Part shown: one piece after another, positions 1-64,000 of the stretch
Layout of the letters: the number at the start of each line of letters is the position of its first letter
Position numbering within the stretch: the first letter of the stretch is position 1
Origin: Verrucomicrobiota bacterium
Lineage (GTDB): Bacteria > Verrucomicrobiota > Kiritimatiellia > CAJWTS01
Assembly: GCA_027623315.1 (NCBI GenBank)
Contig: JAQBYD010000001.1
Location: forward strand, 1-64,000
Reading direction: 5' to 3'
DNA length: 64,000 nucleotides
The notes under the pieces: generated by a model
Databases searched by the model: none
What the model was told of the DNA's origin: nothing
The model's input: only the letters and a program-made list of their open reading frames with translations
Program-made: the position numbers and the translations under genes

Positions 1-10
1 CCCCCACCCG

Positions 11-39
11 CCAGTAGCCAGCGTTGCGCTGGCTACTGG
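11..39. repeat. Perfect 12-bp inverted repeat (hairpin)
   Basis: The arms ccagtagccagc (11-22) and gctggctactgg (28-39) are exact reverse complements around a 5-nt loop. The stop codon of the small exported protein (33-35) lies in the stem. Neither strand has a T-run after it, so it is not a textbook intrinsic terminator. It may act as an mRNA 3' stabiliser or be a small dispersed palindrome. Confidence 0.7.
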
Positions 40-203
40 CTCGCGGGCAGGAAGGTCGCCGCGACGTGAGAGATAATGCCCTCTTCCGTGCCGAGCGCCA
101 TCGTGCCAAGACCACAGCCGCAGTTGTCCGCCACCGTTCCCGCTATCGCGGACCCGGCAATACACATCGCAGCACTGACTCCCAACAGAACACTTTTCTT
201 CAT
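33..203 (-). CDS. Small exported protein, resembles the N-terminus of the DUF3015 family
   Basis: A 56-residue product starting MKKSVLLGVS, with a clear signal peptide (hydrophobic core to about residue 20, AGSAIAG cleavage region) and a mature part beginning DNCGCGLGTMAL. The CGLG motif just after the signal peptide resembles DUF3015 proteins, which are usually more than twice as long, so this may be a degenerate or truncated member. The start was chosen because GGAGG lies 6 nt upstream of the ATG at 203; a longer reading of the same frame to 539 is antisense to the neighbouring lipoprotein gene and lacks such a site. It is the last gene of the minus-strand sigma-factor cluster. Its function is unknown, and family assignment is by eye only. 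Confidence 0.6.
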   Translation of the reverse strand: MKKSVLLGVSAAMCIAGSAIAGTVADNCGCGLGTMALGTEEGIISHVAATFLPASQ

Positions 204-405
204 TCGGACCTCCATGTTCGTTTCGCCTACCAGCGGGAGCTCACCATGACCTCCCATGGCGCGGAGCATGACACTCGGCCGCGCGGCATGCAACTGAAAT
301 ACGCACCCCTGCCGGACACGCTTGTGCCGATGGCACGCATCGCCGAACGGGCCGTCGATGCGCGCCGTTCGTGGGTTCTGCCACGCGCGGCACCTATGCA
401 GGAGG

Positions 406-654
406 TTACTTGTCGGCCGCTTCTTCGTCTTTGGCATTGCCGAGCACGGCACCGCCGGCGCCGCCGAGAGCCCCGCCAACGGCTGCACCTTCAAGTCCGC
501 GGCCGCTCTGGTGACCGATGACGCCACCGATGATCGCACCGGCCGCGGCGCCGCCGACAGCCCCGCGCTTGGTGTTGGACGTTTGACCCGTGTTCGCGCA
601 GCCGCTGGCTACGAGCATGATCGCTAGTGCGGAAAAGATCGTAATTATTCTCAT
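406..654 (-). CDS. Glycine-zipper outer-membrane lipoprotein
   Basis: An 82-residue product starting MRIITIFSAL, with a lipoprotein signal ending VASGC (Cys at about 19). The mature part is dominated by glycine-zipper repeats (GAVGGAAAGAIIGGVIG, then GAAVGGALGGAGGAVLG), as in SlyB/OsmB/17-kDa-antigen lipoproteins that sit in the outer membrane and respond to envelope stress. AAGGAG upstream of the ATG at 654 supports this start over an earlier in-frame ATG. It lies downstream of the protease fusion in the sigma-factor cluster, which fits an envelope-stress role. The short charged tail (KDEEAADK) is unremarkable. Family-level call only. Confidence 0.85.
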   Translation of the reverse strand: MRIITIFSALAIMLVASGCANTGQTSNTKRGAVGGAAAGAIIGGVIGHQSGRGLEGAAVGGALGGAGGAVLGNAKDEEAADK

Positions 655-747
655 GTGGATACTCCTTGCGTTTAGGTTTCGAACGTAGCGAGGGACATAG
701 TATATCGTGCAGTGCACCGGCGTACAAGTGCCCGTGCAGCCGGCGGG

Positions 748-2199
748 CTAACCTCGCGCGGGGAAGCGAAGCTTGAGGACATAGGCCTGCCAGGCCGTCT
801 GGAATGCGGACATATCGGGCGCGTCGAGGATTTGGACAAGGGTGTCGTATCCACCGGGATCGTCGGCGGAAGCGCGGCGAAACGCGTGGTAATACTTTCG
901 CAGAAGGCCCTTTTCCTGCAGGTTGTAGCAGAGGTAACGCGCCTGCGCATAGTTGCTTCCCGGGTCGCGTGTGTAGAACGCGACCGTGCTCGTTCCGCAG
1001 AGTTCCTTGAAGGAGGGGACTTTGCCGCCCCGCATGGCGAGTTGCAGGCCCGCCAGCCGCCAGTTGGTATAGCCGTAGATGTGGCCGTCCTTCTCGCCGC
1101 ACTGTTCGTAGAGCGACGCGAGTCCCTCGTTGAACCAGGCGGGACACGCCGGAAAGTTGGCTTCCATGAAGGGGTGGACCATTTCGTGCACCAGCGTACC
1201 GCCCCCGGTCGCGATGTTCATGATCAACGCGCGATGCTTGTCTGAGTAGTACCCGAACGGCGTCGTGGGGCGCTCTTTAAAGAGTTGCAACGTGTGCTTC
1301 TCGTAACTTGGCTTATCTTTGAAGAGCCAGATATCGATGATGTGGTTGGGGTCTTTCGGGAAGTAGTCCTGCTTTAACCGTTTCGTCGCCCACTCGATCG
1401 TTTTGCGCGCGCGGCGCTCGACCGTCTCGCGGTCTTCGTCGCCAATCACGACGAACGGACGAGCGAACGTGATGTGGAATTCAGGACCCGGCAACCGCTT
1501 CCTGAGGCCCATCACGTGCTGCGCGTAGGCCGCGTCGCTGAAGCGCGATGCGGGAGCCGCGCTCTGCGGGACGCGCCCCCGCGACAGCGCGGAGCCCGGC
1601 TTGAGCGGGATTCGAATCACCGTCCACTCGTCGTCGCGATATTTCAGGGGCCAGAGCGAGAGCATGGCTTTGCGCGACATGCGCTGGTACGCGCCATTGG
1701 CCACCGCGGGCTCATGGTAGATGACTTCATCCGTGTCGCCGTCGAATCCCAGGATCAGCCGAAAATGCTCGGTCGTGTGCGGTTTTTCGCTGTAACGCGT
1801 GCAGATGATGGACGGAATGCCACGCTTCAAGTCACCGTGCATGTCACCGAAAAGGCGGTTCAGCTGCGCTTTCGATTTCTTGGGCTGGACGCGATGGCTG
1901 ACGGTGCCAGGGACGAATCCGATGGACGTAACGGCGTGCAACAACTCTCGTGTGTAGCAGCCGCGCGCGAGCATCGGATCGAGGCCGGCGCGGTCGAAGA
2001 CCGCGTCCTGATCCATGTTGACCCCCGCCGCCGCCAGCGCCATCGAAACGCATGCTTCGCCGCAGAAATCGGGTTTCTGTTGGACATGCGGGACCGCCTC
2101 AATGCGCACCGAGGCGTAGGGTCCGGCGGCGGCGCCGCCGGGCGATGCGCAGCTGAGTGTGGCTGCAATCGCCAGCGTGATAAGCGACGGTCGCGTCAT
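748..2199 (-). CDS. Exported C39-like cysteine protease fused to an HExxH metalloprotease
   Basis: A 483-aa exported protein (signal peptide about 1-26). The N-terminal domain (about 30-200) looks like Peptidase_C39_2: the Cys46 motif KPDFCGEACVSMAL, His145 in HFRLILGFD and a following Asp153. The C-terminal domain (about 230-480) is a gluzincin-type metallopeptidase: HEMVH at 338-342 and a third ligand Glu358 in WFNEGLASLYE. Two different catalytic centres in one chain are unusual. The ATG at 2199 lies directly against the left end of a palindromic insertion and now has no Shine-Dalgarno; removing the insertion restores a TAATG overlap with the upstream gene. A role in processing envelope proteins of this operon is inferred. 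Substrate unknown. Confidence 0.85.
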   Translation of the reverse strand: MTRPSLITLAIAATLSCASPGGAAAGPYASVRIEAVPHVQQKPDFCGEACVSMALAAAGVNMDQDAVFDRAGLDPMLARGCYTRELLHAVTSIGFVPGTVSHRVQPKKSKAQLNRLFGDMHGDLKRGIPSIICTRYSEKPHTTEHFRLILGFDGDTDEVIYHEPAVANGAYQRMSRKAMLSLWPLKYRDDEWTVIRIPLKPGSALSRGRVPQSAAPASRFSDAAYAQHVMGLRKRLPGPEFHITFARPFVVIGDEDRETVERRARKTIEWATKRLKQDYFPKDPNHIIDIWLFKDKPSYEKHTLQLFKERPTTPFGYYSDKHRALIMNIATGGGTLVHEMVHPFMEANFPACPAWFNEGLASLYEQCGEKDGHIYGYTNWRLAGLQLAMRGGKVPSFKELCGTSTVAFYTRDPGSNYAQARYLCYNLQEKGLLRKYYHAFRRASADDPGGYDTLVQILDAPDMSAFQTAWQAYVLKLRFPARG

Positions 2200-2205
2200 T
2201 AGGCC

Positions 2206-2377
2206 GGATATCTCACACTTTTTTGTAGCGAGAGCGCGAAGAGCCCGTCAGGCTTGATCGAAATAGGGCTTTGCCGATGAAACTGTATGGAGATACTGTG
2301 AATTGGCGAAGTCCTGTTTCGATCAAGCCTGACGGAGCTATCCGTGTTCGTAGTAGGAAAAGTGTGAGATATCCGGG
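2206..2377. mobile_element. MITE-like palindromic element with 7-bp target duplication
   Basis: About 172 bp with perfect terminal inverted repeats: ccggatatctcacactttt (2204-2222) and its exact complement (2358-2376). A second perfect 17-bp pair sits inside (gtcaggcttgatcgaaa 2247-2263 and 2317-2333), continued by imperfect pairing. The direct repeat ttaggcc flanks it at 2199-2205 and 2378-2384. It has no coding capacity, so it is probably non-autonomous. On the minus strand the duplicated heptamer is GGCCTAA, which contains the stop codon of the upstream gene and the first base of the downstream start. The arms share two bases with the duplicated heptamer, so the exact ends are uncertain by a few bases. 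Confidence 0.75.
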
Positions 2378-5300
2378 TTAGGCCATCACCGGGCGCCGCG
2401 GCGCCATGCGTCCGACCAGGATTCGCCACCCGAGCAGGAGGATCACGACCGGCCAAAGCGTGTCGAGCCATGCGAGGAGGCGACCGGAGCTCGACTTGAA
2501 CTGCACCAGCATATCCGCATCCGGATTGATTTGCACGGGCCTGAAGAAGGTCAGCAGGTGCCCCTGCTCTGGCATAGAGACCACAATCGCCTGGGCGACG
2601 CCTGCGGCTGCAGCCTGCTGATCCATGAACTTGTCCGCGACGAGCTGCAGGGCGTCGTTCTCCTTCTCGGAGAGTGAGCTTTCAATGTCCTCGGCGTAGT
2701 CCGTGGTGTAGTTACCGTCCTGGAACCCGCGCATCTGTCGGATCTGTTGCTCGTCCTGGATGTTGTTGTCCCAGCGCATTTTGTTACGCCGCTGCACCAG
2801 CCCCACGACGGCCTGTTGTTTCGCGAGGTTGCGGTACTGGACGCGCGCATCCTCGAAGTCAGCCTGGTTCGGCGCCAGGTGCATCGCTTCCTCCAGCACC
2901 TTCTTGGCCAGTTTCTGCTTGCCCTGCTGCGCGTATTGCTCGCTGATGATCATGTCCGATTTGGCGCGTGCGCGGTTAAACTCCACCAGCTTGCGATTGC
3001 TGAGCAGGTAGCCCATTTCGTCGAACACGGCGAGCGATAACGGGGACTGGTGATCCTGGAGTTCAAGCGTACCGTCGAAGCCATGATACTTCACGCCGGG
3101 CGGAACGTGCAACGTCCACGTCAGGTTGTTCAGCGGCAGATTAAATCTCGGCCCATGATATTCCTGGGAACGCCATGACCAGTGTCCGTGAGCGGTGCCG
3201 CTCGCATAGGTCAGCTCAACCGTGACGGGCGCATCGGGCGCCGTGTCGTCGAGCGGAATCCGGTACGCGTCACCTTCGAGTGAAGGCCGAGCCACCTTGC
3301 CGTCGACGAACGCCGTCCACAGCGCGTCACCCTTCTCGGGCAGCGTGACCTTGAGGAAGCGCAGGTGGCCCACGTTGAGATTCATTTCCACGCGGGTCAG
3401 CAACTGCCCCCGGTCCGACAGGATGGAGCGCAAGTTCACGTGGTTGACCTTGGCTGGAAGGACGTCCGCCGATTCGTGGCGCACGACCGAGAGCTTCAGC
3501 GCATAGTCGTCACGTACCGTGCGGTAGCAGAGAATCGCGTCGGACAGATCGCCTGCCCCGAACGCGGCGGGGATGCTACGTGACTCCTCGGCCTTCAAGC
3601 CGATCGGGTTTGACTCCTCGGGCTGGACCTGTACGCGGCCGCCGGACATCACGACCAGGTACCCTTTCTGCGGATCGGTGTCTACGGTGCTGAGCGGACG
3701 AATGGTTGCACGCTTGGAGTTGGGATTGAACGGAATCTGGTAGGTGACATCGAGACCGTACGTGTTCTCAACCTTGCTGTGCAGGTCGATCTGCCAGATG
3801 CCCTCGTCTTTGTCGATCTCCGTGACCTTGGCGATGCCACGGCCCAGCACGGAGAGCACCACGCCGGGTTCCGGGGCGCGCAGCAAGAAGGACTTGTGGC
3901 CGGCGTTTTCGATGCGGTACCGGATATAGACCCGCCCCTGCAACATGCCTTCAGCGAGGTTGACCTGGTGCAGGACGTCGGGCTTGACGACGGCGTCCTG
4001 CACGTCAGCCTTGAGCACGACGCGCCAGTTGGGGCGCAGCAGTTTGAATGCCAGCAGCCCGTGTTGCTCGAGTGCGAGGTCGACGCGCGGATTCAAGTCG
4101 CTGACGCCTTCGCGCTCGGCGTCCTGGGGGGTCAGCCGCACGCCGCGTTCGCCGGAGATGACGAGCGTTCCTTCCAGTTTACGCGTGCCGAGTACGGCGA
4201 CGCGCGGCACGGTGATCGCGTCTCCAATGCCCTTCTCCATGCTTGCGATGACAAGATTAAGGCTACGCAGGCCCGTGACTTGCTTGTTAAAGTGCACCAC
4301 CAGGTTGGCGTCGCCATCGCCCACTTCGTCCCAGTGGCTCACATCCTCGCCGCTGAGTGTTTCGACGTCGTAGTCGTCAGGGATCCGGATGTACAGGGAG
4401 AAGATCCCCGCCTTGGAGACGGTGATGCCGAGCTGTGTCGAGAGCACAATGCGCTCGTCGGCAATCGAGAGCGTGGCCTTTTCGGTGACGCGAACTTCGG
4501 GGAGTACGCGCGCCGCGCTCACCGAGGCCGACACCGGAAGCTTGTGGTAGCGGAAGGCACGTTTCACGGCGGACGGTGCGCGGCCCGAGTTCTGTGCATG
4601 CGCTGCGGCCACGGCGGCCGGAGCAAAGTCGGCGACGTTCATGGCGTTCAGCCCCTCGAGGCGTTCGACCTGGATCTGCACCGTGCCCGGGGCCGCGAGC
4701 GCGATGGAACCACGCTGCCGCGCCGCGCCTGGGATCACAAGGGTTCCGATCTCGGCGTCGAAAGGCAACCCGTCCGTGGCCACCTGCGTCATCACCTGCA
4801 TCGTGAACTCACCGCTCACCGGCATATCGAGCACGGCTTCGAGTTGGTTTTGCTCCGGATCGAAACGCCATGTGCTGAGCCCCGGTGCGTTGACGGCGGT
4901 AACGCTCATGCCATCGGGCACGGTGAGAATCATCGACGTGATCTCTCCCTGCGCGATCTGGTAGCGCACCAGGTTCATCAAGTCGACCACACCCGGCTCG
5001 AAGGACGCGAAGGTGTTGACCTCACAGAAGTAGACCGCTTTCTCGAGCTTGGTCTTGCGAACACGCGGTAGCCAGTTGAGATGAACCGCCTGGGCGGGCC
5101 CCAGTACAGCCGTCGCCACGGTCCGGTCTATTTCTTCCCATGTCTTAAAGAGCACCGCTTCGTCGCAACGCACGTCGAGCCCCGCTTCGGGTAGCGTCAG
5201 TTCGATCTTGTTGCGCATGTTTTCCGGCATATGCAGGCAGAGCGCCCATCGTCCGTCCTGCTCAGAAACGGGGAGCAGGTATTCGAGCGTCACGTCGTAC

Positions 5301-8300
5301 TCGCCGGCGCGCTCCGCGCTAAGGACGTATCCTTGTGCCGTGCTGCGCAGGGCCAGACGCTTGGAGTTGAGATCATAGCCGGTCAGCACGGCGCCGGGGC
5401 CGAGGATTGTGCAGCTGAACGCGGCTTCCGCGGTGAAGGCGAGGGTCTGTCTGACTTCGGCACTGCGCTCTTCGTCGCGGCCGGTTCCCGGTCCCTTGAC
5501 GTGGTATTCAACGAGATCCATCACGGGCGGCTTCGGTGGCGGCGGTGCGTCCTTCGCCAGCGCCAGCGCCGACGCGAGCATCGTGGCGGCGATGAATCCG
5601 AGGACCGGAACCTGGCTGAACCCGCCCCGGCTCCCGTCATCCCGACCATCGTCCGGCGCGTTCGGATCGCCTTGGGGAGTCTCGGACCTCTCGTCGTCCT
5701 CGCTGAGATCCCACACGCCGACGTCGTCGCTGCCCGGTTCGGCGCCCGGGACCGCCGGGGGCGTTGAGGTGGCGGTCGCAACGGGATTCGTGGTGGCTTC
5801 AACAAGGGACCCGGCCGATCCCTTGCCGGCGCCACGCGGACGACGCTCGCGAGGTGGTTTAGCCGGGGCCCGCTGCTTGGCCTGGACACCGGCCGCATGG
5901 CAGCGCCTGATCAATCGAGCGACCAGGCGCAGAACCACGATCGCGACGATAAAAAGAAGGACCCCGACCAGCAGTGCACGTCCGGCCGCAAACTGCGAGA
6001 GGGCCACGCAGATCAGCGTCAGTCCAAGCGCGGCGCCAGTCAAGGCCCTGCGGCGTGTAGATGCGACGAGCATTGCGCCCCCGCCAAGCCCCGCCAGGGC
6101 GAGCATCCATACGGAGCCCGCGGCTCCGATCCAAGCGGGTGCCAGGGCGAGTTTCACGGTCAAGTCCTCGCCGCTCGCAAGGCTCACCATTTTCGTGAAC
6201 GTGATCGCGGTTGCCGGCGCGAGCACGGCCGTGGACGCACCCTTCAGAATCGTGATGCCCGCCAGGGCGGCCTGCGGAAGCGCGATAACGGCCAGGCCGA
6301 GCAGGACGATGCAACTCGCGAGGGTGCTCGCAATTACGCCCCGCTTGCGGCCGATCGAGTACGCGGCGAGACCGGCTAGCCCAAGGGCGATCAGTGCGCA
6401 GAAGAAGAATCCGCCCAACTCGGTCAGGCCGACGCTGACAATGCGCCACATCAGCTGCACCACCGCGCGCACGCCCTTGGCTCCGACGGCGTAGTCGGTG
6501 AGCATGTTACCGCCGACCGCGGTGACGGTGACATCGTTGGGCGGAGTCACGTCCCAGGTGGTTGAGATCAGGTGCGTGCCGGGTAGATCCGGCGCCGTGA
6601 GCTTGTAGTGACTTCCGAACGTGCCGGGCTCACTCAGGCTCTGGGCGTACACGACCTCGAGTTTCATCGCTGCGTTGGGATCTCTTGGGCGGTGCAGCGG
6701 AACCAGGATGTTTTCACCGCTCTCGAGCGCAGAGACGGACTGCAGCTGACCGGCTTCGTTCATCAGCCGGGTCGACCAGAGCGTCGCGCCCTCCGGGAGT
6801 TTCATCTCCAGGTATTGTTGCGACGTGTTCTTGATGAAGTAATTGATCGTCGTGATGACTTCGCCGTCTGGACTGATGCTCGTCGTCAGCGTGGCGTGGT
6901 CCACGATCTGGTTGAGCAGCGGCTCCGTCTCGTAGCGCACGACTTTGACCGTGGCGGTGTGCGGCGCGCGGACATGTTTGTAGGCTTTCAAGACCGGCGC
7001 GCTGATCAGCAACTCGTACTCTTCGGGGATCTCCTCGGGGTCGATCGGAATCACGACCTGGGTGTCGAACGTTTCCTCGAGAAACTGCAGACTCGCAGCG
7101 CTGGCGAGGGCGATGTATCCCACCTCACTTTCCGTGCCCAGGGTCGTCACGCCGCCGACCTCAATCTCGGCGCCGTCGTAGTTGTACTGCTGGTCGTAGG
7201 TCACGAGGAGGGTGTAGTCACCGATGACTTTCTCCTGCAGGGCTATGGTCCACACCTCGCCGTCCTGCTCCCAGCCGCGCTGGTCACGACCTGTGAACTC
7301 TACATTTTGAAACGGTTCGGGAATGATGACCCGGAACTCGCGTACCGGTGCGCCGCCGATGTGATAGGTGATGGTGGATCCGCAATACAATACGCCCTCG
7401 CCGATGGAGACGAGGTGGAAGGTCTCGGCATGGATCGAGGAGGCCGTGCGCTGCACTTCGACCTGCAGCGCCCAGCCCGCTTCCTTGAACCGGAACGCCT
7501 GCTGCGCACCGGCGACGGTCATCGGCGTTGAGCCGGTGTGCACCTCGCGGATGCCGTCCGCCTTGACGGCCTTCAAGCGAAGGCCCTTCTCGGTGGCGAG
7601 CACGAGATGTCCGCGTTCGGATTGTGCCCCTTCGAGCCGGAAGAGCGGAGCTTTGAAATCGTGCACGTCATCCGGCAGCGCCTTCTCGAGGCGCAGGTCG
7701 ATCAAGGTTCGGCCGAGCACCGCCTTATCAAAATAAACCTGGACCAGCCGCTTCCCATCGAGGTCCCGCACATCGTAATCGGCGACACGTGCCCCGGATA
7801 CGTTCGCCACGATCCACTCCGAATCGGTTTCGAAGACGAGTTCACGCGTCTCCGCATCGCGCACGTCGATCTCGGAGGAGGCGCTCAGGACCAGGGCGTT
7901 GTCCTTGAGCGAGAGCACCAAGCGCTCGTCCGCGCTGAATTCGGGGACGATGTCGTCCGCGTCGAGGGTCAACGTGTAGGGCATGTTGGCGTACTGGTAC
8001 GCGAAAGAGTGTCGCGAGGGGAGGGCGCGACCATTCTGGGTCGTCGTATCCATGGTGACTTTCGGAAACGCGGCATGATCGACCTGGGTCAGTCCGAGGG
8101 ACTTGGTGACCAGCAATTTGATCGCACTGTCGGCGCCGATCATCAGGAAACCGCTGGTACGCAAGACATCGCGCGGCGTGACGACGGCGAGGTCAATCGT
8201 GGTGGGGAACTCGGGAAGACCGGCTTCGCTTTCGACCAGAAGATTATAGATGCCCTCGCGCGGCCGGCTCAACGTGACCCGCAGCATGCGGGTTTCGCCT

Positions 8301-9082
8301 TCGTCGCCCTCAACGGACCAGTCCTGGATATCCTTGCCCATCACCTGGGTGACGTTGAGCGCCGCGGGAAGATCGAACGAGAGTTCGGTCAATGCGCCCT
8401 GCACGACGCGATAGGTGTAAATGGAGTTCAGGTGCATCGCCCCCACGCTGGCCGTGGCGATCGTGTTGGCCTGGGCGCTGACCACCAGGTCGGCATCCAG
8501 GATCTTGATCTCGGGCTTCCACTGCACGTCGAACTTTCCCGCAACCCCAAGGAATGCGGTCACTTCGACCTTATCGTTGTGGTTCTTTGCACGTTGAATC
8601 TTCAGCGCGCCCGGGAAGCGGATCTCGAGGTCGTCACGGTCACACACCACGGAGAGTTTCCGGATATCGGCGGCCGGAATGACGAAGCCGGTATGGCGCC
8701 ATTCGCGTTCCTTGGCGGGTCGACTGGCGAAGCGAAACTGCACAGCGTGCTTGCCACTCGAACCGAACTCGACAACGTAACGGTCCCCTTCGCGGATCAG
8801 TTTAGATTTGCGCGGTAGCTTGGCGTCGAGATACGCAACGTCACCGACGACGAGCGGCAGCCTGCTGCCGCGCCTCGCGACGTCGGCTTTAAAGGCGAGA
8901 GAGAACGTGATGTTCTCACCTTCGATTTCGCCACGCACCGCGAGGTCGGAGACGGTGATCTCCGGGGGCGCCGCTTGCGCGCTTGCGGCGATGGCTAGCG
9001 CGCAGGCGGCGAGAAGGGACCCAAAGGACGGACGGGACCAGAAGGACACGAGGGACGGGCGGGTATGGGGTGTGGTTTGCAT
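2378..9082 (-). CDS. Giant membrane-anchored periplasmic protein (2234 aa), function unknown
   Basis: Not a family I can name. Residues 1-38 form a signal peptide (cleavage near AQA/APPEI). About 40-880 is beta-rich extracytoplasmic sequence. About 881-1064 contains six or more hydrophobic helices, followed by a charged/low-complexity linker to about 1150. A second signal-like helix (about 1157-1178, then a Pro-rich stretch) precedes a second beta-rich part (about 1180-2010). About 2034-2100 is an alpha-helical, TPR- or coiled-coil-like segment, and 2205-2227 is a C-terminal membrane helix. It therefore looks like two related membrane-anchored proteins fused head to tail. It follows the anti-sigma/YfbK gene by 131 nt, so it is probably a target or partner of that regulatory pair. 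The last codons overlap the target duplication of the palindromic element. Confidence 0.85.
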   Translation of the reverse strand: MQTTPHTRPSLVSFWSRPSFGSLLAACALAIAASAQAAPPEITVSDLAVRGEIEGENITFSLAFKADVARRGSRLPLVVGDVAYLDAKLPRKSKLIREGDRYVVEFGSSGKHAVQFRFASRPAKEREWRHTGFVIPAADIRKLSVVCDRDDLEIRFPGALKIQRAKNHNDKVEVTAFLGVAGKFDVQWKPEIKILDADLVVSAQANTIATASVGAMHLNSIYTYRVVQGALTELSFDLPAALNVTQVMGKDIQDWSVEGDEGETRMLRVTLSRPREGIYNLLVESEAGLPEFPTTIDLAVVTPRDVLRTSGFLMIGADSAIKLLVTKSLGLTQVDHAAFPKVTMDTTTQNGRALPSRHSFAYQYANMPYTLTLDADDIVPEFSADERLVLSLKDNALVLSASSEIDVRDAETRELVFETDSEWIVANVSGARVADYDVRDLDGKRLVQVYFDKAVLGRTLIDLRLEKALPDDVHDFKAPLFRLEGAQSERGHLVLATEKGLRLKAVKADGIREVHTGSTPMTVAGAQQAFRFKEAGWALQVEVQRTASSIHAETFHLVSIGEGVLYCGSTITYHIGGAPVREFRVIIPEPFQNVEFTGRDQRGWEQDGEVWTIALQEKVIGDYTLLVTYDQQYNYDGAEIEVGGVTTLGTESEVGYIALASAASLQFLEETFDTQVVIPIDPEEIPEEYELLISAPVLKAYKHVRAPHTATVKVVRYETEPLLNQIVDHATLTTSISPDGEVITTINYFIKNTSQQYLEMKLPEGATLWSTRLMNEAGQLQSVSALESGENILVPLHRPRDPNAAMKLEVVYAQSLSEPGTFGSHYKLTAPDLPGTHLISTTWDVTPPNDVTVTAVGGNMLTDYAVGAKGVRAVVQLMWRIVSVGLTELGGFFFCALIALGLAGLAAYSIGRKRGVIASTLASCIVLLGLAVIALPQAALAGITILKGASTAVLAPATAITFTKMVSLASGEDLTVKLALAPAWIGAAGSVWMLALAGLGGGAMLVASTRRRALTGAALGLTLICVALSQFAAGRALLVGVLLFIVAIVVLRLVARLIRRCHAAGVQAKQRAPAKPPRERRPRGAGKGSAGSLVEATTNPVATATSTPPAVPGAEPGSDDVGVWDLSEDDERSETPQGDPNAPDDGRDDGSRGGFSQVPVLGFIAATMLASALALAKDAPPPPKPPVMDLVEYHVKGPGTGRDEERSAEVRQTLAFTAEAAFSCTILGPGAVLTGYDLNSKRLALRSTAQGYVLSAERAGEYDVTLEYLLPVSEQDGRWALCLHMPENMRNKIELTLPEAGLDVRCDEAVLFKTWEEIDRTVATAVLGPAQAVHLNWLPRVRKTKLEKAVYFCEVNTFASFEPGVVDLMNLVRYQIAQGEITSMILTVPDGMSVTAVNAPGLSTWRFDPEQNQLEAVLDMPVSGEFTMQVMTQVATDGLPFDAEIGTLVIPGAARQRGSIALAAPGTVQIQVERLEGLNAMNVADFAPAAVAAAHAQNSGRAPSAVKRAFRYHKLPVSASVSAARVLPEVRVTEKATLSIADERIVLSTQLGITVSKAGIFSLYIRIPDDYDVETLSGEDVSHWDEVGDGDANLVVHFNKQVTGLRSLNLVIASMEKGIGDAITVPRVAVLGTRKLEGTLVISGERGVRLTPQDAEREGVSDLNPRVDLALEQHGLLAFKLLRPNWRVVLKADVQDAVVKPDVLHQVNLAEGMLQGRVYIRYRIENAGHKSFLLRAPEPGVVLSVLGRGIAKVTEIDKDEGIWQIDLHSKVENTYGLDVTYQIPFNPNSKRATIRPLSTVDTDPQKGYLVVMSGGRVQVQPEESNPIGLKAEESRSIPAAFGAGDLSDAILCYRTVRDDYALKLSVVRHESADVLPAKVNHVNLRSILSDRGQLLTRVEMNLNVGHLRFLKVTLPEKGDALWTAFVDGKVARPSLEGDAYRIPLDDTAPDAPVTVELTYASGTAHGHWSWRSQEYHGPRFNLPLNNLTWTLHVPPGVKYHGFDGTLELQDHQSPLSLAVFDEMGYLLSNRKLVEFNRARAKSDMIISEQYAQQGKQKLAKKVLEEAMHLAPNQADFEDARVQYRNLAKQQAVVGLVQRRNKMRWDNNIQDEQQIRQMRGFQDGNYTTDYAEDIESSLSEKENDALQLVADKFMDQQAAAAGVAQAIVVSMPEQGHLLTFFRPVQINPDADMLVQFKSSSGRLLAWLDTLWPVVILLLGWRILVGRMAPRRPVMA

Positions 9083-9213
9083 AATGCTTTCTCCATTCTG
9101 ACAGGGCTGCCCCTATGCTTAACCAACACGCCGACCCTCGTGTCAGTGCTTTGTAAGTTGATCGTAAGGTGTCTCTGCTCCAGAACTCCCAGTGGCGGTG
9201 ATCATGTTGCGCT

Positions 9214-12200
9214 CTACCACGTATTCGAACGAGGCATGCCTTTCGCGCTTTCAACCAGGTAGAGTAATTCCTGGACGCGATGGTCCAGGTCGAGTTCGAG
9301 GGATACGGGGCGCAACAGGTGCGCGACATCCGCAAAGTCACTTCCGGCTGCGTAGGGGCTGCCGCGCAGGATTTCCGCGAACTCGGCCACGCCGGCGGCG
9401 AGACGGAATCGCGGCGTGGTATCCGCGATGCGGTCCGAGATATCGCGTGCGAAGATCTTACGCTCGATTTCCTGCATCTCGTTGTTCTTCAGATTGCGAT
9501 ACCGTACGCGCACCGTGGCCAGGGGCTCACCCTGAATATCCGCAAGTTCCTGAAGCCTGAAACCCGCGACCTGCTCCTCGCGCTCGGTCAAGGCAAGCTC
9601 GTAGAGCGCTGTCACCGACTGGCCGGATCCGACTTCGCCGGACAGCTCCTTGACCTCCTCATCGTCGTCCATGCGGAACTGTTCTTTGCTCATCTGGCGG
9701 TTTTCGTATCCGAGCTGGCGATAGCGCTCGACGAGACGTGGGTTGAATTCGACCTGGATCCGCGTATCGCCGGCAACCGTGTTTAAGGTGGCGGCAAGAT
9801 CGTCGACAAAGATGCGCTTGGCTTCCTCGACAGAGTCAACGAATGCGTACATGCCATCGCCCTTGTCGGCGAGAGTCTCAAGCATCACGTCGTTGTAGCT
9901 GCCCACGCCGAATCCGTAGATCGAGCAACGAATGCCCTGTTTGCGGTAGGTGACGATCTGGTCGACAATGTCGCGCGCTTCCACGCTGCCCAGGTTCGCC
10001 ACACCGTCGGAAAGCAAGAGCACACGGTTTTCACCGCCTGCGCTGAAGTTGCGCGCCGCGACCTCGTATCCCGTTCCCAGTCCATCTTCCAGGTTCGTGG
10101 AGCCGGAGGTGCGCAGACCGGTAATGGTCTCGATGATCTTCTGTTTTTCGGAAGCGGGGGTGTGATCCAGCACAAGGCGCGCCGTGTTGTGGTACTGCAC
10201 GATCGCGACGCGGTCGGCCGGAGCGAGCTGCTGCACCAACATCAGGAGCGACTTCTTGACCAGTCCGAGACGGTCGGGCGTGTCCATCGACCCGGAGGCG
10301 TCGATCACAAAGGTCAGCGTGGCGGCGCGGCGCTCTTCGCGTCCCACCCGTTTCGCCTTGATGCCCACCTTCAGCATCTGCAGCCCATGGCCGAAGGGCG
10401 ACGGCGCCATCTCGACGTCCACGCCAAAGGTCCTGGAAGCGGGCGGATTATAGTTGTAGTCGAAGTAGTTGACAAACTCCTCGGTGCGCACCGCTTCCGC
10501 GGCCGGCGCGTTGCCCGCAATCATCTGCCGCCGCGCCAGCGTGTACGCCGCGGTATCCACATCAATTCCAAACGTCGATGTGTTCTGGACGGTTGTCTCG
10601 TAGAAGGGGTTGACACCGGTAGCCTTGTAGACCGGACCGACCAGCGCTTCGGACTCGGGTTCGGGCTCTTCAGCGGGTGCTGGGAGATTCGGTATGACTG
10701 AACTCTGGTGCACGTCGTCGATCTGGACGACTTCGCTCGCATCCAAGGCGTTTGTGGCTTTCGCGGCATTGGGCGCCCCTTCGTAAGTAAGCGTTGTAAA
10801 GGAATCGACTTCCTTCAGGATCTGCTCCTCGGTGAGCAGCTCGCCGTCAGCGGACGTGACCCCTGCCTGGTTCGCGACCTGCAACTCCTCCGTGCGATGG
10901 GCCTCCTTGTTCTTGAACAGACGTCCGAGGAGGGGAATGTCGCCCAGTATCGGCACACCGCCCGCAGACCGGCCCTTGCGCAACCCTTCATCTCCCGCAA
11001 GCGACTCTTGAGACTGCTCGAGCTGCGGCGCGCTCTCGCCATCCGCGTAAAGGTCAACGCTGTATCCGGGGGCTGCATTTCCGTTGAGGTCCTCGCTCTG
11101 GGTCACAATACGATCGTCGCGGATCACTCCGCCCACGCGCTCGACCGCGTGGTCTCCTGAACCGCTTTTGCCCGCGACGATGCTGCTCTGCCCGTCTGTG
11201 CCCGTCTGGTTCCGGCCGTTCACGGCGTCGCGTTGCGTCACGGTCGCCGCCGGGGGCGTTTCAGGCTGGATTGCGCGTTGCGTTGCGGAAGCAGCGGGCA
11301 GTTGCTGGGCCGTCACGGGCGGCGGCATGACCGGTGCCGTCGGTGCGGCGACCTTGGGTGATCGGCTGAACAGGCCGGAGAACCAGCCGCGCTGGTCGCC
11401 GCCGGGCTTCTCGTCAATCTCGCTCGCCGCAACCTGCCCGGCCGGGGTCCCGTCGGCCGGGATTGTCTGGGCTTCTTCGAGACCGTCTACGGACTGTGCA
11501 CCGCCTTCCCAAGTGAAACGCTCGCCGCGCGTGAAATGCTGGCCACCGCCTTTACCGACCACGACACGCTCCCGGCCCTCGTCTTGCGCGGGTGCGTTGG
11601 CTGCCCATTTATGGGTGATCACTTCTGACTCGACTGGGGATACCGGCTTCCGAGCGGACTTCGCCGGTGGTGGTGGCGCGAGTTCGACTGCCGGATTCTT
11701 GAGCGGCGCTACGGAGAGATCGCCGGTTGGCTCCGGCAGGGCCTTGGACAACTCGGCGGACTTGCGCCTGCCTCTGCGAGAGCCCTCTTCTTCTCCCTCG
11801 CCTTGGGGCTCCACGACGAGTTCGTCGAGAATCTGTGCAAGGCCGTCGTCCTTCCGGTCGCGCTCGTGGACCTCGCGCAGTTGCGAGGCGCGCGATTCAT
11901 GGACACGGCCCGATTCGCGCTGGATCGCCGGTCGGTGCGCGATTTCGTCGTCCCTCGAGGGGTCTAAGCCGGCGCCACTGCCGCCACCCGGGAGCGTGCT
12001 CACATCCGCCACGATGATGCGGCTCCCGCTCACAGTGGCGCCGTCCACGACAATACCCACGAATTCGAAATCATCGGCGTTTAGGCCTGAGAGCCCATTT
12101 TCAACGACGTTGCCGGGACCACGTGAGCCGCGTCGATCGTCGCGGCCGTCGATGTCTTTCCGCTTCTCATGTACGACCACGCCGCTGTCCAGGGAGAACG

Positions 12201-12969
12201 TCACATCCTCCATTCCGTCATCGGCCGTACGGTCGTCCGGGGCCTGGAGCTCGACTTTCTCGGAGTTTTCTTTCGACCAGAAACTGTAATCGTCGAGAGT
12301 GTCGCTGTGCTTAAGGTCGTTGCGGAAAGACCGCGCCGTGACTTCTTCGGGCGCATCGACGACGGAGCCTTGGTCTCGCGGCTCCGCTGCGCCGTCCGGC
12401 CCGGCAGCGCCATAGCCCACGCCGGCGAATAGGTCATTTTCGCCGGCCTCCGGCGTCGACTCTGGCTCCCCAATCCTCATTTCGAGAACCGTCGGTGCGC
12501 CGCCGCTCATCGGAACCCTGTATTTCTTCTTGCCCTTGACCAGCCGGTCGAAATCTCGCCAACGCTCCGACACGATCGAGTCTTTGCTGGCGGATTGCCT
12601 GGCGGGCAGCAACAGGGAGCCGATGACCAGCAGAATCGCGACGCTGGCGGCGGCTTTCGCAAGGATGTAGTGGGGTTCGACAATCCACTGGATAATCTTG
12701 TTTCGCTCTGCAGGCTCGGCGTTGTCGATGGTGCCCCTATACACAATGGCGCGCAGTTCGGCGTGCTGGTCCTTGGACAACGTGCCGAAGGCATCTGTGT
12801 CGGCTGCCAGGGCCGCTCGGAGATCGTCGAGGGTCGGTTCGATCTCTCCGGCGACGGCCCGGCAGCTTTCACAAGACTCGATATGATGCATCACCTCAAG
12901 CGCCTCGGCCTCGTCGAGGTCGCCCAGCAGGTAATTCGTAATTCTTTCTTCTATGTCGTGACAATTCAT
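9214..12969 (-). CDS. Zinc-finger anti-sigma domain fused to a YfbK-type vWA domain
   Basis: A 1251-aa protein. Residues 1-40 (MNCHDIEERI... HHIESCESC) form an anti-sigma zinc finger with the HxxxCxxC pattern. A single membrane helix lies at about 112-135. A long acidic/Pro-rich region (about 150-770) contains a short secretin-like motif (VPILGDIPLLGRLF, about 668-681). The remainder matches the YfbK family: an N-terminal domain (NTSTFGIDVDTAAYTLARR), a vWA domain with MIDAS motif DASGSMDT, and the DUF3520-like C-terminus. The ATG at 12969 overlaps the TGA of the sigma gene (ATGA) and has GGAGGTGA upstream. The likely topology is cytoplasmic zinc finger holding the sigma factor and periplasmic vWA sensing envelope state, released on signal. 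This is inferred from architecture. Confidence 0.88.
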   Translation of the reverse strand: MNCHDIEERITNYLLGDLDEAEALEVMHHIESCESCRAVAGEIEPTLDDLRAALAADTDAFGTLSKDQHAELRAIVYRGTIDNAEPAERNKIIQWIVEPHYILAKAAASVAILLVIGSLLLPARQSASKDSIVSERWRDFDRLVKGKKKYRVPMSGGAPTVLEMRIGEPESTPEAGENDLFAGVGYGAAGPDGAAEPRDQGSVVDAPEEVTARSFRNDLKHSDTLDDYSFWSKENSEKVELQAPDDRTADDGMEDVTFSLDSGVVVHEKRKDIDGRDDRRGSRGPGNVVENGLSGLNADDFEFVGIVVDGATVSGSRIIVADVSTLPGGGSGAGLDPSRDDEIAHRPAIQRESGRVHESRASQLREVHERDRKDDGLAQILDELVVEPQGEGEEEGSRRGRRKSAELSKALPEPTGDLSVAPLKNPAVELAPPPPAKSARKPVSPVESEVITHKWAANAPAQDEGRERVVVGKGGGQHFTRGERFTWEGGAQSVDGLEEAQTIPADGTPAGQVAASEIDEKPGGDQRGWFSGLFSRSPKVAAPTAPVMPPPVTAQQLPAASATQRAIQPETPPAATVTQRDAVNGRNQTGTDGQSSIVAGKSGSGDHAVERVGGVIRDDRIVTQSEDLNGNAAPGYSVDLYADGESAPQLEQSQESLAGDEGLRKGRSAGGVPILGDIPLLGRLFKNKEAHRTEELQVANQAGVTSADGELLTEEQILKEVDSFTTLTYEGAPNAAKATNALDASEVVQIDDVHQSSVIPNLPAPAEEPEPESEALVGPVYKATGVNPFYETTVQNTSTFGIDVDTAAYTLARRQMIAGNAPAAEAVRTEEFVNYFDYNYNPPASRTFGVDVEMAPSPFGHGLQMLKVGIKAKRVGREERRAATLTFVIDASGSMDTPDRLGLVKKSLLMLVQQLAPADRVAIVQYHNTARLVLDHTPASEKQKIIETITGLRTSGSTNLEDGLGTGYEVAARNFSAGGENRVLLLSDGVANLGSVEARDIVDQIVTYRKQGIRCSIYGFGVGSYNDVMLETLADKGDGMYAFVDSVEEAKRIFVDDLAATLNTVAGDTRIQVEFNPRLVERYRQLGYENRQMSKEQFRMDDDEEVKELSGEVGSGQSVTALYELALTEREEQVAGFRLQELADIQGEPLATVRVRYRNLKNNEMQEIERKIFARDISDRIADTTPRFRLAAGVAEFAEILRGSPYAAGSDFADVAHLLRPVSLELDLDHRVQELLYLVESAKGMPRSNTW

Positions 12970-13511
12970 GATGTCACCTCCGGCTGAACGCGCGTCGCCA
13001 GTTTCTTGACCGCGTGATGCAGTACGCATCCCACGTTGCCCACACTGCGCCCGGTCACATGCGCGATCTCCTGGTACGAGAGGCCCTGTTCCATGCGAAG
13101 CAGGACAACCTGTTGCTCAGACTCGTCGAGCTGCTTCAGATGGAACAAGACCTCTTCCTTGCGGTCTTTGAGGACGGGCGTGGGGCAGTGGTGACCGTCG
13201 GCACATGCCGCCTCTTCGGTGTGGCGTTCGTGCAGCGTGTTGAGGCGGGACTCGTGACGGATATGATCGATCGCGCCGTTGTGCGTCACGCGATAAAGCC
13301 AGGCCCGGATGTTTTTCATTTCCGGGTAACCCTTGTCGCGCCATTTTTCGAAAAGCTTGATGAACGTCTTTTGAACGACGTCCTGTGCCGTGTGAGGGTC
13401 ATTCACAAGGCGCGTTGCGTAGCGCAATAGTGCGGTTTCATGCTCAGCCACAATCATCTCCAATTCCTCGATCTGGTCCTGACTGGACCTTTGGTTCTTG
13501 CCTATTCCCAT
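12966..13511 (-). CDS. ECF-type RNA polymerase sigma factor
   Basis: A 181-aa protein with sigma region 2 (LLRYATRLVNDPHTAQDVVQKTFIKLF ... IRAWLYRVTHNGAIDHIRHESR, split here by omission) and region 4 (LDESEQQVVLLRMEQGLSYQEIAHVTG, then an HTH ending HHAVKKL). The start MGIGKNQRSS at 13511 gives the usual ECF length and has GAGGG upstream; the longer reading adds a non-conserved 59-residue leader. Its stop overlaps the start of the zinc-finger/YfbK gene, the standard sigma/anti-sigma arrangement. It probably transcribes its own operon; no promoter could be assigned. The subfamily is not resolved. Confidence 0.93.
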   Translation of the reverse strand: MGIGKNQRSSQDQIEELEMIVAEHETALLRYATRLVNDPHTAQDVVQKTFIKLFEKWRDKGYPEMKNIRAWLYRVTHNGAIDHIRHESRLNTLHERHTEEAACADGHHCPTPVLKDRKEEVLFHLKQLDESEQQVVLLRMEQGLSYQEIAHVTGRSVGNVGCVLHHAVKKLATRVQPEVTS

Positions 13512-13880
13512 TTGACCCTCGATCGCGCTTTCAACATGGAGACGTCCGTGACTTCCGGTTTCTTCAGAATAAGTTCTCTTCTGAGAGCCGCCAGCTTCTC
13601 GATCCTGTGTATAGTGTCGTATAATCCGAGAAAAGCCTCTGGAGTGCGGTGACTTGCCACCGTTTTTTCCGGATTCGAACAAGATCAAACTTCAGGCGCT
13701 TCCGCACTCCGGCGCCACGCGTCCATTCTAATTGGGACACCGCCGGGAGCGAGGAAGTTCCGCGCGTTTAGGCGGTTTTCCGGGGCGATGTCCGCGATTC
13801 CGGTCGCATTGTGCTGGTCTCGGGGCTAGCATAGTCGCTGAAAACAGCGCGATATTCAGAACCATCACGAAGGCAGCCCC
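13512..13880. repeat. Gene-free stretch with a palindromic repeat
   Basis: 369 nt between the divergent sigma factor and phosphatase-fusion genes. It contains ggagtgcgg (13641-13649) paired with ccgcactcc (13702-13710), and nested in the left arm a small dyad cggtg-N6-caccg (13647-13662) followed by a T-run. Palindromes of this style are dispersed in PVC-group genomes (general knowledge, not checked). The promoter of the sigma operon should lie in 13512-13640, but I could not identify -35/-10 boxes. No other gene is visible. Confidence 0.55.
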
Positions 13881-14657
13881 ATGCCACCTCAAGAATACCC
13901 GGAACTCAAACCGTTGCACCCAGACGCACTTCTGAGCGAAGTCAAACTAGGCTTCTTGAGGGCCCTGTCCACAGAGGGCATTCTTCGCTCATTGCTGCCG
14001 AGCGCCGACCAGGCCCTGAGGGTAAGGCCTGAGGGGACGATTCTGAATGGGCACCATCGAATCAAGGTGCTTCGCGAGCGCGGTGTCGAGGTGGATGCCC
14101 TCCCACGGGAGATCATCCCAAGGCCGGACGGGCCGGACCAGGTCCGGGAGGACCGTGGTGGCCCGCACTCAGATGTCTACTGGATCGACGGGGTCGGCTC
14201 GCACAGGGTCGCGGTTGCGGCTCGTCCGCGCGGCGGCGATGGATTGTCCGATGAAGCGTCATGGTGGTCCGCGCGTGGCGTTGGCCTTGTGGTGTCGCTC
14301 CTGACCTACGAGGAGATCGTCGAGCTCGAACTGGAAGATGAGTCCGAAGAATGTGCGAAACGCGACATACTCTTCTCCAATTTTCCCATCATGGATCGTA
14401 CGGTTCCGTCGTACGACGACGTCGAGCCCATACTGGTCGCCATCCATCAATTCCTGTCGGACGGACTGCCGGTTCTCGTGCATTGCAGGTCGGGAATCGG
14501 ACGGGCCACGCTGTTGGTGGCAGCGCTGCTCGCGCGTGTCGGCCTCGAGCCAGGGGTGGCGCTCGAGCGAATCGAAGCCGCAAGAGGCTGTCGGATCCCC
14601 GACACGGAAGAGCAGCGTCGTTGGATCCTGGCGCGCTCAGCCGTGTCGGCCGTCTGA
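13881..14657 (+). CDS. ParB-like domain fused to a dual-specificity/tyrosine phosphatase
   Basis: A 258-aa protein. Residues about 10-78 look like a small ParB-like domain (RPEGTILNGHHRIKVLRERGV, with GHHR at 57-60, ending LPREI). Residues about 99-258 are a dual-specificity-type phosphatase: the P-loop HCRSGIGRAT has catalytic Cys202 and Arg208, and Asp172 in FPIMDR is the likely general acid. Each part is typical of small stand-alone bacterial proteins, so the fusion is notable. All catalytic residues are present. It stands alone on the plus strand, with no obvious operon partner except the methyltransferase about 150 nt downstream. Substrate unknown; a role in dephosphorylating nucleotides or tyrosine-phosphorylated proteins cannot be decided. 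Confidence 0.8.
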   Translation: MPPQEYPELKPLHPDALLSEVKLGFLRALSTEGILRSLLPSADQALRVRPEGTILNGHHRIKVLRERGVEVDALPREIIPRPDGPDQVREDRGGPHSDVYWIDGVGSHRVAVAARPRGGDGLSDEASWWSARGVGLVVSLLTYEEIVELELEDESEECAKRDILFSNFPIMDRTVPSYDDVEPILVAIHQFLSDGLPVLVHCRSGIGRATLLVAALLARVGLEPGVALERIEAARGCRIPDTEEQRRWILARSAVSAV

Positions 14658-14805
14658 CGCGGAGCCGCTCGCGGCGCGGACACTCTCCATCGGCTTCGCT
14701 GTCGATCGAGGACGGTTCATTGAATGGTTGATGCGACCCGTCAAGGCCAGTCTCCACGGCATTCTATGGGTTGAAACCGAATCGCGCGCCATATAGGATG
14801 TGCTG

Positions 14806-15480
14806 ATGTCTGATAAGGACATCTCGTCGCGCCTTGGAGATTATCTCGTGCGCCTGGTGCCGCAGCGCCCGGCCGAGCTGCGTACGATGGAAGCCTATGC
14901 GCGCGAGCACAGATTTCCGATTATCGGTCCCGCGGCGGGATACCTGTGTTTCCAGATCGCGCGCATGATCAACGCCACGCGCGTATTCGAACTGGGCTCC
15001 GGCTACGGATACTCCACGGCCTGGTTCGCCCGCGCCGTGCGCGAGAACACCGGCGACGACGGTTCGGGCAGCGTGCACCATGTGGTGTGGGACGAGGCCC
15101 TCTCCGCGCGCGCGCGCGATCACCTCGCGGCGCTGGGACACGACCGCGTGGTGCGATACACCGTTGGCGAGGCCGTCACGGCCCTGCGCGAGACCGACGG
15201 CTCGTTCGACCTGATCTTCAACGACATCGACAAAGAGGGCTATCCCGCGTCGCTGCCTGTGATCGAAGAGAAGTTGCGCCCCGGCGGTGTGCTCATCATC
15301 GACAACATGATCTGGCACGGCGCCGTCTTCGACAGCGCCGACCACTCCGCGGCGACCGCCGGCGTGCGTGAGATCACGCGCCTGCTCACCGAGTCACCCG
15401 GCTGGGACTGCACCCTCGTCCCAATCCGCGACGGCTTGATCGTGGCCTGGAAGCGGCCGAAGGGCGAACCGATTGCTTGA
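14806..15480 (+). CDS. O-methyltransferase, class I SAM-dependent
   Basis: A 224-aa protein of the O-methyltransferase family 3 type (catechol/caffeoyl-CoA OMT-like). Motif I is VFELGSGYGYSTAWFA (SAM binding), and NDIDKEGY and GGVLIIDNMIW match the conserved acidic metal/substrate region of that family. The ATG at 14806 (MSDKDISS) has AGGA at a good distance; an upstream GTG at 14800 is in frame and cannot be excluded. The gene stands alone. Its small-molecule substrate is unknown. Confidence 0.88.
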   Translation: MSDKDISSRLGDYLVRLVPQRPAELRTMEAYAREHRFPIIGPAAGYLCFQIARMINATRVFELGSGYGYSTAWFARAVRENTGDDGSGSVHHVVWDEALSARARDHLAALGHDRVVRYTVGEAVTALRETDGSFDLIFNDIDKEGYPASLPVIEEKLRPGGVLIIDNMIWHGAVFDSADHSAATAGVREITRLLTESPGWDCTLVPIRDGLIVAWKRPKGEPIA

Positions 15481-15709
15481 CGCGGTTCGTGATGAACTGA
15501 TGGAGGATGCCGGCGATCGCCGCGATGTATAATTGCTATGTAGTCGAATCGAGATGGGAACACGACAGCGGGGCACGACGGCGGGACACGAGCAATAGAA
15601 TAGATGTCCATGCGACCGTGCATCGGACTCGCAATCTATGGTCTCGCGAACGCACGGAGCACTCGGTAGCACGGCCCACGCGACGGAATTTGGACGGGAT
15701 GAACCGGGG

Positions 15710-16681
15710 CTAAGTTTCCATCCTGTGCCGTAGGCGGTCGAGGGCGACGGCGACGACGATGATGCCGCCGGTGACAATCATCTGGACGTAGTTCTCCCAG
15801 CCCATGTGGTCGCAACCGACGGCTATGACGGTCATGATCAAGGCGCCGACCAGGGTTCCGAAGATGGAACCCTCTCCCCCGAAGAGGCTCCCGCCGCCGA
15901 TGACGACGGCGGCGATCACATCGAGCTCCTTGCCTTGCGCCGCCGTGGGGTCGCCGACGATCAGGCGAGAAAACTGCATCACCCCGGCCAGTCCGGCGAA
16001 AGCGGCGCCGATGACGTAGATCCGGATCTTCACCCAGGGAACATGAACACCGCACAGCCGGGCCGTGGCTTCGTTGGACCCAATGGCGAAGTTGTGCCGG
16101 CCGAATCGGGTGTAGCGCAGCACGCACGCGATGAAGACGGCGAGCCCAAGCATCAACCACACGCCGGGCGGTACGATCTGCCAGCGGTCGTCCGGTTTCA
16201 GGGAGCCCGTCAGTTTCGGCAACCAGGTCTCCACACGCGGAACCACGGTTGTCTTGCCGGAGAGTCCAATCGTGACGCCGCGAATCATCAGGAGCGAACC
16301 CAAGGTCACGATAAACGGGGTCATGCCCAGCGACGTGATCAACGCGCCGTTCAGGAGGCCGCATACCGCCCCGGCCCCGATACCGCCGAGCGCAGCCACG
16401 ATGGGGGGTGCACCCGCCTTGAGCAGGACGGCTACCACGACGCCGCTCAGGGCAATAATCGAACCGACGGATAGATCGATGCCGCCGGCGATGATGATCA
16501 TGGTCATGCCGATCGCGGCGAACCCGACAATCGTCGTCTGGCGCGCAATCGTCTCGAGCGTGTAGAGCGACATAAAGCTCTCGCGATTCTCAACCATCGC
16601 GCCAAAGAGAAAGTAGACCGCCACTAGCGCCAGTAGCGGCCCGATGCGGTTTATCCACAGGAGTATGATTCGCTTGTTCAT
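15710..16681 (-). CDS. ABC transporter permease, ribose/monosaccharide type (RbsC-like)
   Basis: A 323-aa polytopic inner-membrane protein of the BPD_transp_2 family. The diagnostic GGIDLSVGSI motif is present in the middle of an 8-10-helix core, and GGGSLFGGEGSIFGTLVGAL near the C-terminus is the family's conserved loop. It forms the translocation channel with the ATPase encoded upstream (16993-18534). The 311 nt between them is full of palindromes, which is long for an operon but typical of an insertion hot spot. The transported sugar cannot be inferred. Confidence 0.93.
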   Translation of the reverse strand: MNKRIILLWINRIGPLLALVAVYFLFGAMVENRESFMSLYTLETIARQTTIVGFAAIGMTMIIIAGGIDLSVGSIIALSGVVVAVLLKAGAPPIVAALGGIGAGAVCGLLNGALITSLGMTPFIVTLGSLLMIRGVTIGLSGKTTVVPRVETWLPKLTGSLKPDDRWQIVPPGVWLMLGLAVFIACVLRYTRFGRHNFAIGSNEATARLCGVHVPWVKIRIYVIGAAFAGLAGVMQFSRLIVGDPTAAQGKELDVIAAVVIGGGSLFGGEGSIFGTLVGALIMTVIAVGCDHMGWENYVQMIVTGGIIVVAVALDRLRHRMET

Positions 16682-16992
16682 GGCGTTACCCGAGGGCCCA
16701 GGGATTTATGCCCACGAATCACTCGAATGGACACGAATCTCAGACTGTTCGTCAGCTGTTGCGGTGAAGCGGGAACTGTCGAAGAAAGTTCCCGCTTCAC
16801 CGCAACCACTTGAGTTGCGTACATGGGTTTCCTGGAATCTATATCAAAACCGGCTCGCGGGGACGCTCGCCCTCCATCCGAGGGTGCAAACGCTTGCAAC
16901 TTCAATGGAGGGCGAGCGTCCCCGCGAGCTGGGCACAACGACAAATCGATTTTGAGATAGATTCTATTCGCGTTCATTCGCGGGCTCCCAAT
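16682..16992. repeat. Gene-free stretch packed with palindromic repeats
   Basis: 311 nt inside the ABC operon. It contains (a) gttgcggtgaagcgggaact (16758-16777) and its perfect complement (16787-16806); (b) a 25-bp perfect pair at 16853-16877 and 16905-16929, core ggacgctcgccctcca; and (c) an outer imperfect pair, about 16836-16850 with 16951-16965, which makes (b) part of a composite element of about 130 nt. Upstream there is also a degenerate repeat of cgaat-rich units near 16710-16740. These look like dispersed REP/MITE-type sequences; no gene is present. They may also serve as transcript processing or attenuation sites between ATPase and permease. Confidence 0.85.
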
Positions 16993-18534
16993 CTAGGCGG
17001 CGGATTGGCCGGTGGCTTCCATCATGAGATCGTGTTTGGTGATGTCGGAGACGGCGTGCGCGGGGCCGAGCCGGCCGCGGCACATCACGGCGATTCGGTC
17101 ACACACACCGAGTAGCTCGGGGAGATAACTGCTGACCATCAGGATAGCCCGGGGTTGACGGTCCTGTGCGGCGTCGCCGCTCGCGAGGGCGTCGATCATT
17201 TCGTAAATCTGGGCCTTGCTGGCCACGTCGATACCGCGCGTGGGCTCATCGAGCAGTAGAATGTCGACGTCATGTTGCAGCAGGCGCGCGAGGGCGATTT
17301 TCTGTTGGTTGCCCCCCGAGAGATTGATCACTTTTTGGCGCGGGCCCCGGCACCGGATATTGAGACGGTCGATCCAGTGCTCCACGGCGCGATCCTGCCG
17401 GGCCGGCAGAACCAGGCCGAGCGGCCCGAAGCCGCGCATGCGGGATAGCGTCGTGTTGTCTGAAATCGACATGTTCAAGGCGAGTCCTTCGTCTTTGCGA
17501 TCTTCACTCAGCATGCCGGCACCTTGCGCCCATCGACGCACGGGTGATGCGGGGCCGGCGTAGGCGCCGCATTGAATCTCGCCGCGAACGACCGGGTCCA
17601 ATCCAAAGACCGCGCGAAGAAGTTCGGTTCGGCCCGCACCGACGAGCCCGGCGATCCCAAGCACCTCTCCGCGGCGCAGTTCGAGGCTGGCGAACTCGGG
17701 CTTGGACCGCGCGGCCAACCCGCAAAGGGTCAGTACCACGTCGCCTGGACTGCGCGACGAGCGCGGGAAGAGGTCTTGCACGTCACGCCCGACCATCATG
17801 TTCACGATGTCGTCGACGCTGACATCGGCCACGCGCCGCGTATCGACGACGGCGCCGTCGCGCAACACCGTTAAGCGGTCGGCGATGGTTTTCACTTCCT
17901 CGATAAAATGAGAGATATAGATGACGGACTGCCCCTGTGACTTGAGTTCGCGAATGAGCGAAAAGAGGCGTTCGACGTCCTGCGCTGAAAGGCTACTCGT
18001 CGGTTCGTCCAGCACGATCACGCGGCAGCCCGCGGCGAGGCAGCGCGCGATCTCGACGAGTTGCCGGGCGCCGACCGTCAGATCTCCGGCCTTCACGTCG
18101 GGCCGGATCTCCGGGTGATCAAAGCGCGCCAACGCGCTTGAAGCGATGCGTCGCATTGCTCTGCGGTTCACGAGTCCGCCGGCCGTGGGTTCAACGCCAA
18201 GCACGATATTCTCCTCAACCGTGAGATGCGGGACGAGGGAGAGTTCCTGGTAGATCATGCCGATTCCAGCGCGGCGTCCTTCGATGGGCGAGCGGGGGAG
18301 ATACGGGGTACCATCCAGTTCGATCGATCCGGAGTCTGAGCGGATGGCCCCGGACAGGATCTTCATCAGCGTGCTCTTGCCGGCGCCGTTCTCACCCACG
18401 AGCGCATGCACTTCGCCCGCTTGAACGGTCAGGTCGACGTTGTCCAGCGCGACCGTTGCGCCGAAGCAGCGTGACACGCCGCGCATTCGAAGCCTGGGTT
18501 CAGGAGATTCAGGACTGGGTGGCGAATGTTGCAT
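16993..18534 (-). CDS. Sugar ABC transporter ATP-binding protein (RbsA/MglA-like, two ABC domains)
   Basis: A 513-aa duplicated ABC ATPase. Domain 1 has Walker A GENGAGKST, signature TVGARQLVEIAR and Walker B VIVLDEPTSS. Domain 2 has a degenerate Walker A (GLVGAGRTE), signature LSGGNQQKIALARLL and Walker B ILLLDEPTRGID. The degenerate second site and the LSGGNQQK signature are characteristic of the carbohydrate-uptake CUT2 family. The ATG at 18534 has GGGAG upstream; an in-frame GTG at 18552 is possible. It energises uptake with the permease (15710-16681) and the binding protein (19285-20316). Confidence 0.93.
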   Translation of the reverse strand: MQHSPPSPESPEPRLRMRGVSRCFGATVALDNVDLTVQAGEVHALVGENGAGKSTLMKILSGAIRSDSGSIELDGTPYLPRSPIEGRRAGIGMIYQELSLVPHLTVEENIVLGVEPTAGGLVNRRAMRRIASSALARFDHPEIRPDVKAGDLTVGARQLVEIARCLAAGCRVIVLDEPTSSLSAQDVERLFSLIRELKSQGQSVIYISHFIEEVKTIADRLTVLRDGAVVDTRRVADVSVDDIVNMMVGRDVQDLFPRSSRSPGDVVLTLCGLAARSKPEFASLELRRGEVLGIAGLVGAGRTELLRAVFGLDPVVRGEIQCGAYAGPASPVRRWAQGAGMLSEDRKDEGLALNMSISDNTTLSRMRGFGPLGLVLPARQDRAVEHWIDRLNIRCRGPRQKVINLSGGNQQKIALARLLQHDVDILLLDEPTRGIDVASKAQIYEMIDALASGDAAQDRQPRAILMVSSYLPELLGVCDRIAVMCRGRLGPAHAVSDITKHDLMMEATGQSAA

Positions 18535-18613
18535 TCTGGATTCTCCCGCCACCGATCGCGTTGCCCTATGGCTTACCGTCTCCCAACCGTGACGTTATCG
18601 TGTGATGTGCCGG

Positions 18614-18997
18614 TCACCATTCAATGCGGTGAATGCCGTCCACCAGATCAAAATGTTGATCGCGACTGAGAATGGGCATGCCGTGCTGTCGAGTTATCGC
18701 TGCAATCCAACAATCATTCGCTGGGATTGGAGTTCCCGCCTTCTTGAGTTCGGTCCGGACGTCGGCATAGTAGTCGCTGGTTTCTACATCGGGGCAGAGC
18801 ACGTCCGCGCGACTCAGAAAGCTGTTCAGCCAGTTCGTCAGCTCCGCCTTCTCTCTTGAGTGTGCTATCCCAAACTTGTACTCGCCGAGATTGATAAGCG
18901 TCACGGCTACGCGCCGAGTGTCGCGAAGTTTACGGATGAGATCCGGATCCTTTCCCGCAAGAGCAGATATCGCGTTGGTATCGAGGATCACCTCCAC
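18614..18997 (-). CDS. vapC: PIN-domain ribonuclease toxin (VapC family)
   Basis: A 127-aa PIN-domain protein. The expected acidic residues are visible: Asp6 in VILDTNA, Glu39 in INLGEYKFG and the Asp in PANDCWIAA, with a further acidic C-terminal part (SRDQHFD). VapC toxins cleave tRNA or rRNA when freed from their antitoxin. The start overlaps the end of the antitoxin gene by 10 nt. It sits with its antitoxin between the binding-protein and ATPase genes of a sugar ABC operon, which suggests a later insertion. Confidence 0.92.
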   Translation of the reverse strand: MEVILDTNAISALAGKDPDLIRKLRDTRRVAVTLINLGEYKFGIAHSREKAELTNWLNSFLSRADVLCPDVETSDYYADVRTELKKAGTPIPANDCWIAAITRQHGMPILSRDQHFDLVDGIHRIEW

Positions 18998-19242
18998 ATC
19001 TCCGGGTCGATGGCGCGAAAATCAGCTGCGTTCAGCGCGTCTTCGAGATCTTTGATCGCATCGGGCGCAACGGCAGGCAGGCCTGCCGCCCACTCGGCCA
19101 GAGGCGAACAGTCGGGGTCCCTGGTGCGAAGGGAGCGCTCCAGAGATTCCTCCATGAACCGACTGAGCGGCTGCCCAAGCAAGGCTGCGCGCGCCTTGGC
19201 GCGGCGAAAGATATCGTCGCGAATATTAACGGTGGTCTTCAC
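18988..19242 (-). CDS. vapB: Antitoxin, ribbon-helix-helix type (VapB-like)
   Basis: An 84-aa protein starting at a GTG (VKTTVNIRDDIFRRAKARAALLG), the usual N-terminus of RHH antitoxins; the C-terminal half is the toxin-binding tail. A TTG-initiated extension to 19278 would run through the operator palindrome and is less likely. It is cotranscribed with vapC (10-nt overlap) and expected to repress its own promoter through the palindrome at 19246-19276. No strong Shine-Dalgarno is visible before the GTG. Confidence 0.85.
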   Translation of the reverse strand: MKTTVNIRDDIFRRAKARAALLGQPLSRFMEESLERSLRTRDPDCSPLAEWAAGLPAVAPDAIKDLEDALNAADFRAIDPEMWR

Positions 19243-19245
19243 GGA

Positions 19246-19276
19246 GCCATATATACGGCATAACCGTATATATGGC
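19246..19276. promoter_or_regulatory. Perfect palindromic operator upstream of vapB
   Basis: The arms gccatatatacgg (19246-19258) and ccgtatatatggc (19264-19276) are exact complements around the 5-nt centre cataa, ending 3 nt before the vapB GTG. Toxin-antitoxin complexes typically bind such palindromes to repress their own transcription. The AT-rich arms also contain TATA-like hexamers, so operator and -10 box probably overlap. Confidence 0.75.
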
Positions 19277-19284
19277 AACCGTGT

Positions 19285-20316
19285 TTACGAATCCAGCCAC
19301 TTGGAGAGATCGGGGGAGAGCAGGTTCTTGACCTCGGGCTCGGCCATGTTCTCCGGCGTGACGAGGACCGCGCCGGTGTCGATGACGGGCTCGATCTGCT
19401 CGCCCTTCAGGTGCGAGACCATGCTCTTGACGCCAAGATAGCCCATTTTCATCGGGTCCTGCAGAATCAGACCGTGGATCTCATTATTCTTCATGGCCTC
19501 CACGAGCTCTGCCGAACTGTCGAATCCCACGAATTTCACACGGCCGGCATGCCCGCCGTTCTGAAGTGCGCGCAACATTCCGAAAGTCGTTGACTCGTTC
19601 GGGCAGTAGATTCCGTCGATGATCAGCGCGCCCGTCGGTGTCTTCATTGGGGACAGAAGATTCTCGCTCGCGGTGAGGGCCGAATCCCGCGTGGCCCCGC
19701 CGTACTGATTGTCGCTGACGACCTGGATGCCCTTATGCTTTCCGATCGCCTCCATAAACCCGGCCTCGCGCTTCATCGTGCTGGCCGACCCTTCCTGGTA
19801 GCGCAACATCACGACCTTACCCTTGCCGCCGAGCACTTCGGCCAGCCGTTCGCCGGCCATTTTGCCGCCGTTGAAGTTATCCGTGGCTATGAAGCTCACC
19901 TGCGCGTCGCCCTGGAGTCCAGAGTCGATGATGATCGTCGGAATGGCCCGCTCCGCGGCCGCCTGCACGGGAGTTTTCAGGGCGACGTCGTCCAGCGGGG
20001 CCAGCACGATTCCCGACACGCCGCGGCTGATGAAATTTTCGACGACCTTGATCTGGTCTTCGCGGTCATCCTCCTTCAGCGGGCCCTTCCAGATAATATC
20101 CACGTCGAGCTCGCGCGCCGCCTTGACCGCACCGGCATGGATCGATTTCCAGAACTCGTGCGTCGTGCCCTTGGGGATGACGGCGATGGAGATGCGCTTC
20201 GCCGCTGCCGGTTTCGCTTCCGTTGTGGCTGCCGGGGCGTCTTGTTTCTTGCCGCCGCATGACGTTAGCGCCAGGGCGATGGCGCAGGACAGTGAGATCG
20301 AGAGAACTGAGCGCAT
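19285..20316 (-). CDS. Sugar ABC transporter substrate-binding lipoprotein (RbsB-like)
   Basis: A 343-aa lipoprotein (lipobox LTSC, Cys20) followed by a linker and a Peripla_BP_4-type periplasmic binding domain: RISIAVIPKGTTHEFWKSIHAG at the start of the fold, GVSGIVLAPLDD, and VKFVGFDSS near the hinge. It delivers a monosaccharide-like ligand to the permease/ATPase pair encoded downstream on the same strand. A good CGGAGG precedes the ATG. The vapBC pair now separates it from the ATPase gene. The ligand is unknown. Confidence 0.93.
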   Translation of the reverse strand: MRSVLSISLSCAIALALTSCGGKKQDAPAATTEAKPAAAKRISIAVIPKGTTHEFWKSIHAGAVKAARELDVDIIWKGPLKEDDREDQIKVVENFISRGVSGIVLAPLDDVALKTPVQAAAERAIPTIIIDSGLQGDAQVSFIATDNFNGGKMAGERLAEVLGGKGKVVMLRYQEGSASTMKREAGFMEAIGKHKGIQVVSDNQYGGATRDSALTASENLLSPMKTPTGALIIDGIYCPNESTTFGMLRALQNGGHAGRVKFVGFDSSAELVEAMKNNEIHGLILQDPMKMGYLGVKSMVSHLKGEQIEPVIDTGAVLVTPENMAEPEVKNLLSPDLSKWLDS

Positions 20317-20340
20317 GGGTGTTCCTCCGTGATTGCGTTT

Positions 20341-20376
20341 GCCTGATAAGCAGGCAGATTACGGGTTGTTTACCCG
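20341..20376. promoter_or_regulatory. Two short dyads upstream of the binding-protein gene
   Basis: gcctg-N5-caggc (20341-20355) and cgggt-N5-acccg (20362-20376) lie 25-60 nt upstream of the RbsB-like start. They could be a repressor operator for sugar uptake or small hairpins. No regulator gene is linked, so the assignment is weak. Confidence 0.3.
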
Positions 20377-20384
20377 ATGCGGCG

Positions 20385-21209
20385 TTAAGATATCAAGAAC
20401 CAAAGGAGCCCGGCGTACGGTTGTCCGCGTCGGCGTGAGGCCGCAACAAGGGTCAGCACTGTCGCAAGGCCTGGGGTCGCTATTGAGAGGTTGAGGGCGG
20501 ACAGGGCGCCGGCGTGAAGGCGCGCGTCGGCGCTCACGTCAAGCGCGCCTTCGATGTCGGCATGCTGCGCTAGACCGGCCAGCGCCGCGAGCGCGGCAAC
20601 GGAGAGGCTCTCGGCCGAGAGTCGAAAAGTTGCGTCCCGTCCCTGCGGCACCATCGAGCCATTCAAGCGGGCCGCGCGCCCGGAAATTGGTAGTCTCAAC
20701 GCCAGGTCGTACCCTCCGCTCGCGGGGTCGTGGTGAGCTTCTCCCTGCACCGCAAACTCGATGGGTTGCTGCCCGCTAGCGACCGACACGCTCGCGGACC
20801 GGAGCTCAACGGTTTGAACAATGGCCGAGCCTCCGCCCGGCGATGCCGCCAGCGACAGTCCGGGTACGGACCAGCCGTTCCCGGTATCCTGAATGGTGAT
20901 CACGACGTCGCGGACGATCACGTGTTCGATCTGTTTGCGCATGAGTCCCCAGGGAGTGAATCTCACCGTGAGGGACCCGATGCGCAGGGCTTCGGAGCCG
21001 GGTGCCAACCGCACGTCATAGAATCTCAGGCCGAACGGCGTCACGGCTTCGAGTTCGAAAGTCGCGTCGGTCATTCCCATGGCCACGAGCCGGGCCGATA
21101 GCCGCGTGCGAAGGATACCCGGCAGCAGGATCGTCCACACAAGCGCTGCCGCCACGATCAGTGTCGCGACGGTTCCCGTGTAGCGTCGGAGTCGCGATAT
21201 GAATTGCAT
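20385..21209 (-). CDS. AsmA/YdbH-like envelope protein, apparently truncated
   Basis: A 274-aa product starting MQFISRLRRYTG, with an N-terminal membrane anchor (about 12-35) and a periplasmic beta-repeat region of the kind found in AsmA/YdbH inter-membrane transport proteins (IGSLTVRFTPWGLMRKQIEHVIVRDVVI, here described only by its pattern of alternating hydrophobics). Such proteins are usually three times longer; here the frame ends in an unrelated tail (RRRGQPYAGLLWFLIS), so it may be a 3'-truncated remnant. The start at 21209 was chosen because the sequence upstream in the same frame is not protein-like. Family assignment is moderate. Confidence 0.55.
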   Translation of the reverse strand: MQFISRLRRYTGTVATLIVAAALVWTILLPGILRTRLSARLVAMGMTDATFELEAVTPFGLRFYDVRLAPGSEALRIGSLTVRFTPWGLMRKQIEHVIVRDVVITIQDTGNGWSVPGLSLAASPGGGSAIVQTVELRSASVSVASGQQPIEFAVQGEAHHDPASGGYDLALRLPISGRAARLNGSMVPQGRDATFRLSAESLSVAALAALAGLAQHADIEGALDVSADARLHAGALSALNLSIATPGLATVLTLVAASRRRGQPYAGLLWFLIS

Positions 21210-21217
21210 GCGCGACA

Positions 21218-22123
21218 CTAGCCCACGGAGAAGAAGGCGAATTGCCAGGCCACCAGGATCACGAGGAGCGCAATCATCTGCATGCCCATCTGCGACCACT
21301 CCGGAACGCGATGCGTATCGATTCGCGCCAGCGGGATCGCGATCAGTAGCCCGCTCGCGAATCCGAGCACATGCGCGGCAAGGTCACTGTTCGGCCCGCT
21401 GCCGAGGATGCCCAGTAGAGCCAGTCCGGCGGCAATGGGTACCCATGTACGGTTCCAGATACTGAAGAAGCGTCCGTAGCGGCGCCAGTGTAACACGGCG
21501 CGATGCGAGCAGAGGCAACCGATGGCACCGAAGCAGGCGGTCGAGGCGCCGACGCTGGGAACGAAGGAGGGGAACAGCCATGCCGTGGCCACGTTGCCGA
21601 GTATACCACTGGCGAGGATGGCGAGCAGGCCGATGCCGCCCCCGAATGCGCGGCACACCACCGTCCCGGCAAGGACAAGGCAGAGCAGATTCCCGGAGAG
21701 GTGAACGATTCCAGAATGAAGCGTGAGCGCGGTTATCACGCGCCACCATTCGCCGGCCATGAAGCGTTCGCTCAAGTTGGCGCCCGCGGCGAGGACCGGG
21801 TTGCTTCCGTCATACGGGCCGAGCCACAGATACCAGGCCAGGGGGATGATCGCGGCCAGGCCGGGGGCCCAACTCTCGTGCTCCTCCGGAAACTCCTCAT
21901 CGTGGAGAATAGCCGGTGGCCAGTCGAGGTTGGCCGCTTCATACGCCGCGATCTCTTCCGTTGCGATGACGCGTTCGTCGGAGGCAACGTGAAGGGTCCA
22001 CTCGTTCACGAAGCGGCTCACCCGGTATTCCATGCCGGCGGCCGACAAGACGGTCATCCACTCCCGCGCCTTCTCCGGGCTTGGCGGGTGAATGTCGTAC
22101 TCCTGGTTGATGTCTCCATGCAT
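21218..22123 (-). CDS. Rhomboid-family intramembrane serine protease
   Basis: A 301-aa protein with a soluble N-terminal domain of about 85 residues and then a six- to seven-helix rhomboid core. The catalytic Ser lies in PSVGASTACFGAIG (GxSx motif) and the catalytic His in DLAAHVLGFASG. WWRVITALTLHSGIVHLSGNLL is the conserved L1/TM2 region. Rhomboids cleave transmembrane segments of other membrane proteins. The start MHGDINQE at 22123 is preferred on content, but an in-frame ATG at 22144 is equally possible, as neither has a clear ribosome-binding site. It ends 8 nt before the truncated AsmA-like gene begins and is probably cotranscribed with it. Confidence 0.88.
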   Translation of the reverse strand: MHGDINQEYDIHPPSPEKAREWMTVLSAAGMEYRVSRFVNEWTLHVASDERVIATEEIAAYEAANLDWPPAILHDEEFPEEHESWAPGLAAIIPLAWYLWLGPYDGSNPVLAAGANLSERFMAGEWWRVITALTLHSGIVHLSGNLLCLVLAGTVVCRAFGGGIGLLAILASGILGNVATAWLFPSFVPSVGASTACFGAIGCLCSHRAVLHWRRYGRFFSIWNRTWVPIAAGLALLGILGSGPNSDLAAHVLGFASGLLIAIPLARIDTHRVPEWSQMGMQMIALLVILVAWQFAFFSVG

Positions 22124-22304
22124 GATCTTGCGCCCCGTACTCATCAGACGACGGTTGCAGCGGGGGCGCCGTCGCGCCTTATTCTGCCGGACACACAGCG
22201 CCCGAAAGCCGATCACCATTATACTCTGACAGCACGAACGGGGCAAGCGGGCGCACGCGACGAATCTCGCATCAGGGCCCGTTGTTGGGTAGGTTCTCAG
22301 CGCC

Positions 22305-24209
22305 ATGTGTGGGATCTGCGGAATATTACGGACTGGAGGCACCCCCGTGGAAGAACCAGTGCTCCGGCGGATGGCGCAGACGATGGTGCACCGTGGACCG
22401 GACGACGACGGGTTCATCGTGACACGCTGTGGCGGGTTGGGGTTCCGCCGCCTGAGCATTATCGACGTTGAGGGCTCGCCGCAACCGATCCCAAACGAGG
22501 ACAAGACCGTTTGGAGTGTCTGCAACGGCGAGATCTACAACTATCTCGATCTTCGCGCTGAGCTTAGCGGGCTGGGACACCATTTCAGCACGCGCGGGGA
22601 TGCCGAGGTCGTCGTCCATGCCTACGAAGAATGGGGCGACGGCTTCGTCTCGCGCCTGCGCGGCATGTTCGGGCTCGCTGTACTCGACACCGGCCGCAAC
22701 CGTGCCGTGCTTGCGCGCGACCGCCTTGGCATCAAGCCGTTGTACTACGCCTGCCAGGGCGGCGCACTGATCTTCGGGTCCGAGCTGCGAGCGGTCGTCG
22801 CGTCCGGCATGGTATCCCAGGAAATCGACTGGGCTGCCGTCGATCTTTTTCTGACCACGATGGTCATCCCGGCTCCGCACACGGTCTACCGCGACGTGCA
22901 CAAGCTTTTGCCCGGGCATTGTGCGGTATTCGAAGGACAGGAGTTACAGCTAAGCCCGTACTGGGCGCCTCCGGAGCAGACCGTGAAGATCGATGCGGGT
23001 GAAGCCGAGGAGCGCTTCGACGCCCTGTTTCGGGAGGCGGTTAAGTTGCACCTGCAAAGCGATGTGCCTCTCGGCTTCTACCTCAGCGGCGGCCTCGACT
23101 CGAGCGCCCTGGTCGCCGCCGCCGCCGAGGCATCGGGATCGCCACCGACGACGTACTCGGTGGGCTTCGACGCGTCGTCACATAACGAGCTTCCCTATGC
23201 GCGCAAGGTCGCGCAGGAATTCGGGTGTGACCATCATGAACTCATGGTCACGGCGGATGCCGCCGCGGTGTTGCCGCGTATCGTGTCCGCCTGCGGAGAG
23301 CCATTCGGAGATTCATCGGCGATTCCCGTTTACCGGATCTCCGAGGCTGCCGCCGAGTCGCTTACCGTGGTTGTCGGCGGCGACGGTGGCGACGAGATCC
23401 TTGCCGGGTATCATTGGATCCGGCGGCGGCGCGTGGCGGAGCGAATGCAGCGACTGCCGCAACCCCTCCGGGCGCTCGTGGCCGGCATGGCTAAGGGACA
23501 TCTCACACGCCCCACCTGGCGCGGAAAGTTTGCGCGGCTGTGTGAGGACGCGGATCTCTCACCGCTCGCGCACTACTGCCGGAATATGTCGAGCCTGCCG
23601 CCGGACGTGAGGACGGCGGTCTACGCCGGTCCGCTGCGCGACCAGCTTATCAAGGACTGTCCGGCCGACTTCCTGGGTCCCCACTTTGACGGATCGGGCG
23701 CCGCCTTGGATCAAATTACGCAAACCGATCTCGCGTTCTATCTCCCCGACGACATTCTCTGCAAGGTCGACCGAATGACGATGCTGCATTCGCTGGAGGG
23801 GCGGGTGCCTTTTCTCGATCACCAGTTGGTCGAATTCTGCCTGTCGCTCCCGATGGATCTTCGACTGAACGGACTCTCGAGTAAGCACGTTCTGAAACGG
23901 GTCATGAAGGGGGTGCTCCCGGAATCGATTCTGCGACAGCGCAAACATGGCTTTTCCGTGCCGATGGTGCGCTGGATGCAAGATGATCTGCACGCGGATG
24001 CGCGGCGTCTTCTGCTCAGCGACAAGGCGATGAGCCGCGGGCTTTTTCAGGCGGATGGTGTGCGCCAGATGCTGGATGATCATCGCGCCGGGAAGCGCAA
24101 CCTGGCGCATGCCCTCTGGAACATGCTGGTGCTCGAGGTGTGGTTCCGCGTTCAGTTGGACGGAACCCCTACGGGCCCCGGGGACGCTCCGCCACTTTGC
24201 GATCTATAA
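22305..24209 (+). CDS. asnB: Asparagine synthase (glutamine-hydrolysing)
   Basis: A 634-aa class-II amidotransferase. Cys2 (MCGICGIL) is the glutaminase nucleophile; RGPDDDG is the conserved N-terminal loop; the synthetase domain has the PP-loop motif LSGGLDSSALVAA, which binds ATP. The length and opening of a polysaccharide gene cluster suggest the subgroup that amidates sugars or polymer precursors rather than free aspartate; that is inference. It converges with the methyltransferase gene, and the two stop codons overlap by 6 nt. Confidence 0.93.
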   Translation: MCGICGILRTGGTPVEEPVLRRMAQTMVHRGPDDDGFIVTRCGGLGFRRLSIIDVEGSPQPIPNEDKTVWSVCNGEIYNYLDLRAELSGLGHHFSTRGDAEVVVHAYEEWGDGFVSRLRGMFGLAVLDTGRNRAVLARDRLGIKPLYYACQGGALIFGSELRAVVASGMVSQEIDWAAVDLFLTTMVIPAPHTVYRDVHKLLPGHCAVFEGQELQLSPYWAPPEQTVKIDAGEAEERFDALFREAVKLHLQSDVPLGFYLSGGLDSSALVAAAAEASGSPPTTYSVGFDASSHNELPYARKVAQEFGCDHHELMVTADAAAVLPRIVSACGEPFGDSSAIPVYRISEAAAESLTVVVGGDGGDEILAGYHWIRRRRVAERMQRLPQPLRALVAGMAKGHLTRPTWRGKFARLCEDADLSPLAHYCRNMSSLPPDVRTAVYAGPLRDQLIKDCPADFLGPHFDGSGAALDQITQTDLAFYLPDDILCKVDRMTMLHSLEGRVPFLDHQLVEFCLSLPMDLRLNGLSSKHVLKRVMKGVLPESILRQRKHGFSVPMVRWMQDDLHADARRLLLSDKAMSRGLFQADGVRQMLDDHRAGKRNLAHALWNMLVLEVWFRVQLDGTPTGPGDAPPLCDL

Positions 24210-25121
24210 AGGTTTTCTTGCCACCGCGATCAAGGACGGCGCGAGCAGCACACGGGCTCCCGTGATGCCGCTGATGAGAGCCGCGACGCCCGCTGCAGTC
24301 GATTTCATCAGCGAGACCAGGACCGCGCCGGGTCGCGACCGGCGTCCCGACGGATCGCCGCCCGAGAGCGGTGAGTTGCGTACCTCGACATCCTCGTAGC
24401 CGGCTTTATCCAGCAGAACGCGAAGCGTCTCGGCGGTAAAACTGTACGGGTGCACACTGAACATATCGGCCAATCGAAACCGGCGCGCGAGTCCGGGCGC
24501 CAGTGCAACTGCCGCGCGGAGCATATGGTGGACCGTTCCGTTGGGTACGCGCACGGCGACGATGCCGCCCTCGACCATGTGCGCTCGTGCGGCAACGAGT
24601 GTCTCCAGGGGGTCGTAGATCTGGTCGATCACGTTCCAGAAGGTAACGCAGTTATAGAGGTCGCCGGGTAGAGCGTGGTCTCCCGTGAGTGTGCCCTGGT
24701 AGATCGCGATGCCCTGCCGGGCGCGACCGCGTTCGACGGCGCTGGTGGAGGGTTCCAATCCTTCGGCGTTCCACCCGCGTTCGCAGGCCTGCGCAACAAA
24801 GTGGCCTGGGCCGCATCCGACGTCGAGCAGCCGCCCCGATCCGGTGCGCTTCTCGATATGGTCGAGAATCCGTTCGAACATCGCAACACGGTTGGCGGGT
24901 TCGTCGGTTTTGTGCGGGAGGTCGTGATAGGTGTTCTTGTAGAAAGCATCGGCAAACGAGCCGGTCTTTTCAACATGTTGAATGAGTCCGCACGATCGAC
25001 ACCGGCCGAACGCATAGCCGATCGCACGGTGCAGTGCGTGGTACAACGGCACCAGATCGTTTCCGCCGCAGAGTGCACAGCCGTGCGATGCCGGAGATGT
25101 GTGTGAGGCGTGTTGAGTCAT
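24204..25121 (-). CDS. SAM-dependent methyltransferase with N-terminal zinc-ribbon
   Basis: A 305-aa protein. Residues 15-45 carry two CxxC-type pairs (CALCGG and CRSCGL), a zinc-binding motif common in methyltransferases of sugar and polysaccharide clusters. Motif I is RLLDVGCGPGHFVAQA, followed by the acidic EGLEPS. The C-terminal hydrophobic region may associate with membrane. It probably methylates a sugar or a lipid-linked intermediate made by the surrounding genes. It is convergent to asnB and divergent from the GT2 gene at 25211. Confidence 0.87.
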   Translation of the reverse strand: MTQHASHTSPASHGCALCGGNDLVPLYHALHRAIGYAFGRCRSCGLIQHVEKTGSFADAFYKNTYHDLPHKTDEPANRVAMFERILDHIEKRTGSGRLLDVGCGPGHFVAQACERGWNAEGLEPSTSAVERGRARQGIAIYQGTLTGDHALPGDLYNCVTFWNVIDQIYDPLETLVAARAHMVEGGIVAVRVPNGTVHHMLRAAVALAPGLARRFRLADMFSVHPYSFTAETLRVLLDKAGYEDVEVRNSPLSGGDPSGRRSRPGAVLVSLMKSTAAGVAALISGITGARVLLAPSLIAVARKPL

Positions 25122-25210
25122 TCAGTGCTCCAAATTCGGACCAACGTCTGTTATGAGTAGTATCCAGATTGGGCCGCCAAAGTGAAGCTTGATGGCGGTC
25201 ATTCGGAAGT

Positions 25211-26170
25211 ATGCCCCTCACCTCTACAACGCCCCAACGTGTTCTTGTGGGCCTTCTGGCGTCTAACCAGAAGGGGCGGACGTTGGAATGTCTCGATTCG
25301 CTTGCCGCTACGCAGGGCGCGGAGTACGAAGTCTTTCTGGTCGACAACGGGTCCGACGAGCGGATCGCCGATGCCACCGCGGGATATGATTTCGTCCAAA
25401 CCGATCGCCGGTCCGAAAATCTCGGGTGCGCGGGCGGCCGCAACATCATTATCCGCCATTTTCTTCAGAACGGGACGTGGCCATACTTGTTCTTTCTCGA
25501 TAATGATGCGCTTGTGGAACCTGGGACGATTCGCGCACTGATTGAGACAGCCAGCGCCCATATGCGAGATGAACGTCGTATCGGCGGAGTAGGGCCGCAT
25601 GTGGTCAGCGAGCAAGATCATCAACAGCTCTGGTGTGCCGGCGGGGCCCGCATCGACTGGGAGCGCGGGTGGTTCGTCGATGGGGGACAGGGGCAGGCGC
25701 GCGACGACGCGTTCGTAGAAGCCCGTCCGCTCGACACGCTCACTGGCGGGTTCATGTTCGTCACGCGCGAGGCCGTGCAGGCAACGGGTTTTTTCACCGA
25801 ACCGTACTTCATTTACCTCGAGGACACCGAATGGTGTTGGAGGATGAAGCTGCAAGGGTTTGAATTATGGTCGGCTCCGCGCGCGGTGTGCCGGCACTAC
25901 GGGTCGTCATCCATGGGCGCCCTGTCGCCACTATTCCACTATTACCGCGTCCGCAACCGGCTCTGGTTTTTTTCTTCGTTTACTCCGGGTGCCGGGGTGC
26001 GGCTCAAATCCGCAATCATCAGGCATGTGCTTTGGCACTCATTTTGCCTGGAGGCGCGGGCAGGGCGTTGGCGCGGTGCGCTGGCCGTCCTGCGCGGAAT
26101 CGCAACCGGGCTCTTTCCGCCGCACGGAGTCCGCCGGGCCGCATCAGCCGAACGGCACCTTGCACGGTAG
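25211..26170 (+). CDS. Glycosyltransferase family 2 (rhamnosyltransferase-like)
   Basis: A 319-aa GT-A enzyme. Nucleotide-sugar binding is shown by VFLVDNGSDE; the metal-binding motif is LFFLDNDALVEPG; the acceptor/catalytic region is YIFYLEDTEWCWRMKLQGF, containing the ED(x)EW motif seen in rhamnosyl- and related transferases (WecB-to-WbbL type). The C-terminal helices may anchor it at the inner membrane. It is a single plus-strand gene facing the flippase gene. Sugar specificity cannot be read from sequence. Confidence 0.9.
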   Translation: MPLTSTTPQRVLVGLLASNQKGRTLECLDSLAATQGAEYEVFLVDNGSDERIADATAGYDFVQTDRRSENLGCAGGRNIIIRHFLQNGTWPYLFFLDNDALVEPGTIRALIETASAHMRDERRIGGVGPHVVSEQDHQQLWCAGGARIDWERGWFVDGGQGQARDDAFVEARPLDTLTGGFMFVTREAVQATGFFTEPYFIYLEDTEWCWRMKLQGFELWSAPRAVCRHYGSSSMGALSPLFHYYRVRNRLWFFSSFTPGAGVRLKSAIIRHVLWHSFCLEARAGRWRGALAVLRGIATGLFPPHGVRRAASAERHLAR

Positions 26171-26237
26171 TGTGCGCATGACGAGTTCGCACCGAAGCAC
26201 CGTGGAGCGGGCGTTGGAGTAGAACGCGTAGTCGTCG

Positions 26238-27701
26238 TCACGGCGCTTTTTCGTTCCGTCCTTTTATCAATCGCGCGATCTGATTGCGCACGTCGATATT
26301 CGTTGCCATCAGGAGGGCCAGATAGGCAATCGACAGCGTGAGCGCCGCTGCAATCCATGGCACGGCTGTGTCGAGCGCCCGGCAGCCAAGGTACATCAGA
26401 AGGTTCAACACGCCAATGGTGACAAGCGTCCGACCCGGGATGGCCGGTGTCACGACGACCGATGACATTTGCCACAAGACGATAAACGCGACGAGCTGGC
26501 AGAGCACGGTTGCCAGCGCCGCCCCCACCGGTCCGAGTACGGGGATCAAGGCGAGGTTTGCGACGACGTTGACCAGAGTGGTCGCGACGGATGCCCACAT
26601 CTCTACCTTCTGCTTCTCGGCGGCGAAGAGCAGGTTTACAAGCGCGATGTTCACGAAACCGAGTGGGACCTGCATGCTCATGACGACCAGCACCGGGGCG
26701 GAAAAGGCGAACTCGGAGCCAAAGAGAAGCATGATGACAGAGTCCGCGTAGTACGACATCAGAATGGCGAACGGCAGGCCAAGTGCGATCATGATCACAA
26801 TGATGTTCGAGAAGAACGCCTGCAAGTTGCTGCCACGCGAGGCGAATGCGCGCGTGAGTGCCGGAAACACGACGACCCCCAAGGCGGCAGGGGCCACGTA
26901 GGCGGCTTCGGTAAGGCGCGTGGCCGCCGAGTACAGCCCAACCGCGACGTCGCCGGACATGACTTTCAGCATGAGGATGTCGATACGCACCTGGATCACT
27001 GTCAGGATCGCCGACAGGGCGAGGGGGACGGAGCGGATGAGAAGTGATTTCATTCCACTCCACGAGGCTTTGCCTCCCGGCACCAGGAACCTCCGGGCCA
27101 GGGCACGGTCCCAGGCGACGGCGACAAACGTTGCGACGAGGCTGGCCTGGATGACGCGAAGCGCGGATGCGTCGTTGACCACGACGACCATGATCAACGA
27201 GAGGTACAGAATGGAGCGGCCCACGTTGGCGCCCGCGGACCAGTCCGCACGCTCCCTTGCGCGGAGGACTGCCTGGTAGGCGACGCGGAGGGAGGTGATC
27301 AACCCGAGTGACGCCCATAGCAGCATGACCAGTGTGCCTGGCGGGTCCCGGAAGAAGATCCAGGCCGTCACCCACGCGCCGACCAGCCCGACCGTGACGA
27401 GGATCACTCGCACCAGGAGGGCATTCCTCCAAAAATCCGCGGCGTCCACGCCCTTCAGAAGCACCAACTGGCGCGTGATCACGATGGTTGTGCCAAGAAC
27501 GGCGACGACTTCGAATATTTCCGCGAAAGCAAAAGCGAATGACAGGCCTCCATACACTTCCGGCCCATAGTGGCGAGCCAGTAGTAAGGCGACCACGACG
27601 CCCACAGCGATCTGCCCCATCCGACAGACGAAGATGACACCCACTCGGATCGCCATGCGCGACGCGCTGTCGCTATGCGAGACCTCGGCGTCGCTGGTCA
27701 T
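26238..27701 (-). CDS. Polysaccharide flippase (Wzx/MATE-like, PST family)
   Basis: A 487-aa protein with 12-14 membrane helices; the N-terminal repeat unit (ALLLARHYGPEVYGGLSFAFAFAEIF) is typical of oligosaccharide flippases that move lipid-linked repeat units across the inner membrane. The ATG at 27701 overlaps the stop of the double-glycosyltransferase gene (ATGA), so the two are translationally coupled. A longer in-frame reading upstream is antisense-like and rejected. Confidence 0.92.
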   Translation of the reverse strand: MTSDAEVSHSDSASRMAIRVGVIFVCRMGQIAVGVVVALLLARHYGPEVYGGLSFAFAFAEIFEVVAVLGTTIVITRQLVLLKGVDAADFWRNALLVRVILVTVGLVGAWVTAWIFFRDPPGTLVMLLWASLGLITSLRVAYQAVLRARERADWSAGANVGRSILYLSLIMVVVVNDASALRVIQASLVATFVAVAWDRALARRFLVPGGKASWSGMKSLLIRSVPLALSAILTVIQVRIDILMLKVMSGDVAVGLYSAATRLTEAAYVAPAALGVVVFPALTRAFASRGSNLQAFFSNIIVIMIALGLPFAILMSYYADSVIMLLFGSEFAFSAPVLVVMSMQVPLGFVNIALVNLLFAAEKQKVEMWASVATTLVNVVANLALIPVLGPVGAALATVLCQLVAFIVLWQMSSVVVTPAIPGRTLVTIGVLNLLMYLGCRALDTAVPWIAAALTLSIAYLALLMATNIDVRNQIARLIKGRNEKAP

Positions 27702-29884
27702 TGGGCCCGTCCTATCACGGTCTGTACAAACGTCTCCGCGCAGTGACCGAGGGAGTACTCCTCGCTGACCGTCCTCCGGCCGACGCGCCCGAACGCGTCC
27801 CGGCGTTTCGGCGATTGCAGAAGGTCCAGCAGGCGCGAGACCCACTCCTCGTGCGATGTGGCAAGGTATCCGTTCTTCCCGTCCTGTATGATCTGGGAGT
27901 TCACGCCGACCGGAGATCCAACGACGGGAAGCCCGAGCGCCATGTATTGCAGGAGCTTGAAGCCGCACTTTCCCCGCGTCCACTCGTTATTCGGCAGTGG
28001 CATGACGCCGACATCGGCCCCGAGAAGGTCGTCGACCTCCCTGGTGATTGACCAGCGAACGCATTCAATACGCAGTGGAGTGTGGGCCTCCGTGTCCACG
28101 CCTGTGAATGCATCGCACACGATGCGCAGGACGACTGCGCGTGGATGCAGCGACTGCGCTGCCTCGCGTATGGCGTCGATGCGCTCGAGCAGGAAAGGCA
28201 ACGTGCTCGATTGCCCGCTCCACAGAATACAGAGCTCGTCGCGACCATGCACCGGGGGATGAGCGCGAATCACGCCGTAGCGACGGCAGTCGATCACCGT
28301 CGGCAGGACACTGACAGAGCGTGCGTGCGCGCGTGCGTCCTCCGCGAGGCGCGCGTTGCCGGCCAGGACGAGGCTGGACAGTTCCATTAACTGTCGCGGC
28401 TCGCCGTCGTCCTGTCGGGATGAGAACGGCGCGGGGAACGAAACCGGTGTCGCGCCCAGCACCGAGTCGTCGACGTCGAGAATGAAGGAGCGATGCATCG
28501 CGCGCAGGGCGCGCATCGGGCCTTTCCAGCGACATAGCGTCAAGCCCTTCTGGATCATCAGCGCGTCGAACGCCGAGTGCTTTCGAAGCTGCCATCGCCG
28601 CCGCGCCGCGTGCAGAAGGAGTCCGCCCGCGCGCCGATAGCGACCACCGCGCGGACGCGGCAGGGCAAAGTGACGCACCGTGAGACCGTGTTCCTGCAGT
28701 GCCGGAATAAACTGAAGAAATCGGAAACGCGTGCTGGGTGTCGTGGCGTCGGAGATGGTGTACATGACGACGCGTTTGGGCTCCGCGGCTCGCGGGTGCG
28801 CGCGCTTCCGATCGAGAAGCGTTGAAAAGAGCCGTTCATAGCATTCAAGCGTACGCCCGGGCGCGTGGCGCTCCCGGGCGACAGCGCGTGCGGCTTGCGC
28901 GGTGACGCGGCCCGGTTCCGGATCCTGCAAAGCATCACTTATTGCACTTGCCAGCGCGGCCACGTTGCCCGGCTGAACCAGCGTGCCCAGGTCGCCACCG
29001 TCGAGGAGTTCCGTGATGCCGCCGCAGGCGAACGCGACGACCGGCAGGTCGGAGAGCATGGCCTCGATCACCGCGTTCGACGAAGATTCCATGTCCGAGG
29101 CGTGCACGTACAGATCGGCGTGACGCATGATGGCGGGAACGTCGCTGCGCCCCTCCAGGAACTCCACGCTGCCGGCGACTCCGAGCTCTTCGGCCAGCGC
29201 ACGCGCGGCCGGCAGCGTGTCGCCGGCGCCCACAAGCCAAAGCCGCGCGTCCGGGTGCTCGTGTTTGAGAATCGCAAAGGCCCGCAATAGCGATTCGTGG
29301 CCTTTACCGCGCCAGAAGTTCGCGACATTCAAGATGCACGGTCCCTGCCCGGTGGGGACGGGCGTGTCCAATTCCACGGATGCAGACACCGGTGCAGCAT
29401 TTGGGAAGACGTAGATGGATCCGCGGTCGATACATCGCTCGGTCGCGTGGCAGTAATCCGCCGCGGCTAGCGAGTTGGCCACGACGGCATCAACCAGCAG
29501 ATTGCCGAGGTCCTGGTAGATCCGATGGCGGCGGGTCCGCCAGGTGGCGAGCTGGCGGCGCGCGGAGACGATCGCTGGAACCTTGCAGAAGCGGGCCGCC
29601 AGATTTGCAAGCAGATCGAAGCCGAAGAGCACGCTATAGACGACGTCGGGCTTGAAGGATCGAATCTCACGCATCATCGCCAGGAAGAAACGAACACCGT
29701 GCGCGTGGGGAAGGTCGAGCAACTTCGCCTCGACGTCGAGAGGGGGGTCCAGGGGGCGTCGCGGTGGCCGTACGGACAGGATGCGCACGGGATGCCCGCG
29801 CCCCGCCAACAGGCCTGCGAGGCGAACGAACTGCAGTTCCGCTCCGCCGACGCTCAACTCCGGTATGACCATCAGGATTCTCAT
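27698..29884 (-). CDS. Tandem glycosyltransferase: two GT4-type GT-B domains in one chain
   Basis: A 728-aa protein. Residues 1-about 360 are a complete GT4 enzyme (MRILMVIPELSVGGAELQFVRLA, ILNVANFWRGKGHESLLRAF, and the donor-binding EAMLSDLPVVAFACGGITEL). Residues about 370-728 form a second GT-B enzyme (TPSTRFRFLQFIPALQEHGL, then KLLQYMALGLPVVGSPVG). Each half has its own donor-site motif, so one polypeptide may add two sugars in succession. The start at 29884 is where the GT4 fold begins; a longer reading lacks homology. Coupled to the flippase gene by ATGA. Confidence 0.9.
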   Translation of the reverse strand: MRILMVIPELSVGGAELQFVRLAGLLAGRGHPVRILSVRPPRRPLDPPLDVEAKLLDLPHAHGVRFFLAMMREIRSFKPDVVYSVLFGFDLLANLAARFCKVPAIVSARRQLATWRTRRHRIYQDLGNLLVDAVVANSLAAADYCHATERCIDRGSIYVFPNAAPVSASVELDTPVPTGQGPCILNVANFWRGKGHESLLRAFAILKHEHPDARLWLVGAGDTLPAARALAEELGVAGSVEFLEGRSDVPAIMRHADLYVHASDMESSSNAVIEAMLSDLPVVAFACGGITELLDGGDLGTLVQPGNVAALASAISDALQDPEPGRVTAQAARAVARERHAPGRTLECYERLFSTLLDRKRAHPRAAEPKRVVMYTISDATTPSTRFRFLQFIPALQEHGLTVRHFALPRPRGGRYRRAGGLLLHAARRRWQLRKHSAFDALMIQKGLTLCRWKGPMRALRAMHRSFILDVDDSVLGATPVSFPAPFSSRQDDGEPRQLMELSSLVLAGNARLAEDARAHARSVSVLPTVIDCRRYGVIRAHPPVHGRDELCILWSGQSSTLPFLLERIDAIREAAQSLHPRAVVLRIVCDAFTGVDTEAHTPLRIECVRWSITREVDDLLGADVGVMPLPNNEWTRGKCGFKLLQYMALGLPVVGSPVGVNSQIIQDGKNGYLATSHEEWVSRLLDLLQSPKRRDAFGRVGRRTVSEEYSLGHCAETFVQTVIGRAQ

Positions 29885-29960
29885 GCGTATCAGAAGTGAC
29901 GACGCTACTCTCCCGCGCAGCGAAGTACCGGGGACCATATCCCGACTTCTGTTCGAAGTC

Positions 29961-30002
29961 ATGGACAAGATTGTGCTGTGCAAGGACATACGAAGGCGGT
30001 GA
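29961..30002 (+). other. Mini-ORF MDKIVLCKDIRRR, first of a repeated pair
   Basis: A 13-codon ORF in the divergent region upstream of the GT-C gene. A closely similar one (MNKILLCKDAR, 32011-32046) precedes the DUF4330 gene 2 kb away. DNA identity is 17 of 21 over aagatt...ctgtgcaagga. Neither has a convincing Shine-Dalgarno, so the conserved unit might be a DNA or RNA element rather than a translated leader peptide. Confidence 0.4.
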
Positions 30003-30065
30003 GACTAATCTGCTTATGGCCAATGTTCGGCATACTACAGACCCAAATCAATCGAGGGTAATCGC

Positions 30066-31922
30066 TTGACCGTGCCGCGGAACGTGGCTCGAATGATGTT
30101 GCAGTGCATGTACGCTGTGGCCTTTCTGGCGTCGCCCTACTGGATGGTTCCAGGTACCGCCGCATCGAAATGTGCCGCACTCCTGGCAACCGTTGTCGGG
30201 ATGATGTTCTGGGCGCATTTCGCCGCACGACCGCTCGATCTGCAGGGGCAATCCCGTCGCTCGGTGTGCGCATTCCTGCTCGTCGCCGTCGGGCTCATGC
30301 TCTGCCTTTCCACCCCGTCCATGCGGCTACCCGTGGCGTACAATGGCGATGAAGCGATGCATGCCTGGCGTACGGCACGGCTCTATTTTGGTCTCACGGG
30401 CGGGGACTCTGGGATCCTGACGCCACCGTCGCAGCGGTGGGCATGTCGCATTGTGCTGTACGCGCTCTTTGGGATTTGTGTGCTGCGGCTAAGGACCCTA
30501 TCGAGATGGATCACGGCTGTGGGCTGCGACCATCCCTTTGTATTCGCGAGTATCCTCATCCTTATCACGAGCGCGATCGGATTCGCGTTTACGCTGCGCG
30601 CTTCCGAGCCCTCCGTAATCTTGCGTTATCCGTTCGTGAACAAGTGGATGGCTGTCGCACCGATCCTGGTCTTGCTCCCCGAGCGCCCCCCGGAATGGAT
30701 GTATCGTATTCTTCCCTTCACTTCCGCAGTGCTGATTGCAACGTGCGGGGCGCTCAGCATCCGCGGTCAGTCAACGCTTCCCCGGTTGCTTGCGATTGTT
30801 CTGATTCTCTCCACACCCCTCGTACGTTATTACGGCAGCGTCCTTAACCTGGAGATGCCCGCCGTGCTCGCGATGATGCTTGTTTGCCTGAACGCGAACG
30901 CAATGCTGGGGAAGGCCCCCGGCAGATCCCTCGGTTGGACATGCCTGCTCATCGCGGGATTCATCAAGGAGACGACTCTGCCTTTCCTCTGTTCTTTTGT
31001 CTTTGTCGACGCGATCGCAACCGGGATTCGGTTCGTTGGCCGACACGACAGGCGCGCCCTCCTGTGCTGGTGGCGGCATGTGCTGTCGATCGGCACCTTG
31101 ACGCTTTTTCCGATGATGACATACCTGGCATACCGGCAGTTCGAATCGGGCGCCCGGCCGGTGATGTTCACACCCGGCAATCTCATCGATGCGGAGAGTT
31201 ACCGTATTACGATAGACGCCATCGGCACGCAGCTCGCGGGGCTGCTCGTGCCCGCGATCTTCGGCTTCGTTGTGTTGCTGCGCAACAGGAAGTTCGCCTG
31301 GCTGCTCTTTCTGATCGTGGCGGCGTTCTCGTCGATGCTGTTGCACATTATCGACTCCCCGCTCTACACGGGCTACTCGCGCTTCAACCTGTTTGTCCTG
31401 CCGACGGTTCTGTGCCTTGCGCTTATCGGGCTGTCCGCCTGCGCACGGCGGCGTGCGCTGGTGGTTGCGCTCGGACTGTTCTCTGTGGGCCTCAATTTTC
31501 TCGCATCACCGATAGACTCTGCCGGGGCGCGTAAGCCGGGGTGGGGGACATACCGATACGATTGCTCCGAGGAGCAATTCCCTTTCAAGGAGGCGATGAC
31601 GTGGATCAATACTGACGCGCCGGGTGCGGCATCGTTTTTCGTGGCGGGTATGGAGAACGAGTATCCCTTCGAACTTTACCTTGAGACGCCGAGCCCACGC
31701 TTCGTGCTACAGGCGCGCGGTGTGGCGGGCTCATCGGCGTGGATGGCGGCGACCTTCAGGCAGGCAAAGGCGGAAGAGTGTGAATGGATCCTCGTCGTAC
31801 GCCGTGCGGCCCTTGGATCGCCTGAACCCGGGAGTCCTGACGACTATGTGCATGCCGCTACGTTTACCAATTCCCGATCCGACAGCATTGATCTCTATCG
31901 TACGATCTCGCGAGACGGGTAA
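30066..31922 (+). CDS. Membrane GT-C-type glycosyltransferase (GT39-like)
   Basis: A 618-aa protein with about 11-13 membrane helices and a soluble C-terminal domain. The first extracytoplasmic loop has YNGDEAMHAWRTARL with the DE pair (95-96) typical of GT39/ArnT-like polyprenyl-phosphate-sugar-dependent enzymes. It probably transfers a sugar from a lipid donor on the periplasmic side. The TTG at 30066 has GAGGG seven nt upstream; the first in-frame ATG is at 30093. Acceptor unknown. Confidence 0.8.
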   Translation: MTVPRNVARMMLQCMYAVAFLASPYWMVPGTAASKCAALLATVVGMMFWAHFAARPLDLQGQSRRSVCAFLLVAVGLMLCLSTPSMRLPVAYNGDEAMHAWRTARLYFGLTGGDSGILTPPSQRWACRIVLYALFGICVLRLRTLSRWITAVGCDHPFVFASILILITSAIGFAFTLRASEPSVILRYPFVNKWMAVAPILVLLPERPPEWMYRILPFTSAVLIATCGALSIRGQSTLPRLLAIVLILSTPLVRYYGSVLNLEMPAVLAMMLVCLNANAMLGKAPGRSLGWTCLLIAGFIKETTLPFLCSFVFVDAIATGIRFVGRHDRRALLCWWRHVLSIGTLTLFPMMTYLAYRQFESGARPVMFTPGNLIDAESYRITIDAIGTQLAGLLVPAIFGFVVLLRNRKFAWLLFLIVAAFSSMLLHIIDSPLYTGYSRFNLFVLPTVLCLALIGLSACARRRALVVALGLFSVGLNFLASPIDSAGARKPGWGTYRYDCSEEQFPFKEAMTWINTDAPGAASFFVAGMENEYPFELYLETPSPRFVLQARGVAGSSAWMAATFRQAKAEECEWILVVRRAALGSPEPGSPDDYVHAATFTNSRSDSIDLYRTISRDG

Positions 31923-32010
31923 TTCCCGACTGCGTATCGTGTGCGGTTTCGACGCCCGCCGATGAGGCGCGCGTCGATGATTGCCTCACGGTAACAGCCC
32001 GCTCGAAGGC

Positions 32011-32046
32011 ATGAATAAGATTCTTCTGTGCAAGGATGCGAGATAG
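32011..32046 (+). other. Mini-ORF MNKILLCKDAR, second of a repeated pair
   Basis: An 11-codon ORF ending TAG, 22 nt upstream of the DUF4330 start. It is similar to the mini-ORF at 29961-30002 in peptide (pattern M-x-K-I-x-L-C-K-D-x-R) and DNA; the flanking tcgaaGG/Tc before the ATG is also shared. It could be a leader peptide, a gene-duplication scar or a nucleic-acid signal. Confidence 0.4.
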
Positions 32047-32067
32047 TGCTCAGATTGTCGCTTGATC

Positions 32068-32526
32068 ATGAAGCTGATCGACGAACAAGGACGAGTTTTC
32101 GGGCGGATCAACGTAGTCGATCTTGTGGCCCTGATCCTCATCCTGATCGTGGCCGTGGTAGCGATTGGATCGAGGGTTCGCGCGGGGGGCTTGATCCAGA
32201 ATGTTCAGTTCGTGCAGCGTGATCAGCCCGCGCATGTTCGGCTGGTGCTGGAGCGCGAACTTTCTTTCCTGGCGGACGTCGTTCGGCCGGGGGACGAGGT
32301 GGGGGACGCGCGGGGTGTTACGGCGCGCGTGCTCGGCATCGAGCGTGACGTCGAGGATCCCAGACATGTATGCGTGATCCTGTGGCTCAGGGCGCGTAGT
32401 ACGACTGAAGGCGTGAGGATGTTCGGCAAATTCCTCCTGCGGCCCGGGTCGCCAATGCGCGTCGAACCGGCGCAATACCAGCTCCGTGGGTACGTCCAGA
32501 CGGTGGAGGACGCGCCCGGGGAGTGA
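32068..32526 (+). CDS. DUF4330-family membrane-anchored protein
   Basis: A 152-aa protein starting MKLIDEQGRVFGRINVVDL, followed by one membrane helix (about 19-37) and a soluble beta-rich domain; this opening is characteristic of DUF4330. The family has no known function but occurs in polysaccharide-export gene clusters. The ATG at 32068 is the homologous start (an upstream TTG at 32062 is in frame). Its stop overlaps the start of the ligase gene (GTGA/TGATG). Confidence 0.8.
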   Translation: MKLIDEQGRVFGRINVVDLVALILILIVAVVAIGSRVRAGGLIQNVQFVQRDQPAHVRLVLERELSFLADVVRPGDEVGDARGVTARVLGIERDVEDPRHVCVILWLRARSTTEGVRMFGKFLLRPGSPMRVEPAQYQLRGYVQTVEDAPGE

Positions 32527-33812
32527 TGGACGCTTTCGCCGGAAGCAAGATCTGCCGGGCGTTGCACCTGGGGTTGGCACCGTGCGCGCGACGGCCGGGT
32601 TCACGTACGCTGGCCCTGGCCGCGTGTGCGGCTCTGCCCGTCTTGTGCGGCCTGTACCCGAAATGGGTATTCGTCGGGGGTCGGGAAAGCCTGTTCCTGC
32701 GCCCGGAGGATCTCGTTGTGCTGTTCCTTGGGCTGTTCGCGTTGGGACAAGGCCGGTTGCGACCCACGCCGATCGATTCTCGCGTGCTCTGCTTTTTTCT
32801 GGTTTGCGGGCTGTCGATCATCGTGGGCGTATCGCGAGGCACGCTGCCGCGTCCGGTGTTCAGTCTGCTGTACCTGTTCAGGCTGCTCGAATACGTGGTC
32901 GTCGGATACGTTACGCTCAACATCATCAGGAGTGATCGGGACGCCGCCGCCCTCGTGCGCAGCATGGTCTACGCGACGGCCGCGACGGCTGTCTTCGGAA
33001 TCGTCGAACGCATCGTCCCGTATACGCACGACGCCCTTGGCGATGCCTTCTACTACCGCATCTACGAGCGGGGGTTGTACAGCCGCGACGCCAATCACGT
33101 GGCGGCTTTGCTCGTTTTCGGCGCATCGATCACGTTCGGAATGGCGATGTTGATTCGGGAGCCCTGGCCGTGCGTCGGCCTGTATGCGGTTACGGGCGTC
33201 GCGCTGGTGGCGATCGTGCTGACCTACTCAAGGGGCGCTTACCTGGCCACGGCGGCGGCCGGGGTATTGCTGATTGCGCTGTCCCCGTCGCGGTGGCGAA
33301 CGCTCGTGATCCTGGTCGCGCTTGGGCTGGTTGTGCTGGCGCTCGCGCCGGATGACGTCAGCCGACGATTGGCAAGCATCGGTTCGGCATGGCTCGGAGA
33401 GGATGTGTCGATGAGCGGTCGCATGACACACTACCAATTGGCGTTGCAGATCTTCGCGGATTACCCGCTTCTGGGGGCCGGGCTGGCGTCGCAGCCGCGT
33501 GTTTTCTACGAGAATTTCTACATGTTACTGCTTGCGGATACCGGCATCCTCGGGTTCAGCGCATTCACCCTCCTCGTGGCCGGGCTGGTTTGGGCCGCGA
33601 TCGATCTCTATCGGAGTGCATCGCCGCCATGGATTCGGGGTTTCGCGGCAGGATACCTGGCCGGGCTTCTCGGACTGCTTGTCGATGGCTGCGCGATCGT
33701 TGTCTTCCTGCTTTCGCGCGTAGCGACTCCGTTTTGGTACCTGAGCGGGATCTTGTTATGGCTGCACCATGCGCATCGAGGCGATCGCGGCGTCAGCCCG
33801 CGCGACGCGTGA
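32526..33812 (+). CDS. O-antigen ligase / Wzy-type polymerase
   Basis: A 428-aa polytopic protein with about 11-12 membrane helices. The Wzy_C signature is seen as VLTYSRGAYLATAAAG in a central helix, with an extracytoplasmic loop containing MTHYQLALQIFADYPLLGAG near it. Such proteins ligate or polymerise lipid-linked glycans in the periplasm. The start is ATG 32526 (or GTG 32523), within the stop of the DUF4330 gene. It converges with the GT2 gene, overlapping it by 20 nt. Confidence 0.87.
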   Translation: MDAFAGSKICRALHLGLAPCARRPGSRTLALAACAALPVLCGLYPKWVFVGGRESLFLRPEDLVVLFLGLFALGQGRLRPTPIDSRVLCFFLVCGLSIIVGVSRGTLPRPVFSLLYLFRLLEYVVVGYVTLNIIRSDRDAAALVRSMVYATAATAVFGIVERIVPYTHDALGDAFYYRIYERGLYSRDANHVAALLVFGASITFGMAMLIREPWPCVGLYAVTGVALVAIVLTYSRGAYLATAAAGVLLIALSPSRWRTLVILVALGLVVLALAPDDVSRRLASIGSAWLGEDVSMSGRMTHYQLALQIFADYPLLGAGLASQPRVFYENFYMLLLADTGILGFSAFTLLVAGLVWAAIDLYRSASPPWIRGFAAGYLAGLLGLLVDGCAIVVFLLSRVATPFWYLSGILLWLHHAHRGDRGVSPRDA

Positions 33813-34641
33813 ACTCGATCGCGTAACCCGTCGCATACGCGAGTTCCCCGATCGCGCGAAGCATATGACCACGGAGCACCCGCCCCAACCAACGCAGCGG
33901 AAAGCGAAACGCGCGCATGCGTAGCGATGTGTTCTCTGTCCCACCGCGGCAGTCGACCGATTCGGGTGTTTCGACGACAAGGTGCGGATAGTGGCGCTGC
34001 AGAAACGCGGAGGAGCCCCCGTTGCGGTAAAACATTTTCATCACCGCGACAAAGGTCGTCGGCAACGGGTGGTAGGCCAACGTGTCGGGGGCCAGAACAA
34101 CCCGTCGTCCGTGCTCGCGGACGCGGCGCCGCAGATCGGGGTCGAGCCCGCGCGGGGCGATCTCGAGTTCGCCGCCAATCTTGTGGAAGAGCTTGGCGGA
34201 TATGGCGCAGCATCCGTGGCAAGGCATGTCGCTATCGGTGAGCCGCTTCACGATGGGCATCGAGAATCGCGGCATTTCGTGTGCCAGGCGTCGTTGCAGC
34301 CATGATCCGTCAGTGGGCGGGACGATGGATGCCCCGGCAAGTCCAACGTCGGGGTGCTCGCGAAGGACGGTGACGAGATTCTGGATCACATCCGGCGAAC
34401 CGGGGCGGATATCATCATCGATCACGAGCAGGAATTCCCCGTCGGCTTCAGCGGCTGCCTGGTTAATCGCCTTGCCCTGCGGGCGAATGCCCGACACGAT
34501 GATGATCTCGAGATCCTGGAAAGATTGTTGGTTGAGATCATCCAGCAGCAGGCGCACATTGCCGCCGCGGTCGCCGTCGAGAGAGGGGATTATGACTGAG
34601 ACAACCGGGGTCTCCGACTGCGCTCTTTTCGATATGGTCAC
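33793..34641 (-). CDS. Glycosyltransferase family 2
   Basis: A 282-aa GT-A enzyme: VSVIIPSLDGDRGG opens the fold, LLVIDDDIRPGSPD is the DxD metal motif, and SDMPCHGCCAISAKLF plus GLDPDLRRRVREHG form the acceptor side. The start is a GTG at 34641 whose bases overlap the TGA of the GT9 gene (GTGA), so it is translationally coupled to it. The donor sugar is not determinable. Confidence 0.88.
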   Translation of the reverse strand: MTISKRAQSETPVVSVIIPSLDGDRGGNVRLLLDDLNQQSFQDLEIIIVSGIRPQGKAINQAAAEADGEFLLVIDDDIRPGSPDVIQNLVTVLREHPDVGLAGASIVPPTDGSWLQRRLAHEMPRFSMPIVKRLTDSDMPCHGCCAISAKLFHKIGGELEIAPRGLDPDLRRRVREHGRRVVLAPDTLAYHPLPTTFVAVMKMFYRNGGSSAFLQRHYPHLVVETPESVDCRGGTENTSLRMRAFRFPLRWLGRVLRGHMLRAIGELAYATGYAIEFTRRAG

Positions 34642-35600
34642 GCGGTTGTTGCCTTAAGAAGACCGGCCGCCTCGATCTGTTCGAATACGGTCTCGGGCGT
34701 AATCGTCGTCATGCACGGGTAATCCTGCGGGGAGTTTCCGTCGATGCCCAGGGCACACTTGCCGGGCTCACGCATCCGCCGATCGGTCCAGCAGCCCTGG
34801 CACGGTTCCGGGGACAGCACGGCCACGAGCCCCTCGCGCGGTCCGAATGCGGCTACCGGTTTTACGGGGCCGTAGAGTCCCACGGCGGGTGTGCCGACGG
34901 CGAGCGCCAGGTGAACCAGGCCGGAGTCGGGTCCGATGTATAGGTCACACCCGTGCAGTGCCAGCGCGGACTCCATCAGGGTTAGCTTGTCGCGCATATC
35001 TTCGCCGATGCCCACGGGGTCACAATCCTTGCCCAACTCAATGAACGCGGCCCGCGGATAGGCCGTTCGCAATCGGGTGAGGAGATCGCGCATGTGTTCG
35101 GTCGGCCACTGCTTGCACACCCAACCGGCGCCAATCGAGTAGGCGAACCGGGGTTGCCCCGACGGGATCGACGGGTCCATCGCGGGTATGCGCAAACGTG
35201 GCTCGAGATGCGTAAAAGGGACGCCATGCCTGAGACAGAGCGACTCGGTTCGGCTCCCTGCGCCCGGATGATCTTCACTTAAGAAGATATAGCGATCACA
35301 GTCAAACTCAGTTCGGTCGGTCTCGATCGTCACATGCGACTGATCTGCCAGCAGTTCGGGATGGTTAACGCCAACCGAGATCCGGGCTGAAGGAAACTGC
35401 CGGTGCAGCAGTTCGTAGAACGGTATGGCTAGAATTTCGTCGCCGATGCGCCAGCGGTTCTCAATGTGGATGTGAACGGGACGTTGGGCGAGGCGTTTCG
35501 CGCCGTACCGGAGATCGCGAAGCAGTCGGCGGCTGGCGCGACGAATCCGTGCTGAGACGCGCCGGGATTGGTCGTGCTCGCCCGCAGGCTTGGTATTCAT
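34638..35600 (-). CDS. Glycosyltransferase family 9 (heptosyltransferase-like)
   Basis: A 320-aa protein with the GT9 fold: RWRIGDEILAIPFYELL at the N-terminus, FAYSIGAGWVCKQWPTEH around the donor-binding region, DLYIGPDSGLVHLALAVGTPAVGLYGPV as the diagnostic C-terminal motif, and a Cys-rich loop (CQGCWTDRRMREPGKCALG). Heptosyltransferases build the lipopolysaccharide inner core; here it may act on a capsule or core sugar. It shares an overlapping stop with the downstream GT2. Confidence 0.9.
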   Translation of the reverse strand: MNTKPAGEHDQSRRVSARIRRASRRLLRDLRYGAKRLAQRPVHIHIENRWRIGDEILAIPFYELLHRQFPSARISVGVNHPELLADQSHVTIETDRTEFDCDRYIFLSEDHPGAGSRTESLCLRHGVPFTHLEPRLRIPAMDPSIPSGQPRFAYSIGAGWVCKQWPTEHMRDLLTRLRTAYPRAAFIELGKDCDPVGIGEDMRDKLTLMESALALHGCDLYIGPDSGLVHLALAVGTPAVGLYGPVKPVAAFGPREGLVAVLSPEPCQGCWTDRRMREPGKCALGIDGNSPQDYPCMTTITPETVFEQIEAAGLLKATTA

Positions 35601-35608
35601 GCTTCCGC

Positions 35609-36601
35609 TTAGAGGGTTGCGTTATCAGGCTGCGAGGTCCTGCTTCTAACGGATGCGATCACATCCGTCAGGATCTCGTCGAGGGTATGCCTCGGCTCGA
35701 AGTCGACGGCCTGACGCGCTTTTGTGATGTCGGGCTCGCGGGCGACGATGTCCTCGAAACCGCTGACGTAGGCCTCCTCGAAGGGCACATGCGTAATCTT
35801 GGATGACGACTCGGTCCGGGCCTTCACGCGCGCAGCAAGCTCGTTCATGCTTACCGATTCGCGGGAGCCCAGGTTGAACACCTGGCCGTACGCCGCCGGT
35901 GTCTCGATGAGTTTCGCCACGGCCGAGACCACGTCACGCACGTGGCAAAAGCAACGCGTCTGCTCACCGGATCCGTAGACGGTGATGGGTTCGCCCGCCA
36001 GCGCCTGCCCCACGAATCGCGGAACCACCATTCCGTACTGCCCCGTCTGACGCGGGCCGGCGGTATTGAAGAATCGCCCAACCACGGCGGGAAGCCCGCG
36101 GCTCTCGTGATAGGCCAGCGCGAGAAACTCGTCGATGGCCTTGGAGCAGGCGTAGGACCAGCGGGACTTCGATGTGGGCCCGAGCACGATATCGTCATCT
36201 TCACGGAACGGCATTTTCTCAGATTTGCCGTAAACCTCTGATGTCGATGCAATGAATACGGGGACCTTGTACTCTGCGCACACGGCCAGAACCGTCTCGG
36301 TGCCCAGGATATTGGTCTCGATGACGCGAGCCGGATTCTTGACGATGAGGTCCACCCCCACCGCGGCCGCCAGGTGAAAAACACGATCCGTGTTCGCCGT
36401 CAACGAATCGACCAGTGTGCGATTCAGGACGGTACCTTGGACAAATCCGAACTCCCGGCGCGAGCGCAGGTGCTTGATGTTGTCCAGGGAACCCGTGCTC
36501 AGGTCGTCAACAACGACGACGCGCTGGCCCTGTTCGAGCAGATATTCAGCGAGGTGGGAGCCGATAAACCCGGCCCCGCCGGTTATGAGGTTATTTTGCA
36601 C
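35609..36601 (-). CDS. NAD-dependent nucleotide-sugar epimerase/dehydratase
   Basis: A 330-aa extended short-chain dehydrogenase. The GTG at 36601 reads MQNNLITGGAGFIGSHLAE (Rossmann GxxGxxG at 8-14); the active-site pair is in YACSKAID (YxxxK), with the Ser/Thr in ASTSEVYGKSE. It belongs to the UDP-glucose epimerase / UDP-glucuronate decarboxylase group and supplies an activated sugar to the transferases around it. The longer ATG-initiated reading (36667) adds non-conserved residues and overlaps the divergent gene, so it was rejected. Confidence 0.9.
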   Translation of the reverse strand: MQNNLITGGAGFIGSHLAEYLLEQGQRVVVVDDLSTGSLDNIKHLRSRREFGFVQGTVLNRTLVDSLTANTDRVFHLAAAVGVDLIVKNPARVIETNILGTETVLAVCAEYKVPVFIASTSEVYGKSEKMPFREDDDIVLGPTSKSRWSYACSKAIDEFLALAYHESRGLPAVVGRFFNTAGPRQTGQYGMVVPRFVGQALAGEPITVYGSGEQTRCFCHVRDVVSAVAKLIETPAAYGQVFNLGSRESVSMNELAARVKARTESSSKITHVPFEEAYVSGFEDIVAREPDITKARQAVDFEPRHTLDEILTDVIASVRSRTSQPDNATL

Positions 36602-36654
36602 TTCTTTACCTGAAGCCGTACTATATAGATGGCTACCTTCTGAAGCCACTTTCA

Positions 36655-38529
36655 ATGTCACGTGCATGGGTCATCATTATTGCCGCGATTGCGGTGTGTA
36701 TTTGGGGATTTGGCGGCGAGAACATTCTCTTCGTCGCCCCCGCCTCAATACTCGTGCTCGTTGCTTTCCTCCTGGTGGCGACTCCGTCGGCCATAAGGGC
36801 GTTCTGCTTGCATATGCGCGGGCAGTCATGGTGTCTGCCCGCCGGAGCGATGATGGTTCTGGCCGTGCTGCTGCTGCCCTTCAGCGCGAACCGGTACATT
36901 GCCTTGGTCGAATGCGCCTATGCCCTCGTGCTCGGGGCGGCGTTTGTGATCGCCGCGCTGCTTTCAGCCCGCGACGCGACGCGACTAACCGCCGGAGTCG
37001 TACTGGTCGTCACCGCATGCGCGGTCTACGGATTCGTTCAGCAGGCCGGTCTTGCCGACAGCACGTTCTGGCATAACGGTCACTACGCCTCACGTTTTGT
37101 GAACAGTGCCCATTTCGCAACGTTACTCGCCGCCGCCATATTCCTCGGCGGCGCCCTTGCCGTACAGGACGGGCCGCCGTTGACACGTCTGATCGGGGCC
37201 CTGGGCGTCCCGATAAACGGGGTCGGATTACTGATGACGGGTGCGCGCGCAGCCTGGCTGGCGGCGGCGGTGATGGCATTGGCGGCCGGTATCTTGATCT
37301 GCTTGCAACGCCCGCAGGGCGGCCGCAGACGCTATGTCGGGGTGGTCGCGGTGATTCTCCTGGCACTCGCTGGACTAACCGCGGGGCTCGTGGTTTCGCA
37401 GGGGGGTGTTGGGGAGCGGATCCGGGACCTGACGAGTCTGCGCGCTGCGGGAGTGGGGCAACGCCTGTTACTGTGGCGCGAGGCACAGGCGTTGATTGCT
37501 GACAATCCACTCGGTGTTGGTGCCGGCGGGTTTGGCGAACGGTATCTACAGTACGCCTTGGCGTCTGACCGGTATATCGCCTACCGCGCCCACAATGAAG
37601 TCCTTCAGCTGATCGCCGAATTGGGTTGGATCACGATACCACTGCTGTTGGCGTTTTGCGTGGCATCGATGCGGTCGGTGCTCGTCGCTTTAAGGAGCGG
37701 CCCGTCGGCGTTGACCATAGGGGTTCTTGGGGCGTTGGGTGTCTTCGCTTTGCACAGCTTGGTCGATTTCCCGTTGCGGCTCCGTGCCAACAGCCTGGCC
37801 GCCGCCACGCTGGCGGGGGTGTGGGTTGCACTTCGGGCCGGCCCGGATTCGCCGGGCCTCGGCCGCCGCCCGTCCGTTCTCGTATCGGCCACGATGCGGA
37901 TCGTCGCGGGTGTGCTGATTCTGGGCTGGGTGGCCATCGGCGTGTCGAACCGCTACGCCAAGAGCGGCCTCCGTGAACTCGAGATCATCGAATTTGATCG
38001 CGCGCTCGATCACCTGGAGCGATCCGCGCGCTGGATGCCCATCGATCCCGACGTCGCGTATGCGACGGGCCGCGCGCTCTATGCGAAATCAACATTCGCG
38101 CCTGCAGTCCGAAAGCGACAGTTGCTGGAGGCCGCCGGCGATGCGTTTCACCGCGCTTCGCGGATAGCGCCATACCGCACACAGACCCAGATCCGAATCG
38201 CGTGGGTTCGGAGAGAAATGGGGCAGCCGCGAGAAGCGGAAGTGGCCTTTCGACGTGCGATTGAGCTCGACGCGACGCTCGGGATCTGGCGTTTCTACTA
38301 CGCTGACTTCCTCATGACGCAGAGGCGATACCATGACGCGGCGGCCGCGTACCGAGCGGGCCTTGAGCGCCTCGAGGATAGCGGAGCCTACACGCCCAGA
38401 TCGATCTACCGACGGCTGTACGACGCGTCCAGTGATCTGGATGTCGTGCGCGCGGCATGCCCGGATACACCTCGCGACCGTGCTCAGCTTGAGAAATTCA
38501 TCCAGGAAGTAGCGCCATCCAACCCGTGA
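36655..38529 (+). CDS. O-antigen ligase-like membrane protein with C-terminal TPR region
   Basis: A 624-aa protein. About 1-440 has 11-12 membrane helices with the Wzy_C pattern (LLMTGARAAWLAAAV and the loop LLLWREAQALIADNPLGVGAGGFG). About 445-600 is soluble, with TPR-like repeats (IEFDRALDHLERSARWMPIDPDVAYATGRALY, described not as one motif but as two helices; then QPREAEVAFRRAIELD). This is the second ligase/polymerase in the cluster, so the two may have separate tasks (polymerisation and ligation). It diverges from the epimerase gene. Confidence 0.85.
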   Translation: MSRAWVIIIAAIAVCIWGFGGENILFVAPASILVLVAFLLVATPSAIRAFCLHMRGQSWCLPAGAMMVLAVLLLPFSANRYIALVECAYALVLGAAFVIAALLSARDATRLTAGVVLVVTACAVYGFVQQAGLADSTFWHNGHYASRFVNSAHFATLLAAAIFLGGALAVQDGPPLTRLIGALGVPINGVGLLMTGARAAWLAAAVMALAAGILICLQRPQGGRRRYVGVVAVILLALAGLTAGLVVSQGGVGERIRDLTSLRAAGVGQRLLLWREAQALIADNPLGVGAGGFGERYLQYALASDRYIAYRAHNEVLQLIAELGWITIPLLLAFCVASMRSVLVALRSGPSALTIGVLGALGVFALHSLVDFPLRLRANSLAAATLAGVWVALRAGPDSPGLGRRPSVLVSATMRIVAGVLILGWVAIGVSNRYAKSGLRELEIIEFDRALDHLERSARWMPIDPDVAYATGRALYAKSTFAPAVRKRQLLEAAGDAFHRASRIAPYRTQTQIRIAWVRREMGQPREAEVAFRRAIELDATLGIWRFYYADFLMTQRRYHDAAAAYRAGLERLEDSGAYTPRSIYRRLYDASSDLDVVRAACPDTPRDRAQLEKFIQEVAPSNP

Positions 38530-38542
38530 AGTTCGGGCTCAC

Positions 38543-39400
38543 ATGAATCTCAAGCGCATTATCAAGAGCATCCTCCTGCATGGCCTCGCCTGCGTCGGCT
38601 ACATGCTGCTTCTGCCCCTGTTTCGTCGGAATCCGCGCGCGTTCCGGGTCCTGACGTACCACAGCGTGGGCGACCGGCGGCCGCATGAGACAAACGTTTC
38701 GACGGTTGAGTTTGAGCGGCAGATGGCATTCCTTGCCGCCGCCGCCCGGCCGACGCGAATGCAGGATCTTGCAGAAACACGAGACGGCCTCGTGCCGGTC
38801 ATCGTGACGCTCGACGACGGCTATGCGGACAATCTGGAGGTCGCGGCGCCTATTCTTGAAAAACACGGTATTCCGGCGATTTGCTTTCTGACCGTGGATT
38901 TCATCGGTGGCGACAAGCTCCTGCCTCATGACACATCCTATGCCGCGCAGCAAGCGCGCTTGCTCACGTGGGATGAGGTGGGGCAGCTGTCCCGGCGCGG
39001 CATTTCCATCGGATCTCACGGGAACGCGCATACGCGACTGCGCGCGCTGGATGACGATGCGGTGCGGCACGAGATCGCAGGCAGCAGAGATCGCATCCGC
39101 GCCGAAACCGGCACGGACGTGTCGTACCTGTCGTTCCCGTACGGTCGTATCCTCGATTTCGATGAACGCGCCGTGAGCGCGGCACGCGAGGCGGGGTACC
39201 GCGCGACATTCTCGGCGATGTACGGAGCGAACCGGTGTGGCGAGTTGGACCGGCCGCTTCGACGAATCGGTATCGAGTGCAGTGACTCGAACTTCACGCT
39301 GCGCGCGAAGTTGAACGGTGCGTTGGATCTGCTCGCACTTTTCGAAACACAGCTCGGTCGATCGATCGTGCGCAGCCTCAACGCGCTTGCGGGAGTGTAG
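38543..39400 (+). CDS. Polysaccharide deacetylase (CE4, NodB domain)
   Basis: A 285-aa protein. An N-terminal helix may anchor it to the membrane. NodB motif 1 is VTLDDGYADN (Asp91-Asp92), motif 2 is SHGNAHT (His159/His163, metal ligands), and motif 3 is SFPYGR. It removes N-acetyl groups from a polymer or lipid-linked sugar. It is 13 nt after the ligase gene and 5 nt before the GT4 gene, so the three form an operon. Confidence 0.92.
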   Translation: MNLKRIIKSILLHGLACVGYMLLLPLFRRNPRAFRVLTYHSVGDRRPHETNVSTVEFERQMAFLAAAARPTRMQDLAETRDGLVPVIVTLDDGYADNLEVAAPILEKHGIPAICFLTVDFIGGDKLLPHDTSYAAQQARLLTWDEVGQLSRRGISIGSHGNAHTRLRALDDDAVRHEIAGSRDRIRAETGTDVSYLSFPYGRILDFDERAVSAAREAGYRATFSAMYGANRCGELDRPLRRIGIECSDSNFTLRAKLNGALDLLALFETQLGRSIVRSLNALAGV

Positions 39401-39405
39401 CCGGA

Positions 39406-40500
39406 ATGCGTATCCTGATTTTATCCGTCGATTTCCCGCCGCATCACGATGGCGTTAGCACGGTGAGCTATCACTACGCGCGCCGGCTTGCGGAGCTCGG
39501 GCACGCCGTGCACGTATTGGGGCCCGCCGCGGCGGGAGATGCAGAGTTTGATGCGTCCGTGCCCTTCGGCGTCGCGCGTTTTCGAGGCTATGATCTGGGA
39601 CTTCTGAGATTTTTCCCGTTCGTGCTGCAGGCCTTGCGCGCGATCCGGCACCATCGGCCGGACGTCATCTTTGCCATGAATATCGGGTACGGCGGCGTGC
39701 TCTGCCGATTTCTGAAGGTCCCGTACGTCACGATGGCCTACGCGTATGAGTTTCTGAAGTTCGCCCGGACGCCACTGCATCGCCTCTATCGTTCCATTTA
39801 CGAGCGAAGCCGCATGACGATCGCGATCACGCGCTTTACGGCGGATCAATTGGAAGCGTTTGGCGTTCGTGGTGATTCGATCAAGATCGTGAATCCTGGC
39901 GTGGCCGGGGAACCCATCGAGTCGTCCGGCGTTGCGGCAGATGCCACCCGTCCGTTTCGAATCGGGACCTGTGGCCGGGTCATTCGGCGCAAGGGCCACG
40001 ACACCGTCCTGCGCGCATTGCCCGCGATCATTGAAAAGGTGCCTGACGTTGAGTATGTCATCGCCGGTGACGGGCCACGCCGGGTCGCGTTGCATGCGCT
40101 GGCCGCCGAACTGGGCGTCGAACGTCACGTGACCTTCCTGGGCCGTGTGCCGGACGCGGAGTTGGCAGCGTTCTACGCGTCGCTTGATCTCTTCGTGATG
40201 CCTAGCCGGCACGATGAGGCGACGGGGCATGTCGAAGGGTTCGGCATCGTTTATCTCGAGGCGGCGCTGCAGGGCGTGCCGTCCATCGGATCGCGCACGG
40301 GCGGGGTGCCGGAAGCGATTCTGGACGGAGAAACCGGCCTACTCGTGCCGGCGGAATCGCCGGACGCGCTCGCCGCCGCGGTGATCCTCCTGGCAAGGGA
40401 CTCGGATCGCCGCATCGCGCTGGGCGGAGCGGCCCGGGTCCGCGCTCAGAACGAATTTAATTGGGACCGTCTCGTTGAGCAAGTGGAGGGCTTGTTGTGA
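39406..40500 (+). CDS. Glycosyltransferase family 4
   Basis: A 364-aa GT-B enzyme: DFPPHHDGVSTVSYHYARRLAELGH opens the N-domain, RIGTCGRVIRRKGHDTVLRAL begins the C-domain, and GFGIVYLEAALQGVPSIGSRTGG (EX7E-type) binds the donor. It probably adds a hexose in the cluster's glycan. Its stop codon overlaps the start of the SGNH hydrolase gene (GTGA). Confidence 0.92.
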   Translation: MRILILSVDFPPHHDGVSTVSYHYARRLAELGHAVHVLGPAAAGDAEFDASVPFGVARFRGYDLGLLRFFPFVLQALRAIRHHRPDVIFAMNIGYGGVLCRFLKVPYVTMAYAYEFLKFARTPLHRLYRSIYERSRMTIAITRFTADQLEAFGVRGDSIKIVNPGVAGEPIESSGVAADATRPFRIGTCGRVIRRKGHDTVLRALPAIIEKVPDVEYVIAGDGPRRVALHALAAELGVERHVTFLGRVPDAELAAFYASLDLFVMPSRHDEATGHVEGFGIVYLEAALQGVPSIGSRTGGVPEAILDGETGLLVPAESPDALAAAVILLARDSDRRIALGGAARVRAQNEFNWDRLVEQVEGLL

Positions 40501-41474
40501 CGATGGCAACCAAGCGACGGTTGTGGCGGACCGTGGAGCTTGTCTTGACTGCGCTCTTGCCGCTCGCCGTTGCCGTGGCGTTCCTGGCGTGGTTCATGGA
40601 TCCTTTCGAACTGGAGTCGGGCCGACTCGACCTGTCTGTGAGCTGGGGACCCAAGCCCATCATTGTGCCGCTGGTGCTGTTGATCGCCGGCCGGTTGGCG
40701 GCACGCTTCGCGCGTTCGTCGGTTCCCGGTGAGCCCGCCCCGTCGACCGGATGCCGGATCCTCCTGAAGCTCTCGTTGTCGCTCGCGGTGCTTCTGGTGG
40801 GGACCGTGCTGGCCGAGTGGTCTTTGTGGGCCGTCGGATACGAAGCGGAACTTCCGCCACTCGTGATTCAGGGCGAGAAAGAGAAGCACCGCTATCGTGG
40901 CGACGGAGTGGTCACCGACCTGGAACTCCGCTGGAAGCTCAAGCCCGGCGAGGATGTCTGGGGCATCAAGATCAACGAACACGGATTCCGTGACCATGCG
41001 TTGGTGCCCAAGCCGGAGGGTGTCACGCGAGTCGTCTGCCTCGGGGACTCCTGCACGACCATGGGAGGGCCACCATATTCAGGCGTTCTTCACCACCTGC
41101 TGGTAGAGCGACCGCCGGCCGGGGGGCAATGGGATGCCTATAACATGGGGGTCTTCGGGTATTCCATAGCCCAGGGCCGCAAGATGTTCCAGCGCTACGC
41201 GCGCATCTACGAACCGGACATCGTGACTATTTACTTTGGTTGGAATGACCACTGGTGGAGCGGACTCAACCGACCAGACAGTGTGGACCTAACCCGCGCT
41301 GTCGCGCAGAAGCTCAATGTACCCGTTGTCGATTTAGCGGCGCCCGGTTCCCCCATCTCGCCCGGCATGTTCAAAGAAGACGGTATCCATCTCGGCCAGG
41401 AGGGGAACCATGCAGTTGCCCGCGCCATCCACCGGAAGCTTCTGGACCTCGCCGATCACGCCGGAGCGAAGTGA
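40497..41474 (+). CDS. Membrane-anchored SGNH/GDSL hydrolase
   Basis: A 325-aa protein. Two N-terminal helices (about 12-34 and 52-70) and a third (about 90-112) precede a periplasmic SGNH domain: block I VCLGDSCTTMG (Ser185), block III YFGWNDHW (Asn250), and the Asp295/His298 pair in EDGIHLG. In glycan clusters these are O-acetyl transferases or esterases that decorate or trim sugars. The block III-to-V distance is short (45 residues), so part of the fold may be missing. The GTG at 40497 has a GTGGAGG ahead of it and overlaps the GT4 stop. Confidence 0.82.
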   Translation: MTMATKRRLWRTVELVLTALLPLAVAVAFLAWFMDPFELESGRLDLSVSWGPKPIIVPLVLLIAGRLAARFARSSVPGEPAPSTGCRILLKLSLSLAVLLVGTVLAEWSLWAVGYEAELPPLVIQGEKEKHRYRGDGVVTDLELRWKLKPGEDVWGIKINEHGFRDHALVPKPEGVTRVVCLGDSCTTMGGPPYSGVLHHLLVERPPAGGQWDAYNMGVFGYSIAQGRKMFQRYARIYEPDIVTIYFGWNDHWWSGLNRPDSVDLTRAVAQKLNVPVVDLAAPGSPISPGMFKEDGIHLGQEGNHAVARAIHRKLLDLADHAGAK

Positions 41475-41543
41475 GCGGATCCTCGCGATCGGCAAGCGGC
41501 TCGTCGTCGTCCGTCTTCCGCGGAACACGCAGCGAGGGCTGGC

Positions 41544-42188
41544 TTAGTCCTTTTCGTAGTCCGGGCGCGGCAGGCGCTGATCGCGATCGCGCGGCGGGGA
41601 TACGTGATCGGGGAGGGGTTCGTCGGGAAACTCCCTGGCCCAGTGATCCCGCTCGGCATCGTCAGCGTAGTACTTGAGATAGATATGGTTGTCCTCATCG
41701 CTGCCGCCGCCGATCAAGTCCAGGTGGTACGCCGAGTTGGGGGCGTTGGGCAGCATCTTTGTCTCTTCGTGCAGCGCCTCGTTGAAGAGATGGACGTAGA
41801 GCTCGCGGTCGCTGAGGTGGTTGGTGCGCTCCAGGAAGACGCGTTTCTCGGCGAGCGCGTCGACCGTGCGCTCGAGCACCTCGCCGATTTCGTCATCGGT
41901 CAGCTCGTCGGGCGCAGGGAGTTCGACGCCGACCTGCTCGAGCTCGACGAATAGCGTCGTCCACGGAGCCTTGTCGAAATCAGCCTGTTGCTGCCAAGAC
42001 TCTTCGCCATCCTCGCCGTTGAGGTCGTCATCTTCGAAGGTGGAGACCTCACCGCCGCCCAGCTCGGCGGCGTTCTCCCGCTTTCGACTCATGCGAATCT
42101 CATGATCCGCCTTTTCGAGCTTTTCGGAAATACCGTAAGACTCCTCGGCGTCTTCCTTGCCCTCTTCCTTTTCGAGTTCGTCATCCAT
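41544..42188 (-). CDS. Uncharacterised acidic cytoplasmic protein
   Basis: A 214-aa protein with no signal peptide or membrane helix and unusually many Asp and Glu residues. The region LERTNHLSDRELYVHLFNEALHEE looks conserved and helical, and the C-terminal part (HIYLKYYADDAERDHWAREFPDE) is also structured-looking; the N-terminal 60 residues are charged and low-complexity. No family is recognised. It lies between polysaccharide genes on the opposite strand. Start at MDDELEKE (42188); the next-upstream in-frame codon adds only four residues. Confidence 0.6.
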   Translation of the reverse strand: MDDELEKEEGKEDAEESYGISEKLEKADHEIRMSRKRENAAELGGGEVSTFEDDDLNGEDGEESWQQQADFDKAPWTTLFVELEQVGVELPAPDELTDDEIGEVLERTVDALAEKRVFLERTNHLSDRELYVHLFNEALHEETKMLPNAPNSAYHLDLIGGGSDEDNHIYLKYYADDAERDHWAREFPDEPLPDHVSPPRDRDQRLPRPDYEKD

Positions 42189-42359
42189 CACGGCGCACAC
42201 GATACGCGCCCGCGATGGAGTTGCAACTCCGAAGTAGACGCGAAGGACGACGTCGGCCTAGTGTTGTGTCCTCGAAATAGCCTCACACGATGGAGCCTCG
42301 GCTCGGAGGAACCTCGCCCGCCATTGTGTGGATTCTCACGGTTTTGGAGTACGGATACG

Positions 42360-43801
42360 ATGGATGCAAATGCGGAAACATGGCGGACCGGCATGAAGAA
42401 GGCGGCGTGGCTGTCTCCGGGAGTCCTGTGGGTTCTGTCCCTGGCGTATGCGCTGGTCGAGGTCTTCAACTTTGCCGCCGGGCAACGCGGAGCCCTGAGG
42501 CCGTCCGTCCTGGCCGCCACGCTGGCGACTGCGGGTGCGGTGACCGTTTACCCGAGGGTTCCGTGCAGGCGCGTCATCGTGGGTCTCTGCTTGCTCCTGT
42601 CTCTGGCAAGCGCCGGCGACATGCTGTTGCATGCGCCAGGCAGTTCTCTCGTGGGCATCTCGGAGCGCTTCTTGGATGATTTCGAGATCAATTACTATGC
42701 GGGCCAGTCCCTGTATGCCCGGGGAGTGGGTCCTTACGGCATCGAGGCGGAGTACGGTCTCCGTAACACGTCCAACAGCTTTCCCTTCCCGACGTATTTC
42801 CTTTACTGGCTTTGCTCAGGGTTCGGTCGATGCGATAAAGCGACGACGGGCTTTCTGTTCACGCTTCTGAACGTCCTGGCATGCGCCGTTCTCTGTGCCC
42901 TCAGCGTGGCCCTGGCCAGGAGAGAGAGGCTGAAGTCGTACGGGAATGCCGAGCCGGCACTCTTTCTATTGTTCCTGGTCTTCTTCAACTCCGGGGCCAT
43001 CGGTGCGCTTCTCAGCGGCCAGACCGGCACGCTCGCCAGCGCGATGCTGCTTCTCGGGGTATATTCCTCGTACCGGCCACCGTTCGTTCTTTCGCCTCAT
43101 TCGCCGTCTTGCTTTTCGCGGCGACCTGTATGTCATTGGCCGTACTGATCAAACCCAATTTCGCCACGGCACTTATGCTCTTTCTTACGCACCGCGCTGC
43201 ACCGCCTGTGCAAGGAACGCCGATCGGGCGGTGTCTGGTCGGGATGCGTCCCCTGGGCCTGACGGCTGCCGTTTGCGCCCTGTGGATCGCCGCCACGATC
43301 GTCGCCCCGGGCGGCGTTACAGAGGAAACCTACCGAACGTTCTTCGATGACGTTCAGCCCGTACTCGCCGCGAAGACATCTGCGCCCAACAATATCTCCG
43401 CCGTCGGCCTCATCGTGCAAACGTTTCCGCGACTTTCACCGGCCCTGGTTTCCCTGACCCTTCTGCTCACTTGTGGTGCGGTCGGCACGTTGATGCGCTG
43501 GTCCTGGCCGTGTTGGTTCACGGCGTGCCTGTTGGTCTCCCCCATTACCTGGACCAGCTACACCGGCTTGCTTCTCCCCGTCCAGGTATTGGTGTTGGCG
43601 CGTGTCGTGCACCTGCGCGATGCTCCACTGCGCGTGTTCCTCGCGGTTGCGTGCGTTGGCGCCCTGTGGATTGCGCAGAGCGTTGTCGGCTGCGCCGTGT
43701 TGCTCACCTATCTCGTGCTCTGTATCGCGACGCGGGAGGAGGAGTGCCAGCCGGCCGAAGACAAGGACGCCCGCGAGGCTTGCGCCGAGATCGATGAGTG
43801 A
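42360..43801 (+). pseudogene. GT87-like membrane glycosyltransferase, frameshifted
   Basis: Two adjacent reading frames together encode one DUF2029/GT87-type polytopic protein. The first (from 42360, MDANAETWRTGM, possibly from ATG 42393) runs to about 43080, giving the motif FEINYYAGQSLYARGVGPYG and several helices; the second continues in the frame one base back and supplies the rest of the helices to 43801 (CMSLAVLIKPNFATALMLFL through to the C-terminus). The junction near 43070-43100 fits a one-base deletion. No slippery heptamer or stem is apparent, so it is either a pseudogene or a sequencing error. The last 366 nt overlap antisense with the VanZ-like gene. Confidence 0.7.
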
Positions 43802-44086
43802 GAAGGTGCGGTTCGGCATGATGACTTGGGTCAGTTCTTCGACGATGATGATCGCGGATAGCAGCAGGCTTCCCTTCATCAGGCGCAGACGGCCAAGCTC
43901 GACTCGGGCACCGCGCATCGCGAGGTTGAGCAGAAGGGCCATCACCCCCATCAGGATAAAGTGACCGGCACGGTCATCACCGGGGAGCGCGTAGCACAGC
44001 GAGAGCAACGGTGCCCCCATGCCCATGTTGGCGAGAAAGATGACGACGATGAGAAACAGCGCGAAACTGAAGGTGATCCATTTCAT
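43436..44086 (-). CDS. VanZ-like membrane protein, C-terminal tail antisense to neighbour
   Basis: A 216-aa reading frame. Residues 1-about 120 (MKWITFSFALFLIVV onward) have four membrane helices and VanZ-like features (the acidic EELTQVIMPNRTFSLIDLGASLAG). The rest (RDTEHEIGEQHGAADNALRN...) is hydrophilic, low-complexity and antisense to the GT87-like gene, so the true protein may end earlier, with the stop lost. The ATG overlaps the TGA of the other VanZ-like gene (ATGA), so it is the last gene of the exosortase operon. VanZ-like proteins recur near exosortase genes; their job there is unknown. Confidence 0.7.
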   Translation of the reverse strand: MKWITFSFALFLIVVIFLANMGMGAPLLSLCYALPGDDRAGHFILMGVMALLLNLAMRGARVELGRLRLMKGSLLLSAIIIVEELTQVIMPNRTFSLIDLGASLAGVLVFGRLALLLPRRDTEHEIGEQHGAADNALRNPQGANARNREEHAQWSIAQVHDTRQHQYLDGEKQAGVAGPGNGGDQQARREPTRPGPAHQRADRTTSEQKGQGNQGR

Positions 44087-45342
44087 GATTTCAACTGCAG
44101 CCACAGATCGATCCCGATCGCTACCATGGCCAGCGGCATCAGCAGCATGTAGAAGGCGAGCTCCGGGAGGGCCGTGATCACGTAGCGGCTGACCTTGCTC
44201 CGATACGATGGCGAGGGATCGGCATGCGCTTTGAGCGTGTTAAGCTGCGACGGATACGGTGCGTAGTGTGACCGCTGCATCGTATTGGAGAAGTAGATCG
44301 ACATGATCTGGTATTCCTTGTAGCAGGACGTCGCGTGCTTGCGGACGCGCGCGGGGTTGAGGTCATCGCGCATCGGTTCGTCCCAGCGGTTGGTCCACAG
44401 AATTCCGAGATGATGGGTCATGCTCCAGAGATGGACGCGCGCCTCATGGATGAAGGGTTCGACATGGGCCGGATACGCTTCGAGGCACGCGTCGTAGAGA
44501 CGCGGATTGCGGAATTCGTCGAGCGCTCGGGCGGCTTCGCCGGCCCGTTCGGAATCGATTTTGTGAAGCGCTTCGGGTGACAGGCGGGATTTGAAAGCGC
44601 CTATCGCAGGGTCACGGTAAAGATGCCCGTACTCGCTCATCGTGCTCGGGTTGCGGTAGAGAGAATGGAGCGCGGGAATTCGCGTCGTGTACCGGTCCGC
44701 GCGTTCGGGCGTGTTGGCGAGGCACAGGATCGCGAGGACGATGAAGACCAGCGCCAGGCGGCAACCGGCCTGGATGGATCGCGCGGCGGGCCGCCGGTCG
44801 ATACCATCCGGACGAATGCCAAGCAGAACCGCGGCCTGCATCAGCGCCACGGCCGAGATGTTGAAGCCGATATCGCGCCAATCCCACAGCCGCCCGGGCG
44901 TCACCCACTGGATGATTTCATCAATCGTGCCCAGCAGCCCACCAATCAGGATTACGCAGGGATAGATCAGCACGTCGGGGATTCGGAAGCGCAGCGCGCG
45001 GAAGAGGAAGAGCCCCAGCAACCCGTACTCGAGGTAGTGCAGCGCTTCCACCGGTCGGTCGCGGCGTTGCCAGGCGTTGTAGAGCAGAATGGCTGCGATT
45101 AGCAGAAGCCACGCGACGCCCCGCGATGACGCCTGGCGCGGTGAGCGGTAAACGATTCGAATCAGAACCACGAACAGGGCCACGACGCCCGCCATGACGA
45201 TCCAGAGGAACGCCTCCGGCCCGCCGAGGTGCTCAAGCGCGAATCGGCGAATCTCGATCGCGAAGGGCACGGTCAGGTAGATCACAGCGGTCCACGCCAT
45301 AACCACGGCCCACGCCTGCCATTCTTTGCAGCTGATCGACAT
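44083..45342 (-). CDS. VanZ-like multi-helix membrane protein
   Basis: A 419-aa protein with about eight membrane helices. The central part has the VanZ signature (GTIDEIIQWVTPGRLWDWRDIGFN: an acidic-Gln pair followed by R-x-W-D-x-x-D and Asn). A periplasmic loop of about 130 residues separates this from two C-terminal helices. It lies 42 nt after the MSEP-CTERM-type gene and overlaps the next VanZ-like gene by ATGA. Likely an accessory of the exosortase/polysaccharide pathway; the precise activity is not known. Confidence 0.85.
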   Translation of the reverse strand: MSISCKEWQAWAVVMAWTAVIYLTVPFAIEIRRFALEHLGGPEAFLWIVMAGVVALFVVLIRIVYRSPRQASSRGVAWLLLIAAILLYNAWQRRDRPVEALHYLEYGLLGLFLFRALRFRIPDVLIYPCVILIGGLLGTIDEIIQWVTPGRLWDWRDIGFNISAVALMQAAVLLGIRPDGIDRRPAARSIQAGCRLALVFIVLAILCLANTPERADRYTTRIPALHSLYRNPSTMSEYGHLYRDPAIGAFKSRLSPEALHKIDSERAGEAARALDEFRNPRLYDACLEAYPAHVEPFIHEARVHLWSMTHHLGILWTNRWDEPMRDDLNPARVRKHATSCYKEYQIMSIYFSNTMQRSHYAPYPSQLNTLKAHADPSPSYRSKVSRYVITALPELAFYMLLMPLAMVAIGIDLWLQLKS

Positions 45343-45384
45343 ACGCCCGAGTCTACGTGAGGGGTTCCTGGTTTCCGATCTGTT

Positions 45385-48369
45385 TCAAATGCCGGCGAGA
45401 GCTCGCCGGCGCTGATTGAGCGCGGGTTTCTTCTTAAGGCGGCGTCGCATCAATAGAAAGACCACGGGTGCCAGCAGCCATGACGGGGGGACTGGCGACT
45501 CTACGAAATCATCAAAATCAAGTTGCGCGTGCGCGCCGAGGGATTGGTTCTCCTTGCGCTTCAGCATGGCCCATTGGGCACTGTTTTCGACCACGATGTA
45601 GGACGTCAGTGGCACCATGATGCCCGACGCGCGGCTCTGCTCGACGATGGCGGGCCGTTCACGATTCAATGTGGCGGGATGATGCGCCGTGGCGTACAGC
45701 TGCTGCCAGGCGGAGGCGCCTTTCGCGTACGGGGCATCGGGGGCGATGATCGTCCGGGCATCCACCGGTCGAAATTCGCCGGATGCGGGATCGAAAATCT
45801 CCAGTGCGGCGAGGTCGGCGGGAAGAACGGCGACCATCGCGACGTCTTCGGCGCGGCAGACCGCGTTACGCCCCGGCGTACGGAACTCGAACACAGGCGC
45901 TGGAGCCGGGATTCTGCCGACGACACGGCCGGCGCCACCATCGAAGGGTACCTGGGTCATCTGCCCCTCGGCGGCCTGAATGTAATAGTGCGGTGCATCG
46001 GGCGTCAGGTGTGCAAACGCGTACAGGCCGTCCACGATCAAGGGACGCGTGTTCTCGCCGTGGAGGGCGACAAAGACGGGTACGCCCGGCCGCCGCGGGC
46101 CGCTTGCGCGGTGCTGCTCCCGATCACCGAGCAAGGTCGCCTTAATGGCGCGCTCCGGGCAGAACGCACCTTCGAAGCGCATCTGCGTCGCGGCGCGACT
46201 GCGTAGCGCGCCTTTCACTCCACTGCGGTCGATGCGTCGAGTCGTCAACTCCGCGTGTGCGTAGTTCGCGGCGCTAATGCGGCAATGCTGAATGTCGGGA
46301 TTCGCGTCCAGCACGCCCAGGATTCGATCGGCCATCTGGGCCCATCCGGAGCTGCCGGTCGCAGAGGCATCGACGATGAAGTGCAGATAGGGCGTTCTTC
46401 TCGTGGTCGGCAGGGCCTGCGCGGCGTTGCGCGGGATGATCAGCCAGTCTTGGTCTGCGCCGGTGTCTACGCGAACGAGTCCGCGCGGATCGGGTGCGGG
46501 TCGAACCCCGGACACGCGACGGTCGCCGATGTCGAATACAGGGGTGATGCAGTCGGGGTAGAGGAATTCAATCTGGGTCACACGTTGTTGCCCCGCGGCG
46601 AAGGGGAAGACGCTCAGGGTCAGGCGGCGATACGTGTCGTACACGAGCAATCCCGGATCACGTCGTTCCGTATCGCGAATCATGTGATACACCCAGGCGG
46701 CGGTCTTCTTCTCGAAGATCCGTCCGGGGACGCGCGTTCCCTCAACGTCCAGCCAGTACCCCGAGACGAGCACGCCGTCCGGCAGCTCGATCGGCGTTCG
46801 GAACTCCGCCTGGGCGCTCGCCTCGTTCTGCATCGTCAGGGTCAGCGTGGCGCGGATCATGTTTCCTTCGTGCTGCTCGGTGAGCGACAGGTCGCTTAGC
46901 GTGACATTACGGCTGGGTCTCTGCGCGCCACCCCCGTCTCGCCAACCGGCACTCCGGCGGCGGGAGCCGCTGCGTGGCATAAACTCGGCGCCGATTCCGC
47001 TACGGCGTGCGTCTTCCCAGTCCGGTTCGGCGCCGAAGAGCAGTTCGTATACCGTGTCCATCTTCTGATCGGAGAGAACCATGCCCTCGAAGACGAGCTG
47101 GTTGTAGTACTCCGAGAGAAACGGCAGGTAGATTCCGTCCTTCATGCGGCGCAGACGCATCAGTGCGGCCCTGGCGAACTTGCGATTAATCGTCGGGCGG
47201 GCCTCGCTGAAGTCCGGGCTGTAGGTCAAGTCGACGGCCTGCATAAGGGCGTGCCGGTGCGCGATCGCGAGGGCGGAATAGCTCGCGGGAAGTACCGAGA
47301 TGCCGATGACGAAGGCTCCCAGCAGCGTCCAACGTCCGACCTGTGGGGCCAGCAACTTGTACTCCTCGTGGAGTTGGCGCGTATGCACGACGAAAAGCAG
47401 GGTGGGCGCCAGGATCAGGAAGCCTGCCCCCGCGGCGATCATGGCCACGATTGAGAGCGGCAGGAATGGCAGGAAGACGATGAAAAAATAGAGCGTGAAG
47501 GGGAGCAGCACAACGCGAACGGTCCACATGAGAAGACGCGGCGCGCGCCCGGCCGGAAATGGAAGCAGCAGCACGAGTCCGTTCAGGATGGTGAAGATGT
47601 ACACCTTAGGGTCCTGGAAATCGAACGGAAAGGGGATCGCCCGGTTCAGAAGCAGTCCGCCAATGGGCGCCGCGACACCGGCGATGAGGGGCAGGACGAA
47701 GCGGACCCGCCGGATGTCGTGCAGCCAACTATAGAGGTTCAGGAGAACACGCACGAACGCGAGCAGCATGATCACCGTCGAGCCGACGAACCCAAACACC
47801 ATAATGAGTTCGGGAAGTTGCCAGGGCGAAAACGTTTGGACGACGGCGAAGAGCAGGTACCACCCGGCCGGAATGCCGACCAGGGCAACGAGCGACACGC
47901 CTGCATCGACACCCCGGCCGAACGGCAATCGAAACGCGATTAAGCAGACGCCGGCGTAGAACACGGCCGGCATGATCAGTGCGAACTGGTTGAAGAGAAG
48001 CTCCGTTTCCGGGAGCATCCAGGTGCTCGCCGCTCGCGGGATAATCGACATTCCCCATGTGGTCAGCATCCAGAGATAGCCGATATGCAGCAGCAGCGTC
48101 GGAATGGCCGGTAGCCAACTGAAGATGCGTCCGCGGCGGCGCAGAAATACCCAGAGTCCTATGCCATAGCACAGTAGAGCCAGCTCGATCAGGCCGATGA
48201 TGGTGGCGTGCACGCGCTGTGTCGAATCCATCTCCCCCTGCACGAGTAGATAGGCCCGAACATTCAGTGCCAGCAGCAGAAGTTGTGGCAGGGCGAAGAG
48301 CCAGAGTATGTAAACCGGCTTGCGAACGGCTTCGGGGAGCAGTTCAAATGGTTTGTGCGAGTTGTTCAT
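45385..48369 (-). CDS. MSEP-CTERM-type polytopic VIT protein, predicted exosortase K substrate
   Basis: A 994-aa protein. About 14-445 contains ten or more membrane helices. About 505-610 resembles a VIT domain (GRIFEKKTAAWVYHMIRDTERRDPGLL pattern, then SVFPFAAGQQRVTQIEF). About 655-710 is vWA-like but its MIDAS is degenerate (DASATGS). The C-terminus is an exosortase sorting tail: ESPVPPSWLL (about 953-962), a short hydrophobic helix, then RRRLKKK. Exosortase K is known to be paired with a single MSEP-CTERM protein encoded next to it; here the motif is SPVPPSW rather than MSEP. The start overlaps the xrtK stop by 26 nt. Confidence 0.82.
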   Translation of the reverse strand: MNNSHKPFELLPEAVRKPVYILWLFALPQLLLLALNVRAYLLVQGEMDSTQRVHATIIGLIELALLCYGIGLWVFLRRRGRIFSWLPAIPTLLLHIGYLWMLTTWGMSIIPRAASTWMLPETELLFNQFALIMPAVFYAGVCLIAFRLPFGRGVDAGVSLVALVGIPAGWYLLFAVVQTFSPWQLPELIMVFGFVGSTVIMLLAFVRVLLNLYSWLHDIRRVRFVLPLIAGVAAPIGGLLLNRAIPFPFDFQDPKVYIFTILNGLVLLLPFPAGRAPRLLMWTVRVVLLPFTLYFFIVFLPFLPLSIVAMIAAGAGFLILAPTLLFVVHTRQLHEEYKLLAPQVGRWTLLGAFVIGISVLPASYSALAIAHRHALMQAVDLTYSPDFSEARPTINRKFARAALMRLRRMKDGIYLPFLSEYYNQLVFEGMVLSDQKMDTVYELLFGAEPDWEDARRSGIGAEFMPRSGSRRRSAGWRDGGGAQRPSRNVTLSDLSLTEQHEGNMIRATLTLTMQNEASAQAEFRTPIELPDGVLVSGYWLDVEGTRVPGRIFEKKTAAWVYHMIRDTERRDPGLLVYDTYRRLTLSVFPFAAGQQRVTQIEFLYPDCITPVFDIGDRRVSGVRPAPDPRGLVRVDTGADQDWLIIPRNAAQALPTTRRTPYLHFIVDASATGSSGWAQMADRILGVLDANPDIQHCRISAANYAHAELTTRRIDRSGVKGALRSRAATQMRFEGAFCPERAIKATLLGDREQHRASGPRRPGVPVFVALHGENTRPLIVDGLYAFAHLTPDAPHYYIQAAEGQMTQVPFDGGAGRVVGRIPAPAPVFEFRTPGRNAVCRAEDVAMVAVLPADLAALEIFDPASGEFRPVDARTIIAPDAPYAKGASAWQQLYATAHHPATLNRERPAIVEQSRASGIMVPLTSYIVVENSAQWAMLKRKENQSLGAHAQLDFDDFVESPVPPSWLLAPVVFLLMRRRLKKKPALNQRRRALAGI

Positions 48370-48853
48370 GTCGCGGCCTCCAGGTCAGTATTCCATAGGC
48401 GAGAACGAGAAACGTGACGAACACCCCGAGGCCTACGCACAGGTGAACGCTGCCCCAGAAGGGTTCGGCCAGAACGAGGCGCGCGCAACGTTCGGCGTAC
48501 CAGGCCAGGATGATGCGTGCGCAGTTAGCCGCCAGCGTAACGCCGTAGCCGTAGGCGCCCGCCGCGAGGAGCGAACCGATGCGCAGCCCCTTCTGACGAT
48601 CGGTGAACACCACGGCCGCAAGAATCGTCGAAAGGACAAAGAATCCGGCGGCACTACACGACAGTGTCACGTGGATCGGAAAGGGTGGCACCAGGATCAT
48701 GTAGCCTTCCCCGGTCGCCATGATCGGTGCGTTGAGGAAGAGGCCCGAGAACTGCGCGGATGGATAGCACAGGAACGACTTCCAGAATTCCGGGGCGATG
48801 TTCGTGAGCGGAAGCAGCAGCGCGATCGCGATAGCGGTCAGTATTGTCTTCAT
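48344..48853 (-). CDS. xrtK: Exosortase K, transpeptidase-like sorting enzyme
   Basis: A 169-aa protein with about five membrane helices and the exosortase catalytic triad: Cys66 (TLSCSAAGFF), Arg113 (ANCARIIL) and His137 (SVHLCVG). It is thought to cleave the C-terminal tail of its substrate and probably join it to a lipid-linked or cell-surface acceptor. The next gene downstream encodes the presumed sole substrate. The start MKTILTAI at 48853 is preferred: an earlier ATG (48886) lies in the loop of the strong hairpin at 48872-48898. The gene lies 54 nt after creD. Confidence 0.88.
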   Translation of the reverse strand: MKTILTAIAIALLLPLTNIAPEFWKSFLCYPSAQFSGLFLNAPIMATGEGYMILVPPFPIHVTLSCSAAGFFVLSTILAAVVFTDRQKGLRIGSLLAAGAYGYGVTLAANCARIILAWYAERCARLVLAEPFWGSVHLCVGLGVFVTFLVLAYGILTWRPRHEQLAQTI

Positions 48854-48871
48854 GAGGTCCCGGGAAGTTGC

Positions 48872-48898
48872 GCCCGGCCGTGCCATGCACGGCCGGGC
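48872..48898 (-). promoter_or_regulatory. Perfect hairpin between creD and xrtK
   Basis: The arms gcccggccgtgc (48872-48883) and gcacggccgggc (48887-48898) pair perfectly around the 3-nt loop cat. The stem is 12 bp and almost all GC. It fills half of the 53-nt gap. No T-run follows on the minus strand, so it is more likely a processing or attenuating element that sets the xrtK level relative to creD than a full terminator. Confidence 0.6.
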
Positions 48899-48906
48899 TG
48901 GGTTGT

Positions 48907-50145
48907 CTATGCGTTGGAGATCGCCGGCAGCGGCGGGGGTTCCGGGTTGTGCTCCGCGGGCTTCGCCGCGGGCGACTTTTCGAAGAACCCGTACCAGTCG
49001 ACCCTGGCCGTGACGCGCATCAGGACGCCAAGCGTGACGACGGATCCGATCGCGACCGTGAGTCCGGTCGTTCCCTTCAGGAAGAAGCTGTAGGAGAAGA
49101 GTACCAGGAAGAGGATCTGTCCTCCCGCCGCAACCTTCCAGGGAAACTCGCGGCCGAGCGCGGTCGCCAGGTAACTCGTGACCAGCGCCACGGAGACGAT
49201 CGCCGAGATGACGAACGAGACGTGGATCGGGATCAGGTCAACCATGTAGGCCAGCAGAAGATGGAAGGCAAAGAATCCGGCCGCAACAAACATGTAGTGC
49301 ATCGGGTGAATAGGGATCTTGTACATGATGTTGATCGTCGCGATAAGGACGAAGAAGAAAATCAGGCACACCGGCGCGAAGAACGTGATTCGCGACGCCA
49401 CGGGGCCGGGGTTGAGCCTTTCGGGGATGATCACGCCCATTTCCTGCGTCGTGATCAGATCGCTGGCCGCCCAGACGAGGTGAGCCTTGCCGCCGTTCAG
49501 ATCCGCGCTTTCGGGCGAGAGGCTGCGCTCGGTGTAGTCGACTTTTTCGAAATTGGTCGTTACGTCCAGCGTCAGGTTGCGGACGCGACCCACGTTCGGA
49601 TCCGGCACGTAGCGCCAGTCGGTCATGCCGCGCGTCTTGTAGGTCACGCGAAACGTCTTTTCCTCGCCGGGTTCGAGCTCGATAATCTCACCGAGCTCAC
49701 TGGCCGATGTGATCGGCATTTGGAGCGGCTGGTCATCGATCGCCGCTGAGAAACCGTTGTAGGTGCCTCCGGCTTTCGGGAACGCGAAGCGAAGACGAAT
49801 CTTCTGGGCGACCTCCTCGGTATTGACGATCGTATAGGCGCCGTCGAAGGTGCACTTATAGGTGGGGTACCAGATCAGTCCCTTCTTCCGGTAATCGGTC
49901 TCGAGCGCGACGCTGATTTCGTTTCGTTCCGCGACGAGCCAGCGGACCTGCTCGCTCCCGGGTATCGTGACCCCGAAGCTCGGCGCCGGTTGAGTGAGCG
50001 ATTCGCCCCACAACTCGCCGACGAGGAGGCCCAGGCGCGTGGCAAAGCCGCTGGAGCGCACGGTGGTCGAGGTTCCCAGGATCATCCAGCCCGCGCATGC
50101 GAGGAGGAAGATAAAGCCGACGGCGATGATTCGTTTAATACTCAC
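48907..50145 (-). CDS. creD: CreD-family inner-membrane protein
   Basis: A 412-aa protein: one N-terminal helix, about 240 residues of periplasmic beta-rich sequence, then five or six helices. The C-terminal part (IHPMHYMFVAAGFFAFHLLL, VSFVISAIVSVALVTSYLATAL, RVTARVDWYGFF) lines up well with Escherichia coli CreD (HPLQY..., KVDWYAL), a member of the CreBC regulon linked to envelope integrity. The N-terminal part is diverged. The start is a GTG at 50145 with AAGGAG eight nt upstream. It lies between the beta-rich protein and xrtK. Confidence 0.87.
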   Translation of the reverse strand: MSIKRIIAVGFIFLLACAGWMILGTSTTVRSSGFATRLGLLVGELWGESLTQPAPSFGVTIPGSEQVRWLVAERNEISVALETDYRKKGLIWYPTYKCTFDGAYTIVNTEEVAQKIRLRFAFPKAGGTYNGFSAAIDDQPLQMPITSASELGEIIELEPGEEKTFRVTYKTRGMTDWRYVPDPNVGRVRNLTLDVTTNFEKVDYTERSLSPESADLNGGKAHLVWAASDLITTQEMGVIIPERLNPGPVASRITFFAPVCLIFFFVLIATINIMYKIPIHPMHYMFVAAGFFAFHLLLAYMVDLIPIHVSFVISAIVSVALVTSYLATALGREFPWKVAAGGQILFLVLFSYSFFLKGTTGLTVAIGSVVTLGVLMRVTARVDWYGFFEKSPAAKPAEHNPEPPPLPAISNA

Positions 50146-50173
50146 GATGTGATCTCCTTTGTGTAGTCTGTCT

Positions 50174-51823
50174 TCAGTTGCGGATCAGAGCCTGTGCCTT
50201 CACAGGTTCCTTGTATGAAACGGCCAGTGTCATGCTTTCGCCCTTGTAGAAGGCGCGAGAGAAGAAGTGAGGCGTCCCGACAAACTCCTCTGGAACCGCG
50301 AGCTCGGGCACCGGTGCCGGGCTAACGGGGCCCTCCATGGAAAGGAGCTGCACGCGCGGCGGTAAGCCGATTCCGACGAGCAGATGCTTGGCAGGAATCC
50401 CCGTTTCAGGAACGGTGGTTTCAAGCCGTCCATGCAACCCGAGTTTCGCGCTCTTGCCAAGCAGCGCCAACTCGACGCGCGAGGGCTCGTCTCCAGCCAG
50501 CGGGATGATCCAGGTCTCGGCGGCGTCCGAGTACACCTGGCGGGATTCGCCGTTTACCTTCAGAGACCAGATCTCAACGTCCGAGATCGCGTGCAGTGCC
50601 AGGCGGGTGCCGGCCGTTGCCGGAACATCCATCACCAGGACCGAGAGGGCGCTCCCGTTTTCGTCGAACGTGGTATAGAACGCGATGGAGTCCAGGACGA
50701 TCGAAGGCGCCGCGACCGATTTGAACCGACGAAACATCAGGCGAAGTGGCGTGCCGCTCGCAGGGCTGAAGTAGCTGGGCTGCCGTCCGGCAACCTCGCG
50801 CAGCCGTGGGTGCAGTCGCGTTACCGGGTGTCGCGGCAACAGGGCTTCGTCCAGGATGTCGATATTCCCATCGTCCGGTTCAACAATGAGGATGTTTCCG
50901 TGGCTGCCCTTGTTCTCGCGCAGACGCGGCACCCGGATCGTGAACTCCTGGTCGCCGCTCGCCGCCGTCGCGAACTCGAAGCGAAGCTCGCGGGCCTCCA
51001 CCGGAATGTCGAGCAACAGCGCACCGTCCTCTTGCCGCCGCATCCATGAACGCTTGAGGGATGTCGAGATGAGCTGCAGGCCGTCGGGTACGTCCAGGAC
51101 CGACCCGGCGGGGAGCAGCTGGGAGAGAACGAGGTGCGTCGTGAGGATGGCGCGCTCATCCTTCATGCTGACCACGTTCAGCGCATCGGCGTCGACGATC
51201 GCCCTGGCAGCGCGTGTTGACGCATCCGTGAAGCGCACGGTCAGCAGCGACCCTGCGGCGAAGTGATAGAGATCATCCGCGCCGCGGACTCCGGGTTCTT
51301 CGATCAGCGTGACGCTCTCGCCGTGTTGCAGGCTGAGTGAGTTGCGGATCGCGTGCGGAATCCCGATATGCGCGTACTTCGACTGCTGATCCTCCTGGAC
51401 CGGCACCAGGAAAGAAAGTGAGACCTGGAACTCGTTGGTTCCGGTAGGCACCAACTCGATCTGTCCATCCTCGCCGGGTTGTCTCAACAAGGTTCCGCCG
51501 CTGACCTGGCCGACACTGGACACGATCATGCCGGGCCCGAAGAGGGGGATCGGTTCGATATCGCCGCCGAGCACGCTGCCGGTGATAAGCACCTGCCCGT
51601 CGACCCGGTCCGGGTGAATGGCGAGCTTGTAGTTGCCTTCCTTGATCGCGTAGACCAGCGGTTCGTGCGCTCGCGGCGCTTGTTCGCTCATCTCCGCGAA
51701 CTCGCGCTCGATGTTCTCGCGGTAGAGCGCTCGGAACTCATCCCACGATACCGTGACGCTTGAGCCGGCGATTGCGACCGCCGAGGTCATCAGCCACAGG
51801 GCCGTTACGGTTTGTACTTTCAT
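50174..51823 (-). CDS. Exported beta-rich protein, first gene of the CreD-exosortase operon
   Basis: A 549-aa protein starting MKVQTVTALW, with a signal peptide (about 1-20, AVAIAGSS) and no other strong membrane helix. The rest is a series of beta-rich modules. No named family is recognised, but one segment (IWSLKVNGESRQVYSDAAETWIIPL) resembles part of the 2234-aa protein at 2378-9082 (LWTAFVDGKVARPSLEGDAYRIPL), so the two probably share a domain type. The start at 51823 has AAGGAG upstream and follows the triple CreB tag. Function unknown; probably periplasmic. Confidence 0.75.
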   Translation of the reverse strand: MKVQTVTALWLMTSAVAIAGSSVTVSWDEFRALYRENIEREFAEMSEQAPRAHEPLVYAIKEGNYKLAIHPDRVDGQVLITGSVLGGDIEPIPLFGPGMIVSSVGQVSGGTLLRQPGEDGQIELVPTGTNEFQVSLSFLVPVQEDQQSKYAHIGIPHAIRNSLSLQHGESVTLIEEPGVRGADDLYHFAAGSLLTVRFTDASTRAARAIVDADALNVVSMKDERAILTTHLVLSQLLPAGSVLDVPDGLQLISTSLKRSWMRRQEDGALLLDIPVEARELRFEFATAASGDQEFTIRVPRLRENKGSHGNILIVEPDDGNIDILDEALLPRHPVTRLHPRLREVAGRQPSYFSPASGTPLRLMFRRFKSVAAPSIVLDSIAFYTTFDENGSALSVLVMDVPATAGTRLALHAISDVEIWSLKVNGESRQVYSDAAETWIIPLAGDEPSRVELALLGKSAKLGLHGRLETTVPETGIPAKHLLVGIGLPPRVQLLSMEGPVSPAPVPELAVPEEFVGTPHFFSRAFYKGESMTLAVSYKEPVKAQALIRN

Positions 51824-51889
51824 TGTGTATCTCCTTCTCCCTGGACACACCGTGTGGCCAGTGTTTGACGGAGAGAATGAACGAGCGGA

Positions 51890-51916
51890 GTGAAGTCTTT
51901 ATGAAGTCCGGGTGAA
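51890..51916 (-). promoter_or_regulatory. Triple CreB-tag-like repeat
   Basis: Read on the minus strand: TTCAC (51916-51912), six bases, TTCAT (51905-51901), six bases, TTCAC (51894-51890). The known CreB box of E. coli is TTCAC-N6-TTCAC. The spacing here is exactly 11 bp twice, one helical turn each. The repeat lies between divergent creB and the CreD-exosortase operon and points toward the operon. It probably also controls creBC. No clean -10 was recognised at the expected distance. Confidence 0.7.
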
Positions 51917-51995
51917 ATCGCGGAGGAAAGGAGGTTCTCGGCTGGTCACGCGTGCGCGATGGCGGTAGGCTGCCGTATCTCAACCGACCCCACCC

Positions 51996-52694
51996 ATGTC
52001 TCAGCGCATTCTCATTGTCGAAGACGAGCCCGCCATCGCGGACACCCTTACCTATGCGCTTGAGACCGACGGATTCGCGGTGGAGTGGTGCACCACCGCC
52101 GGCGACGCGCGTGCGCGCCTGGCGCAGGCCGAACCGGACGCGGTGATCCTGGATATCGGTCTCCCGGATGATAACGGGCTCGAGCTTTGCAAAGACATTC
52201 GCAAGGTGTCGAATGTCCCGGTCGTATTCCTCACAGCCCGTTCCGACGAAGTTGACCGCATCGTCGGCCTTGAGGTCGGTGCAGACGACTACGTCGTCAA
52301 ACCGTTCAGCCCGCGCGAGGTTTCCGCGCGCATCAAGGCCATCCTGAGACGCGTATCCAGCGCGGCACCTGCCGTGAAATCAAAACGGATGTCCGGGCCT
52401 ATCGCGATGGACCCGGACAAGCGCCAGGTGACCTACTTCGGAACAGCCCTGGACCTGCCGCGCTACGAATACCGAATCCTGGAGGTCCTGCTCGAGAGGC
52501 CGGGGCGCGTGTATTCGCGTGAGAAGCTGATGGATCTAGTTTGGGAGGAACCCGACGCCAGCCTGGACCGGACCGTCGACACGCATATCAAAACACTGCG
52601 CGCCCGGCTCCGCAATGTGAATGCGGAGATCGACCCGATTCAGACCCATCGTGGCGTCGGGTACTCACTACGTGACGATCTGTCCCCTGGGTAG
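51996..52694 (+). CDS. creB: Response regulator CreB, OmpR/PhoB family
   Basis: A 232-aa regulator. The receiver domain has the phospho-acceptor Asp53 (VILDIGLPD), the conserved Thr (FLTARS) and Lys (VKPFSP). The C-terminal winged-helix is of OmpR type. The likeness to E. coli CreB is close along the whole length (IADTL, LTARSEEVDR/LTARSDEVDR, DRTVDTHIKTLRA, THRGxGYSLR). It binds TTCAC repeats when phosphorylated by CreC. It is followed after 33 nt by creC. Confidence 0.95.
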   Translation: MSQRILIVEDEPAIADTLTYALETDGFAVEWCTTAGDARARLAQAEPDAVILDIGLPDDNGLELCKDIRKVSNVPVVFLTARSDEVDRIVGLEVGADDYVVKPFSPREVSARIKAILRRVSSAAPAVKSKRMSGPIAMDPDKRQVTYFGTALDLPRYEYRILEVLLERPGRVYSREKLMDLVWEEPDASLDRTVDTHIKTLRARLRNVNAEIDPIQTHRGVGYSLRDDLSPG

Positions 52695-52727
52695 ATCGCT
52701 GAAGACGAACGTTCCATTCCATACCCC

Positions 52728-54164
52728 ATGCGCATCCGCACACGTATCATCATCGCCTTCCTGATCCCGGGTGCCCTCGGGTTTTACTTTCTGGTGGACT
52801 GGGTTCTCGACGATGTGCGTCCTCGCTATCTCGAAGCGATGGAGGAGTCGATGATCGATATGGCCACGATCCTGGCGACGGCACTGTCCGATCCGCCCGA
52901 CGCGCCGACAATCGACGCGACGAGCATCGATACCACGCTTCGTCGCGCGAAGATACGGGTCTTCGACGCCAGGATATACGGAATTACTAAAGAACAGATC
53001 GACATGCGCGTTTATGTCACCGATACAGATGGGATCGTGATCTATGATTCCGATCACGGCCGTGCCGTGGGTGACGACTACTCAAACTGGAACGACGTCT
53101 ATCGCACGCTGCGCGCCGAGTATGGAGCCCGCGCAACCCGGTCGAATCCGGATGACCCGACGTCGTCCATCCTCCACGTCGCGGCACCGGTCTATTCCGG
53201 CAAAGAGATCATCGGCTCCCTCACGGTCAGCAAACCGACCGGTAGCCTGACCCTGTTCATGGAGGCGGCACGCCGCAAAGTGGTCCTGGCCGGACTCGTT
53301 GCTTTCGCCGTCGTGATCGTTCTGGGTGCAGTCCTGTCGGTCTGGATCACCCGCCCCATCGAAGTGCTCACGCGATATGCCAAGGCGGTGAGGGACGGGC
53401 GGCGCCCGCCGCCGCCAGCTCCCGGCAGCGGCGAGATCGGAGACCTCGGAGATGCGTTTGAGGAGATGCGGGATGCCCTGGAGGGCAAACAGTACGTCGA
53501 AGGCTACGTCCAGACTCTCACGCACGAGATGAAGAGTCCGATTTCCGCCGTGCGCGGTGCCGCCGAGCTTTTGGATGAGGACATGCCGGTCGAAAAGCGC
53601 CGGCAGTTCCTCGCCAATATCCGGTCCGAGACGAATCGAATGCAGGACCTCGTCGACCGGATGCTGCTCCTTTCTTCACTGGAGACGCGCAAGGCACTTC
53701 ACGACGTAGAGCCCATCGACCTCGCGAGCATGATCACGGATGTCATTTCGAGCCTGCGGCCACAATGGGAGCAGAAGTCGCTAAGCATCACGTCGCCGCG
53801 CGAATCAAGTGTCACGATCCATGGCGAGGCATTCCTGATTCGTCATGCCCTGACGAACCTGGTTGGTAACGCGATCGACTTCGCCCCGACAGGAAGCGCG
53901 GTGTCGATCGAGCTCAAGAGCATCGGCGATACCGTCGCTATCGAAGTTGCCGACGCCGGGCCGGGCGTTCCGCCATACGCCTGCGACAAGATCTTTGACC
54001 GGTTCTACTCCATCGAGCGTCCTGCGACCGGCCGCAAAAGCACCGGGCTTGGTCTCGTGATTGCCCGTGAAGCCGCCGAACTGCATTCGGGAACGGTGGA
54101 GCTGGTCAATGCCCCGTCCGGCGGCGCCATCGCCACGCTCCGTCTCCCGCTCGAGTCGCCATGA
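52728..54164 (+). CDS. creC: Sensor histidine kinase CreC
   Basis: A 478-aa kinase: two membrane helices (about 7-25 and 183-205) flanking a periplasmic domain whose motifs match CreC (YVTDTDGIVIYDSDHG, DYSNWNDVYRTLRAEYGAR, DDPTSSILHVAAPV), a HAMP-like linker, the HisKA motif LTHEMKSPISAVRGAAELL (His266) and the HATPase boxes (NLVGNAIDF, DAGPGVP, GLGLVIA). It senses an envelope or metabolic signal and phosphorylates CreB. Its end converges with the GT9 gene across a hairpin. Confidence 0.95.
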   Translation: MRIRTRIIIAFLIPGALGFYFLVDWVLDDVRPRYLEAMEESMIDMATILATALSDPPDAPTIDATSIDTTLRRAKIRVFDARIYGITKEQIDMRVYVTDTDGIVIYDSDHGRAVGDDYSNWNDVYRTLRAEYGARATRSNPDDPTSSILHVAAPVYSGKEIIGSLTVSKPTGSLTLFMEAARRKVVLAGLVAFAVVIVLGAVLSVWITRPIEVLTRYAKAVRDGRRPPPPAPGSGEIGDLGDAFEEMRDALEGKQYVEGYVQTLTHEMKSPISAVRGAAELLDEDMPVEKRRQFLANIRSETNRMQDLVDRMLLLSSLETRKALHDVEPIDLASMITDVISSLRPQWEQKSLSITSPRESSVTIHGEAFLIRHALTNLVGNAIDFAPTGSAVSIELKSIGDTVAIEVADAGPGVPPYACDKIFDRFYSIERPATGRKSTGLGLVIAREAAELHSGTVELVNAPSGGAIATLRLPLESP

Positions 54165-54169
54165 GGGGC

Positions 54170-54224
54170 AAGCTTCGCGTGCGAGATCGCCGGATCGATA
54201 GGCCGGCTCTACGGCGCGAAGCTT
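54170..54224. terminator. Hairpin between convergent creC and GT9
   Basis: The outer arms aagcttcgcg (54170-54179) and cgcgaagctt (54215-54224) pair perfectly, and an inner pair gccgg (54189-54193)/ccggc (54203-54207) lies inside. The GT9 stop codon is in the loop-distal part. It could terminate transcripts from both sides; no T-run is seen, so a Rho-assisted or processing role is possible. Confidence 0.4.
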
Positions 54225-55141
54225 CGCGTGCAGGCTTCGAGGACGGTGCACACCGGGATCGTGGAGAGTTCCGGCGGATCGCCGCTGGCCGTGATCACGT
54301 GGACGTTCGGGCTGCGCGGTGCCCAGGTGGCGGGGTCGGTGGGGCCGAAGATCGCGATCACGGGCACATTGGCGGCGGCGGCGAGGTGCGTGATCCCGGA
54401 GTCGTTGCCGACGTATCCGCGGGCATGCACGAGCACGGCCGCGAGCTCCACCAACGACAGGCCTTTCAGAAGAGCGACGCCGGCGCTCGCGAGCGCCGAC
54501 TCGAGATCATGGTCCGCTTCACCGACGCTGAAGACCGCGCTGAACCCCGCCGTTTCGCTGAGCGAGCGCGCAAGCTTGAGGTAGCTTTCGAGGGGCCAGT
54601 TCTTGCGTGGGCTGCCGCTACCGGGGTGAATCAGCACGACGCCGTCGCCCAGCGTGGCACATCTTTTTTGGCCGGCGTCCAGGCTGTCCGCGTCCAGGCT
54701 CAGAAACGCGTGGCGCTGTTTCACCACGCGCAGATCCAGTTCGTCGAGCGGCGCGCTTAGTTGATCCGAGGCGTGCCGGTCCTTGATGATGGGGTTGGCG
54801 TAGATGACGCGCTTACCCCCGGCACGGTTCAGATTCAGAATCGCGATCTGATCCGGGTCGTAGAGGTACGAGATGATGGCTTCGAATTCGAGAATATAGT
54901 CGACGAATTCGGTATCGAACTGCGGCTTGGTCGAGAAAATGGTGGCGAACTCGCGGCGGTCGAGCGACGTCACGCGGTCCACCAGGCCGCCCGCGAGCGC
55001 GAGCTTGCCGACATGCGGATAGCACGCGAGTTCGATCTCGGCGCCGGAACAAGCGCCGCGCAGCGACTGCAGCGCGGGCAGTGTCAGAATGAAATCCCCG
55101 ATGGCACCGCCGCGAAGCACGAGGTACTTCGGCGGGCTCAC
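54209..55141 (-). CDS. Glycosyltransferase family 9 (heptosyltransferase-like)
   Basis: A 310-aa protein with the GT9 fold: LVLRGGAIGDFILTLPALQSLR at the N-terminus, GVVLIHPGSGSPRKNWPLESYLKL at the donor-binding site, and GYVGNDSGITHLAAAANVPVIAIFGPTD as the diagnostic motif. The start is a GTG at 55141 overlapping the stop of the HIT gene. It sits in a housekeeping operon with pyrE, not in the main polysaccharide cluster, which suggests lipopolysaccharide-core synthesis. Confidence 0.9.
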   Translation of the reverse strand: MSPPKYLVLRGGAIGDFILTLPALQSLRGACSGAEIELACYPHVGKLALAGGLVDRVTSLDRREFATIFSTKPQFDTEFVDYILEFEAIISYLYDPDQIAILNLNRAGGKRVIYANPIIKDRHASDQLSAPLDELDLRVVKQRHAFLSLDADSLDAGQKRCATLGDGVVLIHPGSGSPRKNWPLESYLKLARSLSETAGFSAVFSVGEADHDLESALASAGVALLKGLSLVELAAVLVHARGYVGNDSGITHLAAAANVPVIAIFGPTDPATWAPRSPNVHVITASGDPPELSTIPVCTVLEACTRSFAP

Positions 55142-55527
55142 AGGTGGTCGCGAATCTTCTCGGCCAGGGCGGCCAATGCCGCGGGATCGGCTGCGCGTGC
55201 ATGCCCGAAGTTGAGGTCGCCGACGTCCGAAATCGGAACGAGGTGAACATGCGCATGCGGGACCTCGATCCCCGCGACCATGATGCCGATACGCTTGCAG
55301 GGAACAACGGCCTTTAGGGCAGCGGCGATCGGTCTCGCGAAATGCATGACGCCGGCGAGCAGATCGTCATCGAGGTCAAAGATGTAGTCGATTTCGCGCT
55401 TCGGGATCACCAGTGTATGTCCTTCATGGATCGGCCGAATGTCCAGGAACGAAAAGAATCGGTCGTCCTCGGCGAGTTTTTCGCACGGGATTTCACCATT
55501 GATGATCTTCGTGAAGATGGTACTCAT
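55138..55527 (-). CDS. HIT-family nucleotide-binding hydrolase
   Basis: A 129-aa protein of the histidine-triad family. The motif HAHVHLVP (91-98) supplies the triad; the N-terminal IFTKIINGEIPCEKLAEDD and HEGHTLVIPK are typical of HINT/HIT proteins that hydrolyse nucleoside phosphoramidates or AMP-linked substrates. The start at 55527 overlaps the pyrE stop (ATGA), and its stop overlaps the GT9 start (GTGA). A longer upstream reading is the antisense-like out-of-frame part of pyrE and was rejected. Confidence 0.93.
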   Translation of the reverse strand: MSTIFTKIINGEIPCEKLAEDDRFFSFLDIRPIHEGHTLVIPKREIDYIFDLDDDLLAGVMHFARPIAAALKAVVPCKRIGIMVAGIEVPHAHVHLVPISDVGDLNFGHARAADPAALAALAEKIRDHL

Positions 55528-56066
55528 GCGCCCCCTTCTGCGCTGGCGGCTTCCAGCTCTGAGCGGCGGACCAGTGCGCGAAGCTGCAGGCCCTCCGCGG
55601 CGAGGGCTTCGGCGCCTCCCGCTTCGCGATCGACCACGCAGAGCACCGTGTCGATCGTGGCCCCCAGTTTGCGAAGCTCCCCGGTGGAGATCAGAATCTG
55701 TCCGCCGGAGGTGACCACGTCCTCGATCACCACGAGGCGTCGTCCGGAGATCTCTCCGCCCTCGGCGAGCTTGCACGTTCCGTATGCTTTGGCGTCCTTG
55801 CGTACGAACAGGGCCGGGATCCCGCTGTGCTGCGAAAGCATCGTGGCGATAGGAATGCCCCCCATCTCGAGGCCGGCAAGCGCATCCACGTCCGGCGGAA
55901 GCAGGGCCGTCATCTGGCGCGTGATCTCGAGGAGGAGTTGGGGGTCGCTCTCAAAGAGATACTTATCGAAGTAGATGTTGCTGGTTTGTCCGGAGCGCAG
56001 CAGGAATTCTCCGCGCAGGGTCGCGCGCTCGGCAATACGGCTGGCGAGTTCGTCGTGTGTCATCAT
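55524..56066 (-). CDS. pyrE: Orotate phosphoribosyltransferase
   Basis: A 180-aa enzyme of pyrimidine biosynthesis: orotate plus PRPP gives orotidine 5'-phosphate. The PRPP-binding motif is VVIEDVVTSGGQ; FVRKDAKAYGTCKLAEG is the flexible catalytic loop; SNIYFDKYLFESDP is the N-terminal conserved part. It opens an operon with the HIT and GT9 genes. The start is one of two consecutive ATGs (56066/56063). Confidence 0.94.
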   Translation of the reverse strand: MMTHDELASRIAERATLRGEFLLRSGQTSNIYFDKYLFESDPQLLLEITRQMTALLPPDVDALAGLEMGGIPIATMLSQHSGIPALFVRKDAKAYGTCKLAEGGEISGRRLVVIEDVVTSGGQILISTGELRKLGATIDTVLCVVDREAGGAEALAAEGLQLRALVRRSELEAASAEGGA

Positions 56067-56171
56067 GACCCAAGGGTCGAGCGACTGGGGTGGAGTGTCA
56101 AGTGCTGAGTCCGATCAGAGATCCTTGTTGCGGTGCGGCCGGCGCTGTATCTTCGGAATCCGGAGCGCATC

Positions 56172-56438
56172 ATGCCGACTGGAACTTTCAAACGGATCGA
56201 CCGGGCACTGGCGAGAACGGCGCTCGCCTTGATTCGGGGATACCAGCTTACGATCTCGCCTGCGCTATCGCTGCTGTTCCCGGGCGGCGGGTGTCGGTTT
56301 CACCCGAGCTGTTCGCGCTATGCGTCAGAATGTCTGCGGTCGCATGCGTTTGCGCGGGCGCTGTGGCTGATCGTGAAGCGGGTGGGGAAATGCCATCCGT
56401 TTCATCCCGGTGGCGTAGATCCCGTTCCGGGGGCGTAA
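56172..56438 (+). CDS. yidD: YidD membrane-protein insertion efficiency factor
   Basis: An 88-aa protein of the YidD/DUF37 family: ARTALALIRGYQLTISPAL followed by the Cys-rich core GGGCRFHPSCSRYASECLRSHAF and KCHPFHPGGVDPVP. It assists YidC in inserting inner-membrane proteins and usually lies by rnpA/yidC; neither is in this window. The ATG at 56172 is preferred, with GGAG just upstream. It converges with rpmG across a small hairpin. Confidence 0.93.
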   Translation: MPTGTFKRIDRALARTALALIRGYQLTISPALSLLFPGGGCRFHPSCSRYASECLRSHAFARALWLIVKRVGKCHPFHPGGVDPVPGA

Positions 56439-56444
56439 TGCTAA

Positions 56445-56457
56445 AGCGCGAAGCGCT
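56445..56457. terminator. Short hairpin between yidD and rpmG
   Basis: agcgc-gaa-gcgct fills the 20-nt gap between the convergent yidD and rpmG stop codons and is flanked by aa on one side and ctt on the other, so it could end transcripts from both. The stem is only 5 bp. Confidence 0.4.
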
Positions 56458-56458
56458 C

Positions 56459-56617
56459 TTAACGCATCTTCTGTTCTTTATAGATGACGTGTTTGCGGAT
56501 CTTAGGGTCAAACTTCTTAAGCTCAAGTTTGCCTTCGGAGGTACGCAGGTTCTTTTTCGTCGTATAGAAGTGGCCGGTGCCGGCGCTTGATACGAGTTTA
56601 ATCAATTCTCTTGCCAT
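56459..56617 (-). CDS. rpmG: 50S ribosomal protein L33
   Basis: A 52-codon gene. The reverse-strand translation begins [20 protein letters not shown], then [19 protein letters not shown] and [13 protein letters not shown], matching L33 along its whole length. This copy lacks the CxxC pairs of zinc-binding L33 paralogues. AAGGAG precedes the ATG. It is cotranscribed with rpmB, 18 nt upstream, the usual pairing. Confidence 0.95.
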
Positions 56618-56635
56618 GGTCGGATCTCCTTGAAA

Positions 56636-56902
56636 CTACGCCTTGGCGGCGCTCTTCGTGAAATTCTTGGGATCGGGATTATCGTAGATACCCGACTTGA
56701 GATCCTTGACGCGGACCCACATGCGACGCACGGTACCATCCGAGAAGCGGATCTTCTTGCGTTGCATGTTCATCTTGACCTTGCGCCGGGTAATGCCCGT
56801 GATGTTAAGGCCGATGCCGCCCTTTTTCTTGGGCAGACCCTTACGAATGATACGGTTCCCCGTCGATGTTCTTCGAGTTCCTCTGGTGTTCAGCTTTGCC
56901 AT
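56636..56902 (-). CDS. rpmB: 50S ribosomal protein L28
   Basis: An 88-aa basic protein with L28 features: RRKVKMNMQRKKIRFSDGTVRR and the RMWVRVKDLKSG core. The N-terminal part (MAKLNTRGTRRTSTGNRIIRKG) is diverged from the usual CxxTGK opening, and no zinc-binding cysteines are present, matching the cysteine-free L33 next to it. It is the first gene of the rpmB-rpmG pair. Confidence 0.88.
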   Translation of the reverse strand: MAKLNTRGTRRTSTGNRIIRKGLPKKKGGIGLNITGITRRKVKMNMQRKKIRFSDGTVRRMWVRVKDLKSGIYDNPDPKNFTKSAAKA

Positions 56903-57157
56903 GATCTTATCTCGAGGCTGTTGAGCTTCTCCCTCGCGCGTTTTTCCTCATCGGATGCAATCAATCAATTTGCCTAAATTCAGGCCCCCTGTCTACAAGA
57001 AATTGGTTTCACCCCGATTTTCGCCATTTTCGAGCCCCGGTCCGGGAGAATTGACTCTCGAGCCGGATCGATCATGACGAGGACTCTGACCGCGAAGTTC
57101 CGCGTCATCTTGACGGTATGGCTGTCTGTGGTCCATATTCGGCCGCCGATTCTCGTT

Positions 57158-57736
57158 ATGAGCCACTTCTTTGCATATCTCTCGCGCATGAAGCACATCC
57201 AGCGCTGGGGGCTGATGCGCAACACCACTCCCGAGAACATCCAGGAGCACAGTATGCAGGTGGCCACAATAGCGCATGGCCTGGCCGTTATCCGCTCCCG
57301 CTGCTTCGGGGGAAGCGTGAATGCCGATCGCGTTGCGCTGCTGGCCCTCTACCACGATGCCAGCGAGGTGATCACGGGAGATCTGCCGACGCCGATCAAG
57401 ACCTTCAGTCCCGAGATCAAGACCGCCTACAAGGACATCGAGGGTATCGCGGCCAAGCGCCTGCTGTCCATGTTGCCGCAGGAGTTGCAGGCCGACTACG
57501 AGTCCATCTTTTGCCCGTGCGACGAGGATGCCGAGCTATGGAGGCTGGTCAAGGCCGCGGACAAGCTGTGCGCCTATTTCAAGTGCATCGAAGAGCGCAT
57601 GATGGGCAACCAGTCATTCGAGAAGGCCGAGCAGGCCATTCGTGAACAACTGGATGCGAGTCCCGAGCCGGAGGTCGCGTACTTCCTCGAGCACTGCGTG
57701 CCCAGCTTTTCGCTTACGCTGGACGAGTTGAATTAG
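57158..57736 (+). CDS. yfbR: HD-domain 5'-deoxynucleotidase, YfbR-like
   Basis: A 192-aa protein very similar to E. coli YfbR along its length (SHFFAYLSRMKHIQRWGLMRNT, HDASEVITGDLPTP, FFVPSF-like end VPSFSLTLDEL). The HD metal motif is YHDASE (with His and Asp from EHSMQV). It dephosphorylates deoxynucleoside monophosphates. The start MSHFFAY at 57158 matches the family; the frame is open for 28 more codons upstream, but these show no similarity. It is a single gene divergent from rpmB. Confidence 0.92.
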   Translation: MSHFFAYLSRMKHIQRWGLMRNTTPENIQEHSMQVATIAHGLAVIRSRCFGGSVNADRVALLALYHDASEVITGDLPTPIKTFSPEIKTAYKDIEGIAAKRLLSMLPQELQADYESIFCPCDEDAELWRLVKAADKLCAYFKCIEERMMGNQSFEKAEQAIREQLDASPEPEVAYFLEHCVPSFSLTLDELN

Positions 57737-57760
57737 CGGTTCATCGTCGCTGCGCGGTCG

Positions 57761-57814
57761 GGACGCCCGCCCTCCATTGTGGAAGCCCCCTGGTTTCCTG
57801 GAGGGCGGATGTCC
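57761..57814. repeat. Palindromic repeat, second copy of the CGCCCTCCA family
   Basis: ggacgcccgccctcca (57761-57776) pairs with tggagggcggatgtcc (57799-57814), 14 of 16 matches, with an inner ggaag/tttcc. The left arm differs at one base in 16 from the arm at 16862-16876, so the two are copies of one dispersed family. Confidence 0.75.
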
Positions 57815-57835
57815 CCAGCCGCTCTTTACTTGAAC

Positions 57836-58300
57836 TTAGTCTGCCGGGTTGAGCGGTCGTGCCGCCGCGCCAGCTCTCATACGCGCCGCGATGTGAATGG
57901 CGGTGTGCGCGAGACCAAAGAGAATCCACACGCCGGAGACGGTGACGTGGACCCATACCCATGCACGCTGCCAGATTTCCGAGACGGTGACCTGCACGAA
58001 GTAACCCGAGACGACCATGGGCACCGCCAGAATAAACATCGTAAATCCGCTACGGCGCCCCTCGCGCGTACCGCGACGCCAGGGGAGAATCGCATGATGG
58101 TACGCGAAGTGGCCGAGCATGGCGACGAGGAGGGGTGCGCACACGATATGGGCGTGCAGCATCAGGGGCTGCCAGGGATGGTTGACCACCGCGAACTCGT
58201 CCACCGGATGCATCGCGTAGAGCATCACGCCATAGACTACACCGGTGGCGGCGACAAGCCCGTTGCACCCATGAAACAGCCAGTACTCGAGTCGCTTCAC
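57836..58300 (-). CDS. Four-helix membrane protein with conserved histidines (b-type cytochrome-like)
   Basis: A 154-aa protein with four membrane helices. Histidines lie near helix ends in the arrangement of di-haem cytochrome b561-like proteins (H10, LMLHAHIV, LGHFAYHH, LAHTAIH). A short cytoplasmic loop separates helices 2 and 3. It may pass electrons from the membrane pool to the FMN-binding protein encoded just upstream. The start is a GTG whose bases overlap the stop of that gene (GTGA). Haem binding is not proven; alternatives are other His-rich membrane proteins. Confidence 0.6.
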   Translation of the reverse strand: MKRLEYWLFHGCNGLVAATGVVYGVMLYAMHPVDEFAVVNHPWQPLMLHAHIVCAPLLVAMLGHFAYHHAILPWRRGTREGRRSGFTMFILAVPMVVSGYFVQVTVSEIWQRAWVWVHVTVSGVWILFGLAHTAIHIAARMRAGAAARPLNPAD

Positions 58301-58833
58301 GGGGTGCTTAGCGGTTCCAATACCGAGTGGATCGCGAGCGTGCGGCGGACAGCCTGCGAGGTCGCACGCGCCGTTAGCGTGGCTCCGACCACGCCGTCGA
58401 TGTCGCGCCCGATGCGGAGATCCTGGTCCAGCTTCTGGGTCAGGAACTGCTCGTACCAGCGCCGCTTGGGCAGATATTCCATGGGCTCCTTGAAGGAGAG
58501 CACCTCGATTTCCTTGAGCGCGCCGGCGGGTGTCACGGCGATCATCAGGATCTCCGGCAGCGTTCGCACGCGGTGGGCGTCGAAGTAGGCGACGCCGGCC
58601 AGTTGATCATCCACGTACGCCTCGTAGCGGTACACGATCTTCTTATCGAGTTTCGTTCCTGCTGCATTCTGTGCGCGTACGATCTGATCCTTGGTGAGGA
58701 AGACCTCTATCCGCTTGACCTCCGCGTCGGGAAACGCCCTGGCGAGGGCATCGTCGCGGGTTAACAGGACCGTGGCCGACGCCGTCAGCGCAGCGAGCGC
58801 GGCAATCATAAAGATGGCGAGCGTCCGTGACAT
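58297..58833 (-). CDS. Exported FMN-binding domain protein
   Basis: A 178-aa protein with one N-terminal helix and a periplasmic FMN-binding domain (as in RnfG/NqrC): the flavinylation-type motif VGATLT has Thr154 as the likely covalent FMN site (ApbE substrate). The overlapping start (TGATG with the porin stop) and overlapping stop (GTGA with the four-helix gene) tie all three genes together. It probably carries electrons across the periplasm. No ApbE gene is present in the window. Confidence 0.85.
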   Translation of the reverse strand: MSRTLAIFMIAALAALTASATVLLTRDDALARAFPDAEVKRIEVFLTKDQIVRAQNAAGTKLDKKIVYRYEAYVDDQLAGVAYFDAHRVRTLPEILMIAVTPAGALKEIEVLSFKEPMEYLPKRRWYEQFLTQKLDQDLRIGRDIDGVVGATLTARATSQAVRRTLAIHSVLEPLSTP

Positions 58834-60101
58834 CAGAAGACATAGCCGAGGGACAGGTTCCACTGGTCCGTGCCGGAGTCAGCTTGATTATCGTAGAACT
58901 GGTAGTCCGCTTTGAACACAATCTGGTCGCGGGGCTTGTAGTTCAGGCCGACCGTTACGACATCGACGTCGGTCTCGCCCGAGCTGGCGAAGCCGTCGGG
59001 CGCCTCGTCCTGGGTGTCGAACTGCTCGTAGCGCACGAACGGTGTCAAGGCGTGCTCCCCGGAATCCCGGGCGTTCAGAACGTCGTAGCCGGCCTCGACG
59101 TACCAGCCCCGCATCTCCGTGCCGATGGAGTCGATCTCGTCGTCTGCGACATCCGGACCGGCAATGATGCGGTTCAGTTCGGCGACATCGTCGAGCGACG
59201 CGGCCGTGTAGAGGGCGCGCACTGTCCAGCCTTTGTGGCGCCAGTCGAGATGCGCTTCGTAGATCTCGGTCATCACGCTGACGTCGAGGTCCTGTCCCGA
59301 GTTTCCGTAGTAGATCGAGCCCCCGACGCGCATTCCGGGCATGGCTTCCCAGTCGGTGCGCAGGACGCCGGCGAAATCGTCGGCCACGGATTTCGAGCCC
59401 TTCTGGCGGCCACCGCGAAGTCCCTTCGCGCCGAAATCCTCGCCCCTCAGGCCATTCACCAGGTATGCCTTGTAAGTGACGTTCCCAACGTTACCGAAGA
59501 GTCCGATCCCGTTCTCGCGCCACGTGGTCGGAATGATCACGTTCTCGACGTCAGGCCGGCGGGCGCTGAGGAACACGGTCGGTTCATGCAGTTCATTCAC
59601 GAGGCCGACGGGTACCAGCAGCAGTCCAACACGGAGGTTCACGGCCTCGCTGTGGAGATAATCGAGGTAAGCGAATTCGACGGATGATGAACCTTCCTTG
59701 TCCGTCGACGCGTGCTCAAATTCGATCTCGGTGTTGAGCACCCATTGATCGTCGAACTTGTAGCCGAAGTACAGCACGGCACGGAGGAAATCGGACTGGT
59801 CGGATTTCGCACCCTCGAAGTTCTGGTACAGTGCCTCCCCGTATCCGCCCAACGAGACCGCGCCCTCGTTGACGGCGTAGACCTTCGACGCGGCGGGGCC
59901 CATGCCGTGCATGCCCTCGCCGATGGGCGGCATCATGTCGCGGTACTGGCTTTGCTCGAGCTCGGCGCTCAGGATTTCGACCTTGCGCTCCAGCTCCGCC
60001 AGCCGCTCCTCGTCACCGGCGCCGTGGCTGATTTCCGCGAGCGTTAGACACATCACGGCGCCCATGATCCGAACGCCCCATCTATTCTCGATCTTGCCCA
60101 T
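58833..60101 (-). CDS. Outer-membrane porin (phosphate-selective porin-like)
   Basis: A 422-aa exported protein. After a signal peptide, an N-terminal coiled coil (EERLAELERKVEILSAELEQ) is followed by a long beta-barrel with alternating patterns and a C-terminal Phe (LSLGYVF), as needed for outer-membrane assembly. The barrel resembles Porin_O_P. It follows feoB by 168 nt. In this context it may admit ferrous or chelated iron. Substrate not determined. Confidence 0.82.
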   Translation of the reverse strand: MGKIENRWGVRIMGAVMCLTLAEISHGAGDEERLAELERKVEILSAELEQSQYRDMMPPIGEGMHGMGPAASKVYAVNEGAVSLGGYGEALYQNFEGAKSDQSDFLRAVLYFGYKFDDQWVLNTEIEFEHASTDKEGSSSVEFAYLDYLHSEAVNLRVGLLLVPVGLVNELHEPTVFLSARRPDVENVIIPTTWRENGIGLFGNVGNVTYKAYLVNGLRGEDFGAKGLRGGRQKGSKSVADDFAGVLRTDWEAMPGMRVGGSIYYGNSGQDLDVSVMTEIYEAHLDWRHKGWTVRALYTAASLDDVAELNRIIAGPDVADDEIDSIGTEMRGWYVEAGYDVLNARDSGEHALTPFVRYEQFDTQDEAPDGFASSGETDVDVVTVGLNYKPRDQIVFKADYQFYDNQADSGTDQWNLSLGYVF

Positions 60102-60231
60102 ATTGAACCACCTTTCCGTCGTTCGCCGCTCCGTGGCGGCGGGTTGTTATTCGCGCGATCTGTCGCACGTCAATGTTGTGTGAGTAGGAAAACTTAGTGT
60201 GGCATACCAAACATCGCAAGGGGTTGATGCC

Positions 60232-60249
60232 GTATCATTTTGAGATAAT
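60232..60249 (-). promoter_or_regulatory. Weak Fur-like dyad between feoB and the porin
   Basis: The minus strand reads ATTATC-TCAAAA-TGATAC, which keeps the GATA/TATC symmetry of iron-box sequences but departs from the Fur consensus in several positions. It lies 130 nt before the porin start, where a second promoter of the iron module would be expected. Suggestive only. Confidence 0.25.
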
Positions 60250-60269
60250 CAGAGTGCGGCTGCCCGGCC

Positions 60270-62327
60270 TCAGGCAATGCCGATGAGGTGCAGGCCCTGG
60301 TAGGCCACGAAGGCGGCGACATAGGCCAGCACGGTCATGTAGCCGAACTGGATTGCGGCCCATTTCCAGCTTCCGGTCTCGCGCATGGTGACCACTTGGG
60401 TCGGCAGGCACTGCATTGCGAGGACGTAGAAAATCAAGAGACTGACGGCTGTTGCGGTGGTGAAGACCGGCGTGCCATCGCTGCGCGTGGCGCGCATGAG
60501 TTTTCCGTAGAGACCTTCGGGGTTATCATCGGCGACGTCGTCGCCGAGGCCGTAGACAATCGAGAGCGTGGAGACAATAACCTCTCGCGCCGCAAAACTG
60601 CTGATGACGCCGATCCCGATCTGCCAGTCGAATCCGAGCGGCGCCACCACCGGCTCAATCAACTTGCCCAGGCTTCCCGCAAACGAATGTTCAAGCGCAT
60701 AGCGACTGGTTTCGTGTTTGGCCTCGCGCGTCAGCGCTTCGGCCCCCTCGGTGTCGCCCTGCGCAGCCATGGCGACCGCCTGCTGCTCAAGGTCAAGCGA
60801 TCTGGCAGGAGGGTCGCTCTTCGGGTAGGTCGCCAGCGCCCAGAGAATGATGGAGATCACGAGGATGATCGTTCCTGCCTGCTGCACGAAAATCTTGGCC
60901 CGGTCAAACGTGGTTAACAGGACGGTTCGAAGGCTGGGGATCTTGTATCCGGGAAGTTCCATCACGAGCGGCTTGCTCTCGCCGGGAAGGATTGTCTTGC
61001 GAAGCACGAATGCCGTCGTCAGCGCCGCGACGATTCCCAGCATGTAAGCGCCGATAAAGAGTAGGGCCGCGAATTCGGGCCGGTCGGCGAAGAGCAACGC
61101 CGCGACCATCGTGTACACCGGGAGGCGTGCTGAGCATGTCATTAGCGGGGCGACCAGAATGGCGATCAAGCGGTCCCGCGGATCGTGGATCACGCGTGTT
61201 GACATGATCGCCGGGATCGCGCACGCGTGAGCGGAGACCAGCGGCACGAACGCGGTACCGGGTAATCCAAAGCGGCGCATGATGCGGTCGAGCACGAACG
61301 CGGCGCGCGAGAGGTATCCGGTGTCCTCGAGAACCGCGAGGAAGAAGAAAAGAATGCAGATTTGGGGCAAGAAGACCAATACACCACCGACACCACCAAT
61401 GATGCCGTCGACCAGCAGGCTCCGTAGATCGCCCGCAGGGATCACGTTGCTTACCCATGCGCCCAGTGTTCCAAAGAGCATGTCGATCATGTCCATCGGG
61501 ACGGTGGCCACGCTGAAGATCAGGTAGAACACCGTCGTCATAATGAAAAACAGTGCGGCGAGCCCGCCGATCGGATGGGTCATGACCCGGTCGATGCGTT
61601 CGGTGACACGGCCCTTGGCGACGCCGGGTGTCTTGACGCATCGCGAGACCGCTTCTTCGGCCCAGGAGTAGCGCCAGCCATACTTGCAGGATGCGCATTT
61701 GGCGCATGCCGGGACATGCTCAATCGGTTTGGGTGCCGGTTGGGTGAATCCATCCCGCGCCAGATCTTCGAGCCAACCTTCGAGGGCTTCGACGCCTTTT
61801 CCGGACTTGGCGACGATGGGCATGACGGGACATCCGATTTCGGCAGATAACTTTTCGGTATCGACGTAGATCTCGTGCCGCTGCGCCACGTCGACCATGT
61901 TCAGCGCAACGATTATGGGCAGCCCAAGCTCCAGCATTTGGCTGACCAGGAACAGGTTGCGTTCGAGGTTGTCCGCGTCAACGATCACGATCGCGGCGTC
62001 CGGGCGCTGAACATCGGCCGCGTCGCCCTGCAGAACGTCACGCGCGACGCGCTCTTCGGTCGTGACGGCATGCATGCTGTACATGCCCGGCAAGTCTACG
62101 AGGTTGATTTCAGTATCATTGATCTTGAGTCGCCCGACATGATACTCCACGGTCGTGCCGCTAAAGTTGCCGGTTCTGGTACGTAGCCCGGTCAACAGAT
62201 TAAAGAGGGAAGACTTGCCGGCGTTCGGATTTCCCGTAAGCGCAATCGTGAACGATCGTTCGCCGGCGGCGGGTGTCGCGGGCTTTTTCGATTCGCCCCC
62301 GTGACATTTCTTTAAGGTAGCGATCAT
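60270..62327 (-). CDS. feoB: Ferrous iron transport protein FeoB
   Basis: A 685-aa iron transporter. G-domain: G1 GNPNAGKS (32-39), G3 DLPG (78-81), G4 NMVD (143-146). A Cys cluster (208, 211, 214; CAKCASCKYG) sits in the linker, followed by 8-9 membrane helices with gate motifs (SAHACAIPAIMSTR, LMTCSARLPVYTM). It moves Fe2+ across the inner membrane with FeoA. The feoA gene ends 3 nt upstream. The porin/FMN module follows downstream. Confidence 0.96.
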   Translation of the reverse strand: MIATLKKCHGGESKKPATPAAGERSFTIALTGNPNAGKSSLFNLLTGLRTRTGNFSGTTVEYHVGRLKINDTEINLVDLPGMYSMHAVTTEERVARDVLQGDAADVQRPDAAIVIVDADNLERNLFLVSQMLELGLPIIVALNMVDVAQRHEIYVDTEKLSAEIGCPVMPIVAKSGKGVEALEGWLEDLARDGFTQPAPKPIEHVPACAKCASCKYGWRYSWAEEAVSRCVKTPGVAKGRVTERIDRVMTHPIGGLAALFFIMTTVFYLIFSVATVPMDMIDMLFGTLGAWVSNVIPAGDLRSLLVDGIIGGVGGVLVFLPQICILFFFLAVLEDTGYLSRAAFVLDRIMRRFGLPGTAFVPLVSAHACAIPAIMSTRVIHDPRDRLIAILVAPLMTCSARLPVYTMVAALLFADRPEFAALLFIGAYMLGIVAALTTAFVLRKTILPGESKPLVMELPGYKIPSLRTVLLTTFDRAKIFVQQAGTIILVISIILWALATYPKSDPPARSLDLEQQAVAMAAQGDTEGAEALTREAKHETSRYALEHSFAGSLGKLIEPVVAPLGFDWQIGIGVISSFAAREVIVSTLSIVYGLGDDVADDNPEGLYGKLMRATRSDGTPVFTTATAVSLLIFYVLAMQCLPTQVVTMRETGSWKWAAIQFGYMTVLAYVAAFVAYQGLHLIGIA

Positions 62328-62330
62328 GGG

Positions 62331-62561
62331 TCAGCAGGTTGTTGGAGTGCAGGGCACCACGTGAACGTAGTCGGCGAGACGCGCTGAGACGCCGATACGG
62401 GATCCGAAAACTTTTAGAATTAAGGGGTCGCCCTTCTTAATCAATTGGACCGTGCGACCCACGCAGACGCCCATGCTCTTCAGGCGTTCCGTCTCCTGAT
62501 CCTGCGCCGTGACGTCCGAGACGATGGCGCATTCGTGCGGTTTAAGCTCGGTTACGGTCAT
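62331..62561 (-). CDS. feoA: Ferrous iron transport protein FeoA
   Basis: A 76-aa SH3-like protein (MTVTELKPHECAIVSDV, ETERLKSMGVCVGRTVQLI, DPLILKVFGSRIGVSARLADYVHVV), the small partner of FeoB. The C-terminus carries two Cys (CTPTTC). A promoter-like sequence (62616-62644) lies about 55 nt upstream. It is the first gene of feoAB. Confidence 0.94.
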   Translation of the reverse strand: MTVTELKPHECAIVSDVTAQDQETERLKSMGVCVGRTVQLIKKGDPLILKVFGSRIGVSARLADYVHVVPCTPTTC

Positions 62562-62615
62562 TTGTGTGCCCGGCTACACAGTGTTGGACAAGACAAACTT
62601 TCATTACTGAGCCAA

Positions 62616-62644
62616 ACATTAGGAAGGGTGGCGGGGAAAGTCAA
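62616..62644 (-). promoter_or_regulatory. Sigma-70-type promoter for feoAB
   Basis: On the minus strand: TTGACT (62644-62639), a 17-nt spacer, TAATGT (62621-62616). Both boxes and spacer length are close to consensus. No convincing Fur box overlaps it. Confidence 0.6.
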
Positions 62645-62674
62645 CCCCTCGAGCATTAATTTTCGGTTAAGATG

Positions 62675-63655
62675 CTAGGCTAGGAGGCGGGCGGCGTCCC
62701 GGGCGAAGTAGGTCAGGATCATGTCTGCGCCGGCGCGCTTGATCGACAGCAACATCTCCATCATGCCTTCCTCGCGGTCGAGCCAGCCCCTATCGGCGGC
62801 GGCCATAAGCATGCTGTACTCGCCGGATACGTTGTAGGCGGCGATGGGCACATCGAACTCACTGCTGGCGGCCGCGATGACGTCCAGGTAGAGCAGGGCG
62901 GGTTTGACCATCACCACATCAGCGCCCTCGTCGATATCGAGCTGAATTTCCCGCAGCGCTTCGCGGAGGTTGGCCGGGTCCATCTGGTAGGTCTTCTTGT
63001 CGCCTTCCTTGGGCGTCGACTTCAGGGCGTCCCGGAACGGTCCGTAGAATGTCGACGCATACTTGGCGGAGTAGGCCAGGATGGCGACCTCGGGGAATCC
63101 CGCGGCGTCGAGCGCGTCGCGGATGGCACCGACGCGCCCGTCCATCATGTCGGATGGGGCCACCCAGTCAACACCGGCTTCGGCGTGCGAGAGGGCCATG
63201 CGGCACAAGACCTCGACCGATTCGTCGTTGGCCACTTCACCATCGATGACGAGGCCGTCGTGCCCATGCGTCGAATACGGGTCCAGCGCTACGTCCGTCT
63301 GCACGCACAGTTCCGGACATTCTGTCTTTAGTGCCCGTACGGCACGCTGCACCAGTCCGTCCGGATTGTAGGCCGCGGCCGCGTCATCGCTCTTGGTATC
63401 ACAATACCCGAACAGGTTGACCGCCGGGATGCCGAGATCGAGAAGTTCGTGTCCCTCTTTGACAAGCTCGTCGATCGAGACTCTGAACTGGCCGGGCAGC
63501 GCATCGATCGGCTCGCGTACGCCATCGCCACCGACGACAAAGACCGGATAGATGAAATCGCCGGGCTGCAGGGCGGTTTCGCGCACAAGCTTACGGACGG
63601 CTTCGGTTCGCCGAAGCCGTCGTGGGCGATGCGTGATGTCCAGGCGGGCTGACAT
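62675..63655 (-). CDS. hemB: Delta-aminolevulinic acid dehydratase (porphobilinogen synthase)
   Basis: A 326-aa enzyme of haem biosynthesis that joins two aminolevulinate molecules. Active-site lysines are in AYSAKYASTFYGPF and VMVKPALLYLD. The metal-site loop is DVALDPYSTHGHDG, with Asp in place of the Cys residues of zinc-type enzymes, so a Mg-type enzyme is expected. The start MSARLDITHRP at 63655 gives the normal family length; the frame is open upstream but without similarity. It is followed by the feoAB promoter region, linking haem and iron supply. Confidence 0.95.
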   Translation of the reverse strand: MSARLDITHRPRRLRRTEAVRKLVRETALQPGDFIYPVFVVGGDGVREPIDALPGQFRVSIDELVKEGHELLDLGIPAVNLFGYCDTKSDDAAAAYNPDGLVQRAVRALKTECPELCVQTDVALDPYSTHGHDGLVIDGEVANDESVEVLCRMALSHAEAGVDWVAPSDMMDGRVGAIRDALDAAGFPEVAILAYSAKYASTFYGPFRDALKSTPKEGDKKTYQMDPANLREALREIQLDIDEGADVVMVKPALLYLDVIAAASSEFDVPIAAYNVSGEYSMLMAAADRGWLDREEGMMEMLLSIKRAGADMILTYFARDAARLLA

Positions 63656-63784
63656 GTCGGGGCTAGTTTCCGGTCTCCCACAGGCAACGTCAAGCGCCGA
63701 GGCGATCCAGGTGAAGATCGGAGCCGCCCGGATCACCAAATCAACCATTTGACGGGGTCGCAGGCTCCGCTAAGATGCCAGCGT

Positions 63785-64000
63785 ATGAAACGCGAGCCGA
63801 TCCGAGCCCTCATCGTGGCCTTGGCCTGCGCGATCGTCGCGAACGGAGCCGATGCCGCCGCAACGGTTTCCGCGGAAGCCAGGCAGACGGCGCATGCCGC
63901 AATCGAGCGAGGCCTGAATTGGCTGACCGAGCTCCAGCATGAGCGCGGGTCCTGGTCGAATCGAAAGCTGCCGGCACTGACCGCGCTGCCCATGATGGCC
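63785..64000 (+). CDS. Exported prenyltransferase/squalene-oxidase-repeat protein (partial)
   Basis: The first 72 codons, cut by the window edge. A signal peptide (MKREPIRALIVALACAIVANG, here given as 21 residues minus its last, ADA) is followed by the repeat signature of the prenyltransferase/squalene-cyclase fold (HAAIERGLNWLTELQHERGSW ... ALTALPMMA; the QxxxGSW-like turn is seen). Proteins of this type with signal peptides are usually of unknown function. Diverges from hemB. The class is judged from little sequence. Confidence 0.6.
   Translation, partial: MKREPIRALIVALACAIVANGADAAATVSAEARQTAHAAIERGLNWLTELQHERGSWSNRKLPALTALPMMA

Follow-up and report, generated by a model that had tools for sequence, protein, structure and literature searches.

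The window, a stretch of 64,000 nucleotides of verrucomicrobial DNA, contains three TTCAY half-sites in exact 11 bp phase, which are very probably a CreB operator that would switch on the minus-strand operon ORF549-creD-like-xrtK-msepCTERM-vanZ. The repeat lies between the initiation codon of this operon (51823) and that of creB (51996), which is transcribed in the opposite direction, and it is followed at a conserved distance by a predicted -10 box. Similar arrays are associated with creBC in many other genomes.

The repeat and its promoter

Read from 51916 down to 51890, the minus strand is TTCAC-CCGGAC-TTCAT-AAAGAC-TTCAC, with both steps exactly 11 bp. The triple TTCAC-type repeat and its position between two divergent transcription units, both described in the initial annotation, are as stated there. 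The outer two half-sites are exact TTCAC, 22 bp apart, while either adjacent pair departs from the TTCAC-N6-TTCAC tag by a single C-to-T change at position 5. In related arrays position 5 is about equally C (0.54) and T (0.44). The features of the region, with the basis of each assignment, are:

51912-51916, minus strand: half-site 3, TTCAC, distal to the promoter (sequence)
51901-51905, minus strand: half-site 2, TTCAT (sequence)
51890-51894, minus strand: half-site 1, TTCAC, adjoining the -10 box (sequence)
51923-51927, minus strand: possible decayed fourth half-site, TCCTC, with 2 mismatches, 11 bp further upstream (slot 4 is filled in related promoters, see below)
51874-51879, minus strand: predicted -10 box, CATTCT, separated from half-site 1 by 10 nt (YAnnnT at the conserved offset)
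51831-51836, minus strand: ribosome binding site of the target operon, AAGGAG (sequence)

The exact triple TTCAY-N6-TTCAY-N6-TTCAY is present only once in the whole 3.875 Mb genome, at this site. From the frequency of the half-site, 0.034 copies would be expected genome-wide, and 1.5e-6 within this intergenic region. One-mismatch copies of TTCAC-N6-TTCAC are about as frequent in the window as chance predicts (3 against 2.6). In the same genome, sites with 1-2 mismatches that might mark further CreB targets are few and many are intragenic, with none having an array and -10 box before a plausible gene. Before a PAS-domain sensor kinase (G000:C34:17116-17164), five TTCAC/CTCAC half-sites follow one another at 11 bp in degenerate form, with no -10 box at the conserved distance.

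When 38 distinct arrays were aligned on their last half-site, a YAnnnT box started exactly at nucleotide 11 after it in 22 of them (next best offset, 5), with A at position 12 in 74% and T at position 16 in 89%. An independent test of this rule on 28 arrays from a separate collection placed the box at offset 11 in 15, with at most 3 at any other offset. The window site matches the full pattern, array and -10 box at the conserved distance, without a mismatch. Counting back from the -10 box puts the last half-site at about -25 and the one upstream of it at about -36, the layout of PhoB class II promoters.

Because the conserved -10 box stands 10 nt downstream on the minus strand, the array points at the operon that bears the exosortase gene. 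The orientation given in the initial annotation is thus supported, but the first gene of this operon is the creD partner, with the exosortase gene further down. No -10 box at the conserved geometry is seen toward creB. That the operator instead mainly controls creBC, through activating or repressing autoregulation with only a secondary effect on the minus-strand operon, is unlikely. The site is 80 bp before the start of creB, and in some Akkermansiaceae-type loci (L111, L117, L120) arrays are directly before creB, both of which would fit autoregulation. However, the window half-sites and the conserved -10 box face the minus strand only, and at L095, L097, and L224, where the ORF549-creD pair is behind creC, the array is before that pair and not before creB. 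As a main role, creB autoregulation was rejected on the lack of a -10 box in its direction.

The target operon

The genes of the minus-strand operon, in order of transcription, are:

50174-51823, minus strand: ORF549, promoter-proximal gene of the operon, 549 aa, no family match (ATG at 51823; a conserved companion of creD-like genes downstream of creC in other genomes)
48907-50145, minus strand: CreD-like inner membrane protein (PF06123 matched by the C-terminal half, 51.6 bits, above the gathering cut-off)
48344-48886, minus strand: XrtK-like exosortase (TIGR04287, 42.2 bits, below the cut-off of 55)
45385-48369, minus strand: MSEP-CTERM protein with VIT domain (TIGR04286, 441 bits, cut-off 150)
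44083-45342, minus strand: VanZ-family protein, late operon gene

These five genes are likely to form one operon, as they overlap or are separated by gaps of no more than 42 bp. The CreD-like protein scores below the equivalog for full-length CreD (NF008712, 45 bits, cut-off 275). The exosortase is called XrtK-like only, since its TIGR04287 score is under the cut-off, although it adjoins a clear MSEP-CTERM protein. The repeat is upstream of a creD-family gene, the second of the operon; its direct target would be the conserved creD partner ORF549, followed by the CreD-like gene, with the XrtK-like and MSEP-CTERM genes downstream in the same predicted operon.

CreB and CreC

The divergent transcription unit encodes the regulatory pair:

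51996-52694, plus strand: CreB response regulator (NF008296, 338 bits, cut-off 273)
52728-54164, plus strand: CreC sensor kinase (NF008312, 578 bits, cut-off 356)

With these strong equivalog HMM matches, the genome encodes a CreB orthologue. The window CreB has 53% of its residues in common with that of E. coli, and its recognition helix, DRTVDTHIKTLRA(K/R)LR, is the same as in E. coli CreB apart from one K/R change. Across the CreB helices from 87 loci, R-T-V-D-x-H-x-K-x-x-R is invariant, part of this motif having been demanded by the search pattern itself. The CreC proteins of one family of the same class are closest to Pontiella, at 64-67%, which makes Kiritimatiellia the probable class.

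In the proposed mechanism, phosphorylated CreB, supplied by the divergent creBC, would bind head-to-tail on the three, or perhaps three and a half, 11 bp half-sites, which would stand in for a -35 element. CreB would then recruit σ70 RNA polymerase to CATTCT, the -10 box at 51879-51874, and so switch on ORF549-creD-like-xrtK-msepCTERM-vanZ. The geometry of 11 bp direct repeats, 10 nt, and -10 box would correspond to PhoB-type class II activation.

Conservation of the arrays

CreC is present above the cut-off in 57 of the 388 genomes in the phylum search. Around creBC, 56 loci (604 kb) contain 25 exact TTCAY triples at 11 bp spacing, whereas the remaining spacings between 6 and 17 bp yield only 2, both at 7 bp. 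In an independent collection of 80 loci from many phyla, the 11 bp spacing gives 28 and each other spacing 0-2. The initial annotation had proposed conservation of the repeats in relatives as a test of its reading, and the arrays do flank creBC across the Verrucomicrobiota. Its suggestion that the tag is conserved in very distant phyla is also supported, with arrays at loci labelled Hydrogenedentota, Desulfobacterota, Planctomycetota, Myxococcota, and others. The labels of the 80 loci also include Fermentibacteria, Bdellovibrionota, Verrucomicrobiota, and Proteobacteria, and at least one label is probably wrong (L223). This locus (JAHIJU010000505.1), titled Actinomycetota, encodes the same CreC, at 100% identity, as the verrucomicrobial genome G287 and is probably a mislabelled MAG.

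Genome-wide, there are 96 exact triples in 37 of 55 genomes with CreC and 11 in 9 of 55 without it, the two groups being unmatched for size and phylogeny. The reversed pattern, as a control, is found 3 and 1 times, respectively. The exact triple is absent from 18 of the 55 genomes with CreC. Arrays of TTCAY in 11 bp phase therefore appear to track the presence of CreC.

PHO boxes are also 11 nt direct repeats, and the core half-site of S. coelicolor PhoP, GTTCACC, contains TTCAC (PMC4415409). For this reason a PhoB/PhoP-type PHO box, with the phosphate regulator in place of CreB as its binder, was considered as an alternative and tested against the regions upstream of pstS. In 30 of these, including that of the genome itself, there is no TTCAY triple and there are just two one-mismatch TTCAY pairs, whereas 18 of 49 loci have TTCA repeated at 11 bp behind creC, against an expectation of 0.9. 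The arrays follow the presence of CreC and flank creBC and creD, which also argues against a PHO box. PhoB was rejected as the binder of the window repeats on the pstS comparison, leaving this reading improbable, slightly more so than creB autoregulation.

In the pstS upstream regions (L345-L374), CTAA and TAAC are the 4-mers most often repeated at 11 bp (3 loci each) and are perhaps the PhoB half-site of the phylum. In an Opitutaceae-type genome, G123:C1:1446085-1508665 contains about 40 PstS-like phosphate-binding genes or fragments, mostly in one stretch (43 matches in the genome).

A chance repeat in the intergenic stretch would agree with the chance level of one-mismatch pairs in the window, but is scarcely credible given the expectations for the exact triple and the conservation of spacing and -10 box in independent lineages.

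Number of half-sites

Promoters were picked by half-sites 1 and 2 and the -10 box alone, with the third not required and shifted positions as the control. In the 16 promoters found in this way, slot 3 is filled in 14 (control 0.5), slot 4 in 9 (control 0.8), and slot 5 in 1 (control 0.5), which would make the operator a bounded array of 3-4 half-sites. Outside the Verrucomicrobiota and the classical Proteobacteria, the third is filled in 6 of 8, the fourth in 7 of 8, and the fifth in none of 8. By this comparison of sequences, operators outside the enterics usually have 3-4 half-sites, and the three copies in the window are no oddity.

The count of 3-4 half-sites in related operators, with a fifth seldom present, suggests that an operator would probably seat up to two CreB dimers as its natural unit, in a PhoB-like activating geometry. 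More than one dimer may bind cooperatively. The three half-sites of the window do not divide evenly into dimers, which is a point against this model.

ORF549-creD and exosortase genes in other genomes

Homologues of ORF549 and the CreD-like gene are directly behind creC in G249, G167, and the MAG loci L224, L225, L228, L229, and L232. An array is in front of the pair behind creC at L095, L097, L224, L228, and L232. In the window, the pair is instead transcribed divergently from creBC and continues into the XrtK and MSEP-CTERM genes, which elsewhere are a two-gene unit (adjacent in G369, G360, G143, G287, and others). Two other genomes with CreC have arrays at such loci: in G161, 3 half-sites and the -10 box TATGGT precede the MSEP-CTERM gene, and in G144, 4 half-sites and the -10 box TACGCT precede XrtK-like and MSEP-CTERM genes. 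In G161 no ORF549 homologue was found behind creC, where the array precedes an unassigned membrane protein. No array was found in the stretches examined of G287, G051, and G132, which have both CreC and MSEP-CTERM. Nor are there arrays at the MSEP-CTERM loci of genomes without CreC, except for one 3.4 kb downstream in G141.

G196, G213, and G319 each have a triple array upstream of the creBC region. In G196 (L327, 7742-12444), the annotated one of the three, the array is followed by CreD, a VIT protein, an EpsH-type exosortase, and then creBC, a second, independent linkage of CreBC with an exosortase.

There is perhaps an even chance that the ancestral CreB operator was an array of 3-4 half-sites seating two dimers, of which the E. 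coli tag would be a reduced form, and that CreBC independently took over an exosortase/MSEP-CTERM (or VIT-protein) module in several lineages. The lineages in question are those of the window, with the module behind ORF549-creD; G161 and G144, with their own arrays; and G196, with CreD, VIT protein, exosortase, and creBC. If so, CreBC would be an envelope-stress switch for surface protein sorting.

The CreB recognition sequence, defined in E. coli and Aeromonas, is usually quoted as a tag of two half-sites. The composite rule of 2-4 TTCAY at 11 bp, 10 nt, and YAnnnT holds from E. coli to the Verrucomicrobiota, and would make the CreB regulon predictable in phyla without CreB data and give a testable stoichiometry. 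Literature searches, which left most subscription papers outside their scope, found nothing on CreB sites in Verrucomicrobiota and no paper on an exosortase together with MSEP-CTERM. In the literature searched there was no inducing signal for XrtK/MSEP-CTERM sorting, for which the predicted CreB operator would be a regulatory lead.

Comparison with known systems

The window shares with the XrtK/MSEP-CTERM system (TIGR04287/TIGR04286) the adjacent XrtK-like and MSEP-CTERM genes, but has them behind ORF549 and a creD-like gene, under a predicted CreB operator, whereas most MSEP-CTERM loci of genomes without CreC have no array.

As in PhoB class II promoters, a regulator of the OmpR/PhoB family is combined with 11 nt direct repeats in place of a -35 element, and tandem head-to-tail binding is predicted here. 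The PHO box is likewise made up of 11 nt tandem repeats, with σ70 contact and multiple boxes at some promoters (PMC4415409). Its half-site is CTGTCAT, unlike the TTCAY of the window, which is tied to CreBC and creD and is absent from the pstS promoters studied here.

The cre/blr tag, TTCAC-N6-TTCAC, has been reported from E. coli, Aeromonas, and S. maltophilia (PMC3660660; PMC4689548), and the targets of E. coli CreB and Aeromonas BlrA share with the window the half-site and 11 bp direct-repeat phase before creD-family genes. In S. maltophilia CreBC represses creD and does not activate it (PMC4689548), so the window site by itself does not tell whether CreB would activate or repress. The tag has two half-sites, whereas the window has three TTCAY, alternating TTCAC and TTCAT, and many relatives have four. 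The operon in the window, with its exosortase and MSEP-CTERM partner, also differs from the targets of the tag. In E. coli K-12, creD (L222:5602-5644) has TTCAC-N6-TTCAC-N5-TTCAA-N10-CATAGT, with a third copy, TTCAA, at 10 bp and the -10 box 10 nt beyond this copy. The E. coli targets cbrA (TTCAC-N6-TTCAC-N10-TAGTCT) and cbrB (TTCAC-N6-TTCAC-N10-TAAATT) have the geometry of the window promoter, with 10 nt from the last half-site to the -10 box.
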